NCBI RefSeq assembly: GCF_000374565.1
Contig: NZ_KB894689.1
Span: forward strand, 124,001-188,000
Direction of reading: 5' to 3'
DNA from: Siminovitchia fordii DSM 16014 = CIP 108821
GTDB taxonomy: Bacteria > Bacillota > Bacilli > Bacillales > Bacillaceae_C
Length of the DNA stretch: 64,000 nt
The notes below the pieces were generated by a model. That model was not told the origin of the DNA and ran no database searches. It was given only the letters and a program-made list of their open reading frames with translations. Position numbers and translations under genes: made by a program. This document shows, piece after piece, positions 1 to 64,000 of the stretch (position 1 is its first letter; each line of letters opens with the position of its first letter).

Positions 1-1
1 T

Positions 2-1369
2 CAAAGGCTGGCTGAATATATTCACGATATCAAATATGAAGATTTGCCAAAAGACGTTGTTGAATTTACTAAACTATGTATCTTGGATTACTTTGGTTCT
101 GCTATTGCCGGGTCAACTAAGCAGCCCATACAAATGATTGAGGAAATGGTACGGGAACTGGGTGGAGAGTCCCAGGCAACTCTGATGACAGGCGGAAGAA
201 GTTCCATAACCAACGCGGCGCTTGTCAATGGGGCGGCAAGTCATATCATGGAATTAGATGATATCCATAAAACATCCATCATCCATGCCGGAACTGTCAT
301 CATTCCTGCTGCTATAGCTGTGTCAGAGTGGAAAGAATCAAGTGGAAAAGATTTAATCACGTCTATTGTTGCAGGATACGAAGTTGCCTATAGAATAGGC
401 GAAGCAGTCACGCCGTCACACTATTACTATTGGCATAATACCGCAACGTGCGGTACGTTCGGAGCTGCTGCATCAGCAGGAAAGCTACTAAATTTAAATA
501 AAGAGGAATTAATTCATGCACTTGGAAGCGCCGGAACCCAAGCCGCGGGCTTGTGGGAGTTTATCGAGGACGGAGCAATGTCTAAACAGCTGCATCCCGG
601 AAAAGCTGCGATGAATGGGGTAATCAGCGCCCTTCTGGCACAGAAAGGTTTTACCGGCGCAAGTGAAATCCTAGAAGGACGACGCGGATTCTTTGAAGCA
701 ATGAGTAAAGAATATGATGTGAAAAAAGTTACCCGAGGGCTTGGTAACCAATTTAAGATCACGGAAAATTCTTTTAAAATCCATGCCTCCTGTCGTCATA
801 CACACCACGTAATGGACCTCATGATCGAACTTCATCACGAGGATAGACTCTCCTTTGAAGAAATCGATAAAATAGTCATCTATACTTATCAAACCGCTAT
901 CGATATTACCGACAACAACCAGCCCAGTACGGAATATGCAGCCAAGTTTAGCATCCAATTTTGCACCGCATTGGCATTGTTACAGGGGAATGGGGACTTC
1001 GACCAGTTTAATCAAAGAACACTTTGGGATCCAAAAATTCGTAAGTTGATGAATCGCGTATTTGTTAAGACTGATTCCGAAATGACAAGCTCATATCCGA
1101 AAAAATGGGGAGCGAAGGCTGAGATCTTCCTAACGTCGAGGAGTGTGATTACTAGAGTGACCGACTTTCCGAAAGGTGACCCAGAAAAACCGGTAACTAA
1201 AAAAGAACTGCTCGCTAAATTTATGAAAATGGCCTCAATGATGCCCAAACAGCGGCTTAAAAACTTTACTGACAAACTAATGGACTTGGAGAATTTGAGT
1301 GAAATTGGACCGATTATGAGTTTCATAGAAGAGAGTAATTTTGAGAGAGTCAGGGAAGGACAAACTTAA
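2..1369 (+). CDS. MmgE/PrpD family protein (5' partial)
   Basis: The frame is open from base 2, so the gene starts upstream of the window. The first in-window TTG (44) is internal, because the residues before it (LAEYIHDIKYEDLPKDV) are typical of the family N-terminus. MmgE/PrpD proteins are all-alpha dehydratases or isomerases; 2-methylcitrate dehydratase is the best known member, but many members act on other substrates. The family hallmark 'ELDDIHKTSIIHAGTVIIPAA' region, with its Asp/His pair, is at about residues 70-95. Later 'SCRHTHHVMD' matches the conserved active-site His region. It is followed 18 bp downstream by a GntR gene and then dehydrogenases. No citrate synthase or methylisocitrate lyase is next to it, so a methylcitrate cycle role is not supported. 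The substrate is unknown. Confidence 0.85.
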   Translation, partial: QRLAEYIHDIKYEDLPKDVVEFTKLCILDYFGSAIAGSTKQPIQMIEEMVRELGGESQATLMTGGRSSITNAALVNGAASHIMELDDIHKTSIIHAGTVIIPAAIAVSEWKESSGKDLITSIVAGYEVAYRIGEAVTPSHYYYWHNTATCGTFGAAASAGKLLNLNKEELIHALGSAGTQAAGLWEFIEDGAMSKQLHPGKAAMNGVISALLAQKGFTGASEILEGRRGFFEAMSKEYDVKKVTRGLGNQFKITENSFKIHASCRHTHHVMDLMIELHHEDRLSFEEIDKIVIYTYQTAIDITDNNQPSTEYAAKFSIQFCTALALLQGNGDFDQFNQRTLWDPKIRKLMNRVFVKTDSEMTSSYPKKWGAKAEIFLTSRSVITRVTDFPKGDPEKPVTKKELLAKFMKMASMMPKQRLKNFTDKLMDLENLSEIGPIMSFIEESNFERVREGQT

Positions 1370-1387
1370 ATTCAAGAGGGAGATTGC

Positions 1388-2089
1388 ATGGAGAGCTATT
1401 TATTGACAGAACAAGACCGTTCTACTTTACAGAGCAAGGTAACAAACAAACTACGGGAAGTAATTTTAACGGGGCATTTTAATATGGGTGACCGATTGGT
1501 TCAAGAAGAGTGGGCAGACAAACTTGGGGTCAGCCGTATGCCCATAAGGGAAGCTTTGGTTCAGCTGGAAAAGGAGGGCCTTGTCCGGATCGAACCGCGG
1601 AGGGGTGCCATTGTAACTCCGATATCTGTTGAAGATATTAAGGAAATATACCAATTAAGGGTGTTGCTTGAGGGGGAGGCGGTGGAACGTGCCCTTCCTT
1701 ATATTGAAGAAGAGGATATCAAGGAGCTTTCTAGGTTGGACAGCATGATGAGATCATTGGGCAACACGGAAGAGGACGTTGAAATATATATGAGATTAAA
1801 TATCGAATTCCACCATATTTTGCGGCGTGGATGTCCTTGGAGAAGAATTCATGACATGATCGATACACTTTGGAAAGGGATTCCGCCATATACGCCAAGC
1901 CTATTGGCTGACCATTTGGAGGAAACTCATAAGGAACATGGACTGATGATCGAAGGGATTAAACAAAGGGATGCCAAAAAGCTTCGAAAAGTAATAGAAA
2001 GGCATATTTTAAGGACTAGGGATAATTTGATCGAGGTAATCCTGGAAGCCGAAAAGGAAACAAACAGGAGCAGAAGTAAAGATTTTTAA
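1388..2089 (+). CDS. GntR family regulator, FadR/FCD subfamily
   Basis: A 233-aa transcription factor. The N-terminal winged helix (about residues 12-75) contains the GntR signature around 'SRMPIREALVQLEKEGLV'. The C-terminal all-helical FCD ligand domain (about 95-220) has the spaced Asp/Arg/His ligands, including 'NIEFHHIL' and a final His in 'RHILRTRDN'. FCD regulators usually bind a carboxylate metabolite and control the adjacent catabolic genes. The ATG follows a GAGGGAG ribosome site. It sits between the MmgE/PrpD gene and the dehydrogenases at 2131-7036, so it is probably the local repressor of this cluster. Confidence 0.9.
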   Translation: MESYLLTEQDRSTLQSKVTNKLREVILTGHFNMGDRLVQEEWADKLGVSRMPIREALVQLEKEGLVRIEPRRGAIVTPISVEDIKEIYQLRVLLEGEAVERALPYIEEEDIKELSRLDSMMRSLGNTEEDVEIYMRLNIEFHHILRRGCPWRRIHDMIDTLWKGIPPYTPSLLADHLEETHKEHGLMIEGIKQRDAKKLRKVIERHILRTRDNLIEVILEAEKETNRSRSKDF

Positions 2090-2094
2090 AAAAA

Positions 2095-2109
2095 ATGTAA
2101 GCGCTATAT
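2095..2109 (+). promoter_or_regulatory. cre-like site (carbon catabolite control)
   Basis: ATGTAAGCGCTATAT fits the CcpA operator consensus WTGNAANCGNWNNCW with one mismatch (A for the conserved C). It lies between the GntR gene and the dehydrogenase at 2131, where CcpA could block its transcription. Called by eye. Confidence 0.4.
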
Positions 2110-2130
2110 TAGAGGAATGGAGGCTATGAG

Positions 2131-3240
2131 ATGACTAAGGTTATTCAAAAAACAGGAAAAGTGGCGGTCATGATTGAGCCGGAAAAGCTGTCCTACCAGG
2201 AGTATGAAATCCCGGAGCCGGAAAATGGGGCAGTTGTACTGAAGGTAAGGAGAACAAACATATGCGGCTCCGAGCTTCATATATGGCAGGGGCTGCATCC
2301 GACGAAAAGAAAGGGAGTGCTTGGGCATGAGATGATAGGGGAATTATATGCAGCCGGAAAAGACGTGACCACGGACTACGCCGGCAATCCCATCAAAATA
2401 GGGGACCGTATTGTATCTGCATACTACATTACGTGCAGAAAATGTACACCTTGTGTAGAAGGTAAATTTCACTTATGTGAACATGCATACGACTTCTGGA
2501 ATAAGGATCCGGAGGAATCACCGCATTTTCATGGAACCTATGCAACGCATTATTACATCCACCCTGACCAGTATTTTTATAAAGTACCGGATAATGTTTC
2601 GGACGTGTCGGCAGCAAGTGCCAATTGTGCGTTATCACAAGTATACTTCGGCATAGACAAGGCACGGGTTACTTACAATGAATTTGTTGTCATCCAAGGA
2701 GCAGGGGGCCTCGGTTTGAACGCAATTGCCGTAGCTAAGGAAAAAGGGGCCATTGTCATCGTGATTGACGGAGTGGAAAGCAGGCTTGAGCAGGCTAAAC
2801 AATTCAGGGCGGATTATACGTTGAATTTTAATGACTATCTCTCAACGGAAGACTTGGCCGATGCGGTCAAGCAATTAACGGGCGGTAGCGGTGCGCACGT
2901 CGGAATAGAATTAACGGGAAATCCTAAGGCTTTTGCAGAAGGTATTTATTTCATCCGACCTGGCGGAAGATTTGTAAGTATTGGAAATATTACCCCTGGG
3001 AAGCTTGTAGAGTTCGACCCAGGCTTACTGACAAGGAAATCCATTGATATCATATCAGCTGTTCGTTATGACCCTTGGTATCTATATAAATCATTACAGT
3101 TTCTATCTGCCAATGATGGAAAATATCCTTTTGACAAAATATTGGATGCTGAGTTTTCGTTGGATGAGATCAAAACGGCGCTGGATAAATCGGCATCAAG
3201 GGAAGTGACGAGAGCAACCATTTTGGTCAATCAAGATTAA
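2131..3240 (+). CDS. Zinc-dependent medium-chain dehydrogenase
   Basis: A 369-aa MDR-superfamily alcohol/polyol dehydrogenase. Catalytic zinc ligands are visible as Cys in 'NICGSELHIW' (about residue 45) and 'GHE' (about 69-71). The structural zinc lobe is 'CRKCTPCVEGKFHLC' (about 107-121). The Rossmann motif 'GAGGLGLNAIA' is at about 190. It most resembles threonine or sorbitol dehydrogenase-type MDR enzymes, but the substrate cannot be read from sequence. The ATG is 7 bp after a GGAGG site. It belongs to the cluster with the GntR gene, the lactonase-like protein and two further oxidoreductases. This suggests oxidation of an alcohol or sugar-type compound towards a carboxylate. Confidence 0.87.
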   Translation: MTKVIQKTGKVAVMIEPEKLSYQEYEIPEPENGAVVLKVRRTNICGSELHIWQGLHPTKRKGVLGHEMIGELYAAGKDVTTDYAGNPIKIGDRIVSAYYITCRKCTPCVEGKFHLCEHAYDFWNKDPEESPHFHGTYATHYYIHPDQYFYKVPDNVSDVSAASANCALSQVYFGIDKARVTYNEFVVIQGAGGLGLNAIAVAKEKGAIVIVIDGVESRLEQAKQFRADYTLNFNDYLSTEDLADAVKQLTGGSGAHVGIELTGNPKAFAEGIYFIRPGGRFVSIGNITPGKLVEFDPGLLTRKSIDIISAVRYDPWYLYKSLQFLSANDGKYPFDKILDAEFSLDEIKTALDKSASREVTRATILVNQD

Positions 3241-3286
3241 CTTTTTATGATGTTAGGGAGGTGGCTTTTAAACGGTTTGGGTCAAT

Positions 3287-3480
3287 CTTTTTAACTTCAT
3301 TCAGCGGAAGTCTCCCACTTTTGTAAGTGGTGAGATTTAAGTATATAGGTATTCCATTCAGTGGGGGCAAACCCAGCTGAATAAAGTTAAAGCCTCCGGC
3401 GGATGCCAAAGATTTTCAGAGGAAATTTACCGAGCGGAGTTCGATAAAAATCTGGCCGCAAATACGCCAAGGCGCATTTG
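3287..3480 (+). other. Structured intergenic element with nested inverted repeats
   Basis: Bases 3291-3305 (TTAACTTCATTCAGC) pair with 3376-3390 (GCTGAATAAAGTTAA) with one mismatch, enclosing about 70 bp. Inside is a hairpin CTCCCACTT/AAGTGGTGAG (3312-3332). Downstream are a second stem (AGATTTT near 3409 with AAAATCT near 3455) and a short hairpin ACGCC/GGCGC near 3466-3477, which ends just before the ribosome site of the gene at 3500. The shape suggests a folded RNA or a small mobile remnant, possibly the RNA-like end of an IS200/IS605-type element. No transposase is present and I cannot confirm the family. Confidence 0.45.
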
Positions 3481-3499
3481 ATAAAATGGAGGGATAAAA

Positions 3500-4333
3500 A
3501 TGAGTCAAACAAAGTTGTATGTTTTGGATACCGGGAGAATGAGGATGGATAAAAATTTTATGGTTGCCATGCATAACCCCGCAAACATTGATAATCCTAA
3601 CCCGCCAGCTGAATTTATCGAGTTTCCTGTGTACGCTGTTCTGATAGACCACCCTGATGGAAAAATATTGTTTGATACTGGCTGTAACCCGGAAGGTATG
3701 GGTAAGGAAGGCCGCTGGCCGCAGGCTACTCAAAAAATGTTCCCTCTCTTTCAGGATGAATCTTGTTATTTGATTAACCGTCTTGAACAGTTGAAGGTGA
3801 GACCGGAGGATATCCGATACGTGGTTGCCTCCCATCTTCATCTTGACCATGCAGGATGCCTGGAACTGTTTACGAATGCAACGATCATAGTCCATGATAC
3901 TGAATTGTCCAATACGATGAAGCAATATGCAATGACGAAAGAGATGGGTGCCTATATATGGGCCGATATTGATGCCTGGATTAAAAAAGATCTATCGTGG
4001 AGAACAATCATGCCTAATGAGGATGAAATTGAACTTGCCAGTGGCATTAAAATATTGAATTTTGGTGCAGGGCATGCTTGGGGACTTTTGGGGCTTCACA
4101 TAGAACTGCCTGGAGAGGGAGGGATTTTACTTGCATCCGACGCCGTGTATTCAGCAGAAAACTATGGGCCGCCAGTCAAGCCCCCAGGGATTATTTATGA
4201 TTCCATCGGTTATATAAATACAGTTGAGAAAATCAAGAAATATGCAGAAAGAACAAATAGTCAAGTATGGTATGGGCATGATACCGAGCAATTTCATAGA
4301 TTTATAAAATCGACGGAAGGATTCTATGAATAA
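3500..4333 (+). CDS. Metallo-beta-lactamase fold hydrolase, N-acyl homoserine lactonase-like
   Basis: A 277-aa MBL-fold protein with the dinuclear zinc motif HLHLDHAG at residues 112-119. Further ligands are His in 'GHAWG' (about 198) and Asp in 'ASDAVY' (about 214), with a late 'GHD'. Length and motif order match the AiiA/AttM/AiiB lactonase group. Members open lactone rings, including acyl homoserine lactones and gamma-butyrolactones. Start ATG with a GGAGGG site. Its position among dehydrogenases suggests hydrolysis of a lactone intermediate rather than quorum quenching. The usual GHTPGH motif is altered to GHAWGL, so the substrate may differ from classical lactonases. Confidence 0.82.
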   Translation: MSQTKLYVLDTGRMRMDKNFMVAMHNPANIDNPNPPAEFIEFPVYAVLIDHPDGKILFDTGCNPEGMGKEGRWPQATQKMFPLFQDESCYLINRLEQLKVRPEDIRYVVASHLHLDHAGCLELFTNATIIVHDTELSNTMKQYAMTKEMGAYIWADIDAWIKKDLSWRTIMPNEDEIELASGIKILNFGAGHAWGLLGLHIELPGEGGILLASDAVYSAENYGPPVKPPGIIYDSIGYINTVEKIKKYAERTNSQVWYGHDTEQFHRFIKSTEGFYE

Positions 4334-4341
4334 TTCAGGTT

Positions 4342-4374
4342 AATCTCATGAGGTGTCGCAGTGTTCATGAGATT
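4342..4374 (+). terminator. Hairpin after the lactonase-like gene
   Basis: AATCTCATGA (4342-4351) is perfectly complementary to TCATGAGATT (4365-4374), with a 13-nt loop. Only a short CCTTT follows, so it is a weak terminator or an attenuating hairpin between the genes at 3500 and 4414. Confidence 0.5.
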
Positions 4375-4413
4375 GATTCCTTTAGGCAGGAATTAGTACG
4401 TTGAAAGGACAAG

Positions 4414-5865
4414 ATGGGAATGGATGAAAAAGCATTTCAATTTGGTTCATTTATAGATGGGGAAGAAATAAAAGGGCTCGGTAGAAAAGAATTGGAAGTT
4501 CTTAACCCATATAACCAGAAGGTAATTGGGACCATATCCTGTGGAGTTGTTAATGACGTAAAACTCGCCGTCGCTGCTGCCGATAAGGTTTATCATGAAA
4601 CAATGAAAAAAATGCCAGCTTATGAGCGCTCAAACATTCTCCGTCATGCAGCCGACCTATTGGAACAAAAATTTGAAGATTTTTCAAGATTGCTTACTCT
4701 TGAAGCTGGGAAGCCAATCCGTGAGAGCAGAGGAGAAGTGACCCGTGCTTTACAAGTTTTGCGTCTTGCGTCCGAAGGAGCAAAAAATATTTTCGGAGAA
4801 CAAATACCATTGGATATTGCCGTTGGAGGCACAAACCAGATCGGTTTTACAAAGCGGGTCCCACTAGGAGTAGTAGCAGCTATTACCCCTTTTAATTTTC
4901 CATTAAACTTGGCGCTCCATAAAATTGCTCCTGCCATCGCAGCGGGCAATACAGTCGTCCTTAAGCCTGCAGAAAAAACACCATTGTCTTCCGCTATGCT
5001 TTATAAACTTTTTGACCAGGCAGGTTTGCCAAAAGGAGCCCTTAATGTCGTAATGGGGCTTGGGACTGAGTTGGTGGAAACGCTCGTGACAGATCCATTG
5101 GTGAAAAAAGTTTCATTTACCGGAAGTAATGAAGTGGGCTGGAAAATAGATGAGATGGCAAAGAGAAAAAAAGTGACATTAGAGTTGGGGTCGAATGCTC
5201 CTAATATTATCTTTTCTGACTGTGATCTGGACCATGCTGTTCAATCGATTGTACTGGGAGGATTTACTTTCGCAGGACAGGCCTGTGTTTCTGCGCAGAG
5301 AATTTATGTACAAAATGAAATATACGATGAATTTATCAATAAATTGGTCACTGAGTTAAAAGAACTAAAAATGGGTGACCCGCTTGATGAGGCAACAGAG
5401 CTAGGGCCAATGATTACGGAAGAAGCAGCCAAAAGAGCTGAAACCTGGATTTTGGAAGCGAGAGAGCAGGGAGCTCACATCGTCTTGGGTGGCAATCGCA
5501 GAGGAACAATGGTGGAGCCAACAGTAATCACTAATGTGAATCCCCGGATGAATGTAGTATGCGCTGAAGTTTTTGCTCCTATCGTCAGCATTATACCGTT
5601 TACTGATGAAAAGGAAGTAATTAAGAAAGCGAATCAATCAGAATTCGGTCTGCATGCAGGGATTTTTACAAACAACATCAATCGTGCGATGCAAATGGTG
5701 GACGCTATAGAAACAAGCGGGGTTTGGATTAATGAATCATCGGTCCGCCGGTATGACCACATTCCTTATGGAGGGATTAAAAATAGCGGCTTGGGCAAGG
5801 AAGGCATCAAATATGCGATTGAAGGAATGACGGACATAAAGTTTGTTGGCATTAAGCTTATTTAG
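4414..5865 (+). CDS. NAD(P)-dependent aldehyde dehydrogenase
   Basis: A 483-aa ALDH-superfamily enzyme that oxidises an aldehyde to an acid. Cofactor and active-site motifs are in order: 'AITPFNFPLN' (Asn oxyanion hole, about 155-164), 'KPAEKTPLS', 'FTGSNEVG', catalytic Glu in 'LELGSNAPN' (about 257) and catalytic Cys in 'GQACVSAQR' (about 291). The canonical ELGGK is ELGSN here. This is seen in phosphorylating/non-phosphorylating glyceraldehyde- or succinate-semialdehyde-like groups, so specificity is open. ATG with an AAAGGA site. It probably acts after the alcohol dehydrogenase at 5912 or the dehydrogenase at 2131 in the same pathway. Confidence 0.9.
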   Translation: MGMDEKAFQFGSFIDGEEIKGLGRKELEVLNPYNQKVIGTISCGVVNDVKLAVAAADKVYHETMKKMPAYERSNILRHAADLLEQKFEDFSRLLTLEAGKPIRESRGEVTRALQVLRLASEGAKNIFGEQIPLDIAVGGTNQIGFTKRVPLGVVAAITPFNFPLNLALHKIAPAIAAGNTVVLKPAEKTPLSSAMLYKLFDQAGLPKGALNVVMGLGTELVETLVTDPLVKKVSFTGSNEVGWKIDEMAKRKKVTLELGSNAPNIIFSDCDLDHAVQSIVLGGFTFAGQACVSAQRIYVQNEIYDEFINKLVTELKELKMGDPLDEATELGPMITEEAAKRAETWILEAREQGAHIVLGGNRRGTMVEPTVITNVNPRMNVVCAEVFAPIVSIIPFTDEKEVIKKANQSEFGLHAGIFTNNINRAMQMVDAIETSGVWINESSVRRYDHIPYGGIKNSGLGKEGIKYAIEGMTDIKFVGIKLI

Positions 5866-5911
5866 TCTGAGTCGCTGAACGATAAAACTCTTAAAAAAGG
5901 ATGGGTTGATA

Positions 5912-7036
5912 GTGAAGATTAAATCAGCAGTCTTGCGTGAATCCGGGGCGCCTACTCCTTATGCGGAAAGTCGGCCGATTAAAATTGAAACTCTGGAATT
6001 GGACTCCCCTCAAAGGGGAGAAGTGCTTGTTCAAATTAAAGCGGCCAGTTTATGCCACTCGGATTTGTCTGTCATGGACGGAAGCAGGCCAAGACCGCTG
6101 CCGATGGCATTGGGGCATGAGGCTGCTGGAATTGTTGCAAAAGTGGGAGAAGGCGTTACTGATCTTGCGGAAGGAGATCATGTCGTTTGCGTCTTTGTGC
6201 CCAGCTGTGGACAGTGTATTCCATGTAAAGAGGGCCGACCGGCGCTTTGTGAACCAGGTGCTGAGTCCAATACTGCAGGCACCTTATTGTCAGGAGGAAG
6301 ACGGCTGCATACAGAAACGGAAAATATTAACCATCATGTCGGCGTTTCAGCTTTTTCCGAATACACCGTTGTATCAAGGCATTCATTAATAAAGGTTGAA
6401 AAGGATATTCCGTTTGAGAAGCTTGCCCTATTTGGGTGTGCAGTCATTACAGGTGTAGGTGCAGTAATAAATACGGCAAATATCAAGTTAGGCAGCACAG
6501 TTGCGGTCGTTGGACTTGGAGGAGTAGGCTTAAGTGCACTTATTGGTGCCATTGCAGCGGGAGCGAGTAAAGTAGTTGCAATAGATATAAATGATAGTAA
6601 GTTGCAGCTTGCAAAAGAGCTGGGGGCAACGCATACTTTTAATTCAAAGGATCCGGATGCCGTCCATTCTATTCGTGAACAAACAAGTGGAGGGCTGGAT
6701 TACGTATTTGAAACGGCTGGAGCTGTATCAGCAATGGAAGTTGCATACCAAATTACGAAAAGGGGCGGTACCACTATTACCACCGGCTTGCCGCATCCAG
6801 AACATCATTTTTCCTTCCCATACTTAACCTTGACGGCCGAGGAAAGGACCTTAAAGGGTTCTTATGTAGGAAGTTGTGTACCAAACCGGGATATTCCAAG
6901 ATTTATAGATCTATTTAAACAAGGCCGCCTCCCGGTTGACAGACTGCACAGCGAAACCATTTCTTTGGAAGATATTAATGAAGGATTTGACAAGCTGGCA
7001 AAAGGAGAATCACTTAGGATAATTATAAAAATGTAG
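5912..7036 (+). CDS. Zinc-dependent alcohol dehydrogenase (MDR)
   Basis: A 374-376-aa MDR alcohol dehydrogenase. Catalytic zinc motif 'LCHSDLSVMDG' (about residue 47), 'GHEAAG', structural zinc region 'CGQCIPCKEGRPALC' (about 99-113) and Rossmann 'GLGGVGLSA' (about 200). The length and the loop after the zinc lobe resemble class III/NDMA-type alcohol dehydrogenases. Two starts are possible: TTG at 5906, only 5 bp after AAAAAAGG, or GTG at 5912 with better spacing. I chose GTG. It is the last gene of the rightward cluster and is followed by a terminator. It probably makes the aldehyde used by the enzyme at 4414. Confidence 0.87.
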   Translation: MKIKSAVLRESGAPTPYAESRPIKIETLELDSPQRGEVLVQIKAASLCHSDLSVMDGSRPRPLPMALGHEAAGIVAKVGEGVTDLAEGDHVVCVFVPSCGQCIPCKEGRPALCEPGAESNTAGTLLSGGRRLHTETENINHHVGVSAFSEYTVVSRHSLIKVEKDIPFEKLALFGCAVITGVGAVINTANIKLGSTVAVVGLGGVGLSALIGAIAAGASKVVAIDINDSKLQLAKELGATHTFNSKDPDAVHSIREQTSGGLDYVFETAGAVSAMEVAYQITKRGGTTITTGLPHPEHHFSFPYLTLTAEERTLKGSYVGSCVPNRDIPRFIDLFKQGRLPVDRLHSETISLEDINEGFDKLAKGESLRIIIKM

Positions 7037-7064
7037 AATAGAAATATGAAGATACACTTACGTT

Positions 7065-7093
7065 AAGGGCTTTTGCAGGCTCTTTTTCTTTTT
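7065..7093 (+). terminator. Rho-independent terminator of the first cluster
   Basis: AAGGGCT pairs with GGCTCTT (with G-U pairs) around a 6-nt loop, and is followed by TTTTCTTTTT. It ends rightward transcription after the alcohol dehydrogenase. Confidence 0.65.
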
Positions 7094-7235
7094 AAAGTAA
7101 CTGATACACTTTGAGGATTCAATATTTCCAATTGATAGCTTTGATGGGCCGTGCTGTTTGATTTTTTTGCAAAGACAGTTTATCAGAGCGGTGTACAGCA
7201 ACTCTTAGCATCCATTGTATAACTTTGTTTAAACT

Positions 7236-7290
7236 AAAAACCCCCTTTAAGTAGCCAGGCTTTATTTTTTTACCTGTCTACTTAAAGGGG
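7236..7290 (-). terminator. Strong terminator of the leftward hut/BCCT unit
   Basis: A perfect 13-bp inverted repeat: CCCCTTTAAGTAG at 7242-7254 and CTACTTAAAGGGG at 7278-7290, extended by CAGG/CCTG inside the loop. On the minus strand the stem is followed by GTTTTTAG, so it terminates transcription coming from the lyase gene. The 60-aa frame at 7278-7460 overlaps it and is not counted as a gene. The rest of 7037-7492 shows nothing else. Confidence 0.85.
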
Positions 7291-7492
7291 TATATCAATC
7301 TCAAGAAAGCTTTTTTTACAATCTCTATTAGCGCTGTAAATACGCATTTTCCCGATGTTTCCTCTTCCAATTTCAAGATTAAAGGGATGTTATTTTTATT
7401 TTCGTGAATCTTTAAAATAATACAAATATAACGACTTTGTTTCCAACAGGTCTTTTGCAAGATTCAAGATAATAAGAAATAATTCTATCCTT

Positions 7493-9031
7493 CTATAATG
7501 GATGCCCGATAGTTTCTTCAACTATATAAATAATCTTGTTCGAATGAATAAGTTCCCGAAGACTTTGAATGTATGGATAGAGATATAAATCTTGATCGAG
7601 TTCAGGAACTAATTCTGATATACGGCTTAATACAGCACTTGAGGCAGATCCAGGCGATAAATCCTCTTCAATTAAATGAAAAGCTTGATAAATTGATAGC
7701 AGTTCGATTGCTAAAATAAATTCAAGTTTCTCTGCTATTTTACGTGCTTTTTTAGCCGCATTATACCCCATTGCCACATAATCCTCTTGATCGGCACTAG
7801 TCGAAATATTATCTACAGTCGATGGGTGCGATAATATCTTCATATCATTTAACAAACCTGCTTGTGTATATTGAGGAATCATAAGTCCTGAATTTAATCC
7901 CGGCTTCTCTACAAGGAAGGAAGGTAAATCGGAAAGCCTGCTGTTTATAAGGCGGCTATTCCTTCTCTCTGACATTTTTGCGATAGCAGTAGCTGCAATA
8001 CATGCGGAATCTAGTTCAATACCTATATAGGATGAATCACAATTACACCCGGATATTGCCCTTGCATTTTCTTCATCGGGCCATATAATTGGATTATCAC
8101 AACAAGCATTCATTTCAATATCAAAAGTTTTTAACGCATCATTTAATGTTTTCTTTGCTGCCCCATGAAGTTGTGGAATTGCTCGTAGAGACAACGCATC
8201 CTGTAACCTGTAATCCATAAACTTTTTTGAGATAGAAGAGTCAGATAATATCGTTCGGATATTAAAAGCTGTATCTCTTTGGTCCTTATGAGGCCGGACA
8301 CTCATTAAATTATCGTCAAACGCACGCACTGTTCCTTTTAATACTTCTAAAGCCATCGCGCCAATAATATCTGCCGTTTTCGAAGCCATTAACATATCAA
8401 ATAAAGCCAACGCCCCAATACCGGTGGGACTGGTTGTCCCATTGATAAGAGCCAACCCCTCTTTAGCAGAAAGCTGAATAGGCTCTGCATTAATTTTACG
8501 AAGTGCTTTTGTTGCCGGAAGAAGCTCTCCATTTATATAGGCCATACCCTCACCGATTAAAACAAGTGCAATATGTGCTTCGATACTTAAGTATCCAACT
8601 GAACCTTCTCCGGGAGCAAACGGGGTCAACCCTTTATTTAAAAATTCTTTATACATGTCAAGAATTTCAAGCCTGACTCCTGAATATCCCTGTCCTAAGT
8701 TTTGCAAAACCATTAGCATTACGGCCCGAACTTCCTCTTCTTTAAGCGGGTCTCCAACTGACGTAGCATGGGACAAAAGAATATTCTTTTGTAATTGGAC
8801 TGTCTCCTCTGGCATAATCATTTTTGAAGACAATGCTCCAAATCCTGTATTTACTCCATACATGACTTTTTTTTCTTCTATCCACTTTTCCACAAGTTGC
8901 CTTGAAGCCAATACTCTTTGACAGTATTTATCTGAAAACTCAACCTTGGCCTTAAAACGTGAAACCGCTACTAAGTCTTCCAGTGATATTGGCTCTCCAA
9001 GAGTTACTTTTGTAATATCTTTAGGCAGCAT
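7493..9031 (-). CDS. HAL/PAL-superfamily lyase lacking the MIO motif
   Basis: A 512-aa full-length relative of histidine ammonia-lyase. Conserved family parts are present: 'YGVNTGFG' (Tyr58), 'SHAT' (His88), 'INGT' (Asn198), 'CDNPII' and Glu of 'QEDYVAMG'. The MIO cofactor normally forms from Ala-Ser-Gly in GSVGASGDLAPLAH. Here the sequence is GSVGYLSIEAH (residues 143-153; bases 8573-8605), which is three residues shorter with no Ala-Ser-Gly. The usual Tyr of YSLRC is Leu280 (DALSLRAIPQ), while Arg283 is kept. The reading frame is intact, so this is not decay. An ordinary ammonia-lyase reaction is therefore unlikely. Elimination of a better leaving group, such as trimethylamine from a histidine betaine, would not need MIO. 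The gene lies 20 bp after the BCCT transporter gene and has a GAGGAGGG site. Confidence 0.85.
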   Translation of the reverse strand: MLPKDITKVTLGEPISLEDLVAVSRFKAKVEFSDKYCQRVLASRQLVEKWIEEKKVMYGVNTGFGALSSKMIMPEETVQLQKNILLSHATSVGDPLKEEEVRAVMLMVLQNLGQGYSGVRLEILDMYKEFLNKGLTPFAPGEGSVGYLSIEAHIALVLIGEGMAYINGELLPATKALRKINAEPIQLSAKEGLALINGTTSPTGIGALALFDMLMASKTADIIGAMALEVLKGTVRAFDDNLMSVRPHKDQRDTAFNIRTILSDSSISKKFMDYRLQDALSLRAIPQLHGAAKKTLNDALKTFDIEMNACCDNPIIWPDEENARAISGCNCDSSYIGIELDSACIAATAIAKMSERRNSRLINSRLSDLPSFLVEKPGLNSGLMIPQYTQAGLLNDMKILSHPSTVDNISTSADQEDYVAMGYNAAKKARKIAEKLEFILAIELLSIYQAFHLIEEDLSPGSASSAVLSRISELVPELDQDLYLYPYIQSLRELIHSNKIIYIVEETIGHPL

Positions 9032-9051
9032 CTTAATATCCCTCCTCTTTC

Positions 9052-10635
9052 TTATTTTTTTACCTCATCTACAAAAAACATTTTAATTGCTGAAGCAACC
9101 TGTAAGACAAAAACAAACAGAATAGCTGTACCACCAAGAGCAGCCAAGTATTTAACACCATCCACACCTTGTTCTCCACCGGCAAATGCTACCATAACAA
9201 AAGCGATAATACCGATAGAAATAGCCCATAGAAGCTTTTTCCATTGATCCGGTTCCTCATCATGGCGAATGTTTGCAGTACACAATTGAGATATAGAACG
9301 GACCATTGAGTCAGCCGCAGTTGCAAAAGATAAAATAAGAGTTAACATTATAACTGGAATGATAATGAATCCCAATGGTAAATTGGATAAAAATGTCCAC
9401 AACCCCGCTACAGCACCACTGTTCTTTATCGTTCCGACTAAATCTGCAACATTATTTTGCTGCCAGTTTAAAGCAGTACCGCCCCAAATGCCGATCCACA
9501 CGATACTAAATACCGAAGGCAATATCCAGTTCACAATCATGAATTCACGGATTGTGCGTCCTTGAGAAATGACCGCCAGATAAATCCCCATAAGCGGAGC
9601 ATACGCAATCCATATAGCCCAATCATATAGTGTCCACCACATGACCAGAGCTTCCCCACCTATGTCAATTGGATCAAGCCCCCATACCCAAAAATTTTGC
9701 AACCAGTATCCCATACCTGCTGTAGAGGTACGCAAATTGTACAACGTCGGTCCCAAAAGGATGAGCGCAAAAAGAATAATATAAAAGACCTTCACATTAA
9801 TTTCCGATAATATGCGAATTCCTTTATCTAAGCCTCTCAATGTCGATAAAGTAAAAGTAGCTGTAATCAAAATAGTTAAAGTCAACCAAATAAAAGGACT
9901 TTGAGGTATTTTATAGATGGCTTCAATGCCCGATCCTACCAAGGCAAGTCCCGCTCCCAATGAAGATGCTAAACCGAGAGCAATTGCCAAAACAGCGAGC
10001 GTATCGACTATACTTGGCCAGATTCCTCTTGTTATCCTGTCTCCAAACAAAGGAGTCAACGTTGCAGATACAGATAACGATTTTTTTCGATTGTAGTACA
10101 TATAGGCAACTACTAAACCACTTAATGAATACATAGCATAGGGAATAAACGACCAATTGTAGAAGCTGCGGCCCATCGCATAAATAGCTGCAAGCGGGGT
10201 ACCTGGTTCCACTCCGGCTCTTTCCATTTCCCCGTAAATATTTCCAAAATATATAATTGGTTCATTTACACCGTATGTAATTAACCCTGTGGCAATACCG
10301 CCGGTCAAAGCCATGGCAAACCAAGCTGAAAACTTGTACTTAGGCTTTGTATTTGCACCCCCTAACCGTACATTGCCTAGTTTTGAAAAAGTCACAATTG
10401 CAACAATTATTAATGCCACAATAGAAACAATCTGATATAACCATCCCAGCCCCTTTAAGGACCCAACAAATCCATTCATGGCAATGTCCGTTAATAATTT
10501 GTTATTAACGATACCGAGAATTGCACCTCCCCCTACAATGAAAAAAGCAGGCCAAAATACTCCCTTTCTTGTTTTTCGTTTAGCGGTTTCATCAGTTTCT
10601 TCAAGTTCAGCAATGTCCCTTTCAGCTTTTAGCAT
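9052..10635 (-). CDS. BCCT family transporter (quaternary ammonium type)
   Basis: A 527-aa membrane protein of the betaine/carnitine/choline transporter family with about 12 hydrophobic segments. The signature aromatic region is visible as 'WWTLYDWAIWIAYAPLMG', followed by 'SQGRTIREF'; 'YGVNEPIIYF' is near residue 110. BCCT proteins carry trimethylammonium compounds by ion symport or antiport. The ATG at 10635 follows AAGGAGGG with good spacing; the longer reading from 10701 adds 22 residues without a ribosome site. A terminator and cre box separate it from hutG, and the MIO-less lyase follows 20 bp downstream. This suggests one transcription unit for uptake and cleavage of a betaine. Confidence 0.92.
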   Translation of the reverse strand: MLKAERDIAELEETDETAKRKTRKGVFWPAFFIVGGGAILGIVNNKLLTDIAMNGFVGSLKGLGWLYQIVSIVALIIVAIVTFSKLGNVRLGGANTKPKYKFSAWFAMALTGGIATGLITYGVNEPIIYFGNIYGEMERAGVEPGTPLAAIYAMGRSFYNWSFIPYAMYSLSGLVVAYMYYNRKKSLSVSATLTPLFGDRITRGIWPSIVDTLAVLAIALGLASSLGAGLALVGSGIEAIYKIPQSPFIWLTLTILITATFTLSTLRGLDKGIRILSEINVKVFYIILFALILLGPTLYNLRTSTAGMGYWLQNFWVWGLDPIDIGGEALVMWWTLYDWAIWIAYAPLMGIYLAVISQGRTIREFMIVNWILPSVFSIVWIGIWGGTALNWQQNNVADLVGTIKNSGAVAGLWTFLSNLPLGFIIIPVIMLTLILSFATAADSMVRSISQLCTANIRHDEEPDQWKKLLWAISIGIIAFVMVAFAGGEQGVDGVKYLAALGGTAILFVFVLQVASAIKMFFVDEVKK

Positions 10636-10685
10636 GATAATTCCCTCCTTATTACGGATAATCAAATTTGGATTTCGAAAAACAC

Positions 10686-10700
10686 CTGTAATCGCTTGCA
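10686..10700 (-). promoter_or_regulatory. cre-like site before the BCCT gene
   Basis: CTGTAATCGCTTGCA matches WTGNAANCGNWNNCW at every position except the first. It lies about 50-65 bp upstream of the BCCT start codon and downstream of the terminator that follows hutG. This fits separate, catabolite-repressed transcription of the transporter-lyase pair. Confidence 0.5.
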
Positions 10701-10726
10701 TACAGAATTACATTAGTGAACTTGCA

Positions 10727-10760
10727 AAAATAACACATACCGCCGGTAACCGGCGATATG
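10727..10760 (-). terminator. Terminator between hutG and the BCCT gene
   Basis: On the minus strand CATATCGCCGG pairs with CCGGCGGTATG around a TTA loop, followed by TGTTATTTTT. It would stop most transcription after hutG. Confidence 0.7.
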
Positions 10761-10778
10761 TATACAACTTTAAACCTT

Positions 10779-11753
10779 TTACTTGACGTGAACCATCGCT
10801 CTGCCTGTCACAAACTGTAACCAGGCATATACTCCGGTTTTCACCGTTTCAGAAACTGACGAATCTTTCGTCGGGTCCAAACAGACAAAGTCGAGATTTT
10901 GCACTTCCGTACATTTCCCAATTTCGATCAATGCGTCAAACAGTTCTACTGTCGTCATGCCGCCTGGAGTTGATGCGGGAACTCCAGGGGCTTGCGTAAT
11001 ATCAAGAACGTCCATATCAACCGTTACGTAAATACGATCTACTTTTTTAGATAGGCAATCCAACGCCTCTTTGACATGAACCGAGACGCCCTTTTTCCTG
11101 GCTTGCTTGAGTGTGACCATATTAATCTCATGTTTTTTCGCATAGTCAACGAGAGGTCGCGCATTGAAAAAGCCGTGTAATCCGATGTTATAGACATCCC
11201 TACCTTTGATTACGCCACCGTCAATAAGTTGTCTAATCGGCGTTCCATTAGCAGGCCCAAGCTCGGCTGGATCTCGGACATCCAAATGTGTATCAAGTTG
11301 CAGAATGCCGATGGTTTCATTGGGAAAAGCTTGCTTAATTCCACGAACAGCGCAGGCGGTCGTGGAGTGATCTCCCCCAATCATACAAATAGTAGATTTA
11401 TAATATTGTTGGGAGAGATATGCCGTGGAAGCCTCAATTCTATTATGCGATTCCAAAATATTGGTTGTATGCATGACAACATCTCCAGCATCCGATACTT
11501 GGAGTGTTGATAAGTCGATATCCTCATCTAAATTGTAAGTAGTAAAGCTCTTCCACATTTTCCGGAATTCTTGCGGATATAAAGAAGCGCCGGACACGCT
11601 GATGGAGGATCGTGAAATCGGAGCGCCATAAAGCAGCAGGTCAGGTGCCTCCGTTCCTTCATTAAGCGGGCGAACCCATTGGTGAACAAAATAAGGCTCC
11701 CCTTCAATTGAATTCCAATACCACTCTGGTCTACTCAGCCAATTTTCTCCCAT
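10779..11753 (-). CDS. hutG: Formimidoylglutamase
   Basis: A 324-aa ureohydrolase (arginase fold) that hydrolyses N-formimidoyl-L-glutamate to glutamate and formamide, the last step of this Hut route. Manganese motifs are 'GGDHST' (about residue 125), 'DTHLDVRD' (about 152) and 'DMDVLDI' (about 245), slightly changed from the arginase DAHxD and DxDxxDP. It starts 3 bp after the hutI stop, so the two genes are translationally close. Length matches Bacillus HutG. The operon context makes this call stronger than the motifs alone. Confidence 0.9.
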   Translation of the reverse strand: MGENWLSRPEWYWNSIEGEPYFVHQWVRPLNEGTEAPDLLLYGAPISRSSISVSGASLYPQEFRKMWKSFTTYNLDEDIDLSTLQVSDAGDVVMHTTNILESHNRIEASTAYLSQQYYKSTICMIGGDHSTTACAVRGIKQAFPNETIGILQLDTHLDVRDPAELGPANGTPIRQLIDGGVIKGRDVYNIGLHGFFNARPLVDYAKKHEINMVTLKQARKKGVSVHVKEALDCLSKKVDRIYVTVDMDVLDITQAPGVPASTPGGMTTVELFDALIEIGKCTEVQNLDFVCLDPTKDSSVSETVKTGVYAWLQFVTGRAMVHVK

Positions 11754-11756
11754 CTG

Positions 11757-13013
11757 TTATACCACCTGGATTCCTTTCTTCCAAACTGATTGTACATGAT
11801 TGACTCCAAATAAATATTGCAATTCCTGATAGTTTTTCACATTCCACAGAACTATATCTCCCAGCTTGCCTACTTCCAGGGATCCAACCTGATCCTGGCG
11901 GTTGATTGCACAGGCAGCATTGTATGTAGCTGCCGTCAGTGCCTCCGCTGGTGTCATCCGCATGGAAATGCAGGCAAGGTTCATGACGAGCGGCATGGAA
12001 GTTGTAGGTGATGAACCAGGATTGGCATCGGTCGAAATCGCCACGGCAACACCTTCATCAATCATGGCGCGGCCAGCAGCGGCTTGTTCTCGCAAATAAA
12101 GCGCAGTTGCAGGAAGAAGGCAGGCAATCGTACCGGATTTCGCCATCGCGCGAATTCCTTCTTCAGATGCCTTCAATAAATGCTCAGCCGAAATCGCTCC
12201 AACTTTGGCAGCCAACTCAGCTCCACCGTATGGCTCAATTTCATCGGCGTGGATTTTTGGAGTCAGCCCATAACGTTTGCCTGCTTCCAGAATCCGTTCG
12301 GATTGTTCAGGCGTATAGACATCTTTTTCACAAAATACATCGTTAAACTCGGCTAATTTTTCCTCAGCAACGATAGGAAGCATTTCTTTAATGACAATGT
12401 TGACGAATTCATCTTCATGCCCCTTGTACTCAGGCGGAACCGCATGGGCGCCCATGAATGTTGGTACAAGATCGATCGGATGAGTCTCTTGAAGCTTTTT
12501 CATGACGCGGAGCTGCTTCAATTCCGTCTCCAGATCCATTCCATAGCCGCTTTTCCCTTCAACTGTTGTAACACCATGGGCAAGGAAGGAGTTCAGGCGT
12601 CTTGTTGACTGCTCGATCAACTCTTCTTCTGACGCTTCCCTTGTCATACGGGTGGTGGCATGTATGCCGCCACCGGCGTTCATGATTTCCATATACGTGG
12701 AACCTTTGAGCCGCATTTCAAATTCCCGTTCACGGCTGCCTCCGTATACTACGTGTGTATGAGGATCGACAAGGCCAGGGGTCACCAGGTGGCCTGTTGC
12801 ATCCACAACTTGCGCTTCATGCACTCTTGAAGCATATTGCTGTTCAAGCTCCACCGTTGTGCCTATTGCCTTGACGACACCGTCCTCGATCCATACACTT
12901 CCATCTTCAATTAATCCCAATTCCGACATTGCCTCTTTTGAACGCGGTCCGTTCACATCAGAAGCAAGCGTTGCAAGCTGCGCCGCGTGTTTGATCCAAA
13001 CAGGCTTTGTCAA
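11757..13013 (-). CDS. hutI: Imidazolonepropionase
   Basis: A 418-aa amidohydrolase-superfamily enzyme that opens 4-imidazolone-5-propionate to N-formimidoylglutamate. Metal-binding '[13 protein letters not shown]' is near residue 80, '[12 protein letters not shown]' near 245 and '[11 protein letters not shown]' near 325, all characteristic of HutI. The start is TTG, overlapping the hutU stop in ATTGA, with a GGGAGTG site. This overlap indicates translational coupling with hutU. Confidence 0.95.
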
Positions 13014-14689
13014 TTTCGGTCACTCCCTTTATCTAGCATTGGAATTTTCATACCTGTTTCACGTGCCTTATTAACTGCAATATCATAACCTGCATCAACG
13101 TGGCGGACAATTCCCATTCCAGGATCAGTTGTAAGTACACGCTGTAGACGGGCTTCCGCCTCTTTCGTACCATCAGCTACGATAACCACCCCTGCGTGAA
13201 GGGAATAACCCATACCTACTCCGCCCCCGTGGTGCACGGATACCCATGTCGCGCCGCCGACAGCATTAATCATCGCATTGAGGATCGGCCAGTCAGCCAC
13301 AACATCCGAACCATCTTTCATCGCTTCAGTTTCACGGTTGGGGGACGCGACCGAACCGGAATCCAGATGGTCTCTTCCGATAACGATCGGGGCTTTCAAT
13401 TCGCCGTTGGCAACCATATCATTCAGGATTTTGCCAAAGCGTGCACGTTCCCCATAGCCAAGCCAGCAAATACGGGAAGGGAGGCCTTGGAATTCAATTT
13501 TCTCTTGAGCCATGCGTATCCAGTTGCAAAGATGCTCATTATCCGCAAATTCTCGCAAAATGGCCTCGTCTGTTTTATAAATATCTTCAGGATCACCTGA
13601 AAGAGCGGCCCAGCGGAAAGGACCTTTACCCTCACAGAACTGTGGTCTGATATAAGCCGGAACGAATCCCGGAAAATCAAATGCATTTTCGACACCCTCG
13701 TCTTTGGCAACCTGACGGATGTTATTTCCATAGTCAAAAGTGATGGCGCCTTTCTCCATCATTTCCAACATCGCTCTTACATGGGCGGCCATAGATGCTT
13801 TTGATAGTTTCACATATTCATCCGGATTGGATTCACGAAGCTGTGCTGCTTCTTCCAATGACATCTTTGATGGTACATAACCGTTCAGCGGATCATGCGC
13901 GGATGTTTGATCTGTAAGGGCATCCGGAATAAAATCACGTTTGATCATTTCTGGTAAAATATCAGCCGCGTTGCCGACCAAACCAATGGATAAAGCTCTA
14001 CCTGCTTTCTTCGCTCTCTCAGCCAAATGAATGGCCTCGTCCAATGAATGGGCTTTCATGTCGGTGTAGCGCGTTTCAATGCGGCGGTCAATTCTTGTTT
14101 CATCGACGTCGATTGCAATGACTACACCGCCGTTCATTGTCACAGCCAATGGCTGAGCCCCGCCCATGCCGCCAAGCCCTGCTGTAACAGTAATTGTATT
14201 TTTCAATGTACCATTGAAGTGTTGCTTCGCAAGTTCAGCAAATGTTTCATATGTTCCTTGAACGATTCCCTGCGAACCAATATAGATCCAGCTTCCCGCA
14301 GTCATCTGCCCATACATCATAAGTCCTTTTTTATCCAGTTCATGGAATGTATCCCAGTTTGCATAAGCGGGAACAATGTTGGAATTTGCAATCAGTATGC
14401 GTGGAGCGTCAGTATGGGTTTTGAAGACAACGACAGGCTTGCCTGATTGTACAAGCAGGGTTTCATCTTCATCAAGTTCTTTCAACGTCTCTACAATAGC
14501 GTCAAAAGATTCCCAGTTGCGTGCCGCTTTCCCGATACCTCCATAAACAACGAGTTTGTCCGGATGTTCTGCCACTTCGGGATCTAAGTTGTTCATTAGC
14601 ATGCGGAGCGCCGCTTCTTGCTGCCAGCCTTTTGTATTTAATGTTGTCCCTCTGTAACGAATGACTTTCGTTTTTGAGACTGCATTCAT
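13010..14689 (-). CDS. hutU: Urocanate hydratase
   Basis: A 559-561-aa urocanase that uses tightly bound NAD+ to convert urocanate to imidazolonepropionate. Clear motifs are '[14 protein letters not shown]', '[12 protein letters not shown]', '[10 protein letters not shown]' and the active-site region '[10 protein letters not shown]'. The latter is canonical, which favours true urocanate rather than thiourocanate as substrate. Two ATGs are possible (14695 and 14689); the second has correct spacing from GAGGAGG. It is the first gene of the leftward hutU-hutI-hutG unit. No canonical hutH is in the window. Confidence 0.95.
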
Positions 14690-14833
14690 CTTCATTACCT
14701 CCTCACATTGTTAATTTTATTCTATAGTAAATATTCCAAAAATTTCTTTTGTTTTATTTGTATTTTTATAAAATGTTGATTAGTTCATAGCTATTTCGCG
14801 TTAATTTATAAAATATTTCATTTTTTCTTTCAG

Positions 14834-14859
14834 AAAAATGAGCCAATAAAAAAAGCTCA
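14834..14859 (-). terminator. Terminator between the AraC-type gene and hutU
   Basis: GTGAGC/GCTCA-type stem (14839-14843 with 14855-14859), followed on the minus strand by TTTTT. It separates the regulator transcript from hutU. The AT-rich stretch 14696-14833 must hold the hutU promoter, but no convincing -35/-10 pair or cre was found. Confidence 0.5.
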
Positions 14860-14884
14860 CTGTACAGGGATAGGAGGTCGAACC

Positions 14885-16354
14885 TTACAGCCCTGAACGG
14901 TAAGCTGATGGTGAGCAGCCTTCAAGCTGCTTGAATTTGGCGCTAAAATAGGTTTGGTGAGAGTATCCGCACAACCGTGCAATTTCTTCCATAGATAAAT
15001 CTGTTTCCATTAATAGGCGTTTTGCTTCTCTAATTCGCACACGATGGAGCGTGTTCTGGAATGAATGTCTGGATTCGGCTGCAAAACGGCGGCTTAAGGT
15101 GCTTTTATTTACCCGAAGTGTATCGGCACATTTGGCCAGGTTCCATTGAGCATCCCAATAGTTGGATTCAATCAACTCTCTGGCCTTCTCAACAAGCTCC
15201 TGTTTTGTTTCTTGTCCGTTATCCCAGTTCTCTGTAAGCAATCCTGTTGTAAACTTGATCAGTTCTTGGATAATGTCGTAAATGACCGGGTTTTGGACAA
15301 TTTGAAGGAAAACATGATGGTAGGCTGATTCCCAGGGGGGTGTTTTAATATCATGTGATTTCATATAACGTCGGATTTGCGCGAGTACGCTGGTCAATCG
15401 GACACGAACAACCTCTGGGTCTGGATAAGGCTCGTGAAAAGTCAGAAATTCACTCTCCATCCAATCACGGATTGCCTTTATATTTCTTCGCTCAAGCATT
15501 TCAATCCACTCCCGTTGTTCCAATGGAGTAAGAAATGGATCCATCTCTTGATATGTAATTTGTTCTTCTTCTGTCAGGATAATGTCGTACCCTTCGAAAA
15601 AGACCCGTCTTATTAATTGCCGTATCTGTTGATAGGTGTGTTTTAATGAATCTTCCTGAGATGCTTTTTTAATGACAATTGCAAGTGACTCATCCATCAT
15701 TTCCTTCCAGCGTGCAAGAAATGCATGGTGTTCCTCTTGAAATACATCATGCTCCCGTGTTTCACGCACACATAAAATAAAATCCGATAAAGCGAATGTC
15801 CAGTATCTCCCGGTAAATGGATATTGTTCTAATTCGCTTAATATGACGGGAAGGATTTCAGCTTTAGGGGTCAAAAAAGCAGCCATCATATAAGGAGCGT
15901 GGTATTTCCGTCCGCTCACAAATAGATCAGTGTATTCAATGGCCGATGCTCCATCATTTTCTGATGTTTGTTTCGACAGACTGTGCTTGTCATTTCTTAA
16001 TTGATAGCGTAATTGCTGAATCCGTTTAATCAGATCCATAGGAGAAAATGGCCGAAAGAGGACATCTTCCGCCCGGAAACGGAGCGCTTGATAGACCGTC
16101 TGGAAAATCCGCTCAGATGAAAGGCCCAGCCAGTGGATGTTCTTCTTCTGCAGAATCTCACCGATCTTTTGGCTCTCATCCTTCCAGCCATCCATATCTA
16201 AAATGATCAGGTCCGGCTGATGCTTTGTTACACCAAATTGGAATTCATCCATTGAATTCCATCGAATCAGATGAACGCCGGTAAGATGGGATGTCACCAT
16301 CCATTGTATTCCTTGTGCCTCTAACTCGTTTTTTGCTATCAAGTGGATCTCCAA
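14885..16354 (-). CDS. AraC-type regulator with receiver-like N-terminus
   Basis: A 489-aa regulator. Residues 1-120 look like a response-regulator receiver ('PDLIILDMDGW' around residue 55 supplies the phospho-acceptor Asp position). A long middle region of about 250 residues has no recognised motif. Residues about 390-489 form an AraC double helix-turn-helix, with 'SLEEIARLCGYSHQTYFSAKFK'-like spacing and the final 'GCSPSAYR'. No sensor kinase gene is nearby. Start TTG with a GAGGGTG site. It lies between the hut unit and the molybdenum hydroxylase operon and could regulate either; nothing in the sequence decides this. Confidence 0.82.
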   Translation of the reverse strand: MEIHLIAKNELEAQGIQWMVTSHLTGVHLIRWNSMDEFQFGVTKHQPDLIILDMDGWKDESQKIGEILQKKNIHWLGLSSERIFQTVYQALRFRAEDVLFRPFSPMDLIKRIQQLRYQLRNDKHSLSKQTSENDGASAIEYTDLFVSGRKYHAPYMMAAFLTPKAEILPVILSELEQYPFTGRYWTFALSDFILCVRETREHDVFQEEHHAFLARWKEMMDESLAIVIKKASQEDSLKHTYQQIRQLIRRVFFEGYDIILTEEEQITYQEMDPFLTPLEQREWIEMLERRNIKAIRDWMESEFLTFHEPYPDPEVVRVRLTSVLAQIRRYMKSHDIKTPPWESAYHHVFLQIVQNPVIYDIIQELIKFTTGLLTENWDNGQETKQELVEKARELIESNYWDAQWNLAKCADTLRVNKSTLSRRFAAESRHSFQNTLHRVRIREAKRLLMETDLSMEEIARLCGYSHQTYFSAKFKQLEGCSPSAYRSGL

Positions 16355-16921
16355 TTGCTACACCCTCTTTAGTCATATACCTTTTATCAATATAAAGGAT
16401 ATTAACATGATTTTCTAACTGAATTTACTTGAAAAAATCTTTCGTAACGGACTTGTCAGTTAAAACTCAATGGTGCCCAGTGTCCTTTAACACGGAAGAA
16501 GAGGCAAGGGCCTATGCTCTTTTGGACCATCGAATATGGGGCCACTGACAACAACTGAAAAAGCCCGAGCCAATTAACATACTTCTTACGCTGATTTAAC
16601 CGCCAGGATCAGATCAATTAAATCTATGAGAAAAGTGGATATTATGATTTTTAGGTCAACTTTCTTCCCCTGTGATGGGACGCTAAAGAGGAATGGAAAA
16701 TCCTGCAGAGTCAGTTCCAAAATCTACAGGAGAGCATTAATCAGGTTAATATCCGGATCAATCTATTCTGCTGTGTCTTTTTCCATGAGTGTCACCTGCC
16801 TATTCCTCATGTATAGGGTGATCATGCAGGGGTATCACCTTCAGGGAAATATCATTTAACAGGCATCTCCATCATAAGATGAAATAGTATGAACTCATGT
16901 GGGTGGGGGGTGACAGGAATC
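16355..16921. other. Intergenic region upstream of the molybdenum hydroxylase
   Basis: About 560 bp between the divergently oriented AraC-type regulator and the hydroxylase operon. It must contain both promoters, but none is clear. A 77-aa frame (16626-16859) lacks a good ribosome site and any recognisable feature. A short open stretch around 16441-16548 encodes a plausible protein-like segment without a start codon, perhaps a gene remnant. Confidence 0.35.
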
Positions 16922-19240
16922 ATGACGATTATCGGGCAGAGTGTTTTCAGGAAGAACTCCTGGGAAAAGGTAACCGGAAAAGCGAAATATACGGACGATT
17001 TTGAGTCGCCTGAAATGCTGTACGGTAAGCTTGTGACAAGTCCTTATGGACACGCAAAAATAGATTTTTTTGATACGTCTGAAGCGCTAAAAATAAGAGG
17101 AGTGCGCGCTGTAATCACAGGAGGAGAATTTCCGCTCACGGGTGAAGAGATGCGGGACCGCCCGCCAATAGCTGTTGACAGGGTACGGTATTATGGGGAG
17201 GTTGTTGCCATCGTTGTTGCAGATACCCTTGCAACAGCTCAACTTGCAGCAACTCAAATCCGCATGACATATTCTCCTCTCCCGGTTGTGAATTCCCCAA
17301 GTGAAGCTCTCCAACCGGGTGCGCCACTTCTTCATGAAAAACTTGGCACCTATGAAAAAATTGCCGGTGTATATCCGGTGCCCGGGACAAATATTGCATC
17401 AAAAATTAAAATTCGCAAAGGAGACATTCGAAAGGGGTGGCAAGAGAGCGATATTTCTGTACGGTCCACCTTTTCCTTTAATCCATCGGACCATGCAGCG
17501 ATGGAAACTCGATGTTCTTTTGCGCAAATTCATGAAGACGGAACAATCGAAATCACTTCATCTTCACAGGCGCCTTTTATGATTAAAAAGCTGATCGCGC
17601 AATATTTTGGAATTCCTGTAGGCAACATTCTTGTGAAAACTCCATTGGTGGGCGGGGCCTACGGCGGAAAAGCATCAGTACAGCTTGAAATCCTGGCATA
17701 TATCGCATCAAAGGCGGTAAACGGCAGGCTGGTGAAAATCGTGAATGACAGGGAAGAAGATATGGTCACCTCTCCAGGACATATCGGTTTGGAGGCAACA
17801 GTAAAGCTTGGCTGCACAAGCGATGGAATGATAAAGGTTGCAGAGCTGCTTTATTTATGGGACGGCGGTGCCTATTCAGATAAATCGATAGACTTGGCTA
17901 GAGCAGGTGCTGTTGATTGCACGGGGCCTTACCGCATCGAAAATATTTATTGCGATTCACTTTCTATGTACACCAATCATCCTTATCCTGCGCCGTTCAG
18001 GGGTTTTAGCCACTCGGAAGTCCACTTCGCTTTCGAGCGTGCGATGGATATGATGGCAAAAAAATTAAACATGGATCCACTTGATTTCAGATATATAAAC
18101 GCGATCAGGCCGGGCGATACGACGCCCACCCAAGTAAAACTGAATACAAGCAATGTCGGCAACGTACAAAAATGTATGGACAGGTTAAAAGAACTAATTC
18201 ATTGGAAGGATGGGCAAAGGGTCGAAGTTGATGAAAACATAATAAGAGCCAAAGGAGTCAGCTGTATTTGGAAAACTTCCACAATCGATACAAACGCAAG
18301 CTCAGGAGTCATCTTAACGTTTAACCCGGATGGGAGCGTCAATTTAATGTCTGGCGTTGTAGAAATCGGAACCGGAACCAAAACGATCTTGGCACAGATT
18401 TTAGCTGAGAGATTGAAAATGCCGATTGAGAAAATCCACGTTCAAATGCTGGTCGACACCCGAAATACACCTGAGCATTGGAAGACTGTTGCTAGCAGAG
18501 GAACGTTCATGGCAGGCAGGGCGGTTCTAAACGCAGCAGACGATGTGATTTTGCAACTAAAGGAAAGGGCCTCTTGCATTTTGCGCGCACCTATTGAAGA
18601 TTTGGAAGTGGGGTATGAAAAAGTATTTCTTCGTGACGACCTGGATATCCACGTTCTTGTAAAAGACATTGCATATGGTTATGTTTATCCCAACGGAAAT
18701 GCGGTCGGCGGCCAGATCATCGGAAGCGGAACATACACGCTCAGGCATTTGACTCAACTGGATAAAGAAACGGGTGCGGGAAAGCCAGGGCCGGAATGGA
18801 CTGTCGGCGCTCAAGGTGTCGAAGTTGAGATCGATACAAGAACATACCGTTATCGGTTGTTAAAAGCTGTCTCTGTCATTGATATCGGCAGGGTGTTAAA
18901 TCAAAAGACAGCGGAAGGACAGGTAATGGGGGCAATGAATATGGGCCTGTCCTTTGGAGGGCGGGAAACCTTTCTTTTTGATCAATATGCGCGGGTTCTT
19001 AATCCCCAACTCAGGACGTACCGACCGATTCGCTATGGCGAGCAGCCTGAATACATCGTCGACTTTGTCCAAACGCCGCAATTGGATGCCCCTTATGGAG
19101 CACGGGGAGTCGGAGAGCATGGCCTGATTGGCATGCCGGCGGCACTGGCAAACAGTTTATCCGCAGCGCTTCAAGTGGATCTTCATCATCTGCCTCTTAC
19201 TCCTGAATTGTTATGGAGATCAAGAGAAGGGAGGACGTAA
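16922..19240 (+). CDS. Molybdenum hydroxylase, molybdopterin-binding large subunit
   Basis: About 772 aa, xanthine dehydrogenase/CoxL family. The N-terminal 'GKAKYTDD' opening is typical. Mo-cofactor loops include 'VGGAYGGKASV' (about residue 250), 'APFRGFSHSE' (about 360), 'EIGTGTKT' (about 480) and the catalytic Glu in 'GARGVGEHGL' (about 735). These enzymes hydroxylate N-heterocycles or aldehydes using water. I prefer ATG 16922 (MTIIGQSVF) to 16889, because it is where the family normally begins. The gene is 3 bp from the FAD subunit and heads a large-medium-small operon. The CO dehydrogenase AYRCSFR loop is absent; the substrate is unknown. Confidence 0.9.
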   Translation: MTIIGQSVFRKNSWEKVTGKAKYTDDFESPEMLYGKLVTSPYGHAKIDFFDTSEALKIRGVRAVITGGEFPLTGEEMRDRPPIAVDRVRYYGEVVAIVVADTLATAQLAATQIRMTYSPLPVVNSPSEALQPGAPLLHEKLGTYEKIAGVYPVPGTNIASKIKIRKGDIRKGWQESDISVRSTFSFNPSDHAAMETRCSFAQIHEDGTIEITSSSQAPFMIKKLIAQYFGIPVGNILVKTPLVGGAYGGKASVQLEILAYIASKAVNGRLVKIVNDREEDMVTSPGHIGLEATVKLGCTSDGMIKVAELLYLWDGGAYSDKSIDLARAGAVDCTGPYRIENIYCDSLSMYTNHPYPAPFRGFSHSEVHFAFERAMDMMAKKLNMDPLDFRYINAIRPGDTTPTQVKLNTSNVGNVQKCMDRLKELIHWKDGQRVEVDENIIRAKGVSCIWKTSTIDTNASSGVILTFNPDGSVNLMSGVVEIGTGTKTILAQILAERLKMPIEKIHVQMLVDTRNTPEHWKTVASRGTFMAGRAVLNAADDVILQLKERASCILRAPIEDLEVGYEKVFLRDDLDIHVLVKDIAYGYVYPNGNAVGGQIIGSGTYTLRHLTQLDKETGAGKPGPEWTVGAQGVEVEIDTRTYRYRLLKAVSVIDIGRVLNQKTAEGQVMGAMNMGLSFGGRETFLFDQYARVLNPQLRTYRPIRYGEQPEYIVDFVQTPQLDAPYGARGVGEHGLIGMPAALANSLSAALQVDLHHLPLTPELLWRSREGRT

Positions 19241-19243
19241 ACA

Positions 19244-20062
19244 TTGCTGCCGGCTTATGTGGAATATCACCGACCTGCAAGTTTGGAGGAAGCAGTGGAA
19301 ATGTTCCAGAATTTAAAACAGGCAAACAAAGAACCGATGTATTGGTCCGGTGGAACCGAAATTTTAACGCTTGGCCGGCTGAATATTGATACGCCGGGTT
19401 CCGTCATTGATATAAAAAACATCACGGAAACGATGGCTTTAGAAAAAACATCGCAGTTTTTATCGATTGGCGCTGCTGTTCCCTTGTCCGTTCTTGAAGA
19501 CGATAACAGTTTTCCATTATTAACAGAAGTTTCGAGTGGCGTTGCCGACCTGACCGCCCGCAATAAAATTACAATTGGAGGAAATATTTGCGGGAAAATT
19601 TTTTACAGAGAAGCGATATTGCCTTTTCTTTTGGCAGACAGCCATGTCCTCGTCGCAGATTTGCAAGGAATGAAGGAAGTCCCAATAAATGAGCTAAAAA
19701 TGGAAGAGGGACAATTGCTTGTATCCATTCAAACAGACGCTTCCTTTCTTCATCTGCCTTTTATTGCACGAAAAATACGGAAACAATGGGAGACCGGTTA
19801 TCCTCTTATAACCGCCGCGGCGGTCAAAACCGAAGGTCAGATCCGGTTGGCCTTTAGTGGACTTTGTCCATTTCCGTTTCGGTCATCAGCGATGGAAAAT
19901 GAATTAAACAAATCAGAATTGCCTATTGAGAATAGGATAGAGAGAGCTTTGGAACATGTGCCTGAACCAATCCTGGATGATATCGAGGGCTCCAGGGAGT
20001 ATCGTCTGTTCGTTTTACGAAATCTCTTACTGGACTTTTTGACCGAACTGGAGGGGGTTTAG
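19244..20062 (+). CDS. Molybdenum hydroxylase, FAD-binding medium subunit
   Basis: A 272-aa FAD-binding PCMH-type subunit. It begins 'LPAYVEYHRPASLEEAVEM', typical of CoxM/PucC-like proteins, and has the FAD loop 'YWSGGTEIL' (about 30-38). The second FAD motif, usually TIGGNLCN, reads 'TIGGNICGKIFYREA', so the stretch after it is atypical. TTG start with GAAGGGAGG. The stop overlaps the GTG start of the small subunit. It passes electrons from the iron-sulphur subunit to NAD+ or another acceptor. Confidence 0.85.
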   Translation: MLPAYVEYHRPASLEEAVEMFQNLKQANKEPMYWSGGTEILTLGRLNIDTPGSVIDIKNITETMALEKTSQFLSIGAAVPLSVLEDDNSFPLLTEVSSGVADLTARNKITIGGNICGKIFYREAILPFLLADSHVLVADLQGMKEVPINELKMEEGQLLVSIQTDASFLHLPFIARKIRKQWETGYPLITAAAVKTEGQIRLAFSGLCPFPFRSSAMENELNKSELPIENRIERALEHVPEPILDDIEGSREYRLFVLRNLLLDFLTELEGV

Positions 20063-20523
20063 TGGAAACACGAAAATTCACAGTTGAAATGGAAGTCAAT
20101 GGTGAAATGGTTGATGTTGAAATTTTGGCTGGGGAAACTCTTTTACATGTTCTGCGGAATAAGCTTGGGTTGACAGGCGCGAAACCTGGCTGCCTGAACG
20201 GGGATTGTGGAGCCTGCACGGTTATGGTGGGAGAGCTTCCTTTTAAATCATGCATTATGCTGGGGGTGGAAGCGGCGGGCCATAAAATCACCACAGTTGA
20301 AGGATTGCGAGATACGCCAATCCAGCGAGCTTTTATAGAACATTTCGCTTTCCAATGCGGCTACTGTACCCCGGGTTTCATCATCAATTGCCACTCATTG
20401 CTCCAGAATCATTCCAACCCATCAAAGGAAACGATAAAAAGCTGGCTTTCATCGAACATATGCAGATGTACAAGTTATCAGGAAATCGATGAAGCGGTCA
20501 TGTCAGTGATCAACAGCAAATGA
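20062..20523 (+). CDS. Molybdenum hydroxylase, [2Fe-2S] small subunit
   Basis: A 153-aa subunit with two [2Fe-2S] clusters. Plant-ferredoxin type: 'KPGCLNGDCGACTV' (about residues 39-52) with a distal Cys near 63. Second cluster: 'CGYCTPGF' (about 100) and 'CRC' in 'SNICRCTSY' (about 135). All eight Cys are present. GTG start overlaps the stop of the FAD subunit, with a GGAGGGGG site. Last gene of the three-gene operon, followed by a strong terminator. Confidence 0.93.
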   Translation: METRKFTVEMEVNGEMVDVEILAGETLLHVLRNKLGLTGAKPGCLNGDCGACTVMVGELPFKSCIMLGVEAAGHKITTVEGLRDTPIQRAFIEHFAFQCGYCTPGFIINCHSLLQNHSNPSKETIKSWLSSNICRCTSYQEIDEAVMSVINSK

Positions 20524-20566
20524 AAAGACACCTTTTCTTATTAAAAAGGGTGTCTTTATTTTTTTA
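20524..20566 (+). terminator. Rho-independent terminator of the hydroxylase operon
   Basis: AAAGACACCTTTT pairs with AAAAGGGTGTCTTT around CTTATT, followed by ATTTTTTT. Confidence 0.9.
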
Positions 20567-20671
20567 GCAAAATGAAAAGGGTATTTTCTATGGCTGGGGA
20601 TGAATCTCCATAAGTTATCTGAAAAGATAATTGTGTGAAGACGTCAAATATGATAAGTTTATAAAATAAAA

Positions 20672-20715
20672 TGAAGTTTAAACTTCACATTTAATCGATC
20701 TAAAAGTTTTAACTT
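20672..20715 (+). promoter_or_regulatory. Palindromic operator upstream of the RpiR gene
   Basis: TGAAGTTTAAACTTCA (20672-20687) is a perfect 16-bp palindrome. A weaker copy, AAGTTTTAACTT, follows at 20704-20715. Both lie 25-70 bp before the RpiR start, as expected of an autoregulatory operator. Confidence 0.5.
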
Positions 20716-20740
20716 CTTCATGTGATGTGGGTGAACAGTA

Positions 20741-21586
20741 ATGAAACTGATGGAATTGGTTCAGTCCCAATACGGCAATCTATCAAAGGGACAGCAAAAG
20801 GTTGCCAAATATTTGCTTGAGAATCCCAGGGAGTTTGCGCTTCATTCTGCCAAAGAGATTGGAGAAAAAGCCGGTCTCAGTGAGACGACAGTGATCCGTT
20901 TTTGTTATGCCATTGGCTTGTCAGGGTACTCTGAGCTTCAAAAAAACGTACGTGATCAATTTATTTCTGAAAAAAGCAGTCTAGCCAACTATTATTCTTC
21001 GAAATTGGACATAGTGGATGAATCTCGCTTTTTTGAGCAGGTTATGGAGAAAGATATCCAGTTTATCCGGGAAACAATGATGCGAATCAATGAAGCTGAT
21101 TTTCAAAAAGCCGTTGATTTGCTGGAATCAGCCGAGAAGGTATATATATGCGGGCTGAGATCATCTTTTTCAATGGCAAATTGGCTCGCTTTTTCACTTG
21201 GTATTGTCAGAAAAAATGTACAATTGATCCGAAGAGATACAGACGATGTTTTATCCATGATTTCCGGAATGAACAGCGATTCTGTCTTTGTTGCACTGTC
21301 TTTTCATCGATATATGAAGGAAACAATTCATATTGCAGAAATGGCCAAAGGCAAAGGGGCCTGCATTGTTGGGATTACGGATTCGCCGGTTGCACCGCTC
21401 CGGGACATTGCCGATATTCTGTTGCCGTTGTATTCTGCGGAAATGTCCACCCTGGATATTGCCCCAGCGTTGATTTCATTCATCAATGCCGTTGTGGCAG
21501 GTGTGACAATCAAAGACAAAGCTAAGTTTGAAAAACGGAAAGAAGAATACGAAAGAATGAATAGCGAAGGTCTATTCTTGAGTTAA
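20741..21586 (+). CDS. MurR/RpiR family transcriptional regulator
   Basis: A 281-aa regulator. N-terminal helix-turn-helix with 'LSKGQQKVAKYLLENP' and 'GLSETTVIRFCYAIGLSGY' (about residues 14-68). The C-terminal SIS domain (about 125-255) has 'VYICGLRSSFSMANW' and 'VALSFHRYMKETI', and normally senses a phosphosugar or related effector. The start ATG has a GGGTGA site. It is 24 bp upstream of the acyltransferase gene, so it probably controls the acyltransferase-racemase-transporter group, possibly through the palindrome at 20672. Confidence 0.92.
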   Translation: MKLMELVQSQYGNLSKGQQKVAKYLLENPREFALHSAKEIGEKAGLSETTVIRFCYAIGLSGYSELQKNVRDQFISEKSSLANYYSSKLDIVDESRFFEQVMEKDIQFIRETMMRINEADFQKAVDLLESAEKVYICGLRSSFSMANWLAFSLGIVRKNVQLIRRDTDDVLSMISGMNSDSVFVALSFHRYMKETIHIAEMAKGKGACIVGITDSPVAPLRDIADILLPLYSAEMSTLDIAPALISFINAVVAGVTIKDKAKFEKRKEEYERMNSEGLFLS

Positions 21587-21610
21587 TTTTTAAAAAAAGA
21601 GGTAAGTGAA

Positions 21611-22426
21611 ATGGTTGAAATACGCACGCTTCATACAACTCATGAGTTACAGCTTGTACAAAAACTAGAGAAAACCATTTGGGGTATGGAGCCGATTCCA
21701 ATCCATCAAACAATCACCGCAGTCAAGAATGGCGGACTGATGTTGGGAGCGTTCATTGGGGATGAACCTGTAGGAGTCAGCTACAGTTTTCCCGGGTATG
21801 CCAATGGAAAAAGTTATTTATGCTCACACCTGCTAGGGGTTCATCCGGACTACCAGCATAAGGGGATTGGAAGAAAGTTAAAAGAAGAACAAAAAGAAGC
21901 CGCGTTGAAATTGGGATACACTATGATGACGTGGACGTATGATCCTCTTGAAAGCAAAAATGCCTATTTGAATTTATCCAAGCTTGGCGGAATTTGCTCA
22001 ACATACGTAGAGAACTGTTATGGAGACATGGATGATTCACTGAATGCCGGACTTCCGACGGACCGTTTCAAATTAGAATGGTGGATTGATCGCCAATTTA
22101 TTATTCCAAAATGTGAAAAACAATTCAAAATACCCTGGGAATCTGTACAGGAAGGCATGCCGAAGCTGGCTGATGTTGATTCAGCACTTTCCGGGATTGG
22201 GGATTGTGACTCCGTCTATGTACCGGTTCCTTCCTTTTTCCAGGAACTGAAACAGAAAGACAAACTGCTTGTCATCGATTGGCGGATGAAGACCCGGAAA
22301 ATCTTTCAAACATTGTTTGCCAAAGGATTCGTGGCAGTTGCACTTGAACGGGAGCAAACGGGACCTGTCCATTATTATAAATTGGTCAAACAAGAATTAA
22401 TGGGAGTTGAAAAACATGAAAATTAA
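21611..22426 (+). CDS. GNAT family N-acyltransferase (predicted amino acid N-acyltransferase)
   Basis: A 271-aa acetyltransferase-fold protein. The acyl-CoA binding motif A is seen in '[22 protein letters not shown]' (about residues 76-97). The long C-terminal extension distinguishes it from small GNATs. It overlaps the racemase-like gene by 11 bp. In Geobacillus kaustophilus, as I recall, a GNAT next to an N-succinylamino acid racemase transfers succinyl groups to D-amino acids; the same pairing is seen here. I infer N-succinylation (or other N-acylation) of an amino acid as the role. Confidence 0.8.
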
Positions 22427-23522
22427 AGAAGTAACGTTGCGCCATTTGCAAATGAAGCTGAAGTTTCCATTTACGACAAGTTTTGGGACATTTCAGGACA
22501 GAGATTTTATTTTACTTGAAGCGAAAGACGAAAATGGCCGCTCAGGGTGGGGTGAATCAGTAGCTTTTCATTCACCGTGGTACAGTGAAGAAACGATGAA
22601 AACGAACTGGCATATGTTAGAGGATTATTTAATTCCTGCGTTATTGAATCAGGAAATTACACATCCGGATGAAGTTTCCGAGGTTTTTTCCAATATCCGT
22701 AAAAACAATATGGCCAAATCAACGATTGAAGGTGCGGTTTGGGATTTGTACAGCCAGCAAAAAGGCGTTTCCCTTGCTTCTGCACTTGGTGGAAAAAAAT
22801 CGAAGATAGAAGTCGGCATCAGCATCGGCATCCAGGAAACAGCTTCGGATCTTTTACGAATTATTGAAAAGCACGTAGAAGACGGCTATAAACGAATGAA
22901 AGTAAAAATCAAGCCGGGCTGGGACGTTGACGTGATGCGAGAGGTAAGAAAAGAGTTTCCGGATGTTCCGCTCATGGCAGATGCGAACTCCGCTTATACG
23001 TTAAAGGATATTGACACATTAAAAGCGTTGGATGAATTTGATCTGATGATGGTGGAACAGCCTTTGGCATCTGATGACATTATTGACCATGCCAAGCTGC
23101 AACAAGCGATTACCACTCCGGTTTGTCTTGATGAAAGCATCCATTCATATGAAGATGCAAGAAAAGCGATTGAATTGGGAAGCTGCCGTATTATCAACAT
23201 CAAAATTGGACGTGTCGGCGGCCTATCCGAATCCAAACGTATCCATGATTTGTGTGAAAGCCATGATATCCCTGTTTGGTGCGGCGGCATGCTCGAATCT
23301 GGAATAGGCCGGGCGCATAATGTGGCGTTGACAACTTTATCCAATTTTACAATGCCAGGCGATACGGCTGCGTCTTCACGCTACTGGGAGAAAGATATTA
23401 TTACACCGGAAGTTACGGTTACAGATGGTTATATTACTGTTCCTGATCAACCGGGAATTGGTTATGAGCCTGATGTGGAAGCCATCGAAGGTTTTACCAT
23501 TGAGAAGAAAACATTTAGATAA
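22416..23522 (+). CDS. Enolase-superfamily o-succinylbenzoate synthase / N-acylamino acid racemase
   Basis: A 368-aa muconate-lactonizing subgroup enzyme. Catalytic Lys pair 'KVKIKPG' (about 160-166), metal ligands in 'MADANSAY' (Asp, about 188), 'VEQPL' (Glu, about 213), 'CLDESI' (Asp, about 238) and second-side Lys in 'NIKIGRVGG' (about 262). Members can be MenC, racemases or both. The start ATG at 22416 has TGGGAG at good spacing; the TTG at 22407 is less likely. With no other men genes here and a GNAT partner, racemisation of N-acylamino acids is more likely than menaquinone synthesis. Confidence 0.87.
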
Positions 23523-23547
23523 GGAAAAAGAGTATTTCTTTTTCCTT
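23521..23547 (+). terminator. Hairpin overlapping the racemase stop codon
   Basis: AAGGAAAAAG pairs with CTTTTTCCTT around a 7-nt loop. No U-tract follows, so it may attenuate or protect the mRNA end rather than terminate fully. Confidence 0.4.
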
Positions 23548-23588
23548 GTTCGTCAAATTGACAAAAAATTTAAACAAAGGGGATAATC

Positions 23589-24668
23589 ATGAAAAAAAGC
23601 ATTCAAATTGGCGGAGCTTTTATCGGCTTAATTGTTGGAGCCGGTTTTGCCTCAGGACAGGAGATACTACAGTTCTTTACAAGTTTTGGCTGGTTAGGAA
23701 TAATTGGTTCAGCAGTAGCCACTTTCTTATTTGCTTTTTTGGGTATGAACCTTGTCCAGCTTGGAAACCGTCTGCAAACAAACTCCCATAAGGAGGTCAT
23801 TTACCATATTTGTGGTAAGTATCTGGGAATCGCAGTCGATATTATAATGACCTTCTTTTTATTCGGTGTTACAGTTGTCATGTTCGCCGGAGCAGGTTCC
23901 ATATTTGAACAGCAGTTTGGCATACCGGGAATCGTCGGTAACATTTTACTTGCACTTATCACCATCATCGTCGTTTGTCTGAACATTGAAAAGGTCATTT
24001 CAGCCATAGGTATTGTCACACCGTTTCTAATTTTGGCGGTTATCATCATTGCTATATATTCATTGTCTACAGTGGATGTCACCTTTGCACAAATGCAGGA
24101 AGTCGCAAACACTCAAAAACCCGCTGCTTCCAATTGGGTGCTTGGCTCACTATTGTATGTTTCCTATAATATCGCTGCTGGAGCCGCGATGCTTGCTGTT
24201 ATGGGGGGAACTGTAAAAGATGAAAAAACAGCAGGATGGGGTGGAATTATCGGTGGCGTCGGATTGGGTGTTTTGATCTTTTTTATCAATATCGGAATGT
24301 TTGCAAAATTGGATGTTGTTTCGGGAACAGATATGCCAATGCTGCATTTGGCAAATGAAATTTCTCCCGTCTTTGGTGCCATTATGTCCTTTGTTTTATT
24401 GGGAATGATATTCAACACCGCGGTAGGGATGCTGTATGCTTTTACCGCACGGATTAGTAAAACAGATACGCCAAGGTTTAAGGTCCTTGTCGTCATTTGC
24501 GGAGTTGCCGCATTCGGTGCAAGCTTTGTCGGCTTTATTACACTTGTTGGAACAGTCTACCCAACTATGGGGTACCTTGGATTTACATTAATTGCAGCGA
24601 TTATTGTCGCATGGTTCAGATGGAAGCAGAAACCAGAAGTTCAGGATATGGGCAAACCCGCATCTTAA
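23589..24668 (+). CDS. ykvI: YkvI family membrane protein
   Basis: A 359-aa integral membrane protein with about 10 transmembrane segments. Its start ('GLIVGAGFASGQEILQFF') is characteristic of Bacillus YkvI, a distant relative of amino acid/Na+ symporters. The ATG follows AAAGGGG. It is 66 bp after the racemase gene and may be co-transcribed, so it could carry the amino acid handled by that pair. Function of the family is not established. Confidence 0.85.
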   Translation: MKKSIQIGGAFIGLIVGAGFASGQEILQFFTSFGWLGIIGSAVATFLFAFLGMNLVQLGNRLQTNSHKEVIYHICGKYLGIAVDIIMTFFLFGVTVVMFAGAGSIFEQQFGIPGIVGNILLALITIIVVCLNIEKVISAIGIVTPFLILAVIIIAIYSLSTVDVTFAQMQEVANTQKPAASNWVLGSLLYVSYNIAAGAAMLAVMGGTVKDEKTAGWGGIIGGVGLGVLIFFINIGMFAKLDVVSGTDMPMLHLANEISPVFGAIMSFVLLGMIFNTAVGMLYAFTARISKTDTPRFKVLVVICGVAAFGASFVGFITLVGTVYPTMGYLGFTLIAAIIVAWFRWKQKPEVQDMGKPAS

Positions 24669-24794
24669 TAGAGGAGATCTTTTTCTACGATTTGAGAATC
24701 TACTTTTCTGCTGGTATAGGTCTTGGGGGGCGAAGCATATTAGGGCTGTCAGAAATCCTTAATTGAAGGTAAGCGGATGTTAGAACGGGTTTAG

Positions 24795-25713
24795 TGCCCG
24801 TTCTAAGCTGCTTCCGGAAAAAACGGTCACGAATCGTGTGGATTAGTGCCCGTAATGAGCGTATATCCAAAAAATCGGTCACGAATCGTAAGGATTAGTG
24901 CCCGTAATGGGCGTTTATTCAAAAAAACGGTCACCAATCGTAAGGCAAGGTGCCCGTTCTGAGCGTATATCCCAAAAAGCGGTCACCAATCGTATGGAAA
25001 GGTGCCCGTTACGGGCGTATATCCCAAAAAGCGGTCACCAATCGTATGGAAAGGTGCCCGTTCTGAGCGTATATCCCAAAAAGCGGTCACGAATCGTATG
25101 GATTAGTGCCCGTTCTGTGCGTATATCCCAAAAAGCGGTCACGAATCGTAAGGATTAGTGCCCGTTCTGAGCGTATATCCCAAAAAGCGGTCACCAATCG
25201 TGTGGAAAGGTGCCCGTTACGGGCGTATATCCCAAAAAGCGGTCACGAATCGTATGGAAAGCTGCCCGTTCTGAGCGTATATCCCAAAAAGCGGTCACGA
25301 ATCGTAAGGATTAGTGCCCGTTCTGAGCGTATATCCCAAAAAGCGGTCACCAATCGTGTGGATTAGTGCCCGTTCTGATCGTATATCCCAAAAAGCGGTC
25401 ACCAATCGTGAGGAAAGGTGCCCGTTACGGGCGTATATCCCAAAAAGCGGTCACCAATCGTGTGGATTAGTGCCCGTTCTGATCGTATATCCCAAAAAGC
25501 GGTCACCAATTGTGTGGATTAGAGCCCGTTCTGTGCGTATATCCCAAAAAGCGGTCACCAATCGTATGGAAAGCTGCCCGTTCTGAGCGTATATCCCAAA
25601 AAGCGGTCACGAATCGTGTGGATTAGAGCCCGTTCTGTGCGTATATCCCAAAAAGCGGTCACTAATAGAGAGTTAAGCGCGTTTCTCCAAAAAGTGGTCA
25701 CGAATAGCCACCA
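24795..25713. repeat. Strict 52-bp tandem repeat array (17 units)
   Basis: Units start TGCCCGTTCTGAGCGTATAT (or close variants), then CCCAAAAAGCGGTCAC and GAATCGTATGGAAAGG. Starts fall at 24795 + 52n for n = 0-16 with no insertion or deletion; a degenerate 18th unit ends near 25713. Variation is confined to certain positions (TTCTGAG/TTACGGG/TAATGAG, CGAATCG/CCAATCG, GGATTAG/GGAAAGG). Three frames of 86-90 aa appear at 208-bp spacing, but 52 is not a multiple of 3, so they are artefacts. Just before, AGAACGGG/CCCGTTCT (24782-24804) forms a hairpin that runs into the first unit. Function unknown. Confidence 0.93.
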
Positions 25714-25884
25714 TCTTCAGAAAGGATCCGTTCCCGTTTGTTGAATAAATTTCTCCCCAATGGTCGTTTGGCTGCCGAGAAAATCAGTATCTGCTGATTT
25801 TGTCGCCGGCCTCATTTCTTCTATCTGAATAAACTTCCTAATAGATGCTATATTTAAATAAACCAGAGCGGGGGAAGTGATGAG

Positions 25885-26493
25885 TTGAAAAAAGAGAGGT
25901 TGGTACGTATTTTTGATAGGCAGGCGGAAAGGTACGAAAAGAATAAAGAGCCGTCCAACTTGAGAATGTGGCGAAGAAACCTTTTGAGCCAAGCGGAGGG
26001 TGAAGTGCTTGAACTGGCTGTTGGAGCGGGCGCCAACTTTCCATACTATCCTTCAGGTGTAAAGGTGACGGCTGCAGACTTCAGCGAAGAGATGCTGGCC
26101 GGAGCTCGAAAAAAAGCATCGGCTTACAATATTGAAGCTGAATGGATCTGTATGGACATAGAGAAAATGGATTTTGCCGCTCACTCATTTGATACCATTG
26201 TGTCGACTTTATCTTTCTGTTGTTATGAAAACCCTTTGGAGATGCTCAAAAAGATCCAGCATTGGTGCAAGCCTGAAGGAAAAATATTATTGCTGGAACA
26301 TGGAATCAGTTCCAATATAATGGTTTCTGGAGCTCAAAGAGTTTTGAATCCACTTTTATTTAAAATGATCGGTTGTCACCATACCCGAGATATCTTAAAA
26401 CTTGTCCGAGATTCAGGTTTAAACGTCCACAAGTCGGAAAGTCATTGGTTAAATATGTTTCATATTATTTGGGCAAGTCCTCGGAATCAATGA
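25885..26493 (+). CDS. Class I SAM-dependent methyltransferase
   Basis: A 202-aa protein with SAM motif I 'VLELAVGAGANFPYYP' (about residues 40-55), motif II 'VTAADFSEEML' and post-motif 'IVSTLSFCCYENPLEML'. It resembles the UbiE/phospholipid methyltransferase-like group of Bacillus. The substrate is unknown. The TTG start has GGGGAAGTG upstream; the nearby ATG is followed at once by a stop. It is an isolated gene directly after the 52-bp array. Confidence 0.88.
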   Translation: MKKERLVRIFDRQAERYEKNKEPSNLRMWRRNLLSQAEGEVLELAVGAGANFPYYPSGVKVTAADFSEEMLAGARKKASAYNIEAEWICMDIEKMDFAAHSFDTIVSTLSFCCYENPLEMLKKIQHWCKPEGKILLLEHGISSNIMVSGAQRVLNPLLFKMIGCHHTRDILKLVRDSGLNVHKSESHWLNMFHIIWASPRNQ

Positions 26494-27105
26494 TAGGTCA
26501 TTGAAAAATCTGGCTCAATGACACCACCACTATCTGCGAATGCAAGGTGCTCCTGCCAGGAGAAGAAAAAATTATAACGAATTTACGGACCCCTTTTTGC
26601 ATCTATTGCTACATAAGGGGAGTTTTTTTACTTCACCAAAGGTGTTTTGAAAAAATGAAACAGGGAACAGATAAGAGTGATGTAAGAGAGTGGGACAGGT
26701 GCTGAAAGCAGGTCATCAGCAATGTGCAGCGGAAAATGCCGAAGCAGGATCATACTTAAGAAAAACGGCTAAAATTGTTGGGGAATGGAGCATATGGACC
26801 GCACTGTCATTGCAATTTGTTAATAGGGCCTGGTTTAGAAGGGACATTGATCTCGCCTTTCATTATACCGTCAGTGTAAGCATTCCTGAAAAAACATTGG
26901 AAAAAAGAATCAAAAATCTTTGGGCGTTTAGAACGCCGGTTTTAAGCTTTTTTTCCAAGCATTTCGACAGCGAAAATTAGTTCGAAAATGAATTTAAACT
27001 GAGCATCTTACGCATCAATTTTCAGAAAATATGATATACTGCAGGCGAGCAGAGCTGTTGAAGAACATCATAGAAGCTGAGAAATAGGTAGGGGAGAGGA
27101 TATAT
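26494..27105. other. Intergenic region with a terminator
   Basis: A rightward terminator CCCCTT...AAGGGG followed by AGTTTTTTT is at 26590-26629, serving the methyltransferase gene. A smaller inverted repeat TCATTG/CAATGA is near 26498-26521. A 96-aa GTG frame (26690-26980) has no ribosome site or recognisable motif and is not called. The promoter of the flavoprotein gene should be near 27020-27090. Confidence 0.55.
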
Positions 27106-27669
27106 ATGTACGACATCGCCATTATCGGAGCTGGTACGGCCGGAGGAAGTGCAGCCATCTTTGCAGCCAAAGCCGGAAAGAAAACAATCGTCATTGATAG
27201 TGACAAGAGCATGACTAAGCGTGCATGGATTAGAAATCATTACGGAATTGAGGATATTACAGGACCTGAATTAATTGAAACCGGGAAAAAGCAGGCAGAG
27301 AATTTTGGGGCGGAAATTGTTCAGGACACAGTCGTGAATGTGACGAAGACCGACAACGGATTAAAGGTTGAAGGGGAAAGCGGAACATACGAAGCTAAAC
27401 ATGTTATTCTCGCTACGGGTGCGTTGGCCACATTGGCTGAGAAAATTGGCGTTAACACGAAGGCTGGAACAGAGCCACGAATTAAGACAATCGTAGACGC
27501 CGGTGTCGATGGAAAAACAAACATCGACGGTATCTGGGCTGCCGGAACAGTCGCTGGTGTTAGTGTCCACACCATCGTAACAGCGGGTGACGGAGCAAAA
27601 GTGGCCATCAATGTCATCTCTGAACTGAACGGAGAGCGTTATGTCGATCATGATGTATTGAAAAAGTGA
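27106..27669 (+). CDS. Small FAD/NAD-dependent oxidoreductase, thioredoxin reductase-like
   Basis: A 187-aa flavoprotein. N-terminal dinucleotide motif 'IIGAGTAGGSAA' (residues 6-17) and C-terminal FAD motif 'GIWAAGTVAGVSVHTIVTAG' (about 145-164). It lacks the NADPH domain and the redox CxxC of thioredoxin reductase, so it is a one-domain relative seen in Bacillaceae. Start ATG with GGGGAGAGG. Probably monocistronic; the partner is unknown. Confidence 0.8.
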   Translation: MYDIAIIGAGTAGGSAAIFAAKAGKKTIVIDSDKSMTKRAWIRNHYGIEDITGPELIETGKKQAENFGAEIVQDTVVNVTKTDNGLKVEGESGTYEAKHVILATGALATLAEKIGVNTKAGTEPRIKTIVDAGVDGKTNIDGIWAAGTVAGVSVHTIVTAGDGAKVAINVISELNGERYVDHDVLKK

Positions 27670-27678
27670 TTTTAAAAT

Positions 27679-27830
27679 GAAGGGCCGGGACATAACTAAA
27701 AAGGCTGATGATTATAGAATATTATAGATATTAAACAAGAAAATCCGAACTGATTCGATTTCTAACTTAAAGAAATTTGAATCATAGTTCGGATTTTTCA
27801 TTACCTATAATGCTTTGGTCCCAGCCTCTT
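27679..27830. repeat. MITE-like palindromic element with bidirectional terminator
   Basis: GAAGGGCCGGGAC (27679-27691) and GTCCCAGCCTCTT (27818-27830) are imperfect inverted ends of the 'GGGACATAA' type common between Firmicutes genes. Inside, AAAATCCGAACT...ATTTCT (from 27740) pairs with AGAAAT...AGTTCGGATTTTT (to 27798). It sits between two convergent genes, so it can terminate both. The right end touches the stop codon of the acetyltransferase pseudogene. Confidence 0.6.
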
Positions 27831-28404
27831 CATATAAAATTCTTGTAATCTCTCATGAGCAAGGCATACATGTATAAATCATCAAATTTTCCTGCCCCAT
27901 ATTCGTATTCGCAAAGAAGTCCTTCTCGGGTAAAATTGAAGCTTTCCAGCAAAAGCAAAGAAGCTGTATTTTCAGGTTCAACCAATGCTTCAATCCTATT
28001 TACCTTCATTTTTTCAAACCCGTATTGGATGATGGCCGCCATCGCTTCGCTAACAATCCCTCTTCTCCAGAAGTCCTTATGCAACTCATAGCCAATTTCA
28101 GCCCGGAAATGTGCTTGGTTCATACTTAAAAATCCGCAGCTCCCGATAATTGTCGGGTCACCCTTTAAAGCGATTCCCCATCTAATCCCAGTTTTCGTCC
28201 TGTATATTTTGTTGTACCATTCTATCTCCTTATATGTTTCTTCTATTTTTGTATAAGGCGATATTCCCATATATTTTCTGACTTCCGCATCGGATAATAT
28301 GTATGAAGGTCATAAGCGTCTGATAGCCGGATTTTCTTCAAGAATAGCCTTTCTGTCTCTAATTCAGGGAATGACAAAGGAAAGTGGATCTTGTTTTGCT
28401 TCAT
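27830..28404 (-). pseudogene. RimJ/RimL-type GNAT acetyltransferase, frameshifted
   Basis: The long open part (27830-28270, 146 aa) starts inside the domain and has the GNAT core 'GYELHKDFWRRGIVSEAM'. Upstream, in another frame, a good start (ATG at 28404 after AGGAGAA) encodes 'ELETERLFLKKIRLSDAYDL', the expected N-terminus of this family. The two frames would join as '..DLHTY-LSDAEVRKYMG..' if one base were added near 28296-28302 (ATATTATCC). So a one-base deletion breaks an otherwise complete gene of about 190 codons. A sequencing error is the alternative. Confidence 0.82.
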
Positions 28405-28560
28405 GATATGATATTCTCCTTTTAAAAGGATATTGCTTTATTTTAAAGTCAAATGACGAATACGATACAAGAATCGACTTTCAATCCGAAAAGCAGTTAT
28501 GGCTCTTTACAGTAGAACTAGCGCAATCTCACGAAACTACTGATGACTTCGGAAGCTCTG

Positions 28561-28596
28561 AAAAACGAAATAAGGAACGGAAGGATACTCCGTTCC
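28561..28596 (-). terminator. Terminator after yjcZ
   Basis: On the minus strand GGAACGGA/TCCGTTCC hairpin followed by TTATTTCGTTTTT. Confidence 0.65.
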
Positions 28597-28619
28597 AATA
28601 AAAGTGGGGGATAAGTGGG

Positions 28620-28754
28620 TTACCACCACCAGCCCCCGCCGTAACCGCCGTAACCTCCATATCCTCCGCCATAAGCAGTTCCAACAATAATCAACAAGAT
28701 GAATAGGACTACGATAAGCGCAAATCCTGCCCCGTATCCTCCGCCATCACTCAT
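28620..28754 (-). CDS. yjcZ: YjcZ family sporulation protein
   Basis: A 44-aa protein: a short Gly-rich head (MSDGGGYGAG), one hydrophobic helix (FALIVVLFILLIIVGTAY) and a Gly/Tyr tail ending in three Trp. This is the YjcZ/YhfH-like small sporulation family. The open frame continues upstream to 28880, but the AGGTGG site lies before the ATG at 28754, which gives the family's normal length. It has its own terminator. Confidence 0.88.
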   Translation of the reverse strand: MSDGGGYGAGFALIVVLFILLIIVGTAYGGGYGGYGGYGGGWWW

Positions 28755-28926
28755 TACAAACACCACCTTTAGCCCTAAGATGGTATATCTTATGACAACT
28801 ACCTTCAAATGAGTGGACGTTAGTAAATGATAGATCTTCAAAAATGAGTAATATATTGAGTTGTAATACACCGGATCCATATCACTTGATAGGCTACATA
28901 CGAGTTAAAGAGACTGAAAGCTTTCC

Positions 28927-30393
28927 CTACTCTATTTCTACATACTGCCTGGCAACATCTTCGTTCAGCGGTTTAGTCAGATAGCTGACAGCTATAAAGA
29001 CAATGATATTTGCCATGAGCCCTAGAATTCCTGCATGAATATCCAAAGGAGTGTTTGTCTGGATCATTTGAAAGTAGACGTTTACCACAAATCCGGTCAA
29101 TAGGCCGGCAATCACACCGGAAGCTGTCGCTCTTTTCCAATAAAGGGCACTGTATATACCTGGTGCAAACTGGACAATCGAGCCGTACGCACCAGCAAGC
29201 AATGCAATGAGTCCCTGTCCGCCGAATACTGCAACAAGGTAGGCCAAGGCTCCAATCATGACAACCGCGCTCCTCATGATAAAGAGAACGGTCTTGTCGG
29301 AAAGGTCGGTCTTTATGTTTCTGATTACTCCGTCAGTGAACTCAAGGGAAGCACTGTGCGTGATGACATCTGCCGATGACATCGCAGCCGCAAGCGCTGC
29401 CGCACCGACAAGTCCGTAAACAACGCCAGGCATATCCAGAACGGTTGTGATGAGATAGGGAAGGATTTGATCCGGATCTCCCAATTGCTCCATGCTCACG
29501 AAACCGATTCCGGCAAAACCTGCCAACAGCAAAGGTAAAAGAAATAAAGCGAAAATGGGATAAGCAATGACTGTCTGTTTGATCGCTTTACTTCCGGAAG
29601 AATAAGAACGTGAGAACAAATGTGGCCACATAAGCAGTCCAATGGAAGAAACAATGATCAAAGTGGTGAAGGCCATTGGAGACATGGTTGACCCCGCTGA
29701 ACCGATTTCAAGGAATCCGGGCTTTTCTTCTATGATTCTTTCAAACATCGAAGTTGTATTCCCATGTAATTTTTTTACGATAAAAAGGCCGACTGTCCAC
29801 GAAACGATAATCATCAGCAACCCTTGAAATACATCAGACCATGCGGCGGCCCGGAGTCCCCCAGTTGCTACATAAATAACGACGATGGCGTACGCGATCA
29901 ATGCTCCGAGCCAGAAGGGGATCCGGCCTTCGGTCATGACGTCGAAAATGATGGCCATGCCTTTCAACTGAATAGCCAAGTATTGGATAAAAGCAAAGAA
30001 GGAAATAATTCCTATTAAAATGGCAAGTGTCCTGCTTTCAAATCTCCCCTTTAAAAAACCTACAAGTGAATAAAGCTCAAACTTCCGGCCGATTTTGCCG
30101 ACCTTGGGACCGACAAAATACCAGGGGACAATGCCGAAAACCAAATAGGCCAATATATAAAATGCCGGCGCTCCACGGGAAAAGGCCCAGCCCGGTCCTC
30201 CCAAAAATGCGAAAGCGCTGAAAATGGCGCCTCCCATTAAAAACCAGGTGATAAACAAGTTCAAATCTCTGCCGGCAACGGTAAATTCAGTCAGTGAACC
30301 CGAGTCCCTGCCTACGCCGGACAGGATTCCAATCCCCAAAGCAATGATCAAATAAGCTATCATCATGATTAAAGCAATTTGCCATTGTTCCAA
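28927..30393 (-). CDS. Sodium:solute symporter family permease (YhjB-like)
   Basis: A 488-aa membrane protein with about 13 transmembrane segments. SSS-family features include 'DLNLFITWFLMGGAIFSAF' near the N-terminus, 'YVATGGLRAAAWSDVFQG' (about 180) and 'SADVITHSASLEFTDG' (about 345), which supplies the Na+-site Ser/Thr region. TTG start after GGGGGAG. It begins 3 bp after the DUF3311 gene. This pair matches Bacillus yhjC-yhjB. The substrate is unknown, probably a carboxylate or amino acid. Confidence 0.9.
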   Translation of the reverse strand: MEQWQIALIMMIAYLIIALGIGILSGVGRDSGSLTEFTVAGRDLNLFITWFLMGGAIFSAFAFLGGPGWAFSRGAPAFYILAYLVFGIVPWYFVGPKVGKIGRKFELYSLVGFLKGRFESRTLAILIGIISFFAFIQYLAIQLKGMAIIFDVMTEGRIPFWLGALIAYAIVVIYVATGGLRAAAWSDVFQGLLMIIVSWTVGLFIVKKLHGNTTSMFERIIEEKPGFLEIGSAGSTMSPMAFTTLIIVSSIGLLMWPHLFSRSYSSGSKAIKQTVIAYPIFALFLLPLLLAGFAGIGFVSMEQLGDPDQILPYLITTVLDMPGVVYGLVGAAALAAAMSSADVITHSASLEFTDGVIRNIKTDLSDKTVLFIMRSAVVMIGALAYLVAVFGGQGLIALLAGAYGSIVQFAPGIYSALYWKRATASGVIAGLLTGFVVNVYFQMIQTNTPLDIHAGILGLMANIIVFIAVSYLTKPLNEDVARQYVEIE

Positions 30394-30396
30394 CTC

Positions 30397-30612
30397 TTAC
30401 TCCCCCTTTGTATTATCCGGATCCAACCAATAAAAGATGAGGACGGTTAAAAATACAATAACCATCCATAGGCAAATCCAAAAAAGTGAAAAGGGCAAAC
30501 CTAAAATGATGGGTGTCGGCCTGTTGGCAACTTGAAATAATGGAAAAATAAATGGAAAAAACAAAACCAGCATCGTGATCCAATAAGCCCGCTGCAAAGT
30601 GTGTTTATTCAT
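30397..30612 (-). CDS. DUF3311 small membrane protein (YhjC-like)
   Basis: A 71-aa protein with two transmembrane helices and the family motif 'PIILGLPFSLFWICLWM'. DUF3311 proteins are encoded directly before SSS symporters and probably form part of the transporter. ATG with AAGGAGGAG. The preceding stretch 30613-30918 carries the promoter but shows no clear element. Confidence 0.88.
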   Translation of the reverse strand: MNKHTLQRAYWITMLVLFFPFIFPLFQVANRPTPIILGLPFSLFWICLWMVIVFLTVLIFYWLDPDNTKGE

Positions 30613-30918
30613 GTTTCACTCCTCCTTTTCAGGTCAGTCGGCAGTTCATTCAGGATTGAAAACCAGACTGGTGGGTATTGCATTCAGATTAGGTCATCCT
30701 AAAAATGCTCCGATACAGCAGATGCGTTCTTATTTGGGATTTCCCACCTCCTTTGGAAACTTAAAAACATCTAGGGTTTATTGTTGGTTGAACTTATCTT
30801 GTGTGAATTCCTAATTTTCTCTTATTTTAATTTATTAAAACATTAACACTTCAATGTCTCTTTTACAATAGTCAACCGGATGTAGTTCCATCCATCTAAA
30901 CGCGTTAATTTTAGGCGT

Positions 30919-31768
30919 CACTCTCGTATAAAAGCTGCAACTCTCGTATAAAGCTCCCAACACTCAAATAAAAGCTGCCACTCTCATATAAAGGCTACAA
31001 CTCTCATATAAAAGCTGCAATTCTCGTATAAAAGCTCCCACTCTCTAATAAAGGCTGCAACTCTCATATAAAGGCTACAACTCTCATATAAAAGCTGTAA
31101 CTCTCATATAAAGGCTACAACTCTCATATAAAAGCTGTAACTCTTTTATAAAGCTCCCACTCTGGTATAAAGGCTGCAACTCTCGAATAAAAGCTGCAAC
31201 TCTCGTATAAAGGCTGCAACTCTCGAATAAAAGCTCCCACTCTCGTATAAAGGCTACAATTCTCATATAAGGCTCAACTCTCGAATAAAAGCTCCCACTC
31301 TCGTATAAAAGCTGCAACTCTCGTATAAAGGCTACAATTCTCATATAAAGCTCAACTCTCGTATAAATCTCCCACTCTCGAATAAAATCTGCAACTCCCG
31401 TATAAAAGCCCCAACTCTCGAATAAAAGCTGTAACTCTTTTATAAATCTCCCAATCTCGTATAAAGGCCCCAACTCTCATATAAAATCTGCAACTCTCGT
31501 ATAAAGCTCCCAACTCTCGTATAAAGCTCCCAACTCTCGTATAAAGGCTGCCACTCTCATATAAAGCTCAACTCTCGAATAAGAGCTGCAACTCTCTTAT
31601 AAAAGGTCCAACTCTCGTATAAAAGCTGCAACTCTTTTATAAAAGCTCCCACTCTCGTATAAAAGCTGCAACCCTCGTATAAAGCTCCCAACTCTCGTAT
31701 AAAGGCTGCCACTCTCATATAAAAACCCCAACACTCATATAAAAACTCCAACTCCCTTATAAAAGCTC
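30919..31768. repeat. Degenerate tandem array of about 20-bp units (about 42 copies)
   Basis: The unit is CTCTCGTATAAAAGCTGCAA with variants (CTCATATAAAGG, CTCGAATAAAA, CTCTTTTATAAA; tails GCTGCAA, GCTCCCA, GCTACAA). Most units are 20 bp and some are 19 or 21. The reverse frames (up to 129 aa) read the same repeat in rotating frames, so the array is noncoding. It lies between the leftward symporter operon and the rightward permease gene. It shares a GTATA core with the 52-bp array 5 kb away but is otherwise different. Confidence 0.92.
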
Positions 31769-31988
31769 TGCTTTTTTTGCCGTGTTGGGCCCGCCAGTTT
31801 AGCAGCACCCTCCAATAGCTCCTTGCCAAACGGATATGGAAAGTCCCTGAACTTTTTGCCTTTTATAAGAAGCATCCAGTCAAAAAACACGAAAAGTGAT
31901 AAGAAAAAAGAAAAACACCTATTTTTCCCTGCTTTTGCGGGTAAAGTACATTAAAGAGACTAGAAGTACTTTCCATTTCTGTCTAAAT

Positions 31989-32023
31989 GAGCGCAAGTTG
32001 GAATCACTTATTCGCTCCTTTTT
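31989..32023 (+). terminator. Hairpin with T-tract upstream of the permease gene
   Basis: GAGCG/CGCTC stem with an 18-nt loop followed by CTTTTT. It lies 90 bp before the permease start and may be a leader attenuator or the end of a transcript crossing the repeat array. I found no T-box or known riboswitch sequence here. Confidence 0.45.
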
Positions 32024-32113
32024 AGCTTAGCTGAAGTACTTTTATGGGTATCAATATATTAAGGATAGCTGAAAACAATTCACAAATCCTAAATAGTTAG
32101 AGAGGTAAGTCAC

Positions 32114-33481
32114 ATGCAGCAGGAAGATTTATCAAGAGGTTTAAAAAACAGACACGTACAATTAATTGCCATAGGCGGAGCCATCGGAACGGGATTGTTT
32201 CTTGGTGCAGGGAAATCGATACATTTGGCAGGGCCATCTATTTTATTTGCTTATCTGATAACAGGCGCCATTGGTTTTTTAATCATGCGCTCACTGGGAG
32301 AGATTCTTCTAAGCGATTTAAGCTATCATTCTTTTGTTGATTTCGTGAAGGATTATTTTGGTGATACGGCAGGCTTTATCACTGGCTGGACCTATTGGTT
32401 CTGCTGGGTCACGATTGCCATGGCCGACTTGACAGCAGTTGGAATTTATATTCAATTTTGGTTTCCCGCCGTTCCACAATGGGTGCCGGGTCTCATCACA
32501 CTAATTTTATTGCTGTTGATCAACCTGGCTACTGTAAAACTTTTCGGAGAACTGGAATTCTGGTTTGCAATAATTAAAGTCGTTGCCATACTGGCCTTGA
32601 TTGTCATAGGCACCATAATGATTTTGAAAGGTTTCTCCACAAATGCAGGTCCATCGAGTTTCACCAATCTTTGGCGTCACGGCGGCATGTTTCCGAATGG
32701 GATGACCGGTTTCGTCCTCTCTTTTCAAATGGTCATGTTTGCATTTGCGGGCATTGAGCTTGTAGGACTCACTGCTGGTGAGACAGAAGATCCAGAGAGG
32801 GTCATTCCCAGAGCAATTAACAATATTCCCATACGTATCATTATTTTTTACGTTGGCGCGCTGGTGGTGATCATGAGCATCTATCCTTGGACAGCCGTTA
32901 GGCCGGATGAAAGCCCTTTTGTCCAAGTATTTGCGGCAGTCGGTATAACAGCAGCTGCCGGCATTATCAACTTTGTCGTTCTGACATCGGCGGCATCGGC
33001 CTGCAACAGCGGCGTTTTCAGTACAAGCCGAATGATGTACTCACTTGCAAAAAATCGACAGGCGCCTCAAACATTAACAAAACTAACGAACCATAAAGTG
33101 CCTTCCAATGCCTTGTTTTTTTCAGCTGTGGCGATACTGATTAGTGTTGTGTTGAACTATACCATTCCGGAAGGAGTATTCACGCTTGTCACTAGCGTAT
33201 CCACATTTTGTTTCATCTTTATATGGGGAATCACCGTCCTTGCCCATTTAAAATATCGGAAAACAAGACCGGAATTAGCCAAAGCGAGTAAGTTTAAAAT
33301 GCCGCTTTTTCCATTTGCCAATTACTTAATCTTAACTTTCTTCGCGTTTATATTGGTCGTGCTGGCACTTGGAAAAGACACCCGGGTTGCCCTGTTTGTA
33401 ACTCCTTTGTGGTTCATTCTTTTGTTTGTCATTTATAAAATCCGGGCAGCAAAAATGAAAGCTGAGGGACAGGAGAAGTAG
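32114..33481 (+). CDS. Amino acid permease (APC family, CycA/AapA-like)
   Basis: A 455-aa protein with 12 predicted transmembrane segments. It starts 'LSRGLKNRHVQLIAIGGAIGTGLFLGAG', the signature of the AAT branch of the APC superfamily. 'GETEDPERVIPRAI' (about 225) is the conserved loop. The overall pattern is nearest to D-serine/D-alanine/glycine permeases (CycA) and Bacillus AapA. ATG with GAGAGG. It is a single gene followed by a strong terminator. Confidence 0.9.
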   Translation: MQQEDLSRGLKNRHVQLIAIGGAIGTGLFLGAGKSIHLAGPSILFAYLITGAIGFLIMRSLGEILLSDLSYHSFVDFVKDYFGDTAGFITGWTYWFCWVTIAMADLTAVGIYIQFWFPAVPQWVPGLITLILLLLINLATVKLFGELEFWFAIIKVVAILALIVIGTIMILKGFSTNAGPSSFTNLWRHGGMFPNGMTGFVLSFQMVMFAFAGIELVGLTAGETEDPERVIPRAINNIPIRIIIFYVGALVVIMSIYPWTAVRPDESPFVQVFAAVGITAAAGIINFVVLTSAASACNSGVFSTSRMMYSLAKNRQAPQTLTKLTNHKVPSNALFFSAVAILISVVLNYTIPEGVFTLVTSVSTFCFIFIWGITVLAHLKYRKTRPELAKASKFKMPLFPFANYLILTFFAFILVVLALGKDTRVALFVTPLWFILLFVIYKIRAAKMKAEGQEK

Positions 33482-33576
33482 CGAAGACTTAGGTGAACAG
33501 GTCACATAGGTGGAAAAGTTTGAATTTGAATGCTGAGCGAGCGGATATCCATGAACGGTTGATTGAGAAAACAATT

Positions 33577-33614
33577 AAAAAAGCCGCGTGCATATTGGTT
33601 GCGCGCGGTTTTGG
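33577..33614 (+). terminator. Rho-independent terminator after the permease gene
   Basis: AAAGCCGCGTGCA pairs with TTGCGCGCGGTTTT around TATTGG; a long GC-rich stem. A 92-aa frame (33493-33771) covers this hairpin and is not regarded as a gene. Confidence 0.85.
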
Positions 33615-33780
33615 CGTTTCGCTGAAATTAATTGAATCTGGGTTCCATGATAGGAATCTAGCTGAAAAAGTGTACAAGCTTCGCTTTCTTTCGTCCTTAT
33701 TAGTGAAAAAAACCCCGTTGGATGTTTTTTGGAAAATCTCTCACAAACCTCTAAAAATTTTATGCATTTAAGGACAATTG

Positions 33781-33795
33781 TTAAAAGCGCTTACA
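33781..33795 (-). promoter_or_regulatory. cre-like sequence
   Basis: TTAAAAGCGCTTACA fits the CcpA operator with one mismatch. It lies just past the end of the symporter gene, an unusual place, so it may be fortuitous. Confidence 0.3.
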
Positions 33796-33810
33796 TTAGT
33801 GTTTTCTTAC

Positions 33811-35223
33811 TTATAGAATGGACTCTTTTTTTTCTATATTTTCATCCGGTGGATTAGAGGAAAAAAATATGACGCCTATAAGCATAGATATTCCACTAGC
33901 TATAATTCCAAACAATATCGCGTTTAATGATGATAGGCCTTCTATAATTAAATCTAACAAAACTACAAATGAACTTATAGCCATCGAAAACAGCACAATT
34001 TTTGAAGTAACTCTTTTCCAGAAAAACGCCGCTAAAACTGGAAGAAAAATACTTCCGGACAATAGGGCATAAGCCACGTCAAGGGCAACAACAATATTTT
34101 TTAACCATACGCTTATCAAAATGGCTAGTATCCCTACAATTAATAGTACGACTCTTGTCAACTTTAATTTTGATTTATCTGATAATTCTTTCCTTGAATA
34201 AGGCAAAATTAAATCATTAACAAGTATAGTTGCAGATGCCATAATAGTTCCTGATGCAGTAGACATAACTGCAGAAAGAATAGCTGCTATAACAAGTCCC
34301 ACCAATCCAATAGGTAAAAAGTGAACGGCTAGTTCAGGGATTGCTTGTTGAGGATCATTCAAGTTAGGTAACAACACACTTGCAGCCATACCGATAATCG
34401 CCCCAGCTATTGCGTAAATAATACAGTATAATCCAGCTAAAATCGTACCTCTTTTTAATATTTTTTCACTTTTTGCAGTAAAAGCTCTTTGCCAAATGTC
34501 CTGGCCAATCATCATACCAAAGAAATATAGAAGGAAGTATGAAAATATTTGGGATCCCCCGATATTGGAAAGACTCAGAAAAGAAGGGTCAACCTTATCA
34601 ATTAAACTGTTAACACCACCAATTTCAACAATACTTGTAGGTAAAAGTATGAAAATAAGCCCAACAGTCATTATCCAAAACTGGATTACATCTGTTAAGG
34701 TAACTGCCCACATACCACCTAAAATGGTATATAAAAGAACAATGACGCCGCCTGCTACCATTGCAAAAGTCGTGCTCCAACCAAACAAAGTCGATAGGAC
34801 TACACCAATTGCAATAATTCCGGTTACAGCTACCATAAGATCATAGACAGCCATTACAACTGCACTCAATGAACGACTTTCTTTGCCAAAACGTTTACCT
34901 AGCAACTCGCTAACACTATATACATTAGCCGCACTAAGTTTTTTTGAAAACAAAACACCCATTCCAAGTATCCCAAGTCCAATCATGACGACTAACCACA
35001 TGCCTGATATTCCGTATAAATAGCCCAGGCTTGACCCTCCTAGTGTTGAGGCACCGCCTAACACAACAGCTGCCATTGCAGGTACATAGAGACCATATCC
35101 TAGTCTACTTCCAGCAATTAAGAATTCTTTTTGGCTTTTTATTCGGCGTATACTAATAACGCCAATTGTAACCAGGAGGAGTAGATAAAATATCATTACT
35201 GCTAAATCTAAATTATTTACCAT
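33811..35223 (-). CDS. Sodium:solute symporter family transporter
   Basis: A 470-aa membrane protein of the SSS family with about 13 transmembrane segments: 'KSQKEFLIAGSRLGYGLYVPA' at the N-terminus, 'GGMWAVTLTDVIQFWIM' (about 170) and 'SAVMSTASGTIMASATILVND' (about 320), which includes the Na+-binding Ser/Thr positions. ATG after GGGGG. It is downstream of the agmatinase-family gene in the same direction, with a long perfect hairpin between them. It is a likely importer of the guanidino or amine substrate of that enzyme. Confidence 0.88.
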   Translation of the reverse strand: MVNNLDLAVMIFYLLLLVTIGVISIRRIKSQKEFLIAGSRLGYGLYVPAMAAVVLGGASTLGGSSLGYLYGISGMWLVVMIGLGILGMGVLFSKKLSAANVYSVSELLGKRFGKESRSLSAVVMAVYDLMVAVTGIIAIGVVLSTLFGWSTTFAMVAGGVIVLLYTILGGMWAVTLTDVIQFWIMTVGLIFILLPTSIVEIGGVNSLIDKVDPSFLSLSNIGGSQIFSYFLLYFFGMMIGQDIWQRAFTAKSEKILKRGTILAGLYCIIYAIAGAIIGMAASVLLPNLNDPQQAIPELAVHFLPIGLVGLVIAAILSAVMSTASGTIMASATILVNDLILPYSRKELSDKSKLKLTRVVLLIVGILAILISVWLKNIVVALDVAYALLSGSIFLPVLAAFFWKRVTSKIVLFSMAISSFVVLLDLIIEGLSSLNAILFGIIASGISMLIGVIFFSSNPPDENIEKKESIL

Positions 35224-35385
35224 GATTAAACCCCCAAATAATATATTCTAAGAAAAAGGATCTCAGGTGCGTTGATTTAAGCCTAGTAGCATGTGTTACA
35301 AAGTAAAATTAATTCCAACTAAGACTTTCTTTGACCTGTTTTAAAAAGCACTCACACCTTTCTGAACATAAATTATTTAACTTTT

Positions 35386-35433
35386 GTACGACTTCTTCCA
35401 GCCAGATTTCATCCTGGCTGGAAGAAGTCGTAC
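35386..35433. repeat. Perfect 20-bp inverted repeat between ureohydrolase and symporter genes
   Basis: GTACGACTTCTTCCAGCCAG (35386-35405) and its exact complement CTGGCTGGAAGAAGTCGTAC (35414-35433) around an 8-nt loop. Neither strand has a T-tract after it, so it is not a standard intrinsic terminator. It could stabilise or process the mRNA, act as an operator, or be the tip of a small mobile element. Confidence 0.85.
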
Positions 35434-35478
35434 TATGGTTTGCGGCATAGTATCTATTATTTAAGTCTTTGGAAAAGA

Positions 35479-36444
35479 CTACTTTCTTTGTTGTTGTTTC
35501 TCCCTCTTGTTGTAAGCAATTATAGATATAAACTCAAAGCAAATATTGGCGGCTGCTAAGCTTGTTACTTTTGTTGGATCCCTGTCAGGAAGGACTTCCA
35601 CTACATCAAAGCCTTTTATATTTAACCCTTTGAGAGTTCTCACAAATTGCTGTGCTTCAAAAGTACTGAATCCTCCTATTTCGGGAGTGCCGGTTCCCGG
35701 AGCAAAGGCAGGGTCCAAGAAATCTATATCAAACGTAACAAATATCGGATTATTCCCAGTTCTATTTTTTATTACATCTCCGAGCTTACTTGCCGTTATG
35801 CCTTTCAGCATTTGGGAAGTGATGACTTGATAGCCTAAATCCTCTGCATTTTTAATATCTTCAGGGCCGTAAAGGCTTCCCCTCATGCCAATTTGAATGG
35901 ATTTTGACGGATCAACGATTCCTTCTTCCACTGCACGCCTGAACATCGTTCCATGGGTATATTTTTTTCCATAATAAGAGTCCCAAGTGTCCCCGTGGGA
36001 GTCAAAATGAACGAGACTTACTTTTCCGTATTGCTTCGCTATTGCTCTCAAATGGGGCAAGGAAACTGAGTGGTCGCCGCCGATTAAAACGGGAATGACA
36101 TTATTGTTTAAAATCGGTTCTAATTGCGCTGCAATCAATTGATAAGATTCTTCGATGTAACCAGGATTTACAGACAAGTCTCCGTAATCTACTCCAGAGC
36201 AATAGTTGAAAATATCAATTTCCAGACCGGGATTGTATGGCCTGATCAGTGAAGACATGGAACGGACTGCCTCTGGACCAAATCGTGTGCCAACAGCAAA
36301 GCTTCCGCCGGTGTCAAAAGGCACTCCGATAACTGCAAAATCAATATTTTCCTCTGTTTTAACGTGTGGAAGTCTCATAAAAGTTTTAATTCCGCTAAAG
36401 CGAGGGTATTCTTGCGAGTTGATAGGTGCGTATTTAGTTAGCAT
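35479..36444 (-). CDS. Agmatinase-family ureohydrolase
   Basis: A 321-aa arginase-fold enzyme. Manganese motifs are canonical: 'GGDHSVSLP' (about residue 113), 'FDSHGDTWD' (about 138; DAHxD-like with Ser) and 'FDIDFLDPAFAPG' (about 218). Members hydrolyse agmatine, guanidinobutyrate, guanidinopropionate or related guanidines to urea and an amine. The ATG at 36444 follows GAGGAGG; the frame open to 36549 is upstream sequence. It is preceded by a sigma-54 promoter and encoded next to a sigma-54 activator and an SSS transporter. This is typical of inducible use of a nitrogen compound rather than polyamine synthesis. Confidence 0.9.
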   Translation of the reverse strand: MLTKYAPINSQEYPRFSGIKTFMRLPHVKTEENIDFAVIGVPFDTGGSFAVGTRFGPEAVRSMSSLIRPYNPGLEIDIFNYCSGVDYGDLSVNPGYIEESYQLIAAQLEPILNNNVIPVLIGGDHSVSLPHLRAIAKQYGKVSLVHFDSHGDTWDSYYGKKYTHGTMFRRAVEEGIVDPSKSIQIGMRGSLYGPEDIKNAEDLGYQVITSQMLKGITASKLGDVIKNRTGNNPIFVTFDIDFLDPAFAPGTGTPEIGGFSTFEAQQFVRTLKGLNIKGFDVVEVLPDRDPTKVTSLAAANICFEFISIIAYNKREKQQQRK

Positions 36445-36486
36445 AAAAATCCTCCTCATCGTTGTCAGTTTTTCATACTTTGATAG

Positions 36487-36503
36487 AGCAAGTTTTATGC
36501 CAA
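36487..36503 (-). promoter_or_regulatory. Sigma-54 (-24/-12) promoter of the ureohydrolase gene
   Basis: On the minus strand TTGGCATAAAACTTGCT has GG and GC separated by exactly 10 bp, matching TTGGCA-N6-TTGC. It lies about 45 bp before the ATG. It is consistent with the adjacent activator containing the sigma-54 contact motif. Confidence 0.8.
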
Positions 36504-36542
36504 CCAAAATAGCGCACAAAAATAGGCTTCTCTTTGGGGGAA

Positions 36543-36558
36543 TAGTCAATTTTGACTA
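36543..36558 (-). promoter_or_regulatory. Palindromic activator site (TAGTCAA-N2-TTGACTA)
   Basis: TAGTCAATTTTGACTA, with 7-bp perfect arms, overlaps the regulator's stop codon and lies about 40 bp upstream of the sigma-54 promoter. The same half sites recur upstream of the regulator gene (37922-37956), so this is the likely binding site of that regulator. Confidence 0.65.
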
Positions 36559-37901
36559 GTGGACTTAATGTATTTTTGTATTTTTCTGTTTGCCGTTGAT
36601 TGACTGATTTTCAAAGCTTTACCTAAGGCAATACTGTTTGGGAACTTTGAATACATCCTTTTAATGTAATCGCTCTCTATTGCTTCTATAAAAACATTTA
36701 AAGGAGTAATTTTATCGGACTCTTCATGATTCCTATTTTCTTCTTGATCAAATGTAATGATATCTTCATTTGAAGTAATCATAGTCCTTTCAACAAAATT
36801 TCGAAGCTCCCGCACGTTTCCCGGCCAATTCTTTTCAGTTAATCGGGTAATCATTTGTGAGGAAAAGTGTTTGTTGAAACGATACTTCTCATTAAATTCC
36901 CTTGTGAATTCTTCAATCAAGGGCTCTATTTCATCTTTTCGTTCACGAAGGGGAGGGATGGTGATCTTTATCACATCCAGGCGATAATACAGATCTTCAC
37001 GAAATTTCCCTTGCTCAACTAATTTTTTTAGATCCGAGTTTGTTGCGCAAATAATACGGCAATTTATATCAATTTCTCGTGAGCCTCCCAATTTGGTAAT
37101 TCGTTTGTTTTGCAGCACTGATAGGAGCTTGACTTGCAAGTTTAGCGGCATCTCCCCAATTTCATCCAAAAAGAGGGTACCTGATTTAGCTTGTTCAAAA
37201 CTGCCTGCTTTACCGCCGCGCTTGGCTCCTGTATACGCGCCTTCTTCATAACCGAAGATTTCAGATTCAAACAAGGACTCAGGAATTGCTCCGCAATTTA
37301 CCTCTATAAAAGGCTCATTTGAACGGAAAGATTGTTTATGTAGAGAATAAGCAAGCTGGTTTTTTCCTACGCCAGATTCCCCTTCGATTAAAACAGTTAC
37401 ATCAAGGTCTGCAACTTTATTGGCAATTTCCATTACCTGTTCCATTTTTTTATTTTCAAAGTAAAGATATTTATATTCTTTTATCTGGTTAAACTCCTCT
37501 TTATAATAGGCAAGTGTTTTAGCAACTTCTTCGTTTCTTCTTTTTAAAGTTTCAAGTTCAGTTATATCTCTTGAGTAACTATAAGTGTAAGCCAACTCCC
37601 CGTCCTTAAAGTAAGGATAAGCAGAGACCAAAACACTTTTTCCTGTATTCGTTTCCTGAACTTTATTCACTCTTTGGCGGTGTTTTAATACCAAAGCCGA
37701 TACAGAGGGATTTAAGATGCCTTTCCTTTCAAGGTCAAATACACTTTTCCCGACTAAATCACTTGACTCCACTCCATACAACTCATAGCAAGTTGGACTA
37801 ACGGCAAGAACAATCCCATTACCATCAGTTATAAAAATCTCATCAAAAGAGTTTAAAATAATATCCTTTAACAAACCTTCTTCCATATTAAAAGCAGCCA
37901 A
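36546..37901 (-). CDS. Sigma-54-dependent activator with PAS domain
   Basis: About 451 aa. A PAS sensor (about residues 10-120, 'DEIFITDGNGIVLAVSP') is followed by the AAA+ domain: Walker A 'GESGVGKNQL', sigma-54 loop GAYTGA (for GAFTGA), Walker B 'GTLFLDEIGEMP', and 'WPGNVRELRNF'. The C-terminus is a Fis-type helix-turn-helix ('ALGKALKISQSTANRKIQKY'). This is the RocR/BkdR type of Bacillus activator. TTG at 37901 has AAAAGAGG at good spacing; 37928 is a longer TTG alternative. It probably activates the ureohydrolase gene through the sites at 36543 and 37922. Confidence 0.9.
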   Translation of the reverse strand: MAAFNMEEGLLKDIILNSFDEIFITDGNGIVLAVSPTCYELYGVESSDLVGKSVFDLERKGILNPSVSALVLKHRQRVNKVQETNTGKSVLVSAYPYFKDGELAYTYSYSRDITELETLKRRNEEVAKTLAYYKEEFNQIKEYKYLYFENKKMEQVMEIANKVADLDVTVLIEGESGVGKNQLAYSLHKQSFRSNEPFIEVNCGAIPESLFESEIFGYEEGAYTGAKRGGKAGSFEQAKSGTLFLDEIGEMPLNLQVKLLSVLQNKRITKLGGSREIDINCRIICATNSDLKKLVEQGKFREDLYYRLDVIKITIPPLRERKDEIEPLIEEFTREFNEKYRFNKHFSSQMITRLTEKNWPGNVRELRNFVERTMITSNEDIITFDQEENRNHEESDKITPLNVFIEAIESDYIKRMYSKFPNSIALGKALKISQSTANRKIQKYIKSTSQN

Positions 37902-37921
37902 GACCCACACACCTCTTTTGA

Positions 37922-37956
37922 TAGTCAAAAATGACTTAATTAGTCGATTTTGACTA
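37922..37956 (-). promoter_or_regulatory. 35-bp palindromic operator upstream of the activator gene
   Basis: TAGTCAAAAATGACT and AGTCGATTTTGACTA form 15-bp arms (13 matches) around TAATT. The TAGTCAA/TTGACTA half sites match those at 36543-36558, suggesting autoregulation by the activator. Confidence 0.65.
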
Positions 37957-38434
37957 AATTTTATGTATTTTTATCATATTTCAAAAAGGAAAGTTTGAAA
38001 AGTTATTTTGAAAACAGAGGTATAGAAACTTATTAGAAATGATGGTATACGGAATTAATGCGAAGTCCTTGTTATTAAAACAGTGAATGGTTCGCAAAAT
38101 AATAATGCGCGGTTTACTCAGAAAATTTTTATCTATTCCTTATGTCAACCAACCTAAACGTAATTTTTTGTCTGGAAAGTAACAGGGCAGGTGCTTATGT
38201 GCCATGGATGAATATATTTGAAAGGAATGCATTAACCAGAGGTCGGTAATTTTGAAAAGCGCAATAGATAGTTTGGGCATCCACGCTGTAGCATGGATGC
38301 CAGGTATTTTTTCCATAATAGTATTTTCGGGCAGTTTTTAGAATGATACAGCCTGTTCAAAAGCGTATCCGGCTGTATATTATGTTCGTTCATCGTTGTC
38401 TCTTAAGCTTTATTGCACAATCGAGACAAATTCA
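37957..38434. other. Intergenic region with an orphan rightward terminator
   Basis: GGCATCCA/TGGATGCC hairpin followed by AGGTATTTTTT (38276-38312) reads as a rightward terminator, yet no gene precedes it on the plus strand. This hints at a small transcript in 37980-38275. ATACAGCC/GGCTGTAT (about 38346-38376) is a second hairpin. No gene is recognised. Confidence 0.45.
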
Positions 38435-39643
38435 TTAGTCTACAAGCGCTGCTTCTTCAATCAATACTTTTCCAAGAACTTGATAACAATAAATATCTGG
38501 CGATTGAATACTATAAATGTCCTCCTCTGAGGCTTCGACAAGGAGAACGTTTGGATGAAGCCTGTCAATGATTTTAATATGAGGAGGCAGGTTTTCTGAA
38601 ACCATATCTCCTCCTATGGCCCAATAAGTACTAGATAGTTTCAAACTTAATCCATTTTGTTCATCTAAGAAAGTGGGTGAAAAATTATATTTATTTATAT
38701 AAACCAGGTCTTCGATAATGGCACTTGCAGTTGGAAACATTCCAGCTCCTGGTCCTTGGAGGCTAATGTTCCCCACAATATCTCCGTCAATCGATACAGC
38801 ATTTTGAACACCTTCGATTTGATAAAATGGATGTGTTTCATTTACCAGTACAGGTTTTACTGAGCATATGATTCCTGCCGCAGTCTTTTCTATAGAGGCT
38901 ATATGTTTAAATCGATAACCGAACGATGTAAATAGATTAATTTGCTCAGGTGTGATTGATTTAATCCCTATTCGAATCGATTCCTCCCAATCAGGTTTCT
39001 CTCCAAATGCCAGCTCGCTTAAAATCACCGCTTTGTAAAAGGCGTCATATCCTTCGATGTCATTTGTAGGATCAGCTTCTGCATATCCATTTTCTTGTGC
39101 TACTTTTAATGCTGTTTCAAATGAACAGCCGTCTTCTCTCATCTTTGTCAAAATAAAATTAGAGGTTCCATTAAGGATGCCTTGCACTTTTTGTATATTA
39201 TTTACATTTAACAGTTGCCGCAGAGTTTGGATAATTGGAATTCCACCTGCGACAGTTGCCTCAAACCCCAAAGTTACTCCTTGCTCTTTGGCTAATTGCT
39301 TTAATTCAGCTCCATGATGGGCAAACATTTCTTTGTTGGCCGTTATCACATGACACCCTTTGTTAATTGCTTGCTGCAAGTAACTAAAGCTGGGTTCTTT
39401 ACCAACGATGGCATCAATTACAACATCAAGCTTATCAAGTGTAATAATTTCCTTGAAATCATCAGTTAAAAGAACATCCGAATCGGGTGCAAGATGTTTT
39501 TCAATATTTTTAACAAGTATTGCAACAACTTTTACATCATTTCCAAGTATCCTTTTAAGCTTTTCCTGATGTGTTTGAATGGTTTTATAAACCCCATTGC
39601 CTACTGTGCCATATCCCAACAATGCTATACGTAAAGCTGACAT
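38435..39643 (-). CDS. hom: Homoserine dehydrogenase
   Basis: A 402-aa NAD(P)-dependent enzyme that reduces aspartate semialdehyde to homoserine. N-terminal Rossmann 'LLGYGTVGNGVYKTI', substrate loop 'GILNGTSNFILTKM' (about 175) and catalytic 'AEADPTNDIEGYDAFYK' (about 203). Bacillus Hom is about 430 aa with a C-terminal ACT domain for threonine feedback. Here the last 70 residues do not look like ACT. ATG with AGGAGG. A SAM riboswitch precedes it, so this copy is controlled by methionine/SAM supply rather than threonine. Confidence 0.9.
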   Translation of the reverse strand: MSALRIALLGYGTVGNGVYKTIQTHQEKLKRILGNDVKVVAILVKNIEKHLAPDSDVLLTDDFKEIITLDKLDVVIDAIVGKEPSFSYLQQAINKGCHVITANKEMFAHHGAELKQLAKEQGVTLGFEATVAGGIPIIQTLRQLLNVNNIQKVQGILNGTSNFILTKMREDGCSFETALKVAQENGYAEADPTNDIEGYDAFYKAVILSELAFGEKPDWEESIRIGIKSITPEQINLFTSFGYRFKHIASIEKTAAGIICSVKPVLVNETHPFYQIEGVQNAVSIDGDIVGNISLQGPGAGMFPTASAIIEDLVYINKYNFSPTFLDEQNGLSLKLSSTYWAIGGDMVSENLPPHIKIIDRLHPNVLLVEASEEDIYSIQSPDIYCYQVLGKVLIEEAALVD

Positions 39644-39713
39644 TCATATTACCTCCTGGTTATTAGATGACTTTGTGGAAAGTTACTTTTGGTCAAAAGA
39701 ATTTTATTGAACG

Positions 39714-39889
39714 AAAAAAACTCCCCATTACATACGAATAGAAGGGGAGTTTGAATTTCATTTATTCAAGATTTATCCACCTTCTTATCTACGGAATTGT
39801 TTACAATTCCTCTGAAATTGGCACCGGGCAATGATATGCTGGTTGCCGAGACTTCATAGGGTCAGTCCCTCCGCCTCTCTTGATAAGAA
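39714..39889 (-). ncRNA. SAM-I (S-box) riboswitch with terminator
   Basis: On the minus strand the aptamer starts CTTATCAAGAGAGGCGGAGG and has GACTGACCC, AAGTCTCGGCAACC and GGTGCCAATTTC, ending with the P1 partner GATAAG (39784-39889). These are the core S-box blocks. The expression platform is the hairpin AAACTCCCC...GGGGAGTTT with a T-run (39714-39752). SAM binding would favour termination and shut off hom. Confidence 0.95.
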
Positions 39890-39921
39890 AAGTTTTAATT
39901 AAAATTTAACTATTTTATAAT

Positions 39922-39950
39922 AATATAAGACTCTAAATATTTATTGTCAA
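39922..39950 (-). promoter_or_regulatory. Sigma-A promoter of the S-box/hom transcript
   Basis: TTGACA (39945-39950) and TATATT (39922-39927) on the minus strand with a 17-bp spacer, about 33 bp before the aptamer. Confidence 0.8.
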
Positions 39951-40182
39951 TATATTATGCTTACAGATTCCTACAGGCAGGTAGCAGTCCTTTGAATTTT
40001 AGGGGAGGCCGTTTGAACGATCAGCGGAAAAACTCAAGGAATCGGACGAGATCTATCTAAATTTGGGTGCTCTAGATTGGTTAATAATTGTTTTGATACC
40101 AGAATGACATCATTTTTATTTTTCTCAACCATGAAGGGGATATGTCAGCCTATTAGGGACCTGCTTAGAAGGTAAATGCTTC

Positions 40183-40335
40183 TTATGACTCTTTTTCTTC
40201 ACTATCTTTTTCAGTTACTGGTGCCATTCCGCCAGCCCCGGCTGCATCCCTATCAGGGTCAGTAGGAAAAGATGTCTTTGTCCTTTTAGTTTGCTTCTCG
40301 GCTTCTTTGGAAGTTCCTTTCTTGTCTTGTAACAT
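40183..40335 (-). CDS. Small hydrophilic protein of unknown function
   Basis: A 50-aa very polar protein, rich in Lys, Glu, Asp and Thr, with a short Ala/Gly segment 'RDAAGAGGMAP'. The ATG at 40335 is preceded by AAGGAGG with 7-bp spacing, a very strong site, so translation is likely. It has no membrane segment or known motif. It may be a small stress or spore protein, but I do not recognise it. Confidence 0.6.
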   Translation of the reverse strand: MLQDKKGTSKEAEKQTKRTKTSFPTDPDRDAAGAGGMAPVTEKDSEEKES

Positions 40336-40540
40336 ACGATTTCCTCCTTTTTTCTTTTGGTAAACCAACGCCTAGTTTACGGAATGTCGAATCAATTGCT
40401 GGTTCAATTTGACAAAGACTTATCATTGGTTTTGGCTATGCCGACAATCATAAAAGGTATGTTGAATAGCCGGTTTAATCCAATGCCATCAAAAAACAGG
40501 CCGCACAATTCCTTTGTACAACCCGTTTTCTTCATCCACC

Positions 40541-40690
40541 TTATCTTCTTTCAAATGTTTGGCAATCCGTTTCCTTGACTGTCTCAGCTTCAGGTACATG
40601 AGAGGTGACAAATATTTCGTTCGCATCGCATCTGTTTCCTTTAACCCAATATTTACAGGAGTCCACATCACATAAAACATCTTTTGCCAT
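40541..40690 (-). CDS. DUF1540 domain protein
   Basis: A 49-aa protein starting MAKDVLCDVDSCKYWVKGNR, with four Cys in the DUF1540 pattern (C-x4-C...C...C: residues 7, 12, 21 and 43). The Cys pattern suggests metal binding. ATG after GAGGTG. A 63-aa frame overlapping it in another register is a shadow. Function of the family is unknown; it is common in spore-forming Firmicutes. Confidence 0.85.
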   Translation of the reverse strand: MAKDVLCDVDSCKYWVKGNRCDANEIFVTSHVPEAETVKETDCQTFERR

Positions 40691-40744
40691 TGTGTTCACC
40701 TCATTTTATAGAAATTTTTGCCTTTGGTTTTTTTATTCCCGCAT

Positions 40745-40786
40745 AGATTCCGGGTAAACCTTCCTGCTAAAGGCAGGGTGGAATCT
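40745..40786 (+). promoter_or_regulatory. Structured leader before a 31-codon ORF
   Basis: AGATTCC (40745-40751) pairs with GGAATCT (40780-40786), and inside CCTGC pairs with GCAGG around TAAA. It ends 16 bp before the ORF at 40803. The block GGGTAAACC...AAAG...GGGTGG faintly resembles a GEMM aptamer but lacks its conserved GACGCAAAGC, so no riboswitch is called. Confidence 0.4.
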
Positions 40787-40802
40787 TAAAGGGGGCACCA
40801 AA

Positions 40803-40898
40803 ATGAGTATTTTGATAGGAAACGGATGGGGTGTTTGCCGAGGTACTGGAGATGTCGGAACTTCCTGTGGAGGGGGTTTTCTATTTGAGGAAGTCTGA
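40803..40898 (+). CDS. Candidate 31-aa Gly/Cys-rich peptide
   Basis: ATG at 40803 follows AAAGGGGGC with 6-7 bp spacing. The peptide MSILIGNGWGVCRGTGDVGT continues to a second Cys and a Gly triplet and ends FEEV. It lies between a structured leader and a rightward terminator (40985), so leader, ORF and terminator form a plausible minimal gene. No family is recognised; chance ORF is the alternative. Confidence 0.4.
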   Translation: MSILIGNGWGVCRGTGDVGTSCGGGFLFEEV

Positions 40899-40984
40899 CA
40901 GAATGGTAGAAGAAACAATTATTTTCAAATCCAGCTTAATGTCATATGGATAACAGGGATCATAGAAAATAGGGTGAGTAATAA

Positions 40985-41024
40985 GAGAGCAGTGGGGAAG
41001 TTGCATTCCCTCATTGCTCTTTTC
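40985..41024 (+). terminator. Rightward terminator after the small ORF
   Basis: AGAGCAGTGGGGAA pairs with TTCCCTCATTGCTCT (one bulge) followed by TTTC. Confidence 0.7.
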
Positions 41025-41326
41025 AGCTATTGCAGGATTAAGTGGTATACCTGTACTTTTTTATCGATTGCAATCTGTTCTTATGGAATTCCATATAAGC
41101 AGGCTCAGACATAACAAAGAGTATCGGCACCGCCTTCGCCAAATACCATGATAGCCACACTCGCTATCCAACCTAAAATATTTATTCTTCCTAGGATCCT
41201 GCCTGCCTATAGTCTCTACCCGTGCAGATCGGAACTTAAACACCTCTCTAACTTTTTAACTTGGAAACACAGAATTTTCATCAAGTCTTTTATATTTTGA
41301 CGGGTGAGCCTGTATTAAAAAAAGCT

Positions 41327-41371
41327 TAAAGACGCTTTGCTTTCTCCGTTGAGGAAGGCAGGCGTCTTTTT
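41327..41371. terminator. Bidirectional terminator ending the M20/DUF5058 operon
   Basis: AAAGACGC...GCGTCTTT stem with inner TTTC/GAAGG pairing. Plus side ends TTTTTT; minus side reads AAGCTTTTTTT. It follows the 51-aa gene on the minus strand by about 110 bp. Between 41025 and 41326 no gene is recognised; a minus-strand fragment resembling the end of a membrane protein is too short to call. Confidence 0.75.
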
Positions 41372-41478
41372 TCATGACCTCGCAATTTTCCATATTATTA
41401 CAAAGTAATAACGGCTAAAATGGGAAATTGGATTTTTGTGAGAAATAAAAACGCCTATTTTTTTAGAACCGATATCAC

Positions 41479-41634
41479 TTATTTGGCTTGTGAAATAGGG
41501 TTTTCATCAGATGATTTATTAGCTTCCAAGGTTCTTAAAATCCAATATAATCCACCTGTCGTTCTAATAGCTGGTATTGTCGCACTAATTGCTTCTGTTA
41601 AAAGCACTCCTGCCAAGTCAGCGGGAGTGCTCAT
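41479..41634 (-). CDS. 51-aa protein ending the DUF5058 operon
   Basis: A small protein with a moderately hydrophobic N-terminal half (AGVLLTEAISATIPAIRTTG) and a polar tail. ATG at 41634 has AAGG at 6-bp spacing; another ATG at 41640 is too close to it. It lies 26 bp after the 234-aa membrane protein, in the same direction and before a terminator. It is probably an accessory subunit of that membrane system. No family recognised. Confidence 0.6.
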   Translation of the reverse strand: MSTPADLAGVLLTEAISATIPAIRTTGGLYWILRTLEANKSSDENPISQAK

Positions 41635-41660
41635 GATCATCCTTGTTATATGTCATCAAA

Positions 41661-42365
41661 CTAAGAAGCTCTTTTTTTGTCTTTCAGTTTTTCCATATAC
41701 AATATAAAAGTTATTGTCATTGCTACGCATAATGCAATTTTAATAAAGCTGATGATAGGAGAAACCAATATAGCCAGTCCAATCAGGGAGCCAACTAATC
41801 CGTATAATGGAGTTTTAAAGGCAAATTGGCCGAGGACTGCACCGAAGATGGCCGGAAGAATAAAGTTGAAAGCACTTTTGATAGCCTCAGGCAGCATCAT
41901 GATAATATAAGAACCGCCTAAGATGACGATGACAATGACGATTGTGTTAACTAAGCAAGCAACCGCTATGCCAAAAACACCGGCAATTTCGCCTTTGTTG
42001 GACCCGTTTTCCGCACCGATCGCTTCTTGGGCAGCAGCTGAACATGGCAGGCACAGATTTGAAATGTTTCCTGACAAGAAGGCCAGGTAGGTTCCGGCAA
42101 TCCCGAGAATAGGGTAGTAAGTAATCGGTTCAATCACCCACATGACGCCTATAAAGCCGGCATATCCAATCAATCCGGCAAGGATTGGCCCCCAACCAGG
42201 ATGGGCTCCCACAACAAATGACATATAAAGGGGGGCTGATAGGGAAGCCAAAATTGTCATAAAAAGAGTCAAGCGCCCCCAAAAATGTGCTTTGTTATGA
42301 AAGTTTGCCATACCTTGATTGATACTGGCATCTCCCTGCAATACTTTTTGTGGATTAAGGGCCAT
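41661..42365 (-). CDS. Multi-pass membrane protein of the DUF5058 system
   Basis: A 234-aa protein with six or seven hydrophobic segments. Distinct features are 'GMANFHNKAHFWGRLTLF' at the N-terminus, 'LSGNISNLCLPCSAAAQEAIG' (about residue 105; Cys-x2-Cys in a membrane loop) and 'LPAIFGAVLGQFA' (about 175). ATG at 42365 is preceded by GGAGGAGG; the longer frame to 42467 overlaps the upstream gene. With the DUF5058 protein it looks like the two large parts of a transporter. I do not recognise a characterised homologue. Confidence 0.8.
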   Translation of the reverse strand: MALNPQKVLQGDASINQGMANFHNKAHFWGRLTLFMTILASLSAPLYMSFVVGAHPGWGPILAGLIGYAGFIGVMWVIEPITYYPILGIAGTYLAFLSGNISNLCLPCSAAAQEAIGAENGSNKGEIAGVFGIAVACLVNTIVIVIVILGGSYIIMMLPEAIKSAFNFILPAIFGAVLGQFAFKTPLYGLVGSLIGLAILVSPIISFIKIALCVAMTITFILYMEKLKDKKRAS

Positions 42366-42403
42366 TGATTTTCCTCCTCCTATTCTATCGTTTTTACTAA
42401 AGC

Positions 42404-43114
42404 TTAAATAAGCGAAACAAGGTACCCAGAGTACATTCCGACAACCATTGATATTGCCAGGGACCATTCTTTTAACCAGGACTTTCCGGTTTTTTTAGCG
42501 ATGTACAATACGGCAAACATCGTAATGATCGCCATAAGACCTGCAATCGCCGAACTGATATCAATCACCATTTTTTCAACGGCCAGGTATCCAAAGGCCC
42601 CCATCATGGCCGCAGCCGATACGATTCCCATTAATTTCGGATTTTTCGACTTCAGCTTGTTCTGGACATTCCCGAGGGACTTTGTAAAAAGGAAGGCAAA
42701 GATCAGCCATCCCATCCCTCCAAGGCACATCGTCCAGACAACTGTTGAGAAGGCTTCAACTGTAAAGGATTCTGTTCCAAGGCTGCTGCCAAACGCCTTT
42801 GCGCCGATTTCTGCAGCCGCGGCTTCTGTTGAAGCCGATCCAATAATGCCGATTCTCATCATCGTCAATGGAGAGCCGATTAATGCAATCAGCGAAATGA
42901 TGACGATTCCAATACCCATAGATGGACCAATTGATCCGATTAACCCGGTCTTGATGGCAGTCTTCACCTCTTTAGGTGTCATTCCAACCTCAGGAGCTGT
43001 TTTCTTTGCCATTCTAATGAAAATCAAAGCTTGGAAAATCACGATAAATATGACGCTGAAGGCAATGATCCAAATGGGTGCAGAATTGGAGGTTTTCATA
43101 ACTTCCTTTATCAA
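42404..43114 (-). CDS. DUF5058 family membrane protein
   Basis: A 236-aa protein with about six transmembrane segments. Family-like traits are 'APIWIIAFSVIFIVIFQALIF' at the N-terminus, a Lys-rich cytoplasmic loop 'TPKEVKTAIKTGLIGSIGPS', and 'MMRIGIIGSASTEAAAAEIG' (about residue 90). DUF5058 proteins have no proven role but are often near M20 peptidases. TTG start with AAGGAGAGAG; an ATG five codons in is possible. It lies 35 bp after the M20 gene. Probable substrate-specific membrane component of an unknown transporter. Confidence 0.8.
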   Translation of the reverse strand: MIKEVMKTSNSAPIWIIAFSVIFIVIFQALIFIRMAKKTAPEVGMTPKEVKTAIKTGLIGSIGPSMGIGIVIISLIALIGSPLTMMRIGIIGSASTEAAAAEIGAKAFGSSLGTESFTVEAFSTVVWTMCLGGMGWLIFAFLFTKSLGNVQNKLKSKNPKLMGIVSAAAMMGAFGYLAVEKMVIDISSAIAGLMAIITMFAVLYIAKKTGKSWLKEWSLAISMVVGMYSGYLVSLI

Positions 43115-43149
43115 TGAACTCTCTCCTTCCCAATCTTTCTTTAAAAAGG

Positions 43150-44364
43150 TTATTGGATTGCTTCTTTATCCAAGGCAGTTTTGTTTTCATTGAGTGACAA
43201 GAAATCCGATACCAGGCCGATAAAGAGTTTGCCAATATATAGGATAGCCTGTTCGTCTACATCAAATTTTGGATGATGATGAGGATATATTTTCGTTTGG
43301 TCTTCCAATGCTCCGCCTACCCAAAAGAAGGAACCCGGCCGTTCTTTCAAATAATAAGCGAAGTCTTCCATTCCCATTTGTGGTGGATTTTGTTTAACCA
43401 TTTCTTTTCCAAATAACGATACCGCCACTTGTTCAACCCGATCCGTCTCTTCCGGATGATTGACCACAGCAGGATAGCCGCGTGTATATTTGTAATCGAC
43501 AGATGCTCCGAGCCCGCCGCATGTTGATTCAGCGATTTGTCCAATGGCTTTTTCGATGTGGTCACGGACGCCTTCCTTGAAAGTCCTGACCGTACCTGTG
43601 ATTTTTGCTTTGTCAGGAATTACGTTATATCCTTCTCCGCCATGAAAGGACGCTACAGTAACGACGGCCGAATCAATCGGATCGACTTGCCGGCTGACAA
43701 TTTGCTGCAAGTTTAAAAGCAGTTGACCCCCTACAACAAGAGGATCTACGGTTAAATGAGGGGTAGCCGCATGTCCGCCTTTACCGGATATTTCTATTTC
43801 AAAAATGTCGCCGTTTGCCATTGCATAACCTTCTTTTATCCCAACCCTTCCAAGGGGATCGCTTGAACTGACATGGGCGCCATAAACGACATCTACATCC
43901 TGCAAACAGCCGTCCTCAATCATCGCTTTGGCTCCTCCAGGAATGACCTCTTCCGCAAATTGATGGATAAAAACAATATTGCCGTTGATACTGTCGCGAT
44001 TCTCGCTGAGAACTTTAGCTACACCTAGCAGGGCAGCTGTATGCAAGTCATGGCCGCAAGCATGCATGACACCGGGAATTCGAGATTTATAGTCGACATC
44101 CTTTTCATCCTGAATGGGCAAAGCATCAAAATCAGCACGGAGAGCCACCGTTTTTCCGGGTTTGCTTCCTCTAAGGATTCCAACAACTCCACGCCCGCCT
44201 ACGCCTGTTCTGACCTCTAAACCAATGGAAGTCAGGAAGTCTGCAATTTTCTTTGGAGTGTCTTCCTCCGTATGAGACAGCTCCGGGTACATGTGTAAAT
44301 CCCTTCTGAAGTCAACTAACTCTGGATACAGTTCTTCTAATCTTGAAAAATACTTTTCTTTCAA
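43150..44364 (-). CDS. M20 family amidohydrolase
   Basis: A 404-aa metallo-amidohydrolase of the M20D/HipO type. Motifs: 'ALRADFDALPIQ' (Asp, about residue 80), 'HACGHDLHTAALLG' (about 101-114) with Cys and His ligands, 'QFAEEVIPGGAKAM' (Glu pair, about 137), and a late His near 'PHHHPKFDVDE'. M20D enzymes cleave N-acyl amino acids (hippurate, IAA-amino acids, N-acetyl-diaminopimelate). TTG start after GAGGG. Its promoter carries the malonate-regulator operator, so hydrolysis of an N-malonyl compound is a reasonable inference. First gene of the operon with DUF5058. Confidence 0.9.
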   Translation of the reverse strand: MKEKYFSRLEELYPELVDFRRDLHMYPELSHTEEDTPKKIADFLTSIGLEVRTGVGGRGVVGILRGSKPGKTVALRADFDALPIQDEKDVDYKSRIPGVMHACGHDLHTAALLGVAKVLSENRDSINGNIVFIHQFAEEVIPGGAKAMIEDGCLQDVDVVYGAHVSSSDPLGRVGIKEGYAMANGDIFEIEISGKGGHAATPHLTVDPLVVGGQLLLNLQQIVSRQVDPIDSAVVTVASFHGGEGYNVIPDKAKITGTVRTFKEGVRDHIEKAIGQIAESTCGGLGASVDYKYTRGYPAVVNHPEETDRVEQVAVSLFGKEMVKQNPPQMGMEDFAYYLKERPGSFFWVGGALEDQTKIYPHHHPKFDVDEQAILYIGKLFIGLVSDFLSLNENKTALDKEAIQ

Positions 44365-44405
44365 TGCATATCCCTCTTTTCCAAATTTTAGAGTTAAGTC
44401 ATTTT

Positions 44406-44420
44406 TTTGAAGCGCTTTCT
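44406..44420 (-). promoter_or_regulatory. cre-like site in the M20 leader
   Basis: TTTGAAGCGCTTTCT fits the CcpA consensus with one mismatch, about 25-40 bp downstream of the predicted transcription start of the M20 operon. Confidence 0.45.
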
Positions 44421-44443
44421 TTTCTCGGTTGGAGTATTATAAA

Positions 44444-44494
44444 TTGTCGACAGTCGATTTACTGCATTCTATAAAACCTCTTTTATTGTGTCAA
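44444..44494 (-). promoter_or_regulatory. Promoter and GntR operator of the M20/DUF5058 operon
   Basis: On the minus strand TTGACA (44489-44494), a 17-bp spacer and TAGAAT (44466-44471) form a near-consensus sigma-A promoter. The operator TCGACAGTCGA (44447-44457), within TTGTCGACAGTCGATT, covers about +1 to +15. The same core occurs at 44688 and 47646. Confidence 0.75.
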
Positions 44495-44636
44495 CAATTA
44501 CAAAAGTTCTAATTTATCTAAAATATCGGTGCGTTTATGTCATTCTGTGACTAAATTCCCATTAAATACGGCTATTCAATTCAGTTATTGAAATACCCTC
44601 CAAAAGTTCGGAATTGAATAAATTATTTAAAGAGTG

Positions 44637-44698
44637 TTGAAATAATTTAAGTTTGTTTATATAATACTAAAAACATTTCTTTAATTGTCGACAATCGA
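44637..44698 (+). promoter_or_regulatory. Promoter and GntR operator of the amidase gene
   Basis: TTGAAA (44637-44642), a 17-bp spacer and TATAAT (44660-44665). The operator core TCGACAATCGA (44688-44698) begins about +16 and includes the perfect palindrome ATTGTCGACAAT (44684-44695). As I recall, the malonate regulator MdcY of Acinetobacter binds a similar ATTGTATACAAT. The rest of 44495-44754 shows nothing else. Confidence 0.75.
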
Positions 44699-44754
44699 CC
44701 CTAGTTCTTTCTCCGTATTTTTAAAAAATTAATAGAATCAGGAGTTGTTTAAAG

Positions 44755-46191
44755 ATGAATGAAATTTGTTATTTTACTGCCCGCGAGCTGGCCAGAGCCG
44801 TTCGAAAGCGTGAATTATCAGCTCGTGAAGTGATGGAAGCGCACCTGGAACAAATCGAAAAAGTAAATCCAAGCATCAATGCGATTGTTTCGCTAAATGA
44901 GGAAGCGGCATTGAAATCTGCGGATCAAGCTGATCAAATACTTGCTTCCGGAGAAGAGGCAGGCCCATTCCATGGTCTCCCGATTGCCATTAAGGATACA
45001 CATAATGCAAAAGGTTTCCCTATGACAAGCGGTTCTCTAGCATTAATTGATAACGTTTCCAAAGAGGATGACCTCATTGTGGAAAGGTTAAAAAATGCAG
45101 GGGCCATCGTAATTGGCAAAACGAATGTGCCGGAGTTTGGGGCTGGTGCCCATACATTTAATGAGATATTCGGACCAACAAGAAACCCTTATGACCTCAA
45201 CCGTACTGCGGGTGGAAGCAGCGGAGGGGCGGCAGCTGCAGTAACCTCTGGCATGCTGCCTTTTGCGGATGGAAGTGATATGGGCGGGTCGTTGCGTTTT
45301 CCGGCTGCCTTCAACAATGTGGTAGGAATGAGACCATCACCGGGACGGGTGCCCTCCTATCCGAAAGCGGCCCCTTATTCGACACTTGGTGTTCAGGGGC
45401 CGATTGCAAGAAATGTGGAAGATGTGGCTTTTCTGATGTCAGTGATTGCAGGATATGATAAAAGATCGCCGATTGCAATCCATGAGTCGGGTGAAAAATT
45501 TTTAGAACCATTCAAAAAGGATATAAGCGGTTTGAGGGTGGCATGGACCTGTGATTTTGGCGGGGAAATTCCTGTTGAACCTGCGGTAAGAAAAAATCTC
45601 CAGGAGCAGTTGAAGGTATTTACCGATTTAGGCTGTCATGTAGAAGAGGCAAGTCCCAATTTAGCGGAAGCGGATGAGGTGTTCCATACATTAAGGGCCT
45701 GGGAATTTGAAATGGGCGGCAAGGACTTGTTTGATAAATTCAGTCATCTAATGAAACCGAGCTACGTTTGGAATTTTAATAAAGGCCGTGACTTGCGCGG
45801 GATCGATATAGGCAGGGCAGAGAGGCTTCGCAATGAGCTATATCACCGAATGAGAGTGTTTTTTGAGAAATACGATATCTTCATCCTGCCGGTCAGCCAA
45901 GTTCCTCCTTTTGATGTGAATATAGAATATCCAACAGAAATTAATGGAGTGAAGATGGAACATTACATAGACTGGATGCGTTCCTGCTGCTATATTTCAG
46001 CACTTGGCAATCCAGCATTATCAGTGCCTTCAGGATTTACTTCTGATGGTCTTCCGCTTGGCCTCCAAATTGTTGGTCCTTATCATGCAGACTTTGAGGT
46101 ACTGCGCATTGCGTATGCATTTGAACAGGCAACAAAGTACGGGAATACCCGGCCTGTTCTGGCAACCAATGCGCTTGCCCAGTCAAAATAA
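44755..46191 (+). CDS. Amidase-signature family hydrolase
   Basis: A 478-aa amidase. The Ser-cisSer-Lys triad is visible: Lys in 'PIAIKDTH' (about residue 82), the Gly/Ser loop 'TAGGSSGGAAAA' (about 155-166) and the nucleophile in 'DGSDMGGSLRFPA' (about 172-184). It is not the GatA of a tRNA amidotransferase, since gatB and gatC are absent. The promoter carries the same operator as the malonate regulon. Malonamidase E2, which hydrolyses malonamate to malonate, is a member of this family, so release of malonate from an amide is my preferred role. The substrate is not proven. Confidence 0.9.
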   Translation: MNEICYFTARELARAVRKRELSAREVMEAHLEQIEKVNPSINAIVSLNEEAALKSADQADQILASGEEAGPFHGLPIAIKDTHNAKGFPMTSGSLALIDNVSKEDDLIVERLKNAGAIVIGKTNVPEFGAGAHTFNEIFGPTRNPYDLNRTAGGSSGGAAAAVTSGMLPFADGSDMGGSLRFPAAFNNVVGMRPSPGRVPSYPKAAPYSTLGVQGPIARNVEDVAFLMSVIAGYDKRSPIAIHESGEKFLEPFKKDISGLRVAWTCDFGGEIPVEPAVRKNLQEQLKVFTDLGCHVEEASPNLAEADEVFHTLRAWEFEMGGKDLFDKFSHLMKPSYVWNFNKGRDLRGIDIGRAERLRNELYHRMRVFFEKYDIFILPVSQVPPFDVNIEYPTEINGVKMEHYIDWMRSCCYISALGNPALSVPSGFTSDGLPLGLQIVGPYHADFEVLRIAYAFEQATKYGNTRPVLATNALAQSK

Positions 46192-46220
46192 AATTTTAAC
46201 TATGGAATATTTCTACAAAG

Positions 46221-46253
46221 AAAAGACATAGGGTCTAGCAAGCCCCATGTCTT
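46221..46253. terminator. Bidirectional terminator between amidase and madM
   Basis: AAGACATAGGG pairs with CCCATGTCTT (one bulge). The minus side continues TTCTTTG and the plus side AAACCAGTTTTTTT. It separates two convergent genes. Confidence 0.7.
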
Positions 46254-46288
46254 AAACCAGTTTTTTTACGTTAAATAAACTTATACAC

Positions 46289-47053
46289 TTATCCAAATGC
46301 AGCTTTAGTCATTAAGAACAAAACGGAAGGGCCCATTAAACATCCAAGACCCGTATAAAAGGTTGCCGTAACTGCCCCATATGGTACCAATTTGGGATCC
46401 GTTGCCGCCAATCCACCTGCAACGCCACTTGTTGTCCCCATTAATCCTCCGTAAACCATAGCCGTACGAGGATTATTGAGCCCAATATATTTCGCTACAA
46501 ACGGCGTACCTACCATGGTGAGAATGGATTTTACAAGACCGGCAGCAATACTGATTGTAATGACCTCAGAGGTTGCCCCTATGGCGGCTCCCGTTACAGG
46601 TCCGACAATATATGTAGCCGTTCCGGCGCCAATCGTTGTAAGACTAACTGCATCGGTGTATCCGAAAGCGAGAGCAATACCGACTCCAACCACAAAGGAA
46701 AGTATGACACCGATAAAAAGTGATACCACACCTCTGACCCCGGCTTTTTTAATTTCATCAAAACTGGCTCCAAAAGCGGTAGCGACAATGGCAAAATCCC
46801 GGAGCATTCCGCCACCCATCAGACCTATTCCGGCAAAAATGCTAACATCAGACAGCCCCTTTTCACCGCCTGTCGTTATCCCTCCGAAATAAGCAAGTAT
46901 CAGACCAATAATGATAGCAATGGCCGAACCGTGAATTCTTCCTTTTGTAAATCTATCAGAAATAACATAGGAGATATACATTGCGGCCCCGACAACTGCA
47001 AAGGAAACGATAAGTGGATTATCTGTAAAGACTTTACTTAATGTTTCTAACAT
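46289..47053 (-). CDS. madM: Malonate transporter subunit MadM
   Basis: A 254-aa membrane protein with eight or so hydrophobic segments and the MadM features 'VSFAVVGAAMYISYVISDRFTKGRIHG', 'TTIGAGTATYIVGPVTGAAIG' and 'GGLMGTTSGVAGGLAATDP'. With MadL it forms a Na+-dependent malonate importer (as known from Malonomonas). The ATG at 47053 has GGAGG at 10-bp spacing; a GTG at 47065 is possible. It overlaps the end of madL by 20 bp. It is the second gene of the leftward operon. Confidence 0.9.
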   Translation of the reverse strand: MLETLSKVFTDNPLIVSFAVVGAAMYISYVISDRFTKGRIHGSAIAIIIGLILAYFGGITTGGEKGLSDVSIFAGIGLMGGGMLRDFAIVATAFGASFDEIKKAGVRGVVSLFIGVILSFVVGVGIALAFGYTDAVSLTTIGAGTATYIVGPVTGAAIGATSEVITISIAAGLVKSILTMVGTPFVAKYIGLNNPRTAMVYGGLMGTTSGVAGGLAATDPKLVPYGAVTATFYTGLGCLMGPSVLFLMTKAAFG

Positions 47054-47462
47054 TGGCTTCTTCACCTCCAGTGAGATGATTTTCGTCTAGAGCCCCATCA
47101 AAGACTTCTTTCCTTTTGCTTGCGCTTAAAATGGGTACAACTATCCAACTGATAGCTACAGCCGCTACGCCTGCGACAATAGCAAGGGGTCCTCCATCAA
47201 GTGCGCCGGCAACATTTTGACTGGCTGACATGGCGATAACAATAGGGATATACATAGCGCTCCAAAAGCCCAGACCATCTTGCGCAGCTTGGCTTAATTT
47301 CCCTCGCTTTTTGAGGTGATCAACGATCAGCACAAGCAACAACATGGCTATACCTACACCGCCTACGTTTGCTTCAATACCCAATGAAAGTCCCAACAAT
47401 TCACCCAGGAAAACACCGCTTAGCATACAAATCGCCAGCAAAGCTACACCGAAAATAACCAT
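47034..47462 (-). CDS. madL: Malonate transporter subunit MadL
   Basis: A 142-aa protein with four transmembrane segments. Typical MadL elements are 'SGVFLGELLGLSLGIEANVGGVGIAML' near residues 15-40 and 'FWSAMYIPIVIAMSASQNVAGALDGGP' near 70-95. ATG with GAGGTGG. First gene of the leftward madLM unit, divergent from the GntR gene and the mdc operon. A cre-like site and a half operator lie upstream. Confidence 0.92.
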   Translation of the reverse strand: MVIFGVALLAICMLSGVFLGELLGLSLGIEANVGGVGIAMLLLVLIVDHLKKRGKLSQAAQDGLGFWSAMYIPIVIAMSASQNVAGALDGGPLAIVAGVAAVAISWIVVPILSASKRKEVFDGALDENHLTGGEEANVRNIK

Positions 47463-47505
47463 CCGTCCACCTCACTATTTTTAGTATTTTGATGAAGAAC
47501 ACAAA

Positions 47506-47576
47506 AAGTAAGCGCTTGCAATGGTGAGATAGTATAAAGTCGACTGTATTCTATGAAACATCATAAATCCTATTAA
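47506..47576 (-). promoter_or_regulatory. madLM promoter region with GntR half operator and cre
   Basis: On the minus strand TTAATA (47571-47576), a 17-bp spacer and TAGAAT (47548-47553) are a possible promoter. AGTCGACT (47538-47545) sits at +1. The cre-like AAGTAAGCGCTTGCA (47506-47520) has one mismatch. Together they suggest induction by malonate and repression on preferred sugars. Confidence 0.6.
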
Positions 47577-47612
47577 TTAAAAAATCAAACATTATTTTAA
47601 TTTCTAAAAAAA

Positions 47613-47656
47613 TTGAATATAACTTCTTTTACTAGTATAATATAATCGACAGTCGA
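47613..47656 (+). promoter_or_regulatory. Promoter and operator of the GntR-mdc operon
   Basis: TTGAAT (47613-47618), a 17-bp spacer and TATAAT (47636-47641), then the operator TCGACAGTCGA at 47646-47656 at the predicted start. It indicates autoregulation. Confidence 0.75.
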
Positions 47657-47692
47657 CTATATTCTAAATTTCCGTCTTAAGGAGTGTGGAGC

Positions 47693-48343
47693 ATGAGAGC
47701 CAAATTAGCAGACAACGCTTTATCCAACTCAATTGCAAAATACATCACCGAACAAATCATTACTGGTGAAATAAAACCTGGTGAAAAATTGGTGGAACAT
47801 ATATACGCGGATCAGTATGGAACGAGCAGAGCTCCCGTTCGTGAAGCAATCTATTTGCTTGCCATAGAAGGGCTGGTAGAGAGAATTCCCCGAAAGGGAG
47901 CAGTAGTGAAAGAATATACGGAGAACGAAATCTATGACCTCTTGGAGATTAGGAATATGTTGGAGAATATGGGGATGGAGCGGATTAAAAGACATGGGGT
48001 TGATCAGGACCTGCTAAAGGAAATGAGAAAAATTCTCGAAGAAATGAAAGAAACGGATGACGTTTTTTCTTATACCCAATTGAACCACTCCTTTCACATG
48101 TGCCTTATTAAAATGAGCAAAAGTGAAACAATCAAAAACATGTATCTCCGTCTGGGATGGCCATTACTGAGAGTTCAAAGCGCTTCGTTTTCTTATAAGA
48201 AAAATATTGAAAAGTCTGTTGCGGAACATGAACGTATTGTTAAATTGCTCCATGAGGCCAACATGGAACAGTTGTCCGAATTGCTAGGAAAACACAACAA
48301 AGATGTCATCTTGAGTGTCCAAAAAATGATGGCAGCTGATTAA
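47693..48343 (+). CDS. GntR/FCD regulator of the malonate regulon
   Basis: A 216-aa FadR-type regulator. The winged helix (about residues 8-70) has 'YGTSRAPVREAIYLLAIEGLVERIPRKG'-like GntR spacing; the FCD domain follows, with 'NHSFHMCLIKM' and a late 'LGKHNKD'. The ATG at 47693 is 7 bp after TAAGGAGTG. It lies 17 bp before mdcH, like the GntR gene mdcY/matR of other malonate loci. It is the likely binder of TCGACARTCGA at four promoters in the window, with malonate or malonyl-CoA as probable inducer. Confidence 0.9.
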   Translation: MRAKLADNALSNSIAKYITEQIITGEIKPGEKLVEHIYADQYGTSRAPVREAIYLLAIEGLVERIPRKGAVVKEYTENEIYDLLEIRNMLENMGMERIKRHGVDQDLLKEMRKILEEMKETDDVFSYTQLNHSFHMCLIKMSKSETIKNMYLRLGWPLLRVQSASFSYKKNIEKSVAEHERIVKLLHEANMEQLSELLGKHNKDVILSVQKMMAAD

Positions 48344-48360
48344 GCTAAGGGGGAAGTACT

Positions 48361-49290
48361 GTGAAAATTGCCTTTTTGTTCCCGGGTCAAGGATCACAAA
48401 AGCCTGGATTGCTGCATGAATTGCCATCATGCGAGGCAGTGGATAAAGTACTTGAAACAGCTTCTGCGACCCTGAATGTAAACGCATACAATCTACATCT
48501 GGAGGAATCCCTCTCTTCAACCAAAAATGTTCAACTCTCCCTATTAATTGCAGGTATCGCCGCGTATAAAGCCTTCGAAGCGGAGGGAGTTAAACCACAC
48601 TTTGTAGCCGGTCATTCTGTCGGCGCCTTCAGTGCTGCCGTAGCAACAGGCGCTATAGCTTTTACGGATGCTCTGAGAATGGTCAGTCTACGCGGCGAGT
48701 TAATGGAACGGGCATATCCCGATGGTTACGGGATGGGGGTCGTATTAGGGATGGAAACACGGAGGCTTCAAAGGTTGGTTGATTTTTACTCCGATAATGA
48801 CAATCCGGTATTTATAGCCAACCAAAATGCACCGGATCAAGTAACGATTTCAGGTTCTTTGCCATCGATACAAAGGGTATTGGAGGATGCAAGGCAAGAA
48901 GGGGCACGCTGTGCCTCACTGTTGAACGTCAATATTCCCTCCCATTGTCCGCTTTTACAGTCTGTTTCTAAATCCCTTGCCGAAGCCCTTCAAGGGATTT
49001 CATTCTCCCGTCCGAAGATTCCATACATAGGAAACCGAAGAGCCCGTGTATTATACGACCCGGACGAAATCAAGTTGGATCTTGCAGAAAGTGTTTCAAC
49101 CCCAGTTCAATGGCATGACGCCTCTACTGTTTTATACGAAAAAGGGGTGAGGCTGTTTATCGAAATGCCTCCAGGAACAGTGCTGGCCGATTTAGCAGAG
49201 AAGGCATTTCCTGATGCAAGAATATTCTCCGTAACAGGCAATGGCTTCGACGATTGTGCATACATTGCGACACAAGAGCAAGTGAATTAA
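48361..49290 (+). CDS. mdcH: Malonate decarboxylase malonyltransferase (epsilon subunit)
   Basis: A 309-aa malonyl-CoA:ACP transacylase fold. Start motif 'FPGQGSQKPGLLHEL', catalytic Ser in 'GHSVGAFSAAV' (about residue 82), active-site 'QNAPDQVTISG' and a His in 'SHCPLL' (about 197). In the Mdc system it loads malonyl onto the MdcC prosthetic group from malonyl-CoA. GTG start after GGGGGAAG. First enzyme gene after the regulator. Confidence 0.9.
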   Translation: MKIAFLFPGQGSQKPGLLHELPSCEAVDKVLETASATLNVNAYNLHLEESLSSTKNVQLSLLIAGIAAYKAFEAEGVKPHFVAGHSVGAFSAAVATGAIAFTDALRMVSLRGELMERAYPDGYGMGVVLGMETRRLQRLVDFYSDNDNPVFIANQNAPDQVTISGSLPSIQRVLEDARQEGARCASLLNVNIPSHCPLLQSVSKSLAEALQGISFSRPKIPYIGNRRARVLYDPDEIKLDLAESVSTPVQWHDASTVLYEKGVRLFIEMPPGTVLADLAEKAFPDARIFSVTGNGFDDCAYIATQEQVN

Positions 49291-49306
49291 AGAAAGGAGA
49301 TTAGCG

Positions 49307-50968
49307 ATGGAAACCGTGAAACAGCCAGTAACCAAGAAGACTTCCTGGACAACCCGCCTTGAGGAAAAGCTGAGAAGAGTTGAAAGTATAAAAGGCCTCG
49401 CAAACGGCAAAGTGATTCCGACGGACGCTATAGTGGAGGCGATGGAGAAGCTGATTTTGCCCCGTGACCGTGTGGTTTTAGAAGGAAATAACCAAAAACA
49501 AGCGTCATTTCTATCTGAGGCACTTGCTCAACTTAATTCAGAGAAAGTATTTGATTTACACATGATCATCTCGAGTATTTCCAGACCGGAACATCTCGAT
49601 TTATTTGAAAGAGGGGTCGCAAGGAAAGTGGATTTTGCCTATGCCGGCCCACAGAGCTTGCGCATGGCCCAAATGCTGGAGGACGGGCAGCTTACAATGG
49701 GGGAAATCCATACATACATTGAACTGTATGGGCGCCTTTTTATTGATTTGATTCCTTCTGTTGCTTTGGTAGCTGCGGATAAAGCGGATCGAAATGGAAA
49801 TCTTTACACGGGACCTAATACAGAGGAAACACCGACGCTTGTCGAGGCGGCTGCTTTCCGGGATGGCATTGTAATTGTCCAAGTAAATGAATTAACGGAT
49901 GAGTTGCCGCGTGTAGATATACCAGGATCCTGGGTTGATTTTGTTGTTGTTGCTGATCAACCATACGAGCTTGAGCCGCTATTTACCCGAGACCCGCGCC
50001 ATATTACCGATGTTCAGATTTTGCAGGCGATGATGGTTCTCCGCGGCATTTATGAAAAGCATCAGGTGCAGTCACTTAATCATGGAATTGGATATAACAC
50101 GGCTGCAATTGAATTGCTGCTGCCAACATACGGTGAATCGCTTGGCTTGAAAGGAAAGATCTGCAAACACTGGGCGTTAAATCCTCATCCGACTTTGATT
50201 CCAGCCATTGAAAGCGGCTGGGTCGAAAGTGTCCATTGTTTTGGTGGAGAAGTAGGGATGGAGAAATACGTGGAAGCTCGCCGCGACGTCTTTTTCACCG
50301 GACCGGACGGAAGCTTGCGGTCCAATCGAACCCTTTGCCAAATGGCCGGGCAATATGCGGTGGATCTGTTCATTGGCTCTACGCTGCAAATGGATCATGA
50401 GGCAAACTCCTCAACTGTTACGCGTGGACGGCTGGCGGGATATGGAGGAGCGCCCAATATGGGGCACAATCCTGGGGGACGCCGCCATTCTTCTCAAGCT
50501 TGGTTAAATATGATGACTTCAGATGATCCTTTGGCTCGTGGAAGGAAACTGGTGGTTCAAGTAGTAGAGACCTTTCAAAATGGCAATAAGCCGGTATTTG
50601 TTGATTCACTCGATGCCATTGATGTAAAAAGAGATTCCAATCTCGCTACAGCGCCGGTGATGATTTACGGGGAAGATGTAACACACGTAGTAACCGAAGA
50701 AGGAATTGCCTATTTATATAAAACAGACAGCATCGAAAAAAGAAGAGAAGCACTCTCGGCAATCGCTGGTGTTACTCCTGTTGGACTTAAGCAGAGTGCC
50801 TTCAAAACGGAGGAATTGCGCAGAGAAGGGTTGATTGCCTATCCGGAAGATTTACAGATCCGGCGGACAGATGCAAAAAGATCGCTGCTCGCAGCCAAGA
50901 ACATAGAGGAAATTGTTGAGTGGTCGGACGGGTTATACGAACCGCCTGCCAAATTTAGGAGCTGGTGA
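49307..50968 (+). CDS. mdcA: Malonate decarboxylase alpha subunit
   Basis: A 553-aa acetyl-S-ACP:malonate ACP-SH transferase. Recognisable parts are 'GKVIPTDAIVEAMEKLILPRDRVVLEGNNQKQASFL', 'NGIGYNTAAIELLLPTYG'-type CoA-transferase region, and 'GYGGAPNMGHNPGGRRHSS' in the C-terminal half. It exchanges acetyl for malonyl on MdcC. ATG with AAAGGAG, 16 bp after mdcH; the stop overlaps the start region of mdcB. Confidence 0.95.
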   Translation: METVKQPVTKKTSWTTRLEEKLRRVESIKGLANGKVIPTDAIVEAMEKLILPRDRVVLEGNNQKQASFLSEALAQLNSEKVFDLHMIISSISRPEHLDLFERGVARKVDFAYAGPQSLRMAQMLEDGQLTMGEIHTYIELYGRLFIDLIPSVALVAADKADRNGNLYTGPNTEETPTLVEAAAFRDGIVIVQVNELTDELPRVDIPGSWVDFVVVADQPYELEPLFTRDPRHITDVQILQAMMVLRGIYEKHQVQSLNHGIGYNTAAIELLLPTYGESLGLKGKICKHWALNPHPTLIPAIESGWVESVHCFGGEVGMEKYVEARRDVFFTGPDGSLRSNRTLCQMAGQYAVDLFIGSTLQMDHEANSSTVTRGRLAGYGGAPNMGHNPGGRRHSSQAWLNMMTSDDPLARGRKLVVQVVETFQNGNKPVFVDSLDAIDVKRDSNLATAPVMIYGEDVTHVVTEEGIAYLYKTDSIEKRREALSAIAGVTPVGLKQSAFKTEELRREGLIAYPEDLQIRRTDAKRSLLAAKNIEEIVEWSDGLYEPPAKFRSW

Positions 50969-50970
50969 AC

Positions 50971-51837
50971 ATGTGGGGAACTCATGCGGAAGACAAAAAC
51001 ACGTTCAGTACTGCAGTTGCAGAATTGGCCGTCTCTTCACTGATTGAAGAATTGGAACTCACTCCTAAACCTGGCCTCGTTGATAAACAAAACACAGGAG
51101 CACACAAAGACTTAACCGTTCAGTTAATGAGAGCTTCAGCCGAATCACTTTGGGATACTTTTAAAGAAATTGCGTTGATCAGCTACGATCGTTTCCCGGA
51201 GCAATCCTTGAGAGAAGAAATTGCAGCCATTGGCAGGGACGGGGAAAAAACAATGTTCCGAGTTACCGGCGGCATCAACACACATAAGGGAGCCATTTGG
51301 TCGATCGGGTTGCTTGCATCCGCTTTCTCCATAGGAAAAGGACGATTCACGACTGAGGAAATCCTCTCCACGGCAGGCAAATTAGCTCGTTATCCTGACC
51401 GGTATTGTCCCGTGGCAGACACAAATGGAAAACGGGTGATCAAAAAATTTGGTGTGGAGGGAGCCAAAGGAGAAGCCCAGCAAGGGTTTCCACATATTAG
51501 ACAGTTTTCCCTTCCCATGTTGAACCACTCCCGTGCCATGGGATTAACAGAAGAGAAAGCTAAATTATATGCGCTGCTCTCGTTAATGGCTCATTTGGAC
51601 GACACGTGCATTCTTCACCGGGGCGGGTCGGACGGCTTGTCATTTGCAAAAGAGCAGACGGCATTCTTCTTAATCAGCGGTGATTTTGATTTATTAAATA
51701 AAATCGACGAAGAATTTATAAAACGCAATATTTCTCCTGGAGGAAGCGCGGACCTCCTTGCTGCTACACTGTTCTTGGATAAAATCGGTAAAATGCAATC
51801 ATTCAACGAAGTCTCAAACGAATATCAGCTTATTTGA
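50971..51837 (+). CDS. mdcB: Triphosphoribosyl-dephospho-CoA synthase
   Basis: A 288-aa CitG/MdcB protein that makes the prosthetic-group precursor of MdcC from dephospho-CoA and ATP. The family motifs are 'LTPKPGLVDKQNTGAHKD' (about residues 28-45), 'GVNTHKGA'-like 'GGINTHKGAIW' (about 96) and 'LDDTCILHRGG' (about 210). ATG 50971 has TAGGAG at 9 bp; an upstream GTG (50965) overlaps the mdcA stop. Confidence 0.95.
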   Translation: MWGTHAEDKNTFSTAVAELAVSSLIEELELTPKPGLVDKQNTGAHKDLTVQLMRASAESLWDTFKEIALISYDRFPEQSLREEIAAIGRDGEKTMFRVTGGINTHKGAIWSIGLLASAFSIGKGRFTTEEILSTAGKLARYPDRYCPVADTNGKRVIKKFGVEGAKGEAQQGFPHIRQFSLPMLNHSRAMGLTEEKAKLYALLSLMAHLDDTCILHRGGSDGLSFAKEQTAFFLISGDFDLLNKIDEEFIKRNISPGGSADLLAATLFLDKIGKMQSFNEVSNEYQLI

Positions 51838-51854
51838 TCTTGGGGGTGCTTTAC

Positions 51855-52151
51855 TTGGAAAAAATCGTCTATACTTTTCCCGCCACAAAAAAAATAGATC
51901 GCTTTTCACATGTTGGTGTGGTTGGGTCCGGGGATTTGGAAGTCATTATGAAACCATCCGATAACCCCGAGGCTGAAGTTACGATCCGGACTGGTATATC
52001 AGGATATAAACATACATGGGAAGCTGTGATACAGCGTTTTTTTACCCGGCATGATATTGCGGCAACCGTAAAAATTAATGATTTTGGTGCAACCCCGGGG
52101 GTTGTCAAACTCCGTCTCGAACAAGCGCTGGAGGTGAGCGGTCATGATTAA
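51855..52151 (+). CDS. mdcC: Malonate decarboxylase acyl carrier protein (delta subunit)
   Basis: A 98-aa carrier. The Ser that carries the phosphoribosyl-dephospho-CoA group is in 'VGVVGSGDLEVIM' (about residue 25), as in other MdcC. TTG start at 51855, 6 bp after GGGGGTG; the frame open from 51834 overlaps the mdcB stop without its own site. It ends 8 bp inside mdcDE. Confidence 0.92.
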   Translation: MEKIVYTFPATKKIDRFSHVGVVGSGDLEVIMKPSDNPEAEVTIRTGISGYKHTWEAVIQRFFTRHDIAATVKINDFGATPGVVKLRLEQALEVSGHD

Positions 52152-53829
52152 AACAATAAAAGCCAGTTTTGTTGAATGTGACGCTCGTGAAAGAATCCTT
52201 GGATTACTGGACGAGGGAACGTTCAGAGAATTACTGGGACCGATGGATGAATTCGAATCCCCTCATCTGGAACCGCAAGGTATTGTCCCGCAAAGCGATG
52301 ATGGAGTAGTGGTGGCGAAGGGCAGGATATATAACCAACCATCAATTGTCATATCCATCGAAAGCAAATTTCAGGGCGGTGGAATTGGCGAAGTTTCCGG
52401 CGCCAAAATTGCCGGAGCATTGGAGCTGGCTCTGGAGGAATGCAAAAGGGGGGCACATATCATCCCTGTCCTTGTATTCGATACAGGCGGAGTCAGATTG
52501 CAGGAGGCAAACTATGGTCTGCTTTCCATCGCTGAAATCAGTGCAGCGATTGTAGCACTTAAACATTATGTTCCCGTCATTGGGGTTGTACCGGGGAAAG
52601 TGGGAGCCTTTGGCGGCATGTCCATTACAGCAGGTCTTTGCAGCGCGATTATTATGACGCGAGAAGGAAGACTTGGATTGAATGGACCTGAAGTAATCGA
52701 GCAGGAAGCAGGGATTCGCGAGTTCGATTCAAGAAACCGACCTCTAATTTGGGGAACAATAGGTGGTGAACAGCGGACGGCTTCCGGGTTTGCGGATATA
52801 TTGGTTGAAGATGACATCAGAGAGATGAAAGACGCAGTCTCATCTGTCATGACCGGCCAAGCTGTCGACACTGCAAGAACGGATCAAATAGGACAATACG
52901 AATCTCTCTTACATTCAATTGATCCAACTAAACCATTATCTCCTGAAATGGTCAGATCCCTCTGGCAACAAAAAAATAATACACCCCCAAATAAAATTGG
53001 GTCTCCGGAAAATGGGGGAAAAACGTCTGGAAGAGGGCAAGTATGGTTTGACCTATTGCGAGGAAATGCCCCGGAAATAGGTGATCTTCCATCTGTTCAA
53101 GTGGCCGATGGAGTGATTGGAGATAAGAAAGTTCGATTCATTGCGGTCGTCCCCGATTCACAAAACAAATTCCCGCGTGCCAGAAAAGGAGAGTTTGGTC
53201 TTCTGGAAGGCTGGTCAGTAGCAAAACATGTTCAAGAAGCCATTAAAGAGGACCAAAATGGTGAAAAAAGAGCCATTATCGCCATCGTAGATGTTCCGAG
53301 CCAGGCGTACGGTTACCGGGAGGAATTGCTGGGGATTCATCAGGCCTGTGCTGCAGCTGTATCTGCCTATGCCTCCGCAAGACTCAACGGGCATCCAGTG
53401 GTTGCATTCATTCCAGGAAAGGCCATATCCGGCGCCTTTTTATCCCATGGCATGCAGGCGAACCGATTAATTGCATTACGTGACCCAGGAGTAAACGTAC
53501 ATGTGATGTCAAAAGAATCTGCGGCTCGGATTACTCAACGTACTCTGGAAGAGTTGGAGGCTGCTACAAAAGAAGTGCCGGCCATGGCGTATGATATTAA
53601 TTCATTTGAAAAATTGGGCGCTTTATTCTCGCTGGTGGATCATGTCGAGGCGGATCATCCGGGAGAAGAGGATCGAAATACAATCTATAAAGAAATAGAA
53701 AAAGCGATTGAGGATGTAGAAAAGGATCAATCGAAGGATCTAAGCACCAGATTAAAAACTCATTTGGCGGCATCCGGCAGAGCCGCTTCTATCCTGGTCA
53801 GGGAAAAGTTGCGTGAACAATGGAGTTAA
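52144..53829 (+). CDS. mdcDE: Malonate decarboxylase beta-gamma fusion
   Basis: A 561-aa protein joining the decarboxylase beta subunit (residues about 1-285) and gamma subunit (about 300-561), which are separate genes in Klebsiella and Pseudomonas. Beta part: 'GGGIGEVSGAKIAGALELAL', 'FDTGGVRLQEANYG' and 'GAFGGMSITAGL'. Linker near residues 275-300 is Asn/Gly/Lys-rich. Gamma part: 'GEFGLLEGWSVAKHVQEA', 'QAYGYREELLG' and 'GKAISGAFLSHGMQ'. Both belong to the carboxyltransferase fold and decarboxylate malonyl-S-MdcC to acetyl-S-MdcC. No biotin domain, so this is the biotin-independent type. It overlaps mdcC by 8 bp and mdcG by 10 bp. Confidence 0.93.
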   Translation: MIKTIKASFVECDARERILGLLDEGTFRELLGPMDEFESPHLEPQGIVPQSDDGVVVAKGRIYNQPSIVISIESKFQGGGIGEVSGAKIAGALELALEECKRGAHIIPVLVFDTGGVRLQEANYGLLSIAEISAAIVALKHYVPVIGVVPGKVGAFGGMSITAGLCSAIIMTREGRLGLNGPEVIEQEAGIREFDSRNRPLIWGTIGGEQRTASGFADILVEDDIREMKDAVSSVMTGQAVDTARTDQIGQYESLLHSIDPTKPLSPEMVRSLWQQKNNTPPNKIGSPENGGKTSGRGQVWFDLLRGNAPEIGDLPSVQVADGVIGDKKVRFIAVVPDSQNKFPRARKGEFGLLEGWSVAKHVQEAIKEDQNGEKRAIIAIVDVPSQAYGYREELLGIHQACAAAVSAYASARLNGHPVVAFIPGKAISGAFLSHGMQANRLIALRDPGVNVHVMSKESAARITQRTLEELEAATKEVPAMAYDINSFEKLGALFSLVDHVEADHPGEEDRNTIYKEIEKAIEDVEKDQSKDLSTRLKTHLAASGRAASILVREKLREQWS

Positions 53830-54422
53830 AGCCCCATGATTTATTGGAAATTAACAATGCAGAGGACTTAATATGTTACGAGGTTTTGCCAGAGTGGGCT
53901 GAGTCGTCGATTGATAATGCGCCCTTCGTGGTAGTGCGACGAGCTCGGGCAGGTCCGGGTGTTGCAGCGGTCGGAATACGGGGATCCAATAGAAGCGAGC
54001 GATTTGCAGCCTTTTTGCCGATTGAGCGCTTTAAAAGAAGGATCACACCCGAGGAGCTGGCTAAAGAACAGGGTTGGAAGAAGCAGGACAAGGAAATCTT
54101 TCATCATTTAGAGAAAGTTGCTCATTTGATGAACCACCACTCTCTTGAATGGGGGATTACGGGAAGTGTGGGATTTGAACTGGCCAGCGGCAAAGAGACA
54201 ACTAACAAAACGAGCGATATCGATCTTGTTATCCGTTTTAATGATCAACTTACCGTAAAATTCGCACAAGAAATAAAAAATGAGCTGGAAAAAATGAAGG
54301 TTCGTGTAGATGTCCAAGTCGAAGCCAAAAATGGGGCTTTTTCGCTTATTGAATATGCCGGCAGCGAAGGCAGGCCTATATTGTTTCGAACGATGGATGG
54401 ACCTATTTTAAAGGAAATATAA
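53820..54422 (+). CDS. mdcG: Phosphoribosyl-dephospho-CoA transferase (holo-MdcC synthase)
   Basis: A 200-aa nucleotidyltransferase-like enzyme that attaches the prosthetic group to MdcC. Motifs: 'VVVRRARAGPGVAAVGIRG' (about residues 36-54), 'GSVGFELASG' (about 115) and the catalytic Asp pair in 'KTSDIDLVIRF' (about 131). Start ATG inside the end of mdcDE. Last gene of the mdc operon. Confidence 0.93.
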   Translation: MELKPHDLLEINNAEDLICYEVLPEWAESSIDNAPFVVVRRARAGPGVAAVGIRGSNRSERFAAFLPIERFKRRITPEELAKEQGWKKQDKEIFHHLEKVAHLMNHHSLEWGITGSVGFELASGKETTNKTSDIDLVIRFNDQLTVKFAQEIKNELEKMKVRVDVQVEAKNGAFSLIEYAGSEGRPILFRTMDGPILKEI

Positions 54423-55003
54423 TGGATTATTCCTGTATAAGGGCGCTGATAGAAAAACGACTCTTATACGGGATATTTGTGTTTCAAAAGGTAGTCTCGA
54501 TTTTAGTGCTTTTAGGAGTGATTGAAAAATCAGAGCAATGGTAAATAGAAGTTTTTACTGTTTGCCGATTTTATGTTTGTTGACCGTCACAGAAACCTCC
54601 AAGTAGTCTCGTGGTATAGGTAAGTCTCAACGCTAGACAACTGCCCCATTCATAAGCCATCCCTACTATTAGGTTGTGAAACATAAAGAAGTCTAATCGA
54701 TTCGTACATTGATTAGGTAAAGTCATTTATCTATCATATATGAATAAATTACAAGACTTCTGATAGGGTTGAAAAATCCGGTTTTATGAACTTTATATGT
54801 TTGATGGAACGGTAAATGTGCAAGAGAGGTGATTGAGAAGGCCAGAGACATAAGAAGCTGAGATTATTCCGATAGACTACCATGGAGTAAGGCGTTAAAA
54901 GTAAGCTTCTATTACAAAAAGGTCAATCAATACAAACAACAAAAAAACAAAGCACCTATGCTTATGCTTTTAAGGAAATTTTACATGAAATGAGGGGTAT
55001 ATC
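54423..55003. other. Intergenic region after the mdc operon
   Basis: An inverted repeat CCTGTATAAG...CTTATACGGG (54432-54472) follows mdcG and may end the operon, although no T-run follows. The remaining 530 bp show no gene, known RNA or repeat that I recognise. The VOC promoter should lie near its end. Confidence 0.45.
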
Positions 55004-55393
55004 ATGATACAAAAAATGGAACACACGGCGATCATGGTTCAGGATATGGAGCGATCCATTCAATTTTACTGTGATGTCCTCGGATTTAACGTACGTCTTA
55101 GAGGCCGTAAACCTGGTAGGGAAATGGCTTTCCTCTACCTTGAATCCCAGCCTGATATGGAAATCGAGCTAATTTGTGACGTTGATTCAGCAGTAGGTTA
55201 CAACGAAGACGGAATTGTAAATCATCTTGCATTTACTGTAAACGATATAGAAGCGGCCATCGGCTATTTAAAGGATAAAAGAGTGGAATTTTGTTCCGAT
55301 GAGATTAAGCCAACACTTGAAGGTGGACGTATGATTCTTTTTTGGGGGCCGAGTCAGGAGCTTTTACAGCTTGTTGAACGGGTGAATAATTAG
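55004..55393 (+). CDS. VOC family protein (glyoxalase/dioxygenase fold)
   Basis: A 129-aa protein of the vicinal oxygen chelate superfamily. His in 'KMEHTAIMVQDMERSIQFYCDVLGFN' (residue 6), Glu in 'MEIELI' (about 60), His in 'VNHLAFTVND' (about 77) and Glu in 'ELLQLVE' (about 124) are the four metal-ligand positions. It could be a glyoxalase I-like lyase or isomerase. ATG with GAGGGG. Single gene; its place before the aromatic-type catabolic cluster may be incidental. Confidence 0.88.
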   Translation: MIQKMEHTAIMVQDMERSIQFYCDVLGFNVRLRGRKPGREMAFLYLESQPDMEIELICDVDSAVGYNEDGIVNHLAFTVNDIEAAIGYLKDKRVEFCSDEIKPTLEGGRMILFWGPSQELLQLVERVNN

Positions 55394-55834
55394 GTACTTA
55401 ATGATTAAAACTCTAGAGAACAGTTTGGGAATACGCTTATATCTTCGGATATTTCGGATAAAAAGGCAAGGTACTATGTTTGCAAAATTAAAATCAAAAA
55501 GGATCCTTGCTTGAAATGCTTCAATTTCACTTGCGTAATTCAGCACAATAATACAGAAAATAGTTACTTTTTAGACTGAATCATTCATTGTTTGTGAAAA
55601 TCTCATGACATAAAATTGGAATAGTTAAGAAAAAACAATTTATGACAATCATTTTAAATTTATTCATTAAAGGGTGAGAGAATGAAAAGTGGTCTTTTAT
55701 GCCGAGATGCAAAACCAAGAGCAGTGTAGACGCCTGCATGATTGTTCGAGCATATGGACAATAGCAGAAACACACACATGGTTACCTGAAGACATTTCCG
55801 AGTAATTCAAATATTGGCGGAGAGGTTATCTTAC
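55394..55834. other. Intergenic region upstream of the hybrid-regulator cluster
   Basis: A short ATATC-TTCG-GATAT hairpin (near 55438-55452) follows the VOC gene. A 15-codon frame starting ATGAAAAGTGG at 55682, preceded by AAGGGTGAGAG, could be a leader peptide but has nothing to support it. No other feature recognised. Confidence 0.35.
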
Positions 55835-56170
55835 ATGAATATGGATAAGGTAAACATTGTTTCTGAAACTGAATACGACCGATATGATCAGCTGTTAAAC
55901 TTACCCGATCTGGAATTCACCAGTTTATGCAGAAGAAAGTATTCCATCAATCGCGGAGTGTTTAATGTCATTGACGATTGGTTTTTCAACTATGGGGTGA
56001 CCAACATAACTGCCAGAAGGAAAACAATTTTACAATTCTTGGCTTATGTTTATGAAAAGAAGAAGCCGGATCAACGTGAGATGTATCTGCAGTTTGGAAA
56101 AGGTGGAGTCAAAAGTCACCTTTATTATTACACCGATAAGTGCTTAAATGAGAATCAAACTTATGAATAA
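55835..56170 (+). CDS. Hypothetical protein upstream of the hybrid regulator
   Basis: A 111-aa soluble, Tyr-rich protein without a membrane segment. Its centre 'LCRRKYSINRGVFNVIDDWFFNYG' and 'ARRKTILQFLAYVYEKKK' suggest a helical, possibly nucleic-acid-binding fold, but I do not recognise the family. ATG at 55835 is 9 bp after GGAGAGG; the TTG at 55814 overlaps that site. It ends a few bases before the regulator gene, so the two are likely co-translated. Confidence 0.65.
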   Translation: MNMDKVNIVSETEYDRYDQLLNLPDLEFTSLCRRKYSINRGVFNVIDDWFFNYGVTNITARRKTILQFLAYVYEKKKPDQREMYLQFGKGGVKSHLYYYTDKCLNENQTYE

Positions 56171-56181
56171 GGGTGATATCT

Positions 56182-58074
56182 TTGGGAATTAAGGCACATG
56201 AACTCTCATTAAGCCATTTAATAACGACTGAGGAAAAATCCGGAATGAAACTAAAGGACTTGCAACTGACTTTCACAAGCACAGATGCATGGGGGTTGCT
56301 CCGGAAGGATTTAACCAATGCCCTTGGCATTAGCAGGGCGAAGAGGTTTTTGCTCCGATATGGATGGAACTGCGGTGTTCATGAAGCAAGGATTCTAAAG
56401 GAAGCAATTGATTGGAAAGATGATATTGAATGGCTGATCGCCGGATCAAAGGTGCACCACCTCACAGGGAGGGTCCTGTCATACCCTAAGAATTTCCAGG
56501 TGGATATGGAAAAGGGCCAATTTAATGTCTCCGGATACTGGATTGATTCTTATGAGGCGAACCAGCATTTAACTTATTCAGGCAAGTACCATGAACCTGT
56601 CTGCTATTATTTAATCGGTTATGCAAGCGGATACACAAGTGAATGCATGGGTAAAAAGGTAATCTTTAAAGAGATCAATTGCAAAGGAAAAGGAGATGAC
56701 CATTGCAGCTATATCGGTAAGACAGTAGAGGAATGGGGAGAAGAAATTTCGGAAGAGCTCTTCTTTTATGAAGATACTGATATGGCTAAAGAGTTGGACC
56801 AGATGTACAAAAGAATTGAACAGCAGAAAGAACGGCTCAAGATCGGATATACTCTTAGCCAGAATCTTACCCAAGATATGCTGCAGGGGAAGGGGCTGCC
56901 GGGATTTGCAGAAACGATAGGGAAAAGCCTCCATTGCCCGGTCTTGATTGAAGGCAAGCATTTTGAAAAGCTGGCTGAACACGGAGAAATCCCGGGGATT
57001 CATAAGTATATGAGTGTAACCAATATAGAAGAAAAATTAAAAGATCTGGCCGGCAATTCTTTTGTTGAATGGTCACACAAAGATAAGACCTTTAAATTAT
57101 TAACCACCCCTATTTTAATAGAAAGTAAGATATTCGGTTATATCACGATCGTTATCGATCGGGAGAGTGATGATTTTTACAAGGACTTGTTAGAAAGGGC
57201 AGCGATTATTTCAGCTCTCCATATGCAAAATGAAAGGGTTGCTATTGAAACAGAACAACGCTTAAAAGGCGAACTCCTGGAGCAGCTGCTTAATAATAAA
57301 GAAATTAACAGAAAAGAAATATATGACAGGTTTTCATACCTCGACTACAACCTTTCTACCGAACACTACGTCATGTATGTTGTCATCCAGGAAAAAGCCA
57401 GCGTAAAAGAGATTGATGATTATGAATATTTAAAAATCAGAAACAGAATCTCTGAATATATCTATCAAGACTTTTTATACGAAGATAATCAGCCATTATT
57501 ATTGCCCAAATTAAATTGCATACAAGCCATTATCGATAAAAATTCAATTGATAAGAGGTATAAATCCCCAAGACACTTTGGTGAACAGCTGATAAAAAAG
57601 TTGGGCTTGCCCAACGTGTATATCGGATTAAGCGACCAGACAAAGGACGTATCCGATTTCTACAAAAAGTTCCAGGAAGTGAAGCGGGCAGTGGAATTGG
57701 CCATTTGGAAGAAAACTGATAATAAAGTCGTCCTTGCTAATGAACTTGGACACTTGACCCTCTTCCTGAGTGCAAGAGACCCGGAAGAATTGGAAGCCTT
57801 TGCAAGTGAAAACTTAAAAACTTTGATCGAGTACGATGAAAAAAGAAATGCTGAATTGTTACATACCCTTATGCAGTATTCCCAAAATGAGTTCAACCTT
57901 CATAAAACAGCGAGAGAAATGTGCATTTCCATCAGTGGAATGCGGTATAGGGTTCAAAAAATTGAAGAGCTGCTGGAAACAGACTTATCTGATTCCAACA
58001 GCAGGTTTCAGGTACAGCTCTCCCTGCAAATCTTGCTTTTGCTTGGCAATGTGGATGACTTAACAATTGCCTAG
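56182..58074 (+). CDS. XylR_N/V4R sensor - PucR-type HTH hybrid regulator
   Basis: About 630 aa. Residues about 20-120 match the XylR N-terminal (aromatic sensor) domain ('MKLKDLQLTF...RFLLRYGW'). Residues about 130-195 form a V4R zinc/ligand module with 'CYYLIGYASGYTSECMG', 'INCKGKGDDHC' and Cys spacing as in XylR/DmpR. After a helical linker and a central GAF/GGDEF-like region comes a PucR/CdaR C-terminal helix-turn-helix ('NLHKTAREMCISISGMRYRV', about 585-605). It has no AAA+ domain, so sigma-54 is not used. TTG 56182 has AAGGGTGA upstream; GTG 56173 is the alternative. It probably activates the oxygenase cluster downstream in response to an aromatic effector. Confidence 0.87.
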   Translation: MGIKAHELSLSHLITTEEKSGMKLKDLQLTFTSTDAWGLLRKDLTNALGISRAKRFLLRYGWNCGVHEARILKEAIDWKDDIEWLIAGSKVHHLTGRVLSYPKNFQVDMEKGQFNVSGYWIDSYEANQHLTYSGKYHEPVCYYLIGYASGYTSECMGKKVIFKEINCKGKGDDHCSYIGKTVEEWGEEISEELFFYEDTDMAKELDQMYKRIEQQKERLKIGYTLSQNLTQDMLQGKGLPGFAETIGKSLHCPVLIEGKHFEKLAEHGEIPGIHKYMSVTNIEEKLKDLAGNSFVEWSHKDKTFKLLTTPILIESKIFGYITIVIDRESDDFYKDLLERAAIISALHMQNERVAIETEQRLKGELLEQLLNNKEINRKEIYDRFSYLDYNLSTEHYVMYVVIQEKASVKEIDDYEYLKIRNRISEYIYQDFLYEDNQPLLLPKLNCIQAIIDKNSIDKRYKSPRHFGEQLIKKLGLPNVYIGLSDQTKDVSDFYKKFQEVKRAVELAIWKKTDNKVVLANELGHLTLFLSARDPEELEAFASENLKTLIEYDEKRNAELLHTLMQYSQNEFNLHKTAREMCISISGMRYRVQKIEELLETDLSDSNSRFQVQLSLQILLLLGNVDDLTIA

Positions 58075-58106
58075 CCAATTACAGAAAAAAAGAGGAGGAA
58101 TGCAAT

Positions 58107-58589
58107 ATGGATTCTAGAGAATTTAGAAACACACTGGGGCATTTTGCCACAGGTGTAACAGTCATTACAACAACAAACGAGGGGGAAAATATCGGTTTGA
58201 CAGCGAATGCTTTCTCATCCCTCTCGCTGGACCCGCCATTGATCCTCGTTTGCATTGATAAACAAGCCAGGAGCATTGAAGCTTTTAAAAAGGACCGTCC
58301 ATTTGTTGTCAATATTCTTCAACAGGGTCAGGAAGCAGATTGCTGGGGATTTGCCAAAAGGGGGCAGGATAAATTTGCCGATGCCGATTACACATTATCT
58401 GAAGATGGAGTCCCTGTTCTCCATGGGAACCTGGCTACTCTCGAATGCGATGTAGATGAAATATTTGAAGGCGGCGACCATTATATCATTACCGGTAAAG
58501 TGAAGAAAGCCAATTATGACAAGGAAAAAAATCCTCTATTATTTTTCAGGGGAGAAATACGGAAAATGAAGGACTTGGCTGTAACCTGA
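58107..58589 (+). CDS. Flavin reductase family protein
   Basis: A 160-aa FMN-binding split-barrel protein: 'FRNTLGHFATGVTVITT' at the N-terminus, 'GLTANAFSSLSLDPPLILVCID' (about residues 30-51) and a central 'FVVNIL'. It supplies reduced flavin to a partner oxygenase. ATG with GAGGAGG, 32 bp after the regulator and 46 bp before the Rieske oxygenase gene. Confidence 0.92.
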   Translation: MDSREFRNTLGHFATGVTVITTTNEGENIGLTANAFSSLSLDPPLILVCIDKQARSIEAFKKDRPFVVNILQQGQEADCWGFAKRGQDKFADADYTLSEDGVPVLHGNLATLECDVDEIFEGGDHYIITGKVKKANYDKEKNPLLFFRGEIRKMKDLAVT

Positions 58590-58635
58590 TCCATTAAATC
58601 ATATATCAAATCTATTTATTAGGAGGCAAGACAAG

Positions 58636-59913
58636 ATGCTATCAAAAGAAGATAATCAGCTTTTAACTCAAACAGACCCCGGTACCCCGATGGGGGATAT
58701 GTTCCGGAGATATTGGATACCTGCTCTCCGATCTGAAGAACTAGCGAAGGACGGAAAACCTCAGCGTGTAAAATTGCTGGGCGAAGAATTGGTGGCTTTT
58801 CGGGATACAGAGGGAAAGGTTGGACTCATTGATGAGCGCTGTCCACATCGGGGGACGTCGTTATACTACGGAATCAATGCAGGCTGCGGAATTCGCTGCA
58901 TGTATCACGGCTGGAAGTTTGACACTGAGGGCAACTGTACGGAGATTCCATCCGAACCGACGGACGGCAAGTTCAGACAATCAATTAAATTAAAAAACTA
59001 CCCGGTTAAAGAGGTCAGCGGAATCATTTGGACGTATATGGGACCGGAAGAGCACATGCCTCCGTTTCCTGAATTCTATTGGATGGGATTGCCCGAAGAA
59101 AGTAAATTAATAGAACGTGTATGGCAAGAGTGTAACTATGCGCAAGCAATGGAAAATGACCTGGATTTTGTGCATGCTGCTTTCTTGCACAGGGCCCACC
59201 AGGAACAAAACGTTCAAGAAGGAATTTTAAGCAGTGACCTGGGGATCGACCCTGAGCACCCGCTTGTGAAAAACCCGCCTGTAAAACAGGCAGTTCAAGA
59301 TGCAAATTACGGAAAACGCTGTATAGCCGTTGGAATCGGAACTGAAGAAAAGAATGCCTTCATGGAAATCCATTACATTTTCCCGTTTTATACGTACCCG
59401 CCTCGTTTTGGCGGAGAAGATGGAATGTGGCATGCCTTCATCCCAAGGGATGACCATAGTACATGGACTTGGGATGTCCAGTTTACCCACGAGGGAACAA
59501 TTGATGTGGAAGCGCAGCATGCAAGACGCGGCTTGGACTTGGATGAGAATTACAGAAAGAAAATCAGCATGGAAAATGAATATCACCAAGACCGGGAGCT
59601 GCAGAAGACGGGCAACTTCACAGGTATCCGCGGAATCGCCAATCAGGACCACGCGGCAACTGAAACAATGGGCACAATCGTTGACCGTTCACGCGAGCGC
59701 TTGGGAACAAGTGATGTGCCAATCATTCATATGCGCCGCCTGCTGCTGGCTCAAGCAAAAGCGTTCAGGGATGGAAAAGAACCGATGAAGCTTGATAACA
59801 AGTCTCTAAAAACCTTATACAGTGATGGCTTGTATGACGATAACAAGAAAACATGGCAGGAAGCTTTTCCAATGAAAGAACCATTTGAGGTTAGAAAGAA
59901 GGTAGAACAATAA
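58636..59913 (+). CDS. Rieske non-heme iron oxygenase, alpha subunit
   Basis: A 425-aa oxygenase of the phthalate 4,5-dioxygenase-like group. Rieske [2Fe-2S] ligands are 'CPHRG' (about residue 68) and 'CMYHGW' (about 87). The mononuclear iron site is 'ENDLDFVHAAFLH' (Asp-x2-His-x4-His, about 170-182). Such enzymes hydroxylate or demethylate aromatic rings. No ferredoxin or Fe-S reductase gene is near, only the flavin reductase at 58107. ATG with AGGAGG. The exact substrate is unknown. Confidence 0.92.
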   Translation: MLSKEDNQLLTQTDPGTPMGDMFRRYWIPALRSEELAKDGKPQRVKLLGEELVAFRDTEGKVGLIDERCPHRGTSLYYGINAGCGIRCMYHGWKFDTEGNCTEIPSEPTDGKFRQSIKLKNYPVKEVSGIIWTYMGPEEHMPPFPEFYWMGLPEESKLIERVWQECNYAQAMENDLDFVHAAFLHRAHQEQNVQEGILSSDLGIDPEHPLVKNPPVKQAVQDANYGKRCIAVGIGTEEKNAFMEIHYIFPFYTYPPRFGGEDGMWHAFIPRDDHSTWTWDVQFTHEGTIDVEAQHARRGLDLDENYRKKISMENEYHQDRELQKTGNFTGIRGIANQDHAATETMGTIVDRSRERLGTSDVPIIHMRRLLLAQAKAFRDGKEPMKLDNKSLKTLYSDGLYDDNKKTWQEAFPMKEPFEVRKKVEQ

Positions 59914-59921
59914 TCGGCTCT

Positions 59922-61121
59922 GTGAACGCGAAAAAATATAACGGGTACCGCTCTTTTAGTTATTTAGAGCCCGGCAAGGATTTTAGAGAGTATGAGCTTT
60001 CTTATGAAATTGACCGGGTTTCCCGTTTTACCCTGGATATGACCGTAGAAGAAGAGAATGTTCTTCAGGAGATTTTAGAAAAGGAGTACATCGTATCGCT
60101 GCGAGATCACGGATTTATCACACCAAAAAATTACAAGGATATCATTCCGTATTGCAGCCAGCTCCATACACATTTCCATTATGAAGGGATTGCCCAATCA
60201 GGCATTGATGTTATTTTCGAGAATTTTATGGATGGAATTTCCCTTATTACTTCTAAAAATGGCCTGAAATGGGATGATGTGATTTATTTGCTCGGAAGCA
60301 GGTATGCAGATATTCAGAAGCAAGAAACAGTGTATATCGCCAGTGACTTCCGAGACATCCGGCAAGCGAAAGAAAATCGGCAAACAGCACTCCTACCGTC
60401 CCTGGAGGCAGCAAGCGCATTGGAAAATGAGGTTGACCGTGTCGATATCCTGTACGGATTTGGAATTCGCTGTATGGGAATTACATATAACCAGGCCAAT
60501 ACACTTGGGTCGGGGCTTGGAGAAACCATTGACGGCGGCCTTACTCAATTTGGGCGAAAAGTCATTGAAAGAATGAACCGCTTAGGGATGATGATCGATA
60601 TTTCACACTGTGGGGACCGGACAAGCATGGATGTGATTGAAGCCAGTACTCAGCCGGTTCTTATCACACATGCAGGAGCACGGGCTCTTTGGAATACTCC
60701 ACGGATGAAGCCCGATGAGGTATTGAAGGCTTGTGCTGAAAAAGGGGGACTGATTGGTGTCTGCGCGGCGCCAAATACCACCTTGACAAGAAACCATTCA
60801 AACCATTCCATTGAATCAGTGATGGAGCACTTTGAATACCTAGTTGAGCTGGTGGGAATTGATCATGTCGGTTTCGGTCCAGACACCTTCTTCGGGGACC
60901 ATACGGCTATACAACATGCGTTTGATGAATTGCTAGGAATTGCCGACTCACACAGCGGCGAGGAGTTTCAAGAGGCTTCTTACGTAAAGGGACTTGAAAA
61001 CCCCGCTGAAGCCATGAAAAACATGATCGCATGGATGGTAAAACAAGGATACGACCGTACAGAAATCATCAAAGCAGCCGGCGGTAATGCCATGCGTGTC
61101 ATGGAAGAAATTTTACAGTAA
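59922..61121 (+). CDS. M19 (renal dipeptidase-like) metallohydrolase
   Basis: A 399-aa amidohydrolase-fold protein. The C-terminal two thirds carry M19 features: 'GIRCMGITYNQANTLGSG' (about residue 183), 'MMIDISHCGDRTSMD' (His, about 227), 'VLITHAGARALWN' (His, about 250) and 'VGFGPDTFFG' (about 318). The first metal motif is 'LHTHFHYEG' instead of the usual DGHxD, and the N-terminus is longer. This suggests a substrate other than ordinary dipeptides. GTG start without a clear ribosome site, 9 bp after the oxygenase stop. It may cleave an amide in the pathway of this cluster. Confidence 0.85.
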   Translation: MNAKKYNGYRSFSYLEPGKDFREYELSYEIDRVSRFTLDMTVEEENVLQEILEKEYIVSLRDHGFITPKNYKDIIPYCSQLHTHFHYEGIAQSGIDVIFENFMDGISLITSKNGLKWDDVIYLLGSRYADIQKQETVYIASDFRDIRQAKENRQTALLPSLEAASALENEVDRVDILYGFGIRCMGITYNQANTLGSGLGETIDGGLTQFGRKVIERMNRLGMMIDISHCGDRTSMDVIEASTQPVLITHAGARALWNTPRMKPDEVLKACAEKGGLIGVCAAPNTTLTRNHSNHSIESVMEHFEYLVELVGIDHVGFGPDTFFGDHTAIQHAFDELLGIADSHSGEEFQEASYVKGLENPAEAMKNMIAWMVKQGYDRTEIIKAAGGNAMRVMEEILQ

Positions 61122-61410
61122 TAATGAAGAGTTAAGATTAAGCAGGTAACTAATCGGATAGCTGTTGTCAGGGTGCCGGCCAGGGAATCACCGTGAATTC
61201 CGCCGCTCCGGCAGCAATCGAAGCACCTTCAATGAATCCACTGAAACTAAAAAAATGAAAGAAAGCATTCATGTTAAGCGATTTTGGAACTGAGGGGGAG
61301 GCCGAGAAGCTAGTAATCTTTTTACTCGAAAAAAAGATTATATCACTGAAGCTAGTTTTGATATAAACGGCGGAGTATGAATGCGTTAAAAATGAGAGGA
61401 GCATGTAAAA
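61122..61410. other. Intergenic region with AT hairpin
   Basis: AATCTTTTT/AAAAAAGATT hairpin (around 61314-61338). A minus-strand 86-aa frame has no ribosome site. No other signal seen. Confidence 0.35.
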
Positions 61411-61773
61411 ATGAGTGAAATTAAGCATGGGGCACCTGAGATCCCCAACCCACTGAGAGTATTTATGACATTTGAGTCCACAGGGTGGTTTGATACATCA
61501 AAAGAGCAGAAAGAAAAAGAGATTCTTCCGGCGCTGAATCAAATATTGGAAAGCTGGAGAGGCAACGGATCGGAGCTATTGGGAACCTTTGACAGGGATA
61601 TTTTTACTGCCGGACATGCAGGTCCCAATAACTGGCATGCTTGCTTCCTGTTCAATATTCTAGATTTGCAAACGGTTACAAATATGACGCATTCCTTTCG
61701 AGAGGCAGGACTGGATCGTTATTTCCGACTGGAAGCCTCGATTGGACGCCCGTTTTTCTTAGTGGAAAAATAG
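61411..61773 (+). CDS. Conserved-looking 120-aa protein of unknown function
   Basis: A soluble protein with alternating strands and helices: 'RVFMTFESTGWFDTSKEQKE' (residues about 17-36), 'GTFDRDIFTAGHAG' and 'FRLEASIGRPFFLVEK' at the end. The layout suggests a small alpha+beta (ferredoxin-like, dimeric) fold. It lies between the hydrolase and the TRAP genes with a GAGGAGC site. It may be an accessory enzyme or binding protein of the catabolic pathway. No family assigned with confidence. Confidence 0.7.
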   Translation: MSEIKHGAPEIPNPLRVFMTFESTGWFDTSKEQKEKEILPALNQILESWRGNGSELLGTFDRDIFTAGHAGPNNWHACFLFNILDLQTVTNMTHSFREAGLDRYFRLEASIGRPFFLVEK

Positions 61774-61805
61774 TTCGCTGCACATATGAAAGAAGAGGTG
61801 GAAAA

Positions 61806-62855
61806 ATGAAGAGATTGTTCGTTCTTATCCCATTGCTATTGGCAGCTGTCATTCTAGGTGCCTGCGGAGCAGACGGTTCCGAGAAATCAGCTTCTAATAA
61901 AAGTAAAGATGACGTAATCAAGTTGACCTATGCATTTTTTGCTCCAGCAGGAACATTTCCTGCAGTTCAGATGGAAGAGTGGAAAAAGCGGCTTGAAGAG
62001 AAGACAGATGGAAAAGTGGAAGTTGAGCTTTTTCCAGGTGGTACCTTATTGGAAGCGAACAATATGTATGATGGAGTAGCGAATGGGACGGCTGACATCG
62101 GGCTAACCTCTACATCCTATGAGCCGGGCAGGTTTCCCCTTCTGGCCATTTCAGATATGCCATCAGGCTATGCAAATGCCAAATCGGCGAGTCATGTAGC
62201 AGCTGACCTGGTAGAAAAATACCCGCCGGAAGCACTAAAAGATTTTAAAATCATTACGACTTTTGCGACGGAACCTGCTTATATACAGAGCAAAAAACCA
62301 ATTTCTTCTATTAAAGAATTAAAGGGAAAACAACTGCGAATCGCTGGTGCACTTACACCGATCATGGAGGAGCTCGGAGCTGCACCAGTCGGGATGTCGC
62401 AGGCTGAAGTTCCTGAAGCATTACAAACAGGGGTTGTCGAGGGATACGTTTCATCAAGAGAAATCTTAAAAGATACGAAACTGGCAGAGATGGTCGGCTA
62501 TGTGACTGATTATCCTTTGGCGCTGAACACCTTTATAGCTGTTATGAACAAAGATAAATGGGATTCTTTACCTGAAGATGTTCAACAGGCAATTGATGAG
62601 TTGAATAGAGAGATGACGGAGTTTACCGGTGATTATTTAGACAATCATGTTCAAGAATCCATCACATGGAGCCAGGAAACTCATGACCTTAAAATTGTTG
62701 AATTGTCCGAGAGTGAGAAAAAGTCATGGGATGATCAATTGAGTAAAATGCAGGAAGAGTATGTTGAAAAGGTAGAGAAGGATGGGCAGCCTGCAAAGGA
62801 ATACCTTGAGGATATGAGAACTTTAATTGAAAAATACAATGAGCAATTCAAGTAA
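61806..62855 (+). CDS. TRAP transporter substrate-binding lipoprotein (DctP type)
   Basis: A 349-aa extracytoplasmic solute receptor. N-terminal lipoprotein signal 'LLLAAVILGAC' with the lipid Cys at about residue 20. The DctP fold shows 'VEVELFPGGTLLEANNMYDGVANGTADIG' and 'LKGKQLRIAGALTPIMEELGA'; the latter normally contains the Arg that binds a carboxylate. ATG at 61806 follows AGAGGTGG; the frame open to 61641 overlaps the previous gene. Substrate likely a carboxylate fed to the oxygenase cluster. Confidence 0.93.
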   Translation: MKRLFVLIPLLLAAVILGACGADGSEKSASNKSKDDVIKLTYAFFAPAGTFPAVQMEEWKKRLEEKTDGKVEVELFPGGTLLEANNMYDGVANGTADIGLTSTSYEPGRFPLLAISDMPSGYANAKSASHVAADLVEKYPPEALKDFKIITTFATEPAYIQSKKPISSIKELKGKQLRIAGALTPIMEELGAAPVGMSQAEVPEALQTGVVEGYVSSREILKDTKLAEMVGYVTDYPLALNTFIAVMNKDKWDSLPEDVQQAIDELNREMTEFTGDYLDNHVQESITWSQETHDLKIVELSESEKKSWDDQLSKMQEEYVEKVEKDGQPAKEYLEDMRTLIEKYNEQFK

Positions 62856-62877
62856 TGGAGTATAGGAGGTTCGAACA

Positions 62878-63450
62878 ATGGCAACTGAACAGTCTATCCA
62901 ATTAGACACTGAAAACCCGAAAATTACGGCGCATATAGATTCGACTGATGCTCCACAAGGTGCAGGTAAACCGAATATCTTTTTTAGAATAACAGATTCT
63001 TTAAATCAGGGACTGGCTTTTATAGCCGGTCTATCTCTCATTTGTATGATGCTGTTGGTCGTCTTTAATTCTATCAAGCGATTATTCTCTGATCCCATTG
63101 CCGGGACTGTTGAACTGGTCAGCTGGCTTGGGGCCATGACTGCCGTCTTTTCCCTCGGATATGCTCAGCTGCACAAAGGCCATGTGTTCATTGACTTGCT
63201 CATTGTGAAATTTCCTTCAGGATTGCAAAAGCTGACACACTCCATGGTAAATGTAATCAGCATCTTGTTCTTTGCCATGGCTGGCTGGCAAATTACCTTG
63301 TATGGCATGGGTTTGAAACAGAGCGGTGTTGTTTCAGAAACGATGCAGGTTGCTTTTTATCCCTTGGTCATTTTATGTTCCATCGGTTTTTTTAGCTTGG
63401 TTCTGGCATTAATCAAAGAAACCATTGAAGTGTGGAGGGAGGCAAGATAA
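62878..63450 (+). CDS. TRAP transporter small permease (DctQ type)
   Basis: A 190-aa protein with a polar N-terminus of about 45 residues and four transmembrane helices. 'GTVELVSWLGAMTAVFSLGYAQLHKGHVFIDLL' is the DctQ signature region. ATG with GGAGG. Its TAA stop overlaps the ATG of the large permease. Confidence 0.92.
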   Translation: MATEQSIQLDTENPKITAHIDSTDAPQGAGKPNIFFRITDSLNQGLAFIAGLSLICMMLLVVFNSIKRLFSDPIAGTVELVSWLGAMTAVFSLGYAQLHKGHVFIDLLIVKFPSGLQKLTHSMVNVISILFFAMAGWQITLYGMGLKQSGVVSETMQVAFYPLVILCSIGFFSLVLALIKETIEVWREAR

Positions 63451-64000
63451 TGGATCTGATTCTATTGGCGGTATTAGGAATCTGCGTTCTTTTCGTGTTG
63501 ATGTTCCTGCGGATGCCGTTAAGCTTTTCTATGTTCATTGTGGGTTTTGTAGGTTTGCTATTGGCAGCATCTCCGAAAGCTGCCTACAACGTGTTAAGCG
63601 CAGACTTATGGAACCAGTTTTCCAGTTACTCTTTAAGTGTAATTCCGCTTTACATATTAATGGGGGAAGTGGTCTTTCGAACAGGCATTGCCGAAAGACT
63701 TTTTGAATCAGCATACAAGTGGGTTGGACATTATCGCGGAGGAATGGCAAGCACGACCATTTTGGCGAGTGCCGGTTTTGCCTCAATCTGTGGTTCCAAC
63801 TCTGCCACGGCAGCAACGATGGGGACGATGTCCCTTCCTGAACTAGATAAATACGGGTATAACAAAGCCCTCAGCACTGGAAGCATTGCAACAGGAGGTA
63901 CTCTTGGGATTATTATTCCTCCAAGTACTGTCTTAATCGTTTTGGCGCTTCAAATGGAGCAATCGATTAAAGATCTTTTTATCGCAAGCATTGTCCCAGG
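63450..64000 (+). CDS. TRAP transporter large permease (DctM type), 3' partial
   Basis: Starts at the ATG in TAATGG, overlapping the DctQ stop, and continues past the window end; about 183 codons are seen. Hydrophobic with DctM motifs 'LRMPLSFSMFIVG', 'SIPLYILMGEVVFRTG'-like 'VIPLYILMGE' (about residue 72), 'GGMASTTILASAGFASICGSNSATAATMG' region and 'GGTLGIIIPPSTVLI'. With the two preceding genes it forms a complete tripartite importer. Confidence 0.95.
   Translation, partial: MDLILLAVLGICVLFVLMFLRMPLSFSMFIVGFVGLLLAASPKAAYNVLSADLWNQFSSYSLSVIPLYILMGEVVFRTGIAERLFESAYKWVGHYRGGMASTTILASAGFASICGSNSATAATMGTMSLPELDKYGYNKALSTGSIATGGTLGIIIPPSTVLIVLALQMEQSIKDLFIASIVP

Follow-up and report, generated by a model that had tools for sequence, protein, structure and literature searches.

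What does a lyase of the histidine ammonia-lyase (HAL) family do once it has lost the residues that form its MIO cofactor, when it is encoded beside a BCCT transporter and a set of hut genes? We examined this question in one window of a Bacillus-group bacterium, i.e. the whole stretch of 64,000 nt that was analysed, and in other loci encoding lyases with the same altered motif, hereafter the YL class.

Gene organisation of the locus

The positions and the order of the genes (hutU-hutI-hutG, BCCT, lyase, all on the minus strand) had been given by an initial annotation and agree with the profile matches (Table 1). The BCCT gene lies upstream of the lyase gene with a spacing of 20 bp. The terminator earlier placed at 10727-10760 was recovered with slightly shifted limits, and the cre box noted at 10686 corresponds to the cre-like site of Table 1. 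Over the window, 8 cre-like sites were counted against 1.33 expected; terminator-like sites in the region amounted to 17 (8.8 expected) and promoter-like sites were at chance level (24 against 23.8 expected). The true start of the BCCT gene is probably 10635, after AAGGAGG; if so, the cre-like site falls in the leader of the BCCT-lyase pair.

Table 1. Features of the lyase locus in the window
Feature	Position	Strand	Evidence
MIO-less HAL-family lyase (YL class), predicted hercynine trimethylamine-lyase, 512 aa	7493-9031	-	Pfam PF00221 Lyase_aromatic, 535 bits
Site of the lost MIO triad, P-G-E-G-S-V-G-Y-L-S-I-E-A-H	8573-8614	-	Pattern match and alignment
BCCT transporter, predicted hercynine importer	9052-10701 (probable start 10635)	-	Pfam PF02028, 380 bits
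cre-like site	10687-10701	-	Site scan of the window
Intrinsic terminator, 3' of the hutG-like gene and ahead of BCCT	10733-10763	-	14-pair stem, 7 G-C, T tail
hutG-like arginase-family hydrolase	10779-11753	-	TIGR01227, 171.4 bits (cut-off 229.15)
hutI imidazolonepropionase	11757-13013	-	TIGR01224, 500.4 bits (cut-off 298.15)
hutU urocanate hydratase, only match in the genome	13010-14695	-	TIGR01228, 984.5 bits (cut-off 375)
AraC-type regulator, probably of the module	14885-16354	-	HTH_18

HutU comprises the three urocanase domains of Pfam, exceeds the threshold of TIGR01228 and scores below those of the thiourocanate hydratase models NF058530 (710.8 against 930) and NF058531 (727.4 against 880). 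The hutG-like product carries an Arginase family domain (198 bits) and has TIGR01227 as its best match, though under the cut-off of this model. Two elements were absent from the initial annotation: the AraC-type regulator, and a separate canonical hutH located elsewhere in the genome. The regulator probably controls the module; by called genes, 31 of 92 loci have a member of its sequence cluster at no more than 8 kb from the YL lyase. Horizontal transfer was rejected on composition, the G+C content of the module (0.39-0.50) having no clear offset. That the bacterium makes the betaine itself, or uses trimethylamine through MttB, was likewise rejected, as its genome contains no match to EgtD (PF10017) or to MttB (PF06253).

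A HAL fold without the MIO triad

Alignment and motif pattern both bear out the earlier statement that the lyase lacks the MIO-forming Ala-Ser-Gly: GSVG-ASGD-L of HutH becomes GSVG-Y-L, with the triad deleted, and the segment GSVGYLSIEAH aligns with GSLGASGDLAPLSH in the HutH encoded by the same genome. The YL pattern matched once in the window and in 0 of 100 shuffles. The protein falls below the threshold of the hutH equivalog TIGR01225 (505.5 against 539.15) and barely exceeds that of the NCBIfam HutH subfamily PRK09367 (524.5 against 524). True HALs are its best sequence matches in the PDB (313 bits, against 168 for ergothionase). Its AF2 model (pLDDT 90.3) superimposes on Pseudomonas putida HAL (1b8f) with a TM score of 0.92-0.93 and on the Treponema denticola ergothionase (6s7j) with a TM score of 0.88 and 27% identity in the structural alignment. 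The HAL fold and the substrate-holding residues are present in alignment and model.

Since the YL class was assigned by motif, triad loss holds by definition and the remaining residues are the informative part. The equivalents of HAL Y53, Q277, R283, M382 and E414 are found in 54/54 YL rows and that of H83 in 51/54; the Ser/His pair is retained in 44/54. At the Y280 position 44 rows have Leu and 10 have Tyr, to be compared with Tyr in 23/23 HutH and Leu in 4/4 ergothionase-like rows. Asn at N195 is kept in 25/54 YL rows, including the window's lyase, and Phe at F329 in 18/54. An acidic residue occupies position 332 in 49/54 YL and 4/4 ergothionase-like rows, the acids at 151 and 332 being missing in five basal YL rows. 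The lysine of the QKT motif of 6s7j, which we take to have a sulfur-binding role in ergothionase, is kept in 3 of the 4 ergothionase-like rows (Asn in L111). YL lyases retain the residues by which HAL holds its substrate, those tied to MIO chemistry being often swapped.

A lyase tree was built by a quick search with SH-aLRT support only, midpoint rooting and MIO columns kept, from 54/96 full-length YL and 23/39 HutH sequences (ORFs shorter than 440 aa were dropped). The 54 YL rows group together with an SH-aLRT of 99, a branch with a support of 96 places them with HutH, and ergothionase 6s7j lies outside their clade. The initial annotation had called for such a placement and had pointed to ergothionase as an MIO-less relative of the family; the MIO-less status of the lyase stands, in a clade apart from 6s7j. 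The ergothionase-like group (n=4) has a support of 29, the branching order of the YL, HutH and GVGD groups is not settled by this quick tree, and L075, L100 and L151 have long branches. The GVGDLQPMAH lyases (L190-L194), from the same taxonomic family, constitute a second MIO-broken class with no HutU beside them in the stretches examined, and were for this reason kept separate from YL.

Neighbourhood of YL lyases and the transporter partner

We examined 98 YL loci, including a set of 80 that were the best among 563 confirmed and were picked with YL-like fragments, and 20 canonical-hutH control loci, one stretch of which is shorter. The gene caller skipped the YL gene in 6 of the 98 (L102, L108, L109, L117, L123 and L131), where the motif is nevertheless encoded; counts from called genes therefore refer to 92 loci and could overlook further genes, and the tblastn recount covers all 98. 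By tblastn, a BCCT gene was found near the lyase in 40/98 YL against 0/20 HutH loci (Fisher p 0.0001, the rows not being independent), and at least one hut gene in 33/98 against 8/20. Called genes gave a BCCT neighbour in 33/92 loci, 28 of which have it no more than 150 bp away and in the orientation of the lyase. Conversely, 58/98 YL loci have no BCCT and 65/98 no hut gene nearby; an MFS transporter replaces or accompanies BCCT in 27/98. The partner proposed earlier, a betaine-type BCCT, holds for some lineages, with MFS in others, and the module, first considered with regard to Bacillaceae, also occurs outside this family among the loci listed.

Several arrangements were found. Three loci (L081, L095 and L106) have AraC-BCCT-YL-hutU-hutI-hutG in one tight run. 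In L083 (Priestia abyssalis) and L085, hutH with a carrier (AgcS-type in L085) and BCCT with YL share one common hutU-I-G. Nine loci contain two YL lyases each, L114 has a tandem pair, and L105 carries a YL lyase together with an ergothionase-like gene, which suggests different substrates for the two. N-methyltryptophan-oxidase-like neighbours were found in 14/98 loci (one oxidase was scanned) and a chemoreceptor with a glycine-betaine-binding domain in 6/98. Both annotated YL examples that we inspected are labelled histidine ammonia-lyase.

The window's BCCT has the lowest score among the 9 BCCT genes of the genome; it possesses the Pfam domain and matches five NCBIfam models, all below their cut-offs. 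As in BetP and the trimethylamine transporter 8zw8, part of an aromatic cage that accommodates the quaternary ammonium may be retained: the alignment with BetP pairs FHWTLHPWAIY with YNWSFIPYAMY and WAWWISW with WAIWIAY, two cage Trp of BetP being Tyr in the window's protein. It differs from both in clustering with other BCCTs of YL loci. In a tree of 31 of the 33 called BCCT proteins (two shorter than 400 aa were dropped), a branch sets 30/31 of those from YL loci apart from the 8 other BCCTs of the genome.

A predicted hercynine route and its alternatives

Taking gene context and residues together, we think it probable that the module degrades hercynine (Nalpha-trimethyl-histidine). BCCT would import it; the lyase, using the equivalents of HAL Tyr53, Arg283 and Glu414, would abstract the beta-proton with release of trimethylamine, which as a leaving group would not need activation by MIO. 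The resulting urocanate would pass through HutU, HutI and the HutG-like enzyme to glutamate, and the separate MIO-type HutH would feed plain histidine to the same single HutU. Weighing against this reading are the many YL loci with no hut gene or BCCT nearby, the sequence matches to HAL structures and to PRK09367, the YL rows that keep Tyr280, Asn195 or Phe329, the five basal rows without the two acids, the Tyr at two cage positions of BCCT, and the missing MttB match, which leaves the trimethylamine without an assigned fate. Compared with the Hut pathway of Bacillota, hutU, hutI and hutG-like are common, the MIO-less lyase and its own transporter being a predicted second entry. From the initial annotation, which had already proposed hercynine, we keep the MIO-less lyase, the betaine-type transporter and the flow of urocanate to HutU-I-G, supported by context and residues; what we revise is the relation to the ergothionase clade, the transporter partner and the taxonomic range.

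Among the closest known systems, ergothionase (6s7j) eliminates trimethylamine from a histidine betaine. It resembles the lyase in its HAL fold without MIO, in the Leu at Y280 of most members of both groups and in the acidic residue 332, so that YL lyases might release trimethylamine from ergothioneine or its sulfonate, with degradation of thiourocanate (or its sulfonate). We regard this as quite unlikely and rejected it: 6s7j has Glu-Gly-Asp at the MIO site and belongs elsewhere in the tree, its QKT lysine is replaced by Tyr in 54/54 YL rows, and the HutU proteins scanned are canonical and under the thiourocanate hydratase cut-offs in 13/13 cases, which upholds the earlier argument that a canonical HutU favours hercynine over ergothioneine. 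The coexistence of both genes in L105 also argues against it. An MIO-independent histidine ammonia-lyase, or a drifting HutH, acting on L-histidine would account for the HutH-like pocket (fold, Tyr/Arg/Glu/Gln substrate holders and, usually, the Ser/His pair), the hut neighbours, the PRK09367 score and the HALs as best PDB matches. It is nonetheless very unlikely, and plain HutH was discarded given the loss of MIO, a BCCT partner in many YL loci but beside none of the 20 HutH controls, and the coexisting true HutH: 12/15 Bacilli genomes that encode a YL lyase have one, and in L063, L083 and L085 it belongs to the cluster of the YL gene. The YL lyases further differ from HutH in the usual replacement of Tyr280 and the frequent replacement of Asn195 and Phe329.

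An N-methyl or trimethylammonium lyase with another substrate, which could be N,N-dimethylhistidine, a histidine betaine methylated on the ring or, where a lineage has no hut genes, an aromatic betaine such as hypaphorine, would fit the oxidase-like and MFS neighbours and the paired lyases; we hold it unlikely, the window's subclade being tightly tied to canonical hutU-I-G in several loci, which points to urocanate as product. Finally, loss of the cofactor could denote a homologue that has ceased to be an enzyme and serves for sensing or as a structural element, but the invariant Tyr53, Arg283 and Glu414 equivalents, the purifying selection (dN/dS of 0.153 against a same-genus copy) and the operon position make this highly improbable, and it was set aside.

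Among the papers listed from the open literature, no published description of a hercynine lyase was found. Hercynine is counted among the abundant quaternary ammonium compounds of soil (PMC8550315). A 2026 paper (PMC13405746) places ergothionase in few genera and cautions that homologues of greater divergence escape detection; the YL lyases are a group of this kind and would, if the hercynine reading is true, add a possible source of trimethylamine. With the balance about even, we propose that YL lyases are a new and widespread class of MIO-free betaine lyases, derived from HutH-like ancestors, separate from ergothionases and commonly annotated as histidine ammonia-lyase, which may allow many bacteria to draw carbon and nitrogen from hercynine and may be an overlooked origin of trimethylamine in anaerobes, among them Blautia, Acidaminococcus and Oscillospiraceae. 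Many genes that bear the label histidine ammonia-lyase would then do otherwise, turning hercynine into glutamate and trimethylamine, and the family would show clearly how a cofactor formed from the protein itself is dropped once the leaving group improves.

The cluster and its MIO-less lyase

The terminator and the cre box proposed in the initial annotation were both recovered, the latter as a cre-like site, and the BCCT and lyase genes are separated by 20 bp. For the BCCT gene the probable start is 10635, where an AAGGAGG precedes it, and not 10701, so that the cre-like site would sit in the BCCT leader.

Features of the cluster in minus-strand order, followed by two other loci of the window
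Feature	Position	Strand	Remark
AraC-type regulator	14885-16354	-	first gene of cluster
hutU	13010-14695	-	
hutI	11757-13013	-	
hutG-like gene	10779-11753	-	
strong terminator	10733-10763	-	between hutG-like gene and BCCT
cre-like site	10687-10701	-	between terminator and BCCT-lyase pair
BCCT gene	9052-10701	-	
HAL-family lyase	7493-9031	-	512 aa
xanthine-dehydrogenase-like molybdenum subunit gene and next ORF	16889-20062		adjoining the regulator; subunit below all cut-offs
AhlS-family quorum-quenching N-acyl homoserine lactonase	3500-4333		NF047976, 543 > 475

Aligned with the HutH of its own genome, the lyase reads GSVG-Y-LSIEAH where HutH reads GSLG-ASGD-LAPLSH: a three-residue deletion has removed the MIO triad, confirming that the protein lacks the MIO-forming Ala-Ser-Gly. 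We call proteins with this Y-L replacement YL lyases. The AlphaFold2 model was confident (pLDDT 90.3, pTM 0.92) and closest to Pseudomonas putida HAL (1b8f, TM 0.92-0.93), the Treponema denticola ergothionase (6s7j) being somewhat more distant (0.88). Similarly, a sequence search of the PDB gave HALs as top matches (313 bits) and ergothionase at 168. A dN/dS of 0.153 against the same-genus copy indicates purifying selection. Elsewhere the genome encodes a canonical hutH; its single hutU match is the one of the window, no match to EgtD or MttB was detected in it, and among its nine BCCT genes the window's copy scores lowest.

Distribution, descent and active site

Among the 398 Bacilli genomes searched, 15 (that of the window included) had a match of at least 647 bits to the lyase, weaker matches being checked only in part, and the Y-L motif was present in all 15. 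A true HutH was shown in 12 of them, the remaining three having a second, unclassed match. Only 2 of the 34 genomes of the window's taxonomic family have a YL lyase, so its distribution is patchy. On a plasmid of Priestia megaterium the module takes the form regulator-hutU-I-G-MFS-MFS-YL. Scanning genome contigs with short YL-like fragments confirmed 563 loci, of which the best 80 were named; these 80 include Bacillus, Halobacillus, Clostridium, Sporomusa, Acidaminococcus and Blautia, together with Streptomyces, Mycobacterium, Paraburkholderia, Pseudomonas and others. The motif is encoded in 98/98 YL loci examined.

In the tree all 54 YL rows group into a single clade (SH-aLRT 99); a branch with support 96 separates this clade and HutH from the T. 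denticola ergothionase and its kin. The lyase had been likened to ergothionase as a MIO-less relative; in this tree its place in a MIO-less class holds, but it falls outside the T. denticola ergothionase clade. Since the root is a midpoint and the branching order among YL, HutH and a further class, GVGD, is not settled, a separate loss of MIO in the YL clade, apart from ergothionase, is judged as likely, not proven. The GVGD class (sequences L190-L194 from loci L017-L021, in the window's taxonomic family) is another MIO-broken lyase with the motif GVGDLQPMAH. In L017 the adjoining gene passes the NCBIfam N-carbamyl-L-glutamate amidohydrolase ErtE model (570.8 > 520), and HutU was not found in the fetched stretches around these lyases. 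A Rhizobium laguerreae plasmid locus (L075) carries an ergothionase-like lyase with a QKT motif, whose top PDB match is the T. denticola ergothionase (266 bits).

Active-site residues were compared over 54 YL, 23 HutH and 4 ergothionase-like rows; YL rows being chosen by motif, their missing MIO triad is true by definition. Equivalents of HAL Y53, Q277, R283, M382 and E414 are invariant across the 54 YL rows. The Y280 position is Tyr in 23/23 HutH, Leu (44/54) or Tyr (10/54) in YL and Leu in 4/4 ergothionase-like rows. The N195 position, Asn in 23/23 HutH, is Ser in 27/54 and Asn in 25/54 YL rows, the window lyase retaining Asn, and F329 is Phe in 23/23 HutH and 18/54 YL rows. Residue 332 is His in 23/23 HutH, Asp in 49/54 YL and Glu or Asp in 4/4 ergothionase-like rows; at residue 151 all HutH (23/23) and ergothionase-like (4/4) rows have Leu, and 49/54 YL rows have Glu. 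At the position of the 6s7j QKT lysine, Tyr is found in 54/54 YL and 20/23 HutH rows, and Lys in 3/4 ergothionase-like rows. A study of Geobacillus HAL (PMC11432326) describes Asn, Gln and Arg as hydrogen-bonding the substrate ammonium or anchoring the carboxylate, Phe as stabilising a cationic intermediate, Tyr as assisting Glu, and a Ser/His pair, retained in 44/54 YL rows, as a substrate-switch motif. Given the roles described there, the YL losses, frequent though not universal, tie to ammonia/MIO chemistry and the retained residues to substrate holding. By inference, the acids at 332 and 151 are suggested to face a trimethylammonium group.

Neighbours of YL loci

Neighbours were counted by tblastn, independently of gene calls, at 98 YL loci and 20 canonical hutH loci of Bacilli genomes. 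A BCCT was found near the lyase in 40/98 YL versus 0/20 hutH loci (Fisher p 0.0001, optimistic since rows are related; 5/15 versus 0/20 in the Bacilli sample alone), and any hut gene in 33/98 versus 8/20. Hut genes are thus about equally common beside both lyases, and the BCCT is peculiar to YL. The corresponding counts were 27/98 versus 1/20 for the MFS group, 14/98 versus 0/20 for an N-methyltryptophan-oxidase-like gene and 6/98 versus 1/20 for a chemoreceptor with a glycine-betaine-binding domain; the control MFS and chemoreceptor matches come from two stretches (L163, L164) sitting at YL clusters. The gene caller overlooked the lyase in 6/98 loci, so called-gene counts rest on 92: a BCCT is present in 33 (median gap 29 bp), and in 28 it shares the lyase's strand at a distance of no more than 150 bp.

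In three loci (L081, L095, L106) regulator, BCCT, YL, hutU, hutI and hutG form a single run, with gaps of at most 47 bp after the BCCT. In two others (L083, L085) hutH and a carrier, AgcS-type in L085, are followed by BCCT and YL, then by regulator and hutU-I-G; the two-branch arrangement of the initial annotation is here observed directly.

Other neighbourhoods were also encountered. In Peribacillus and kin (L133, L139-L141, L143, L144, L146, L147) the genes after YL encode an N-methyltryptophan-oxidase-like protein and 5-oxoprolinase. In Geosporobacter ferrireducens (L088) a chemoreceptor to which a glycine-betaine-binding (OpuAC) domain is fused lies at 11552-13525, immediately downstream of the YL lyase. 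One Acidaminococcus massiliensis stretch (L105, from 9545) combines YL, a molybdenum hydroxylase-type gene, an ergothionase-like lyase (SSIGEGDITTLSH) and a BCCT. Nine loci (L097, L104, L113, L114, L127, L128, L137, L142, L151) have two YL lyases, several in tandem, which suggests that paired enzymes act on related but different substrates.

In the BCCT tree, a branch with support 99 sets 30 of the 31 rows from YL loci apart from BetP, the trimethylamine transporter (8zw8) and the eight remaining BCCTs of the genome; the exception is a distant gene (L158). The positions that we take to be the BetP aromatic cage are partly retained in the aligned window BCCT, with two Trp replaced by Tyr. This fits a dedicated transporter travelling with the YL lyase, its substrate being a prediction.

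Candidate substrate

The initial annotation had the BCCT importing hercynine and the lyase freeing trimethylamine and urocanate for HutU, HutI and HutG. The lyase product would then be HutU's substrate. HutU is canonical, as had been claimed: the 13 proteins scanned out of 33 HutU genes called (both of L071 included) all score above the cut-off for urocanate hydratase and under those of both thiourocanate hydratase models. A YL lyase accompanied by a pair of HutU genes occurs in two loci (L071, L072), one HutU of the pair having just 52-53% identity to that of the window; in L071 both are classed by score as urocanate hydratase. Plain histidine is already handled by HutH, and hercynine would be the simplest histidine derivative requiring a betaine carrier and no MIO. 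PMC8550315 lists it among soil quaternary ammonium compounds. Against hercynine count the YL loci with no hut gene (65/98, tblastn) or no BCCT (58/98, tblastn) near the lyase, and those with neither BCCT nor the MFS group (32/92, called genes). The N-methyl-amino-acid-oxidase neighbours fit an N-methyl-histidine theme, but they may also point to different substrates in the lineages concerned. On balance, we regard hercynine as the probable substrate of the predicted lyase.

In the literature searched, as far as its text was available, we found neither a hercynine lyase nor a BCCT-YL-hut operon described, and novelty is claimed within that scope. The YL lyase would act as ergothionase does, yet belongs to another clade, and this MIO-free lyase is predicted to provide a second entry to the Hut pathway.
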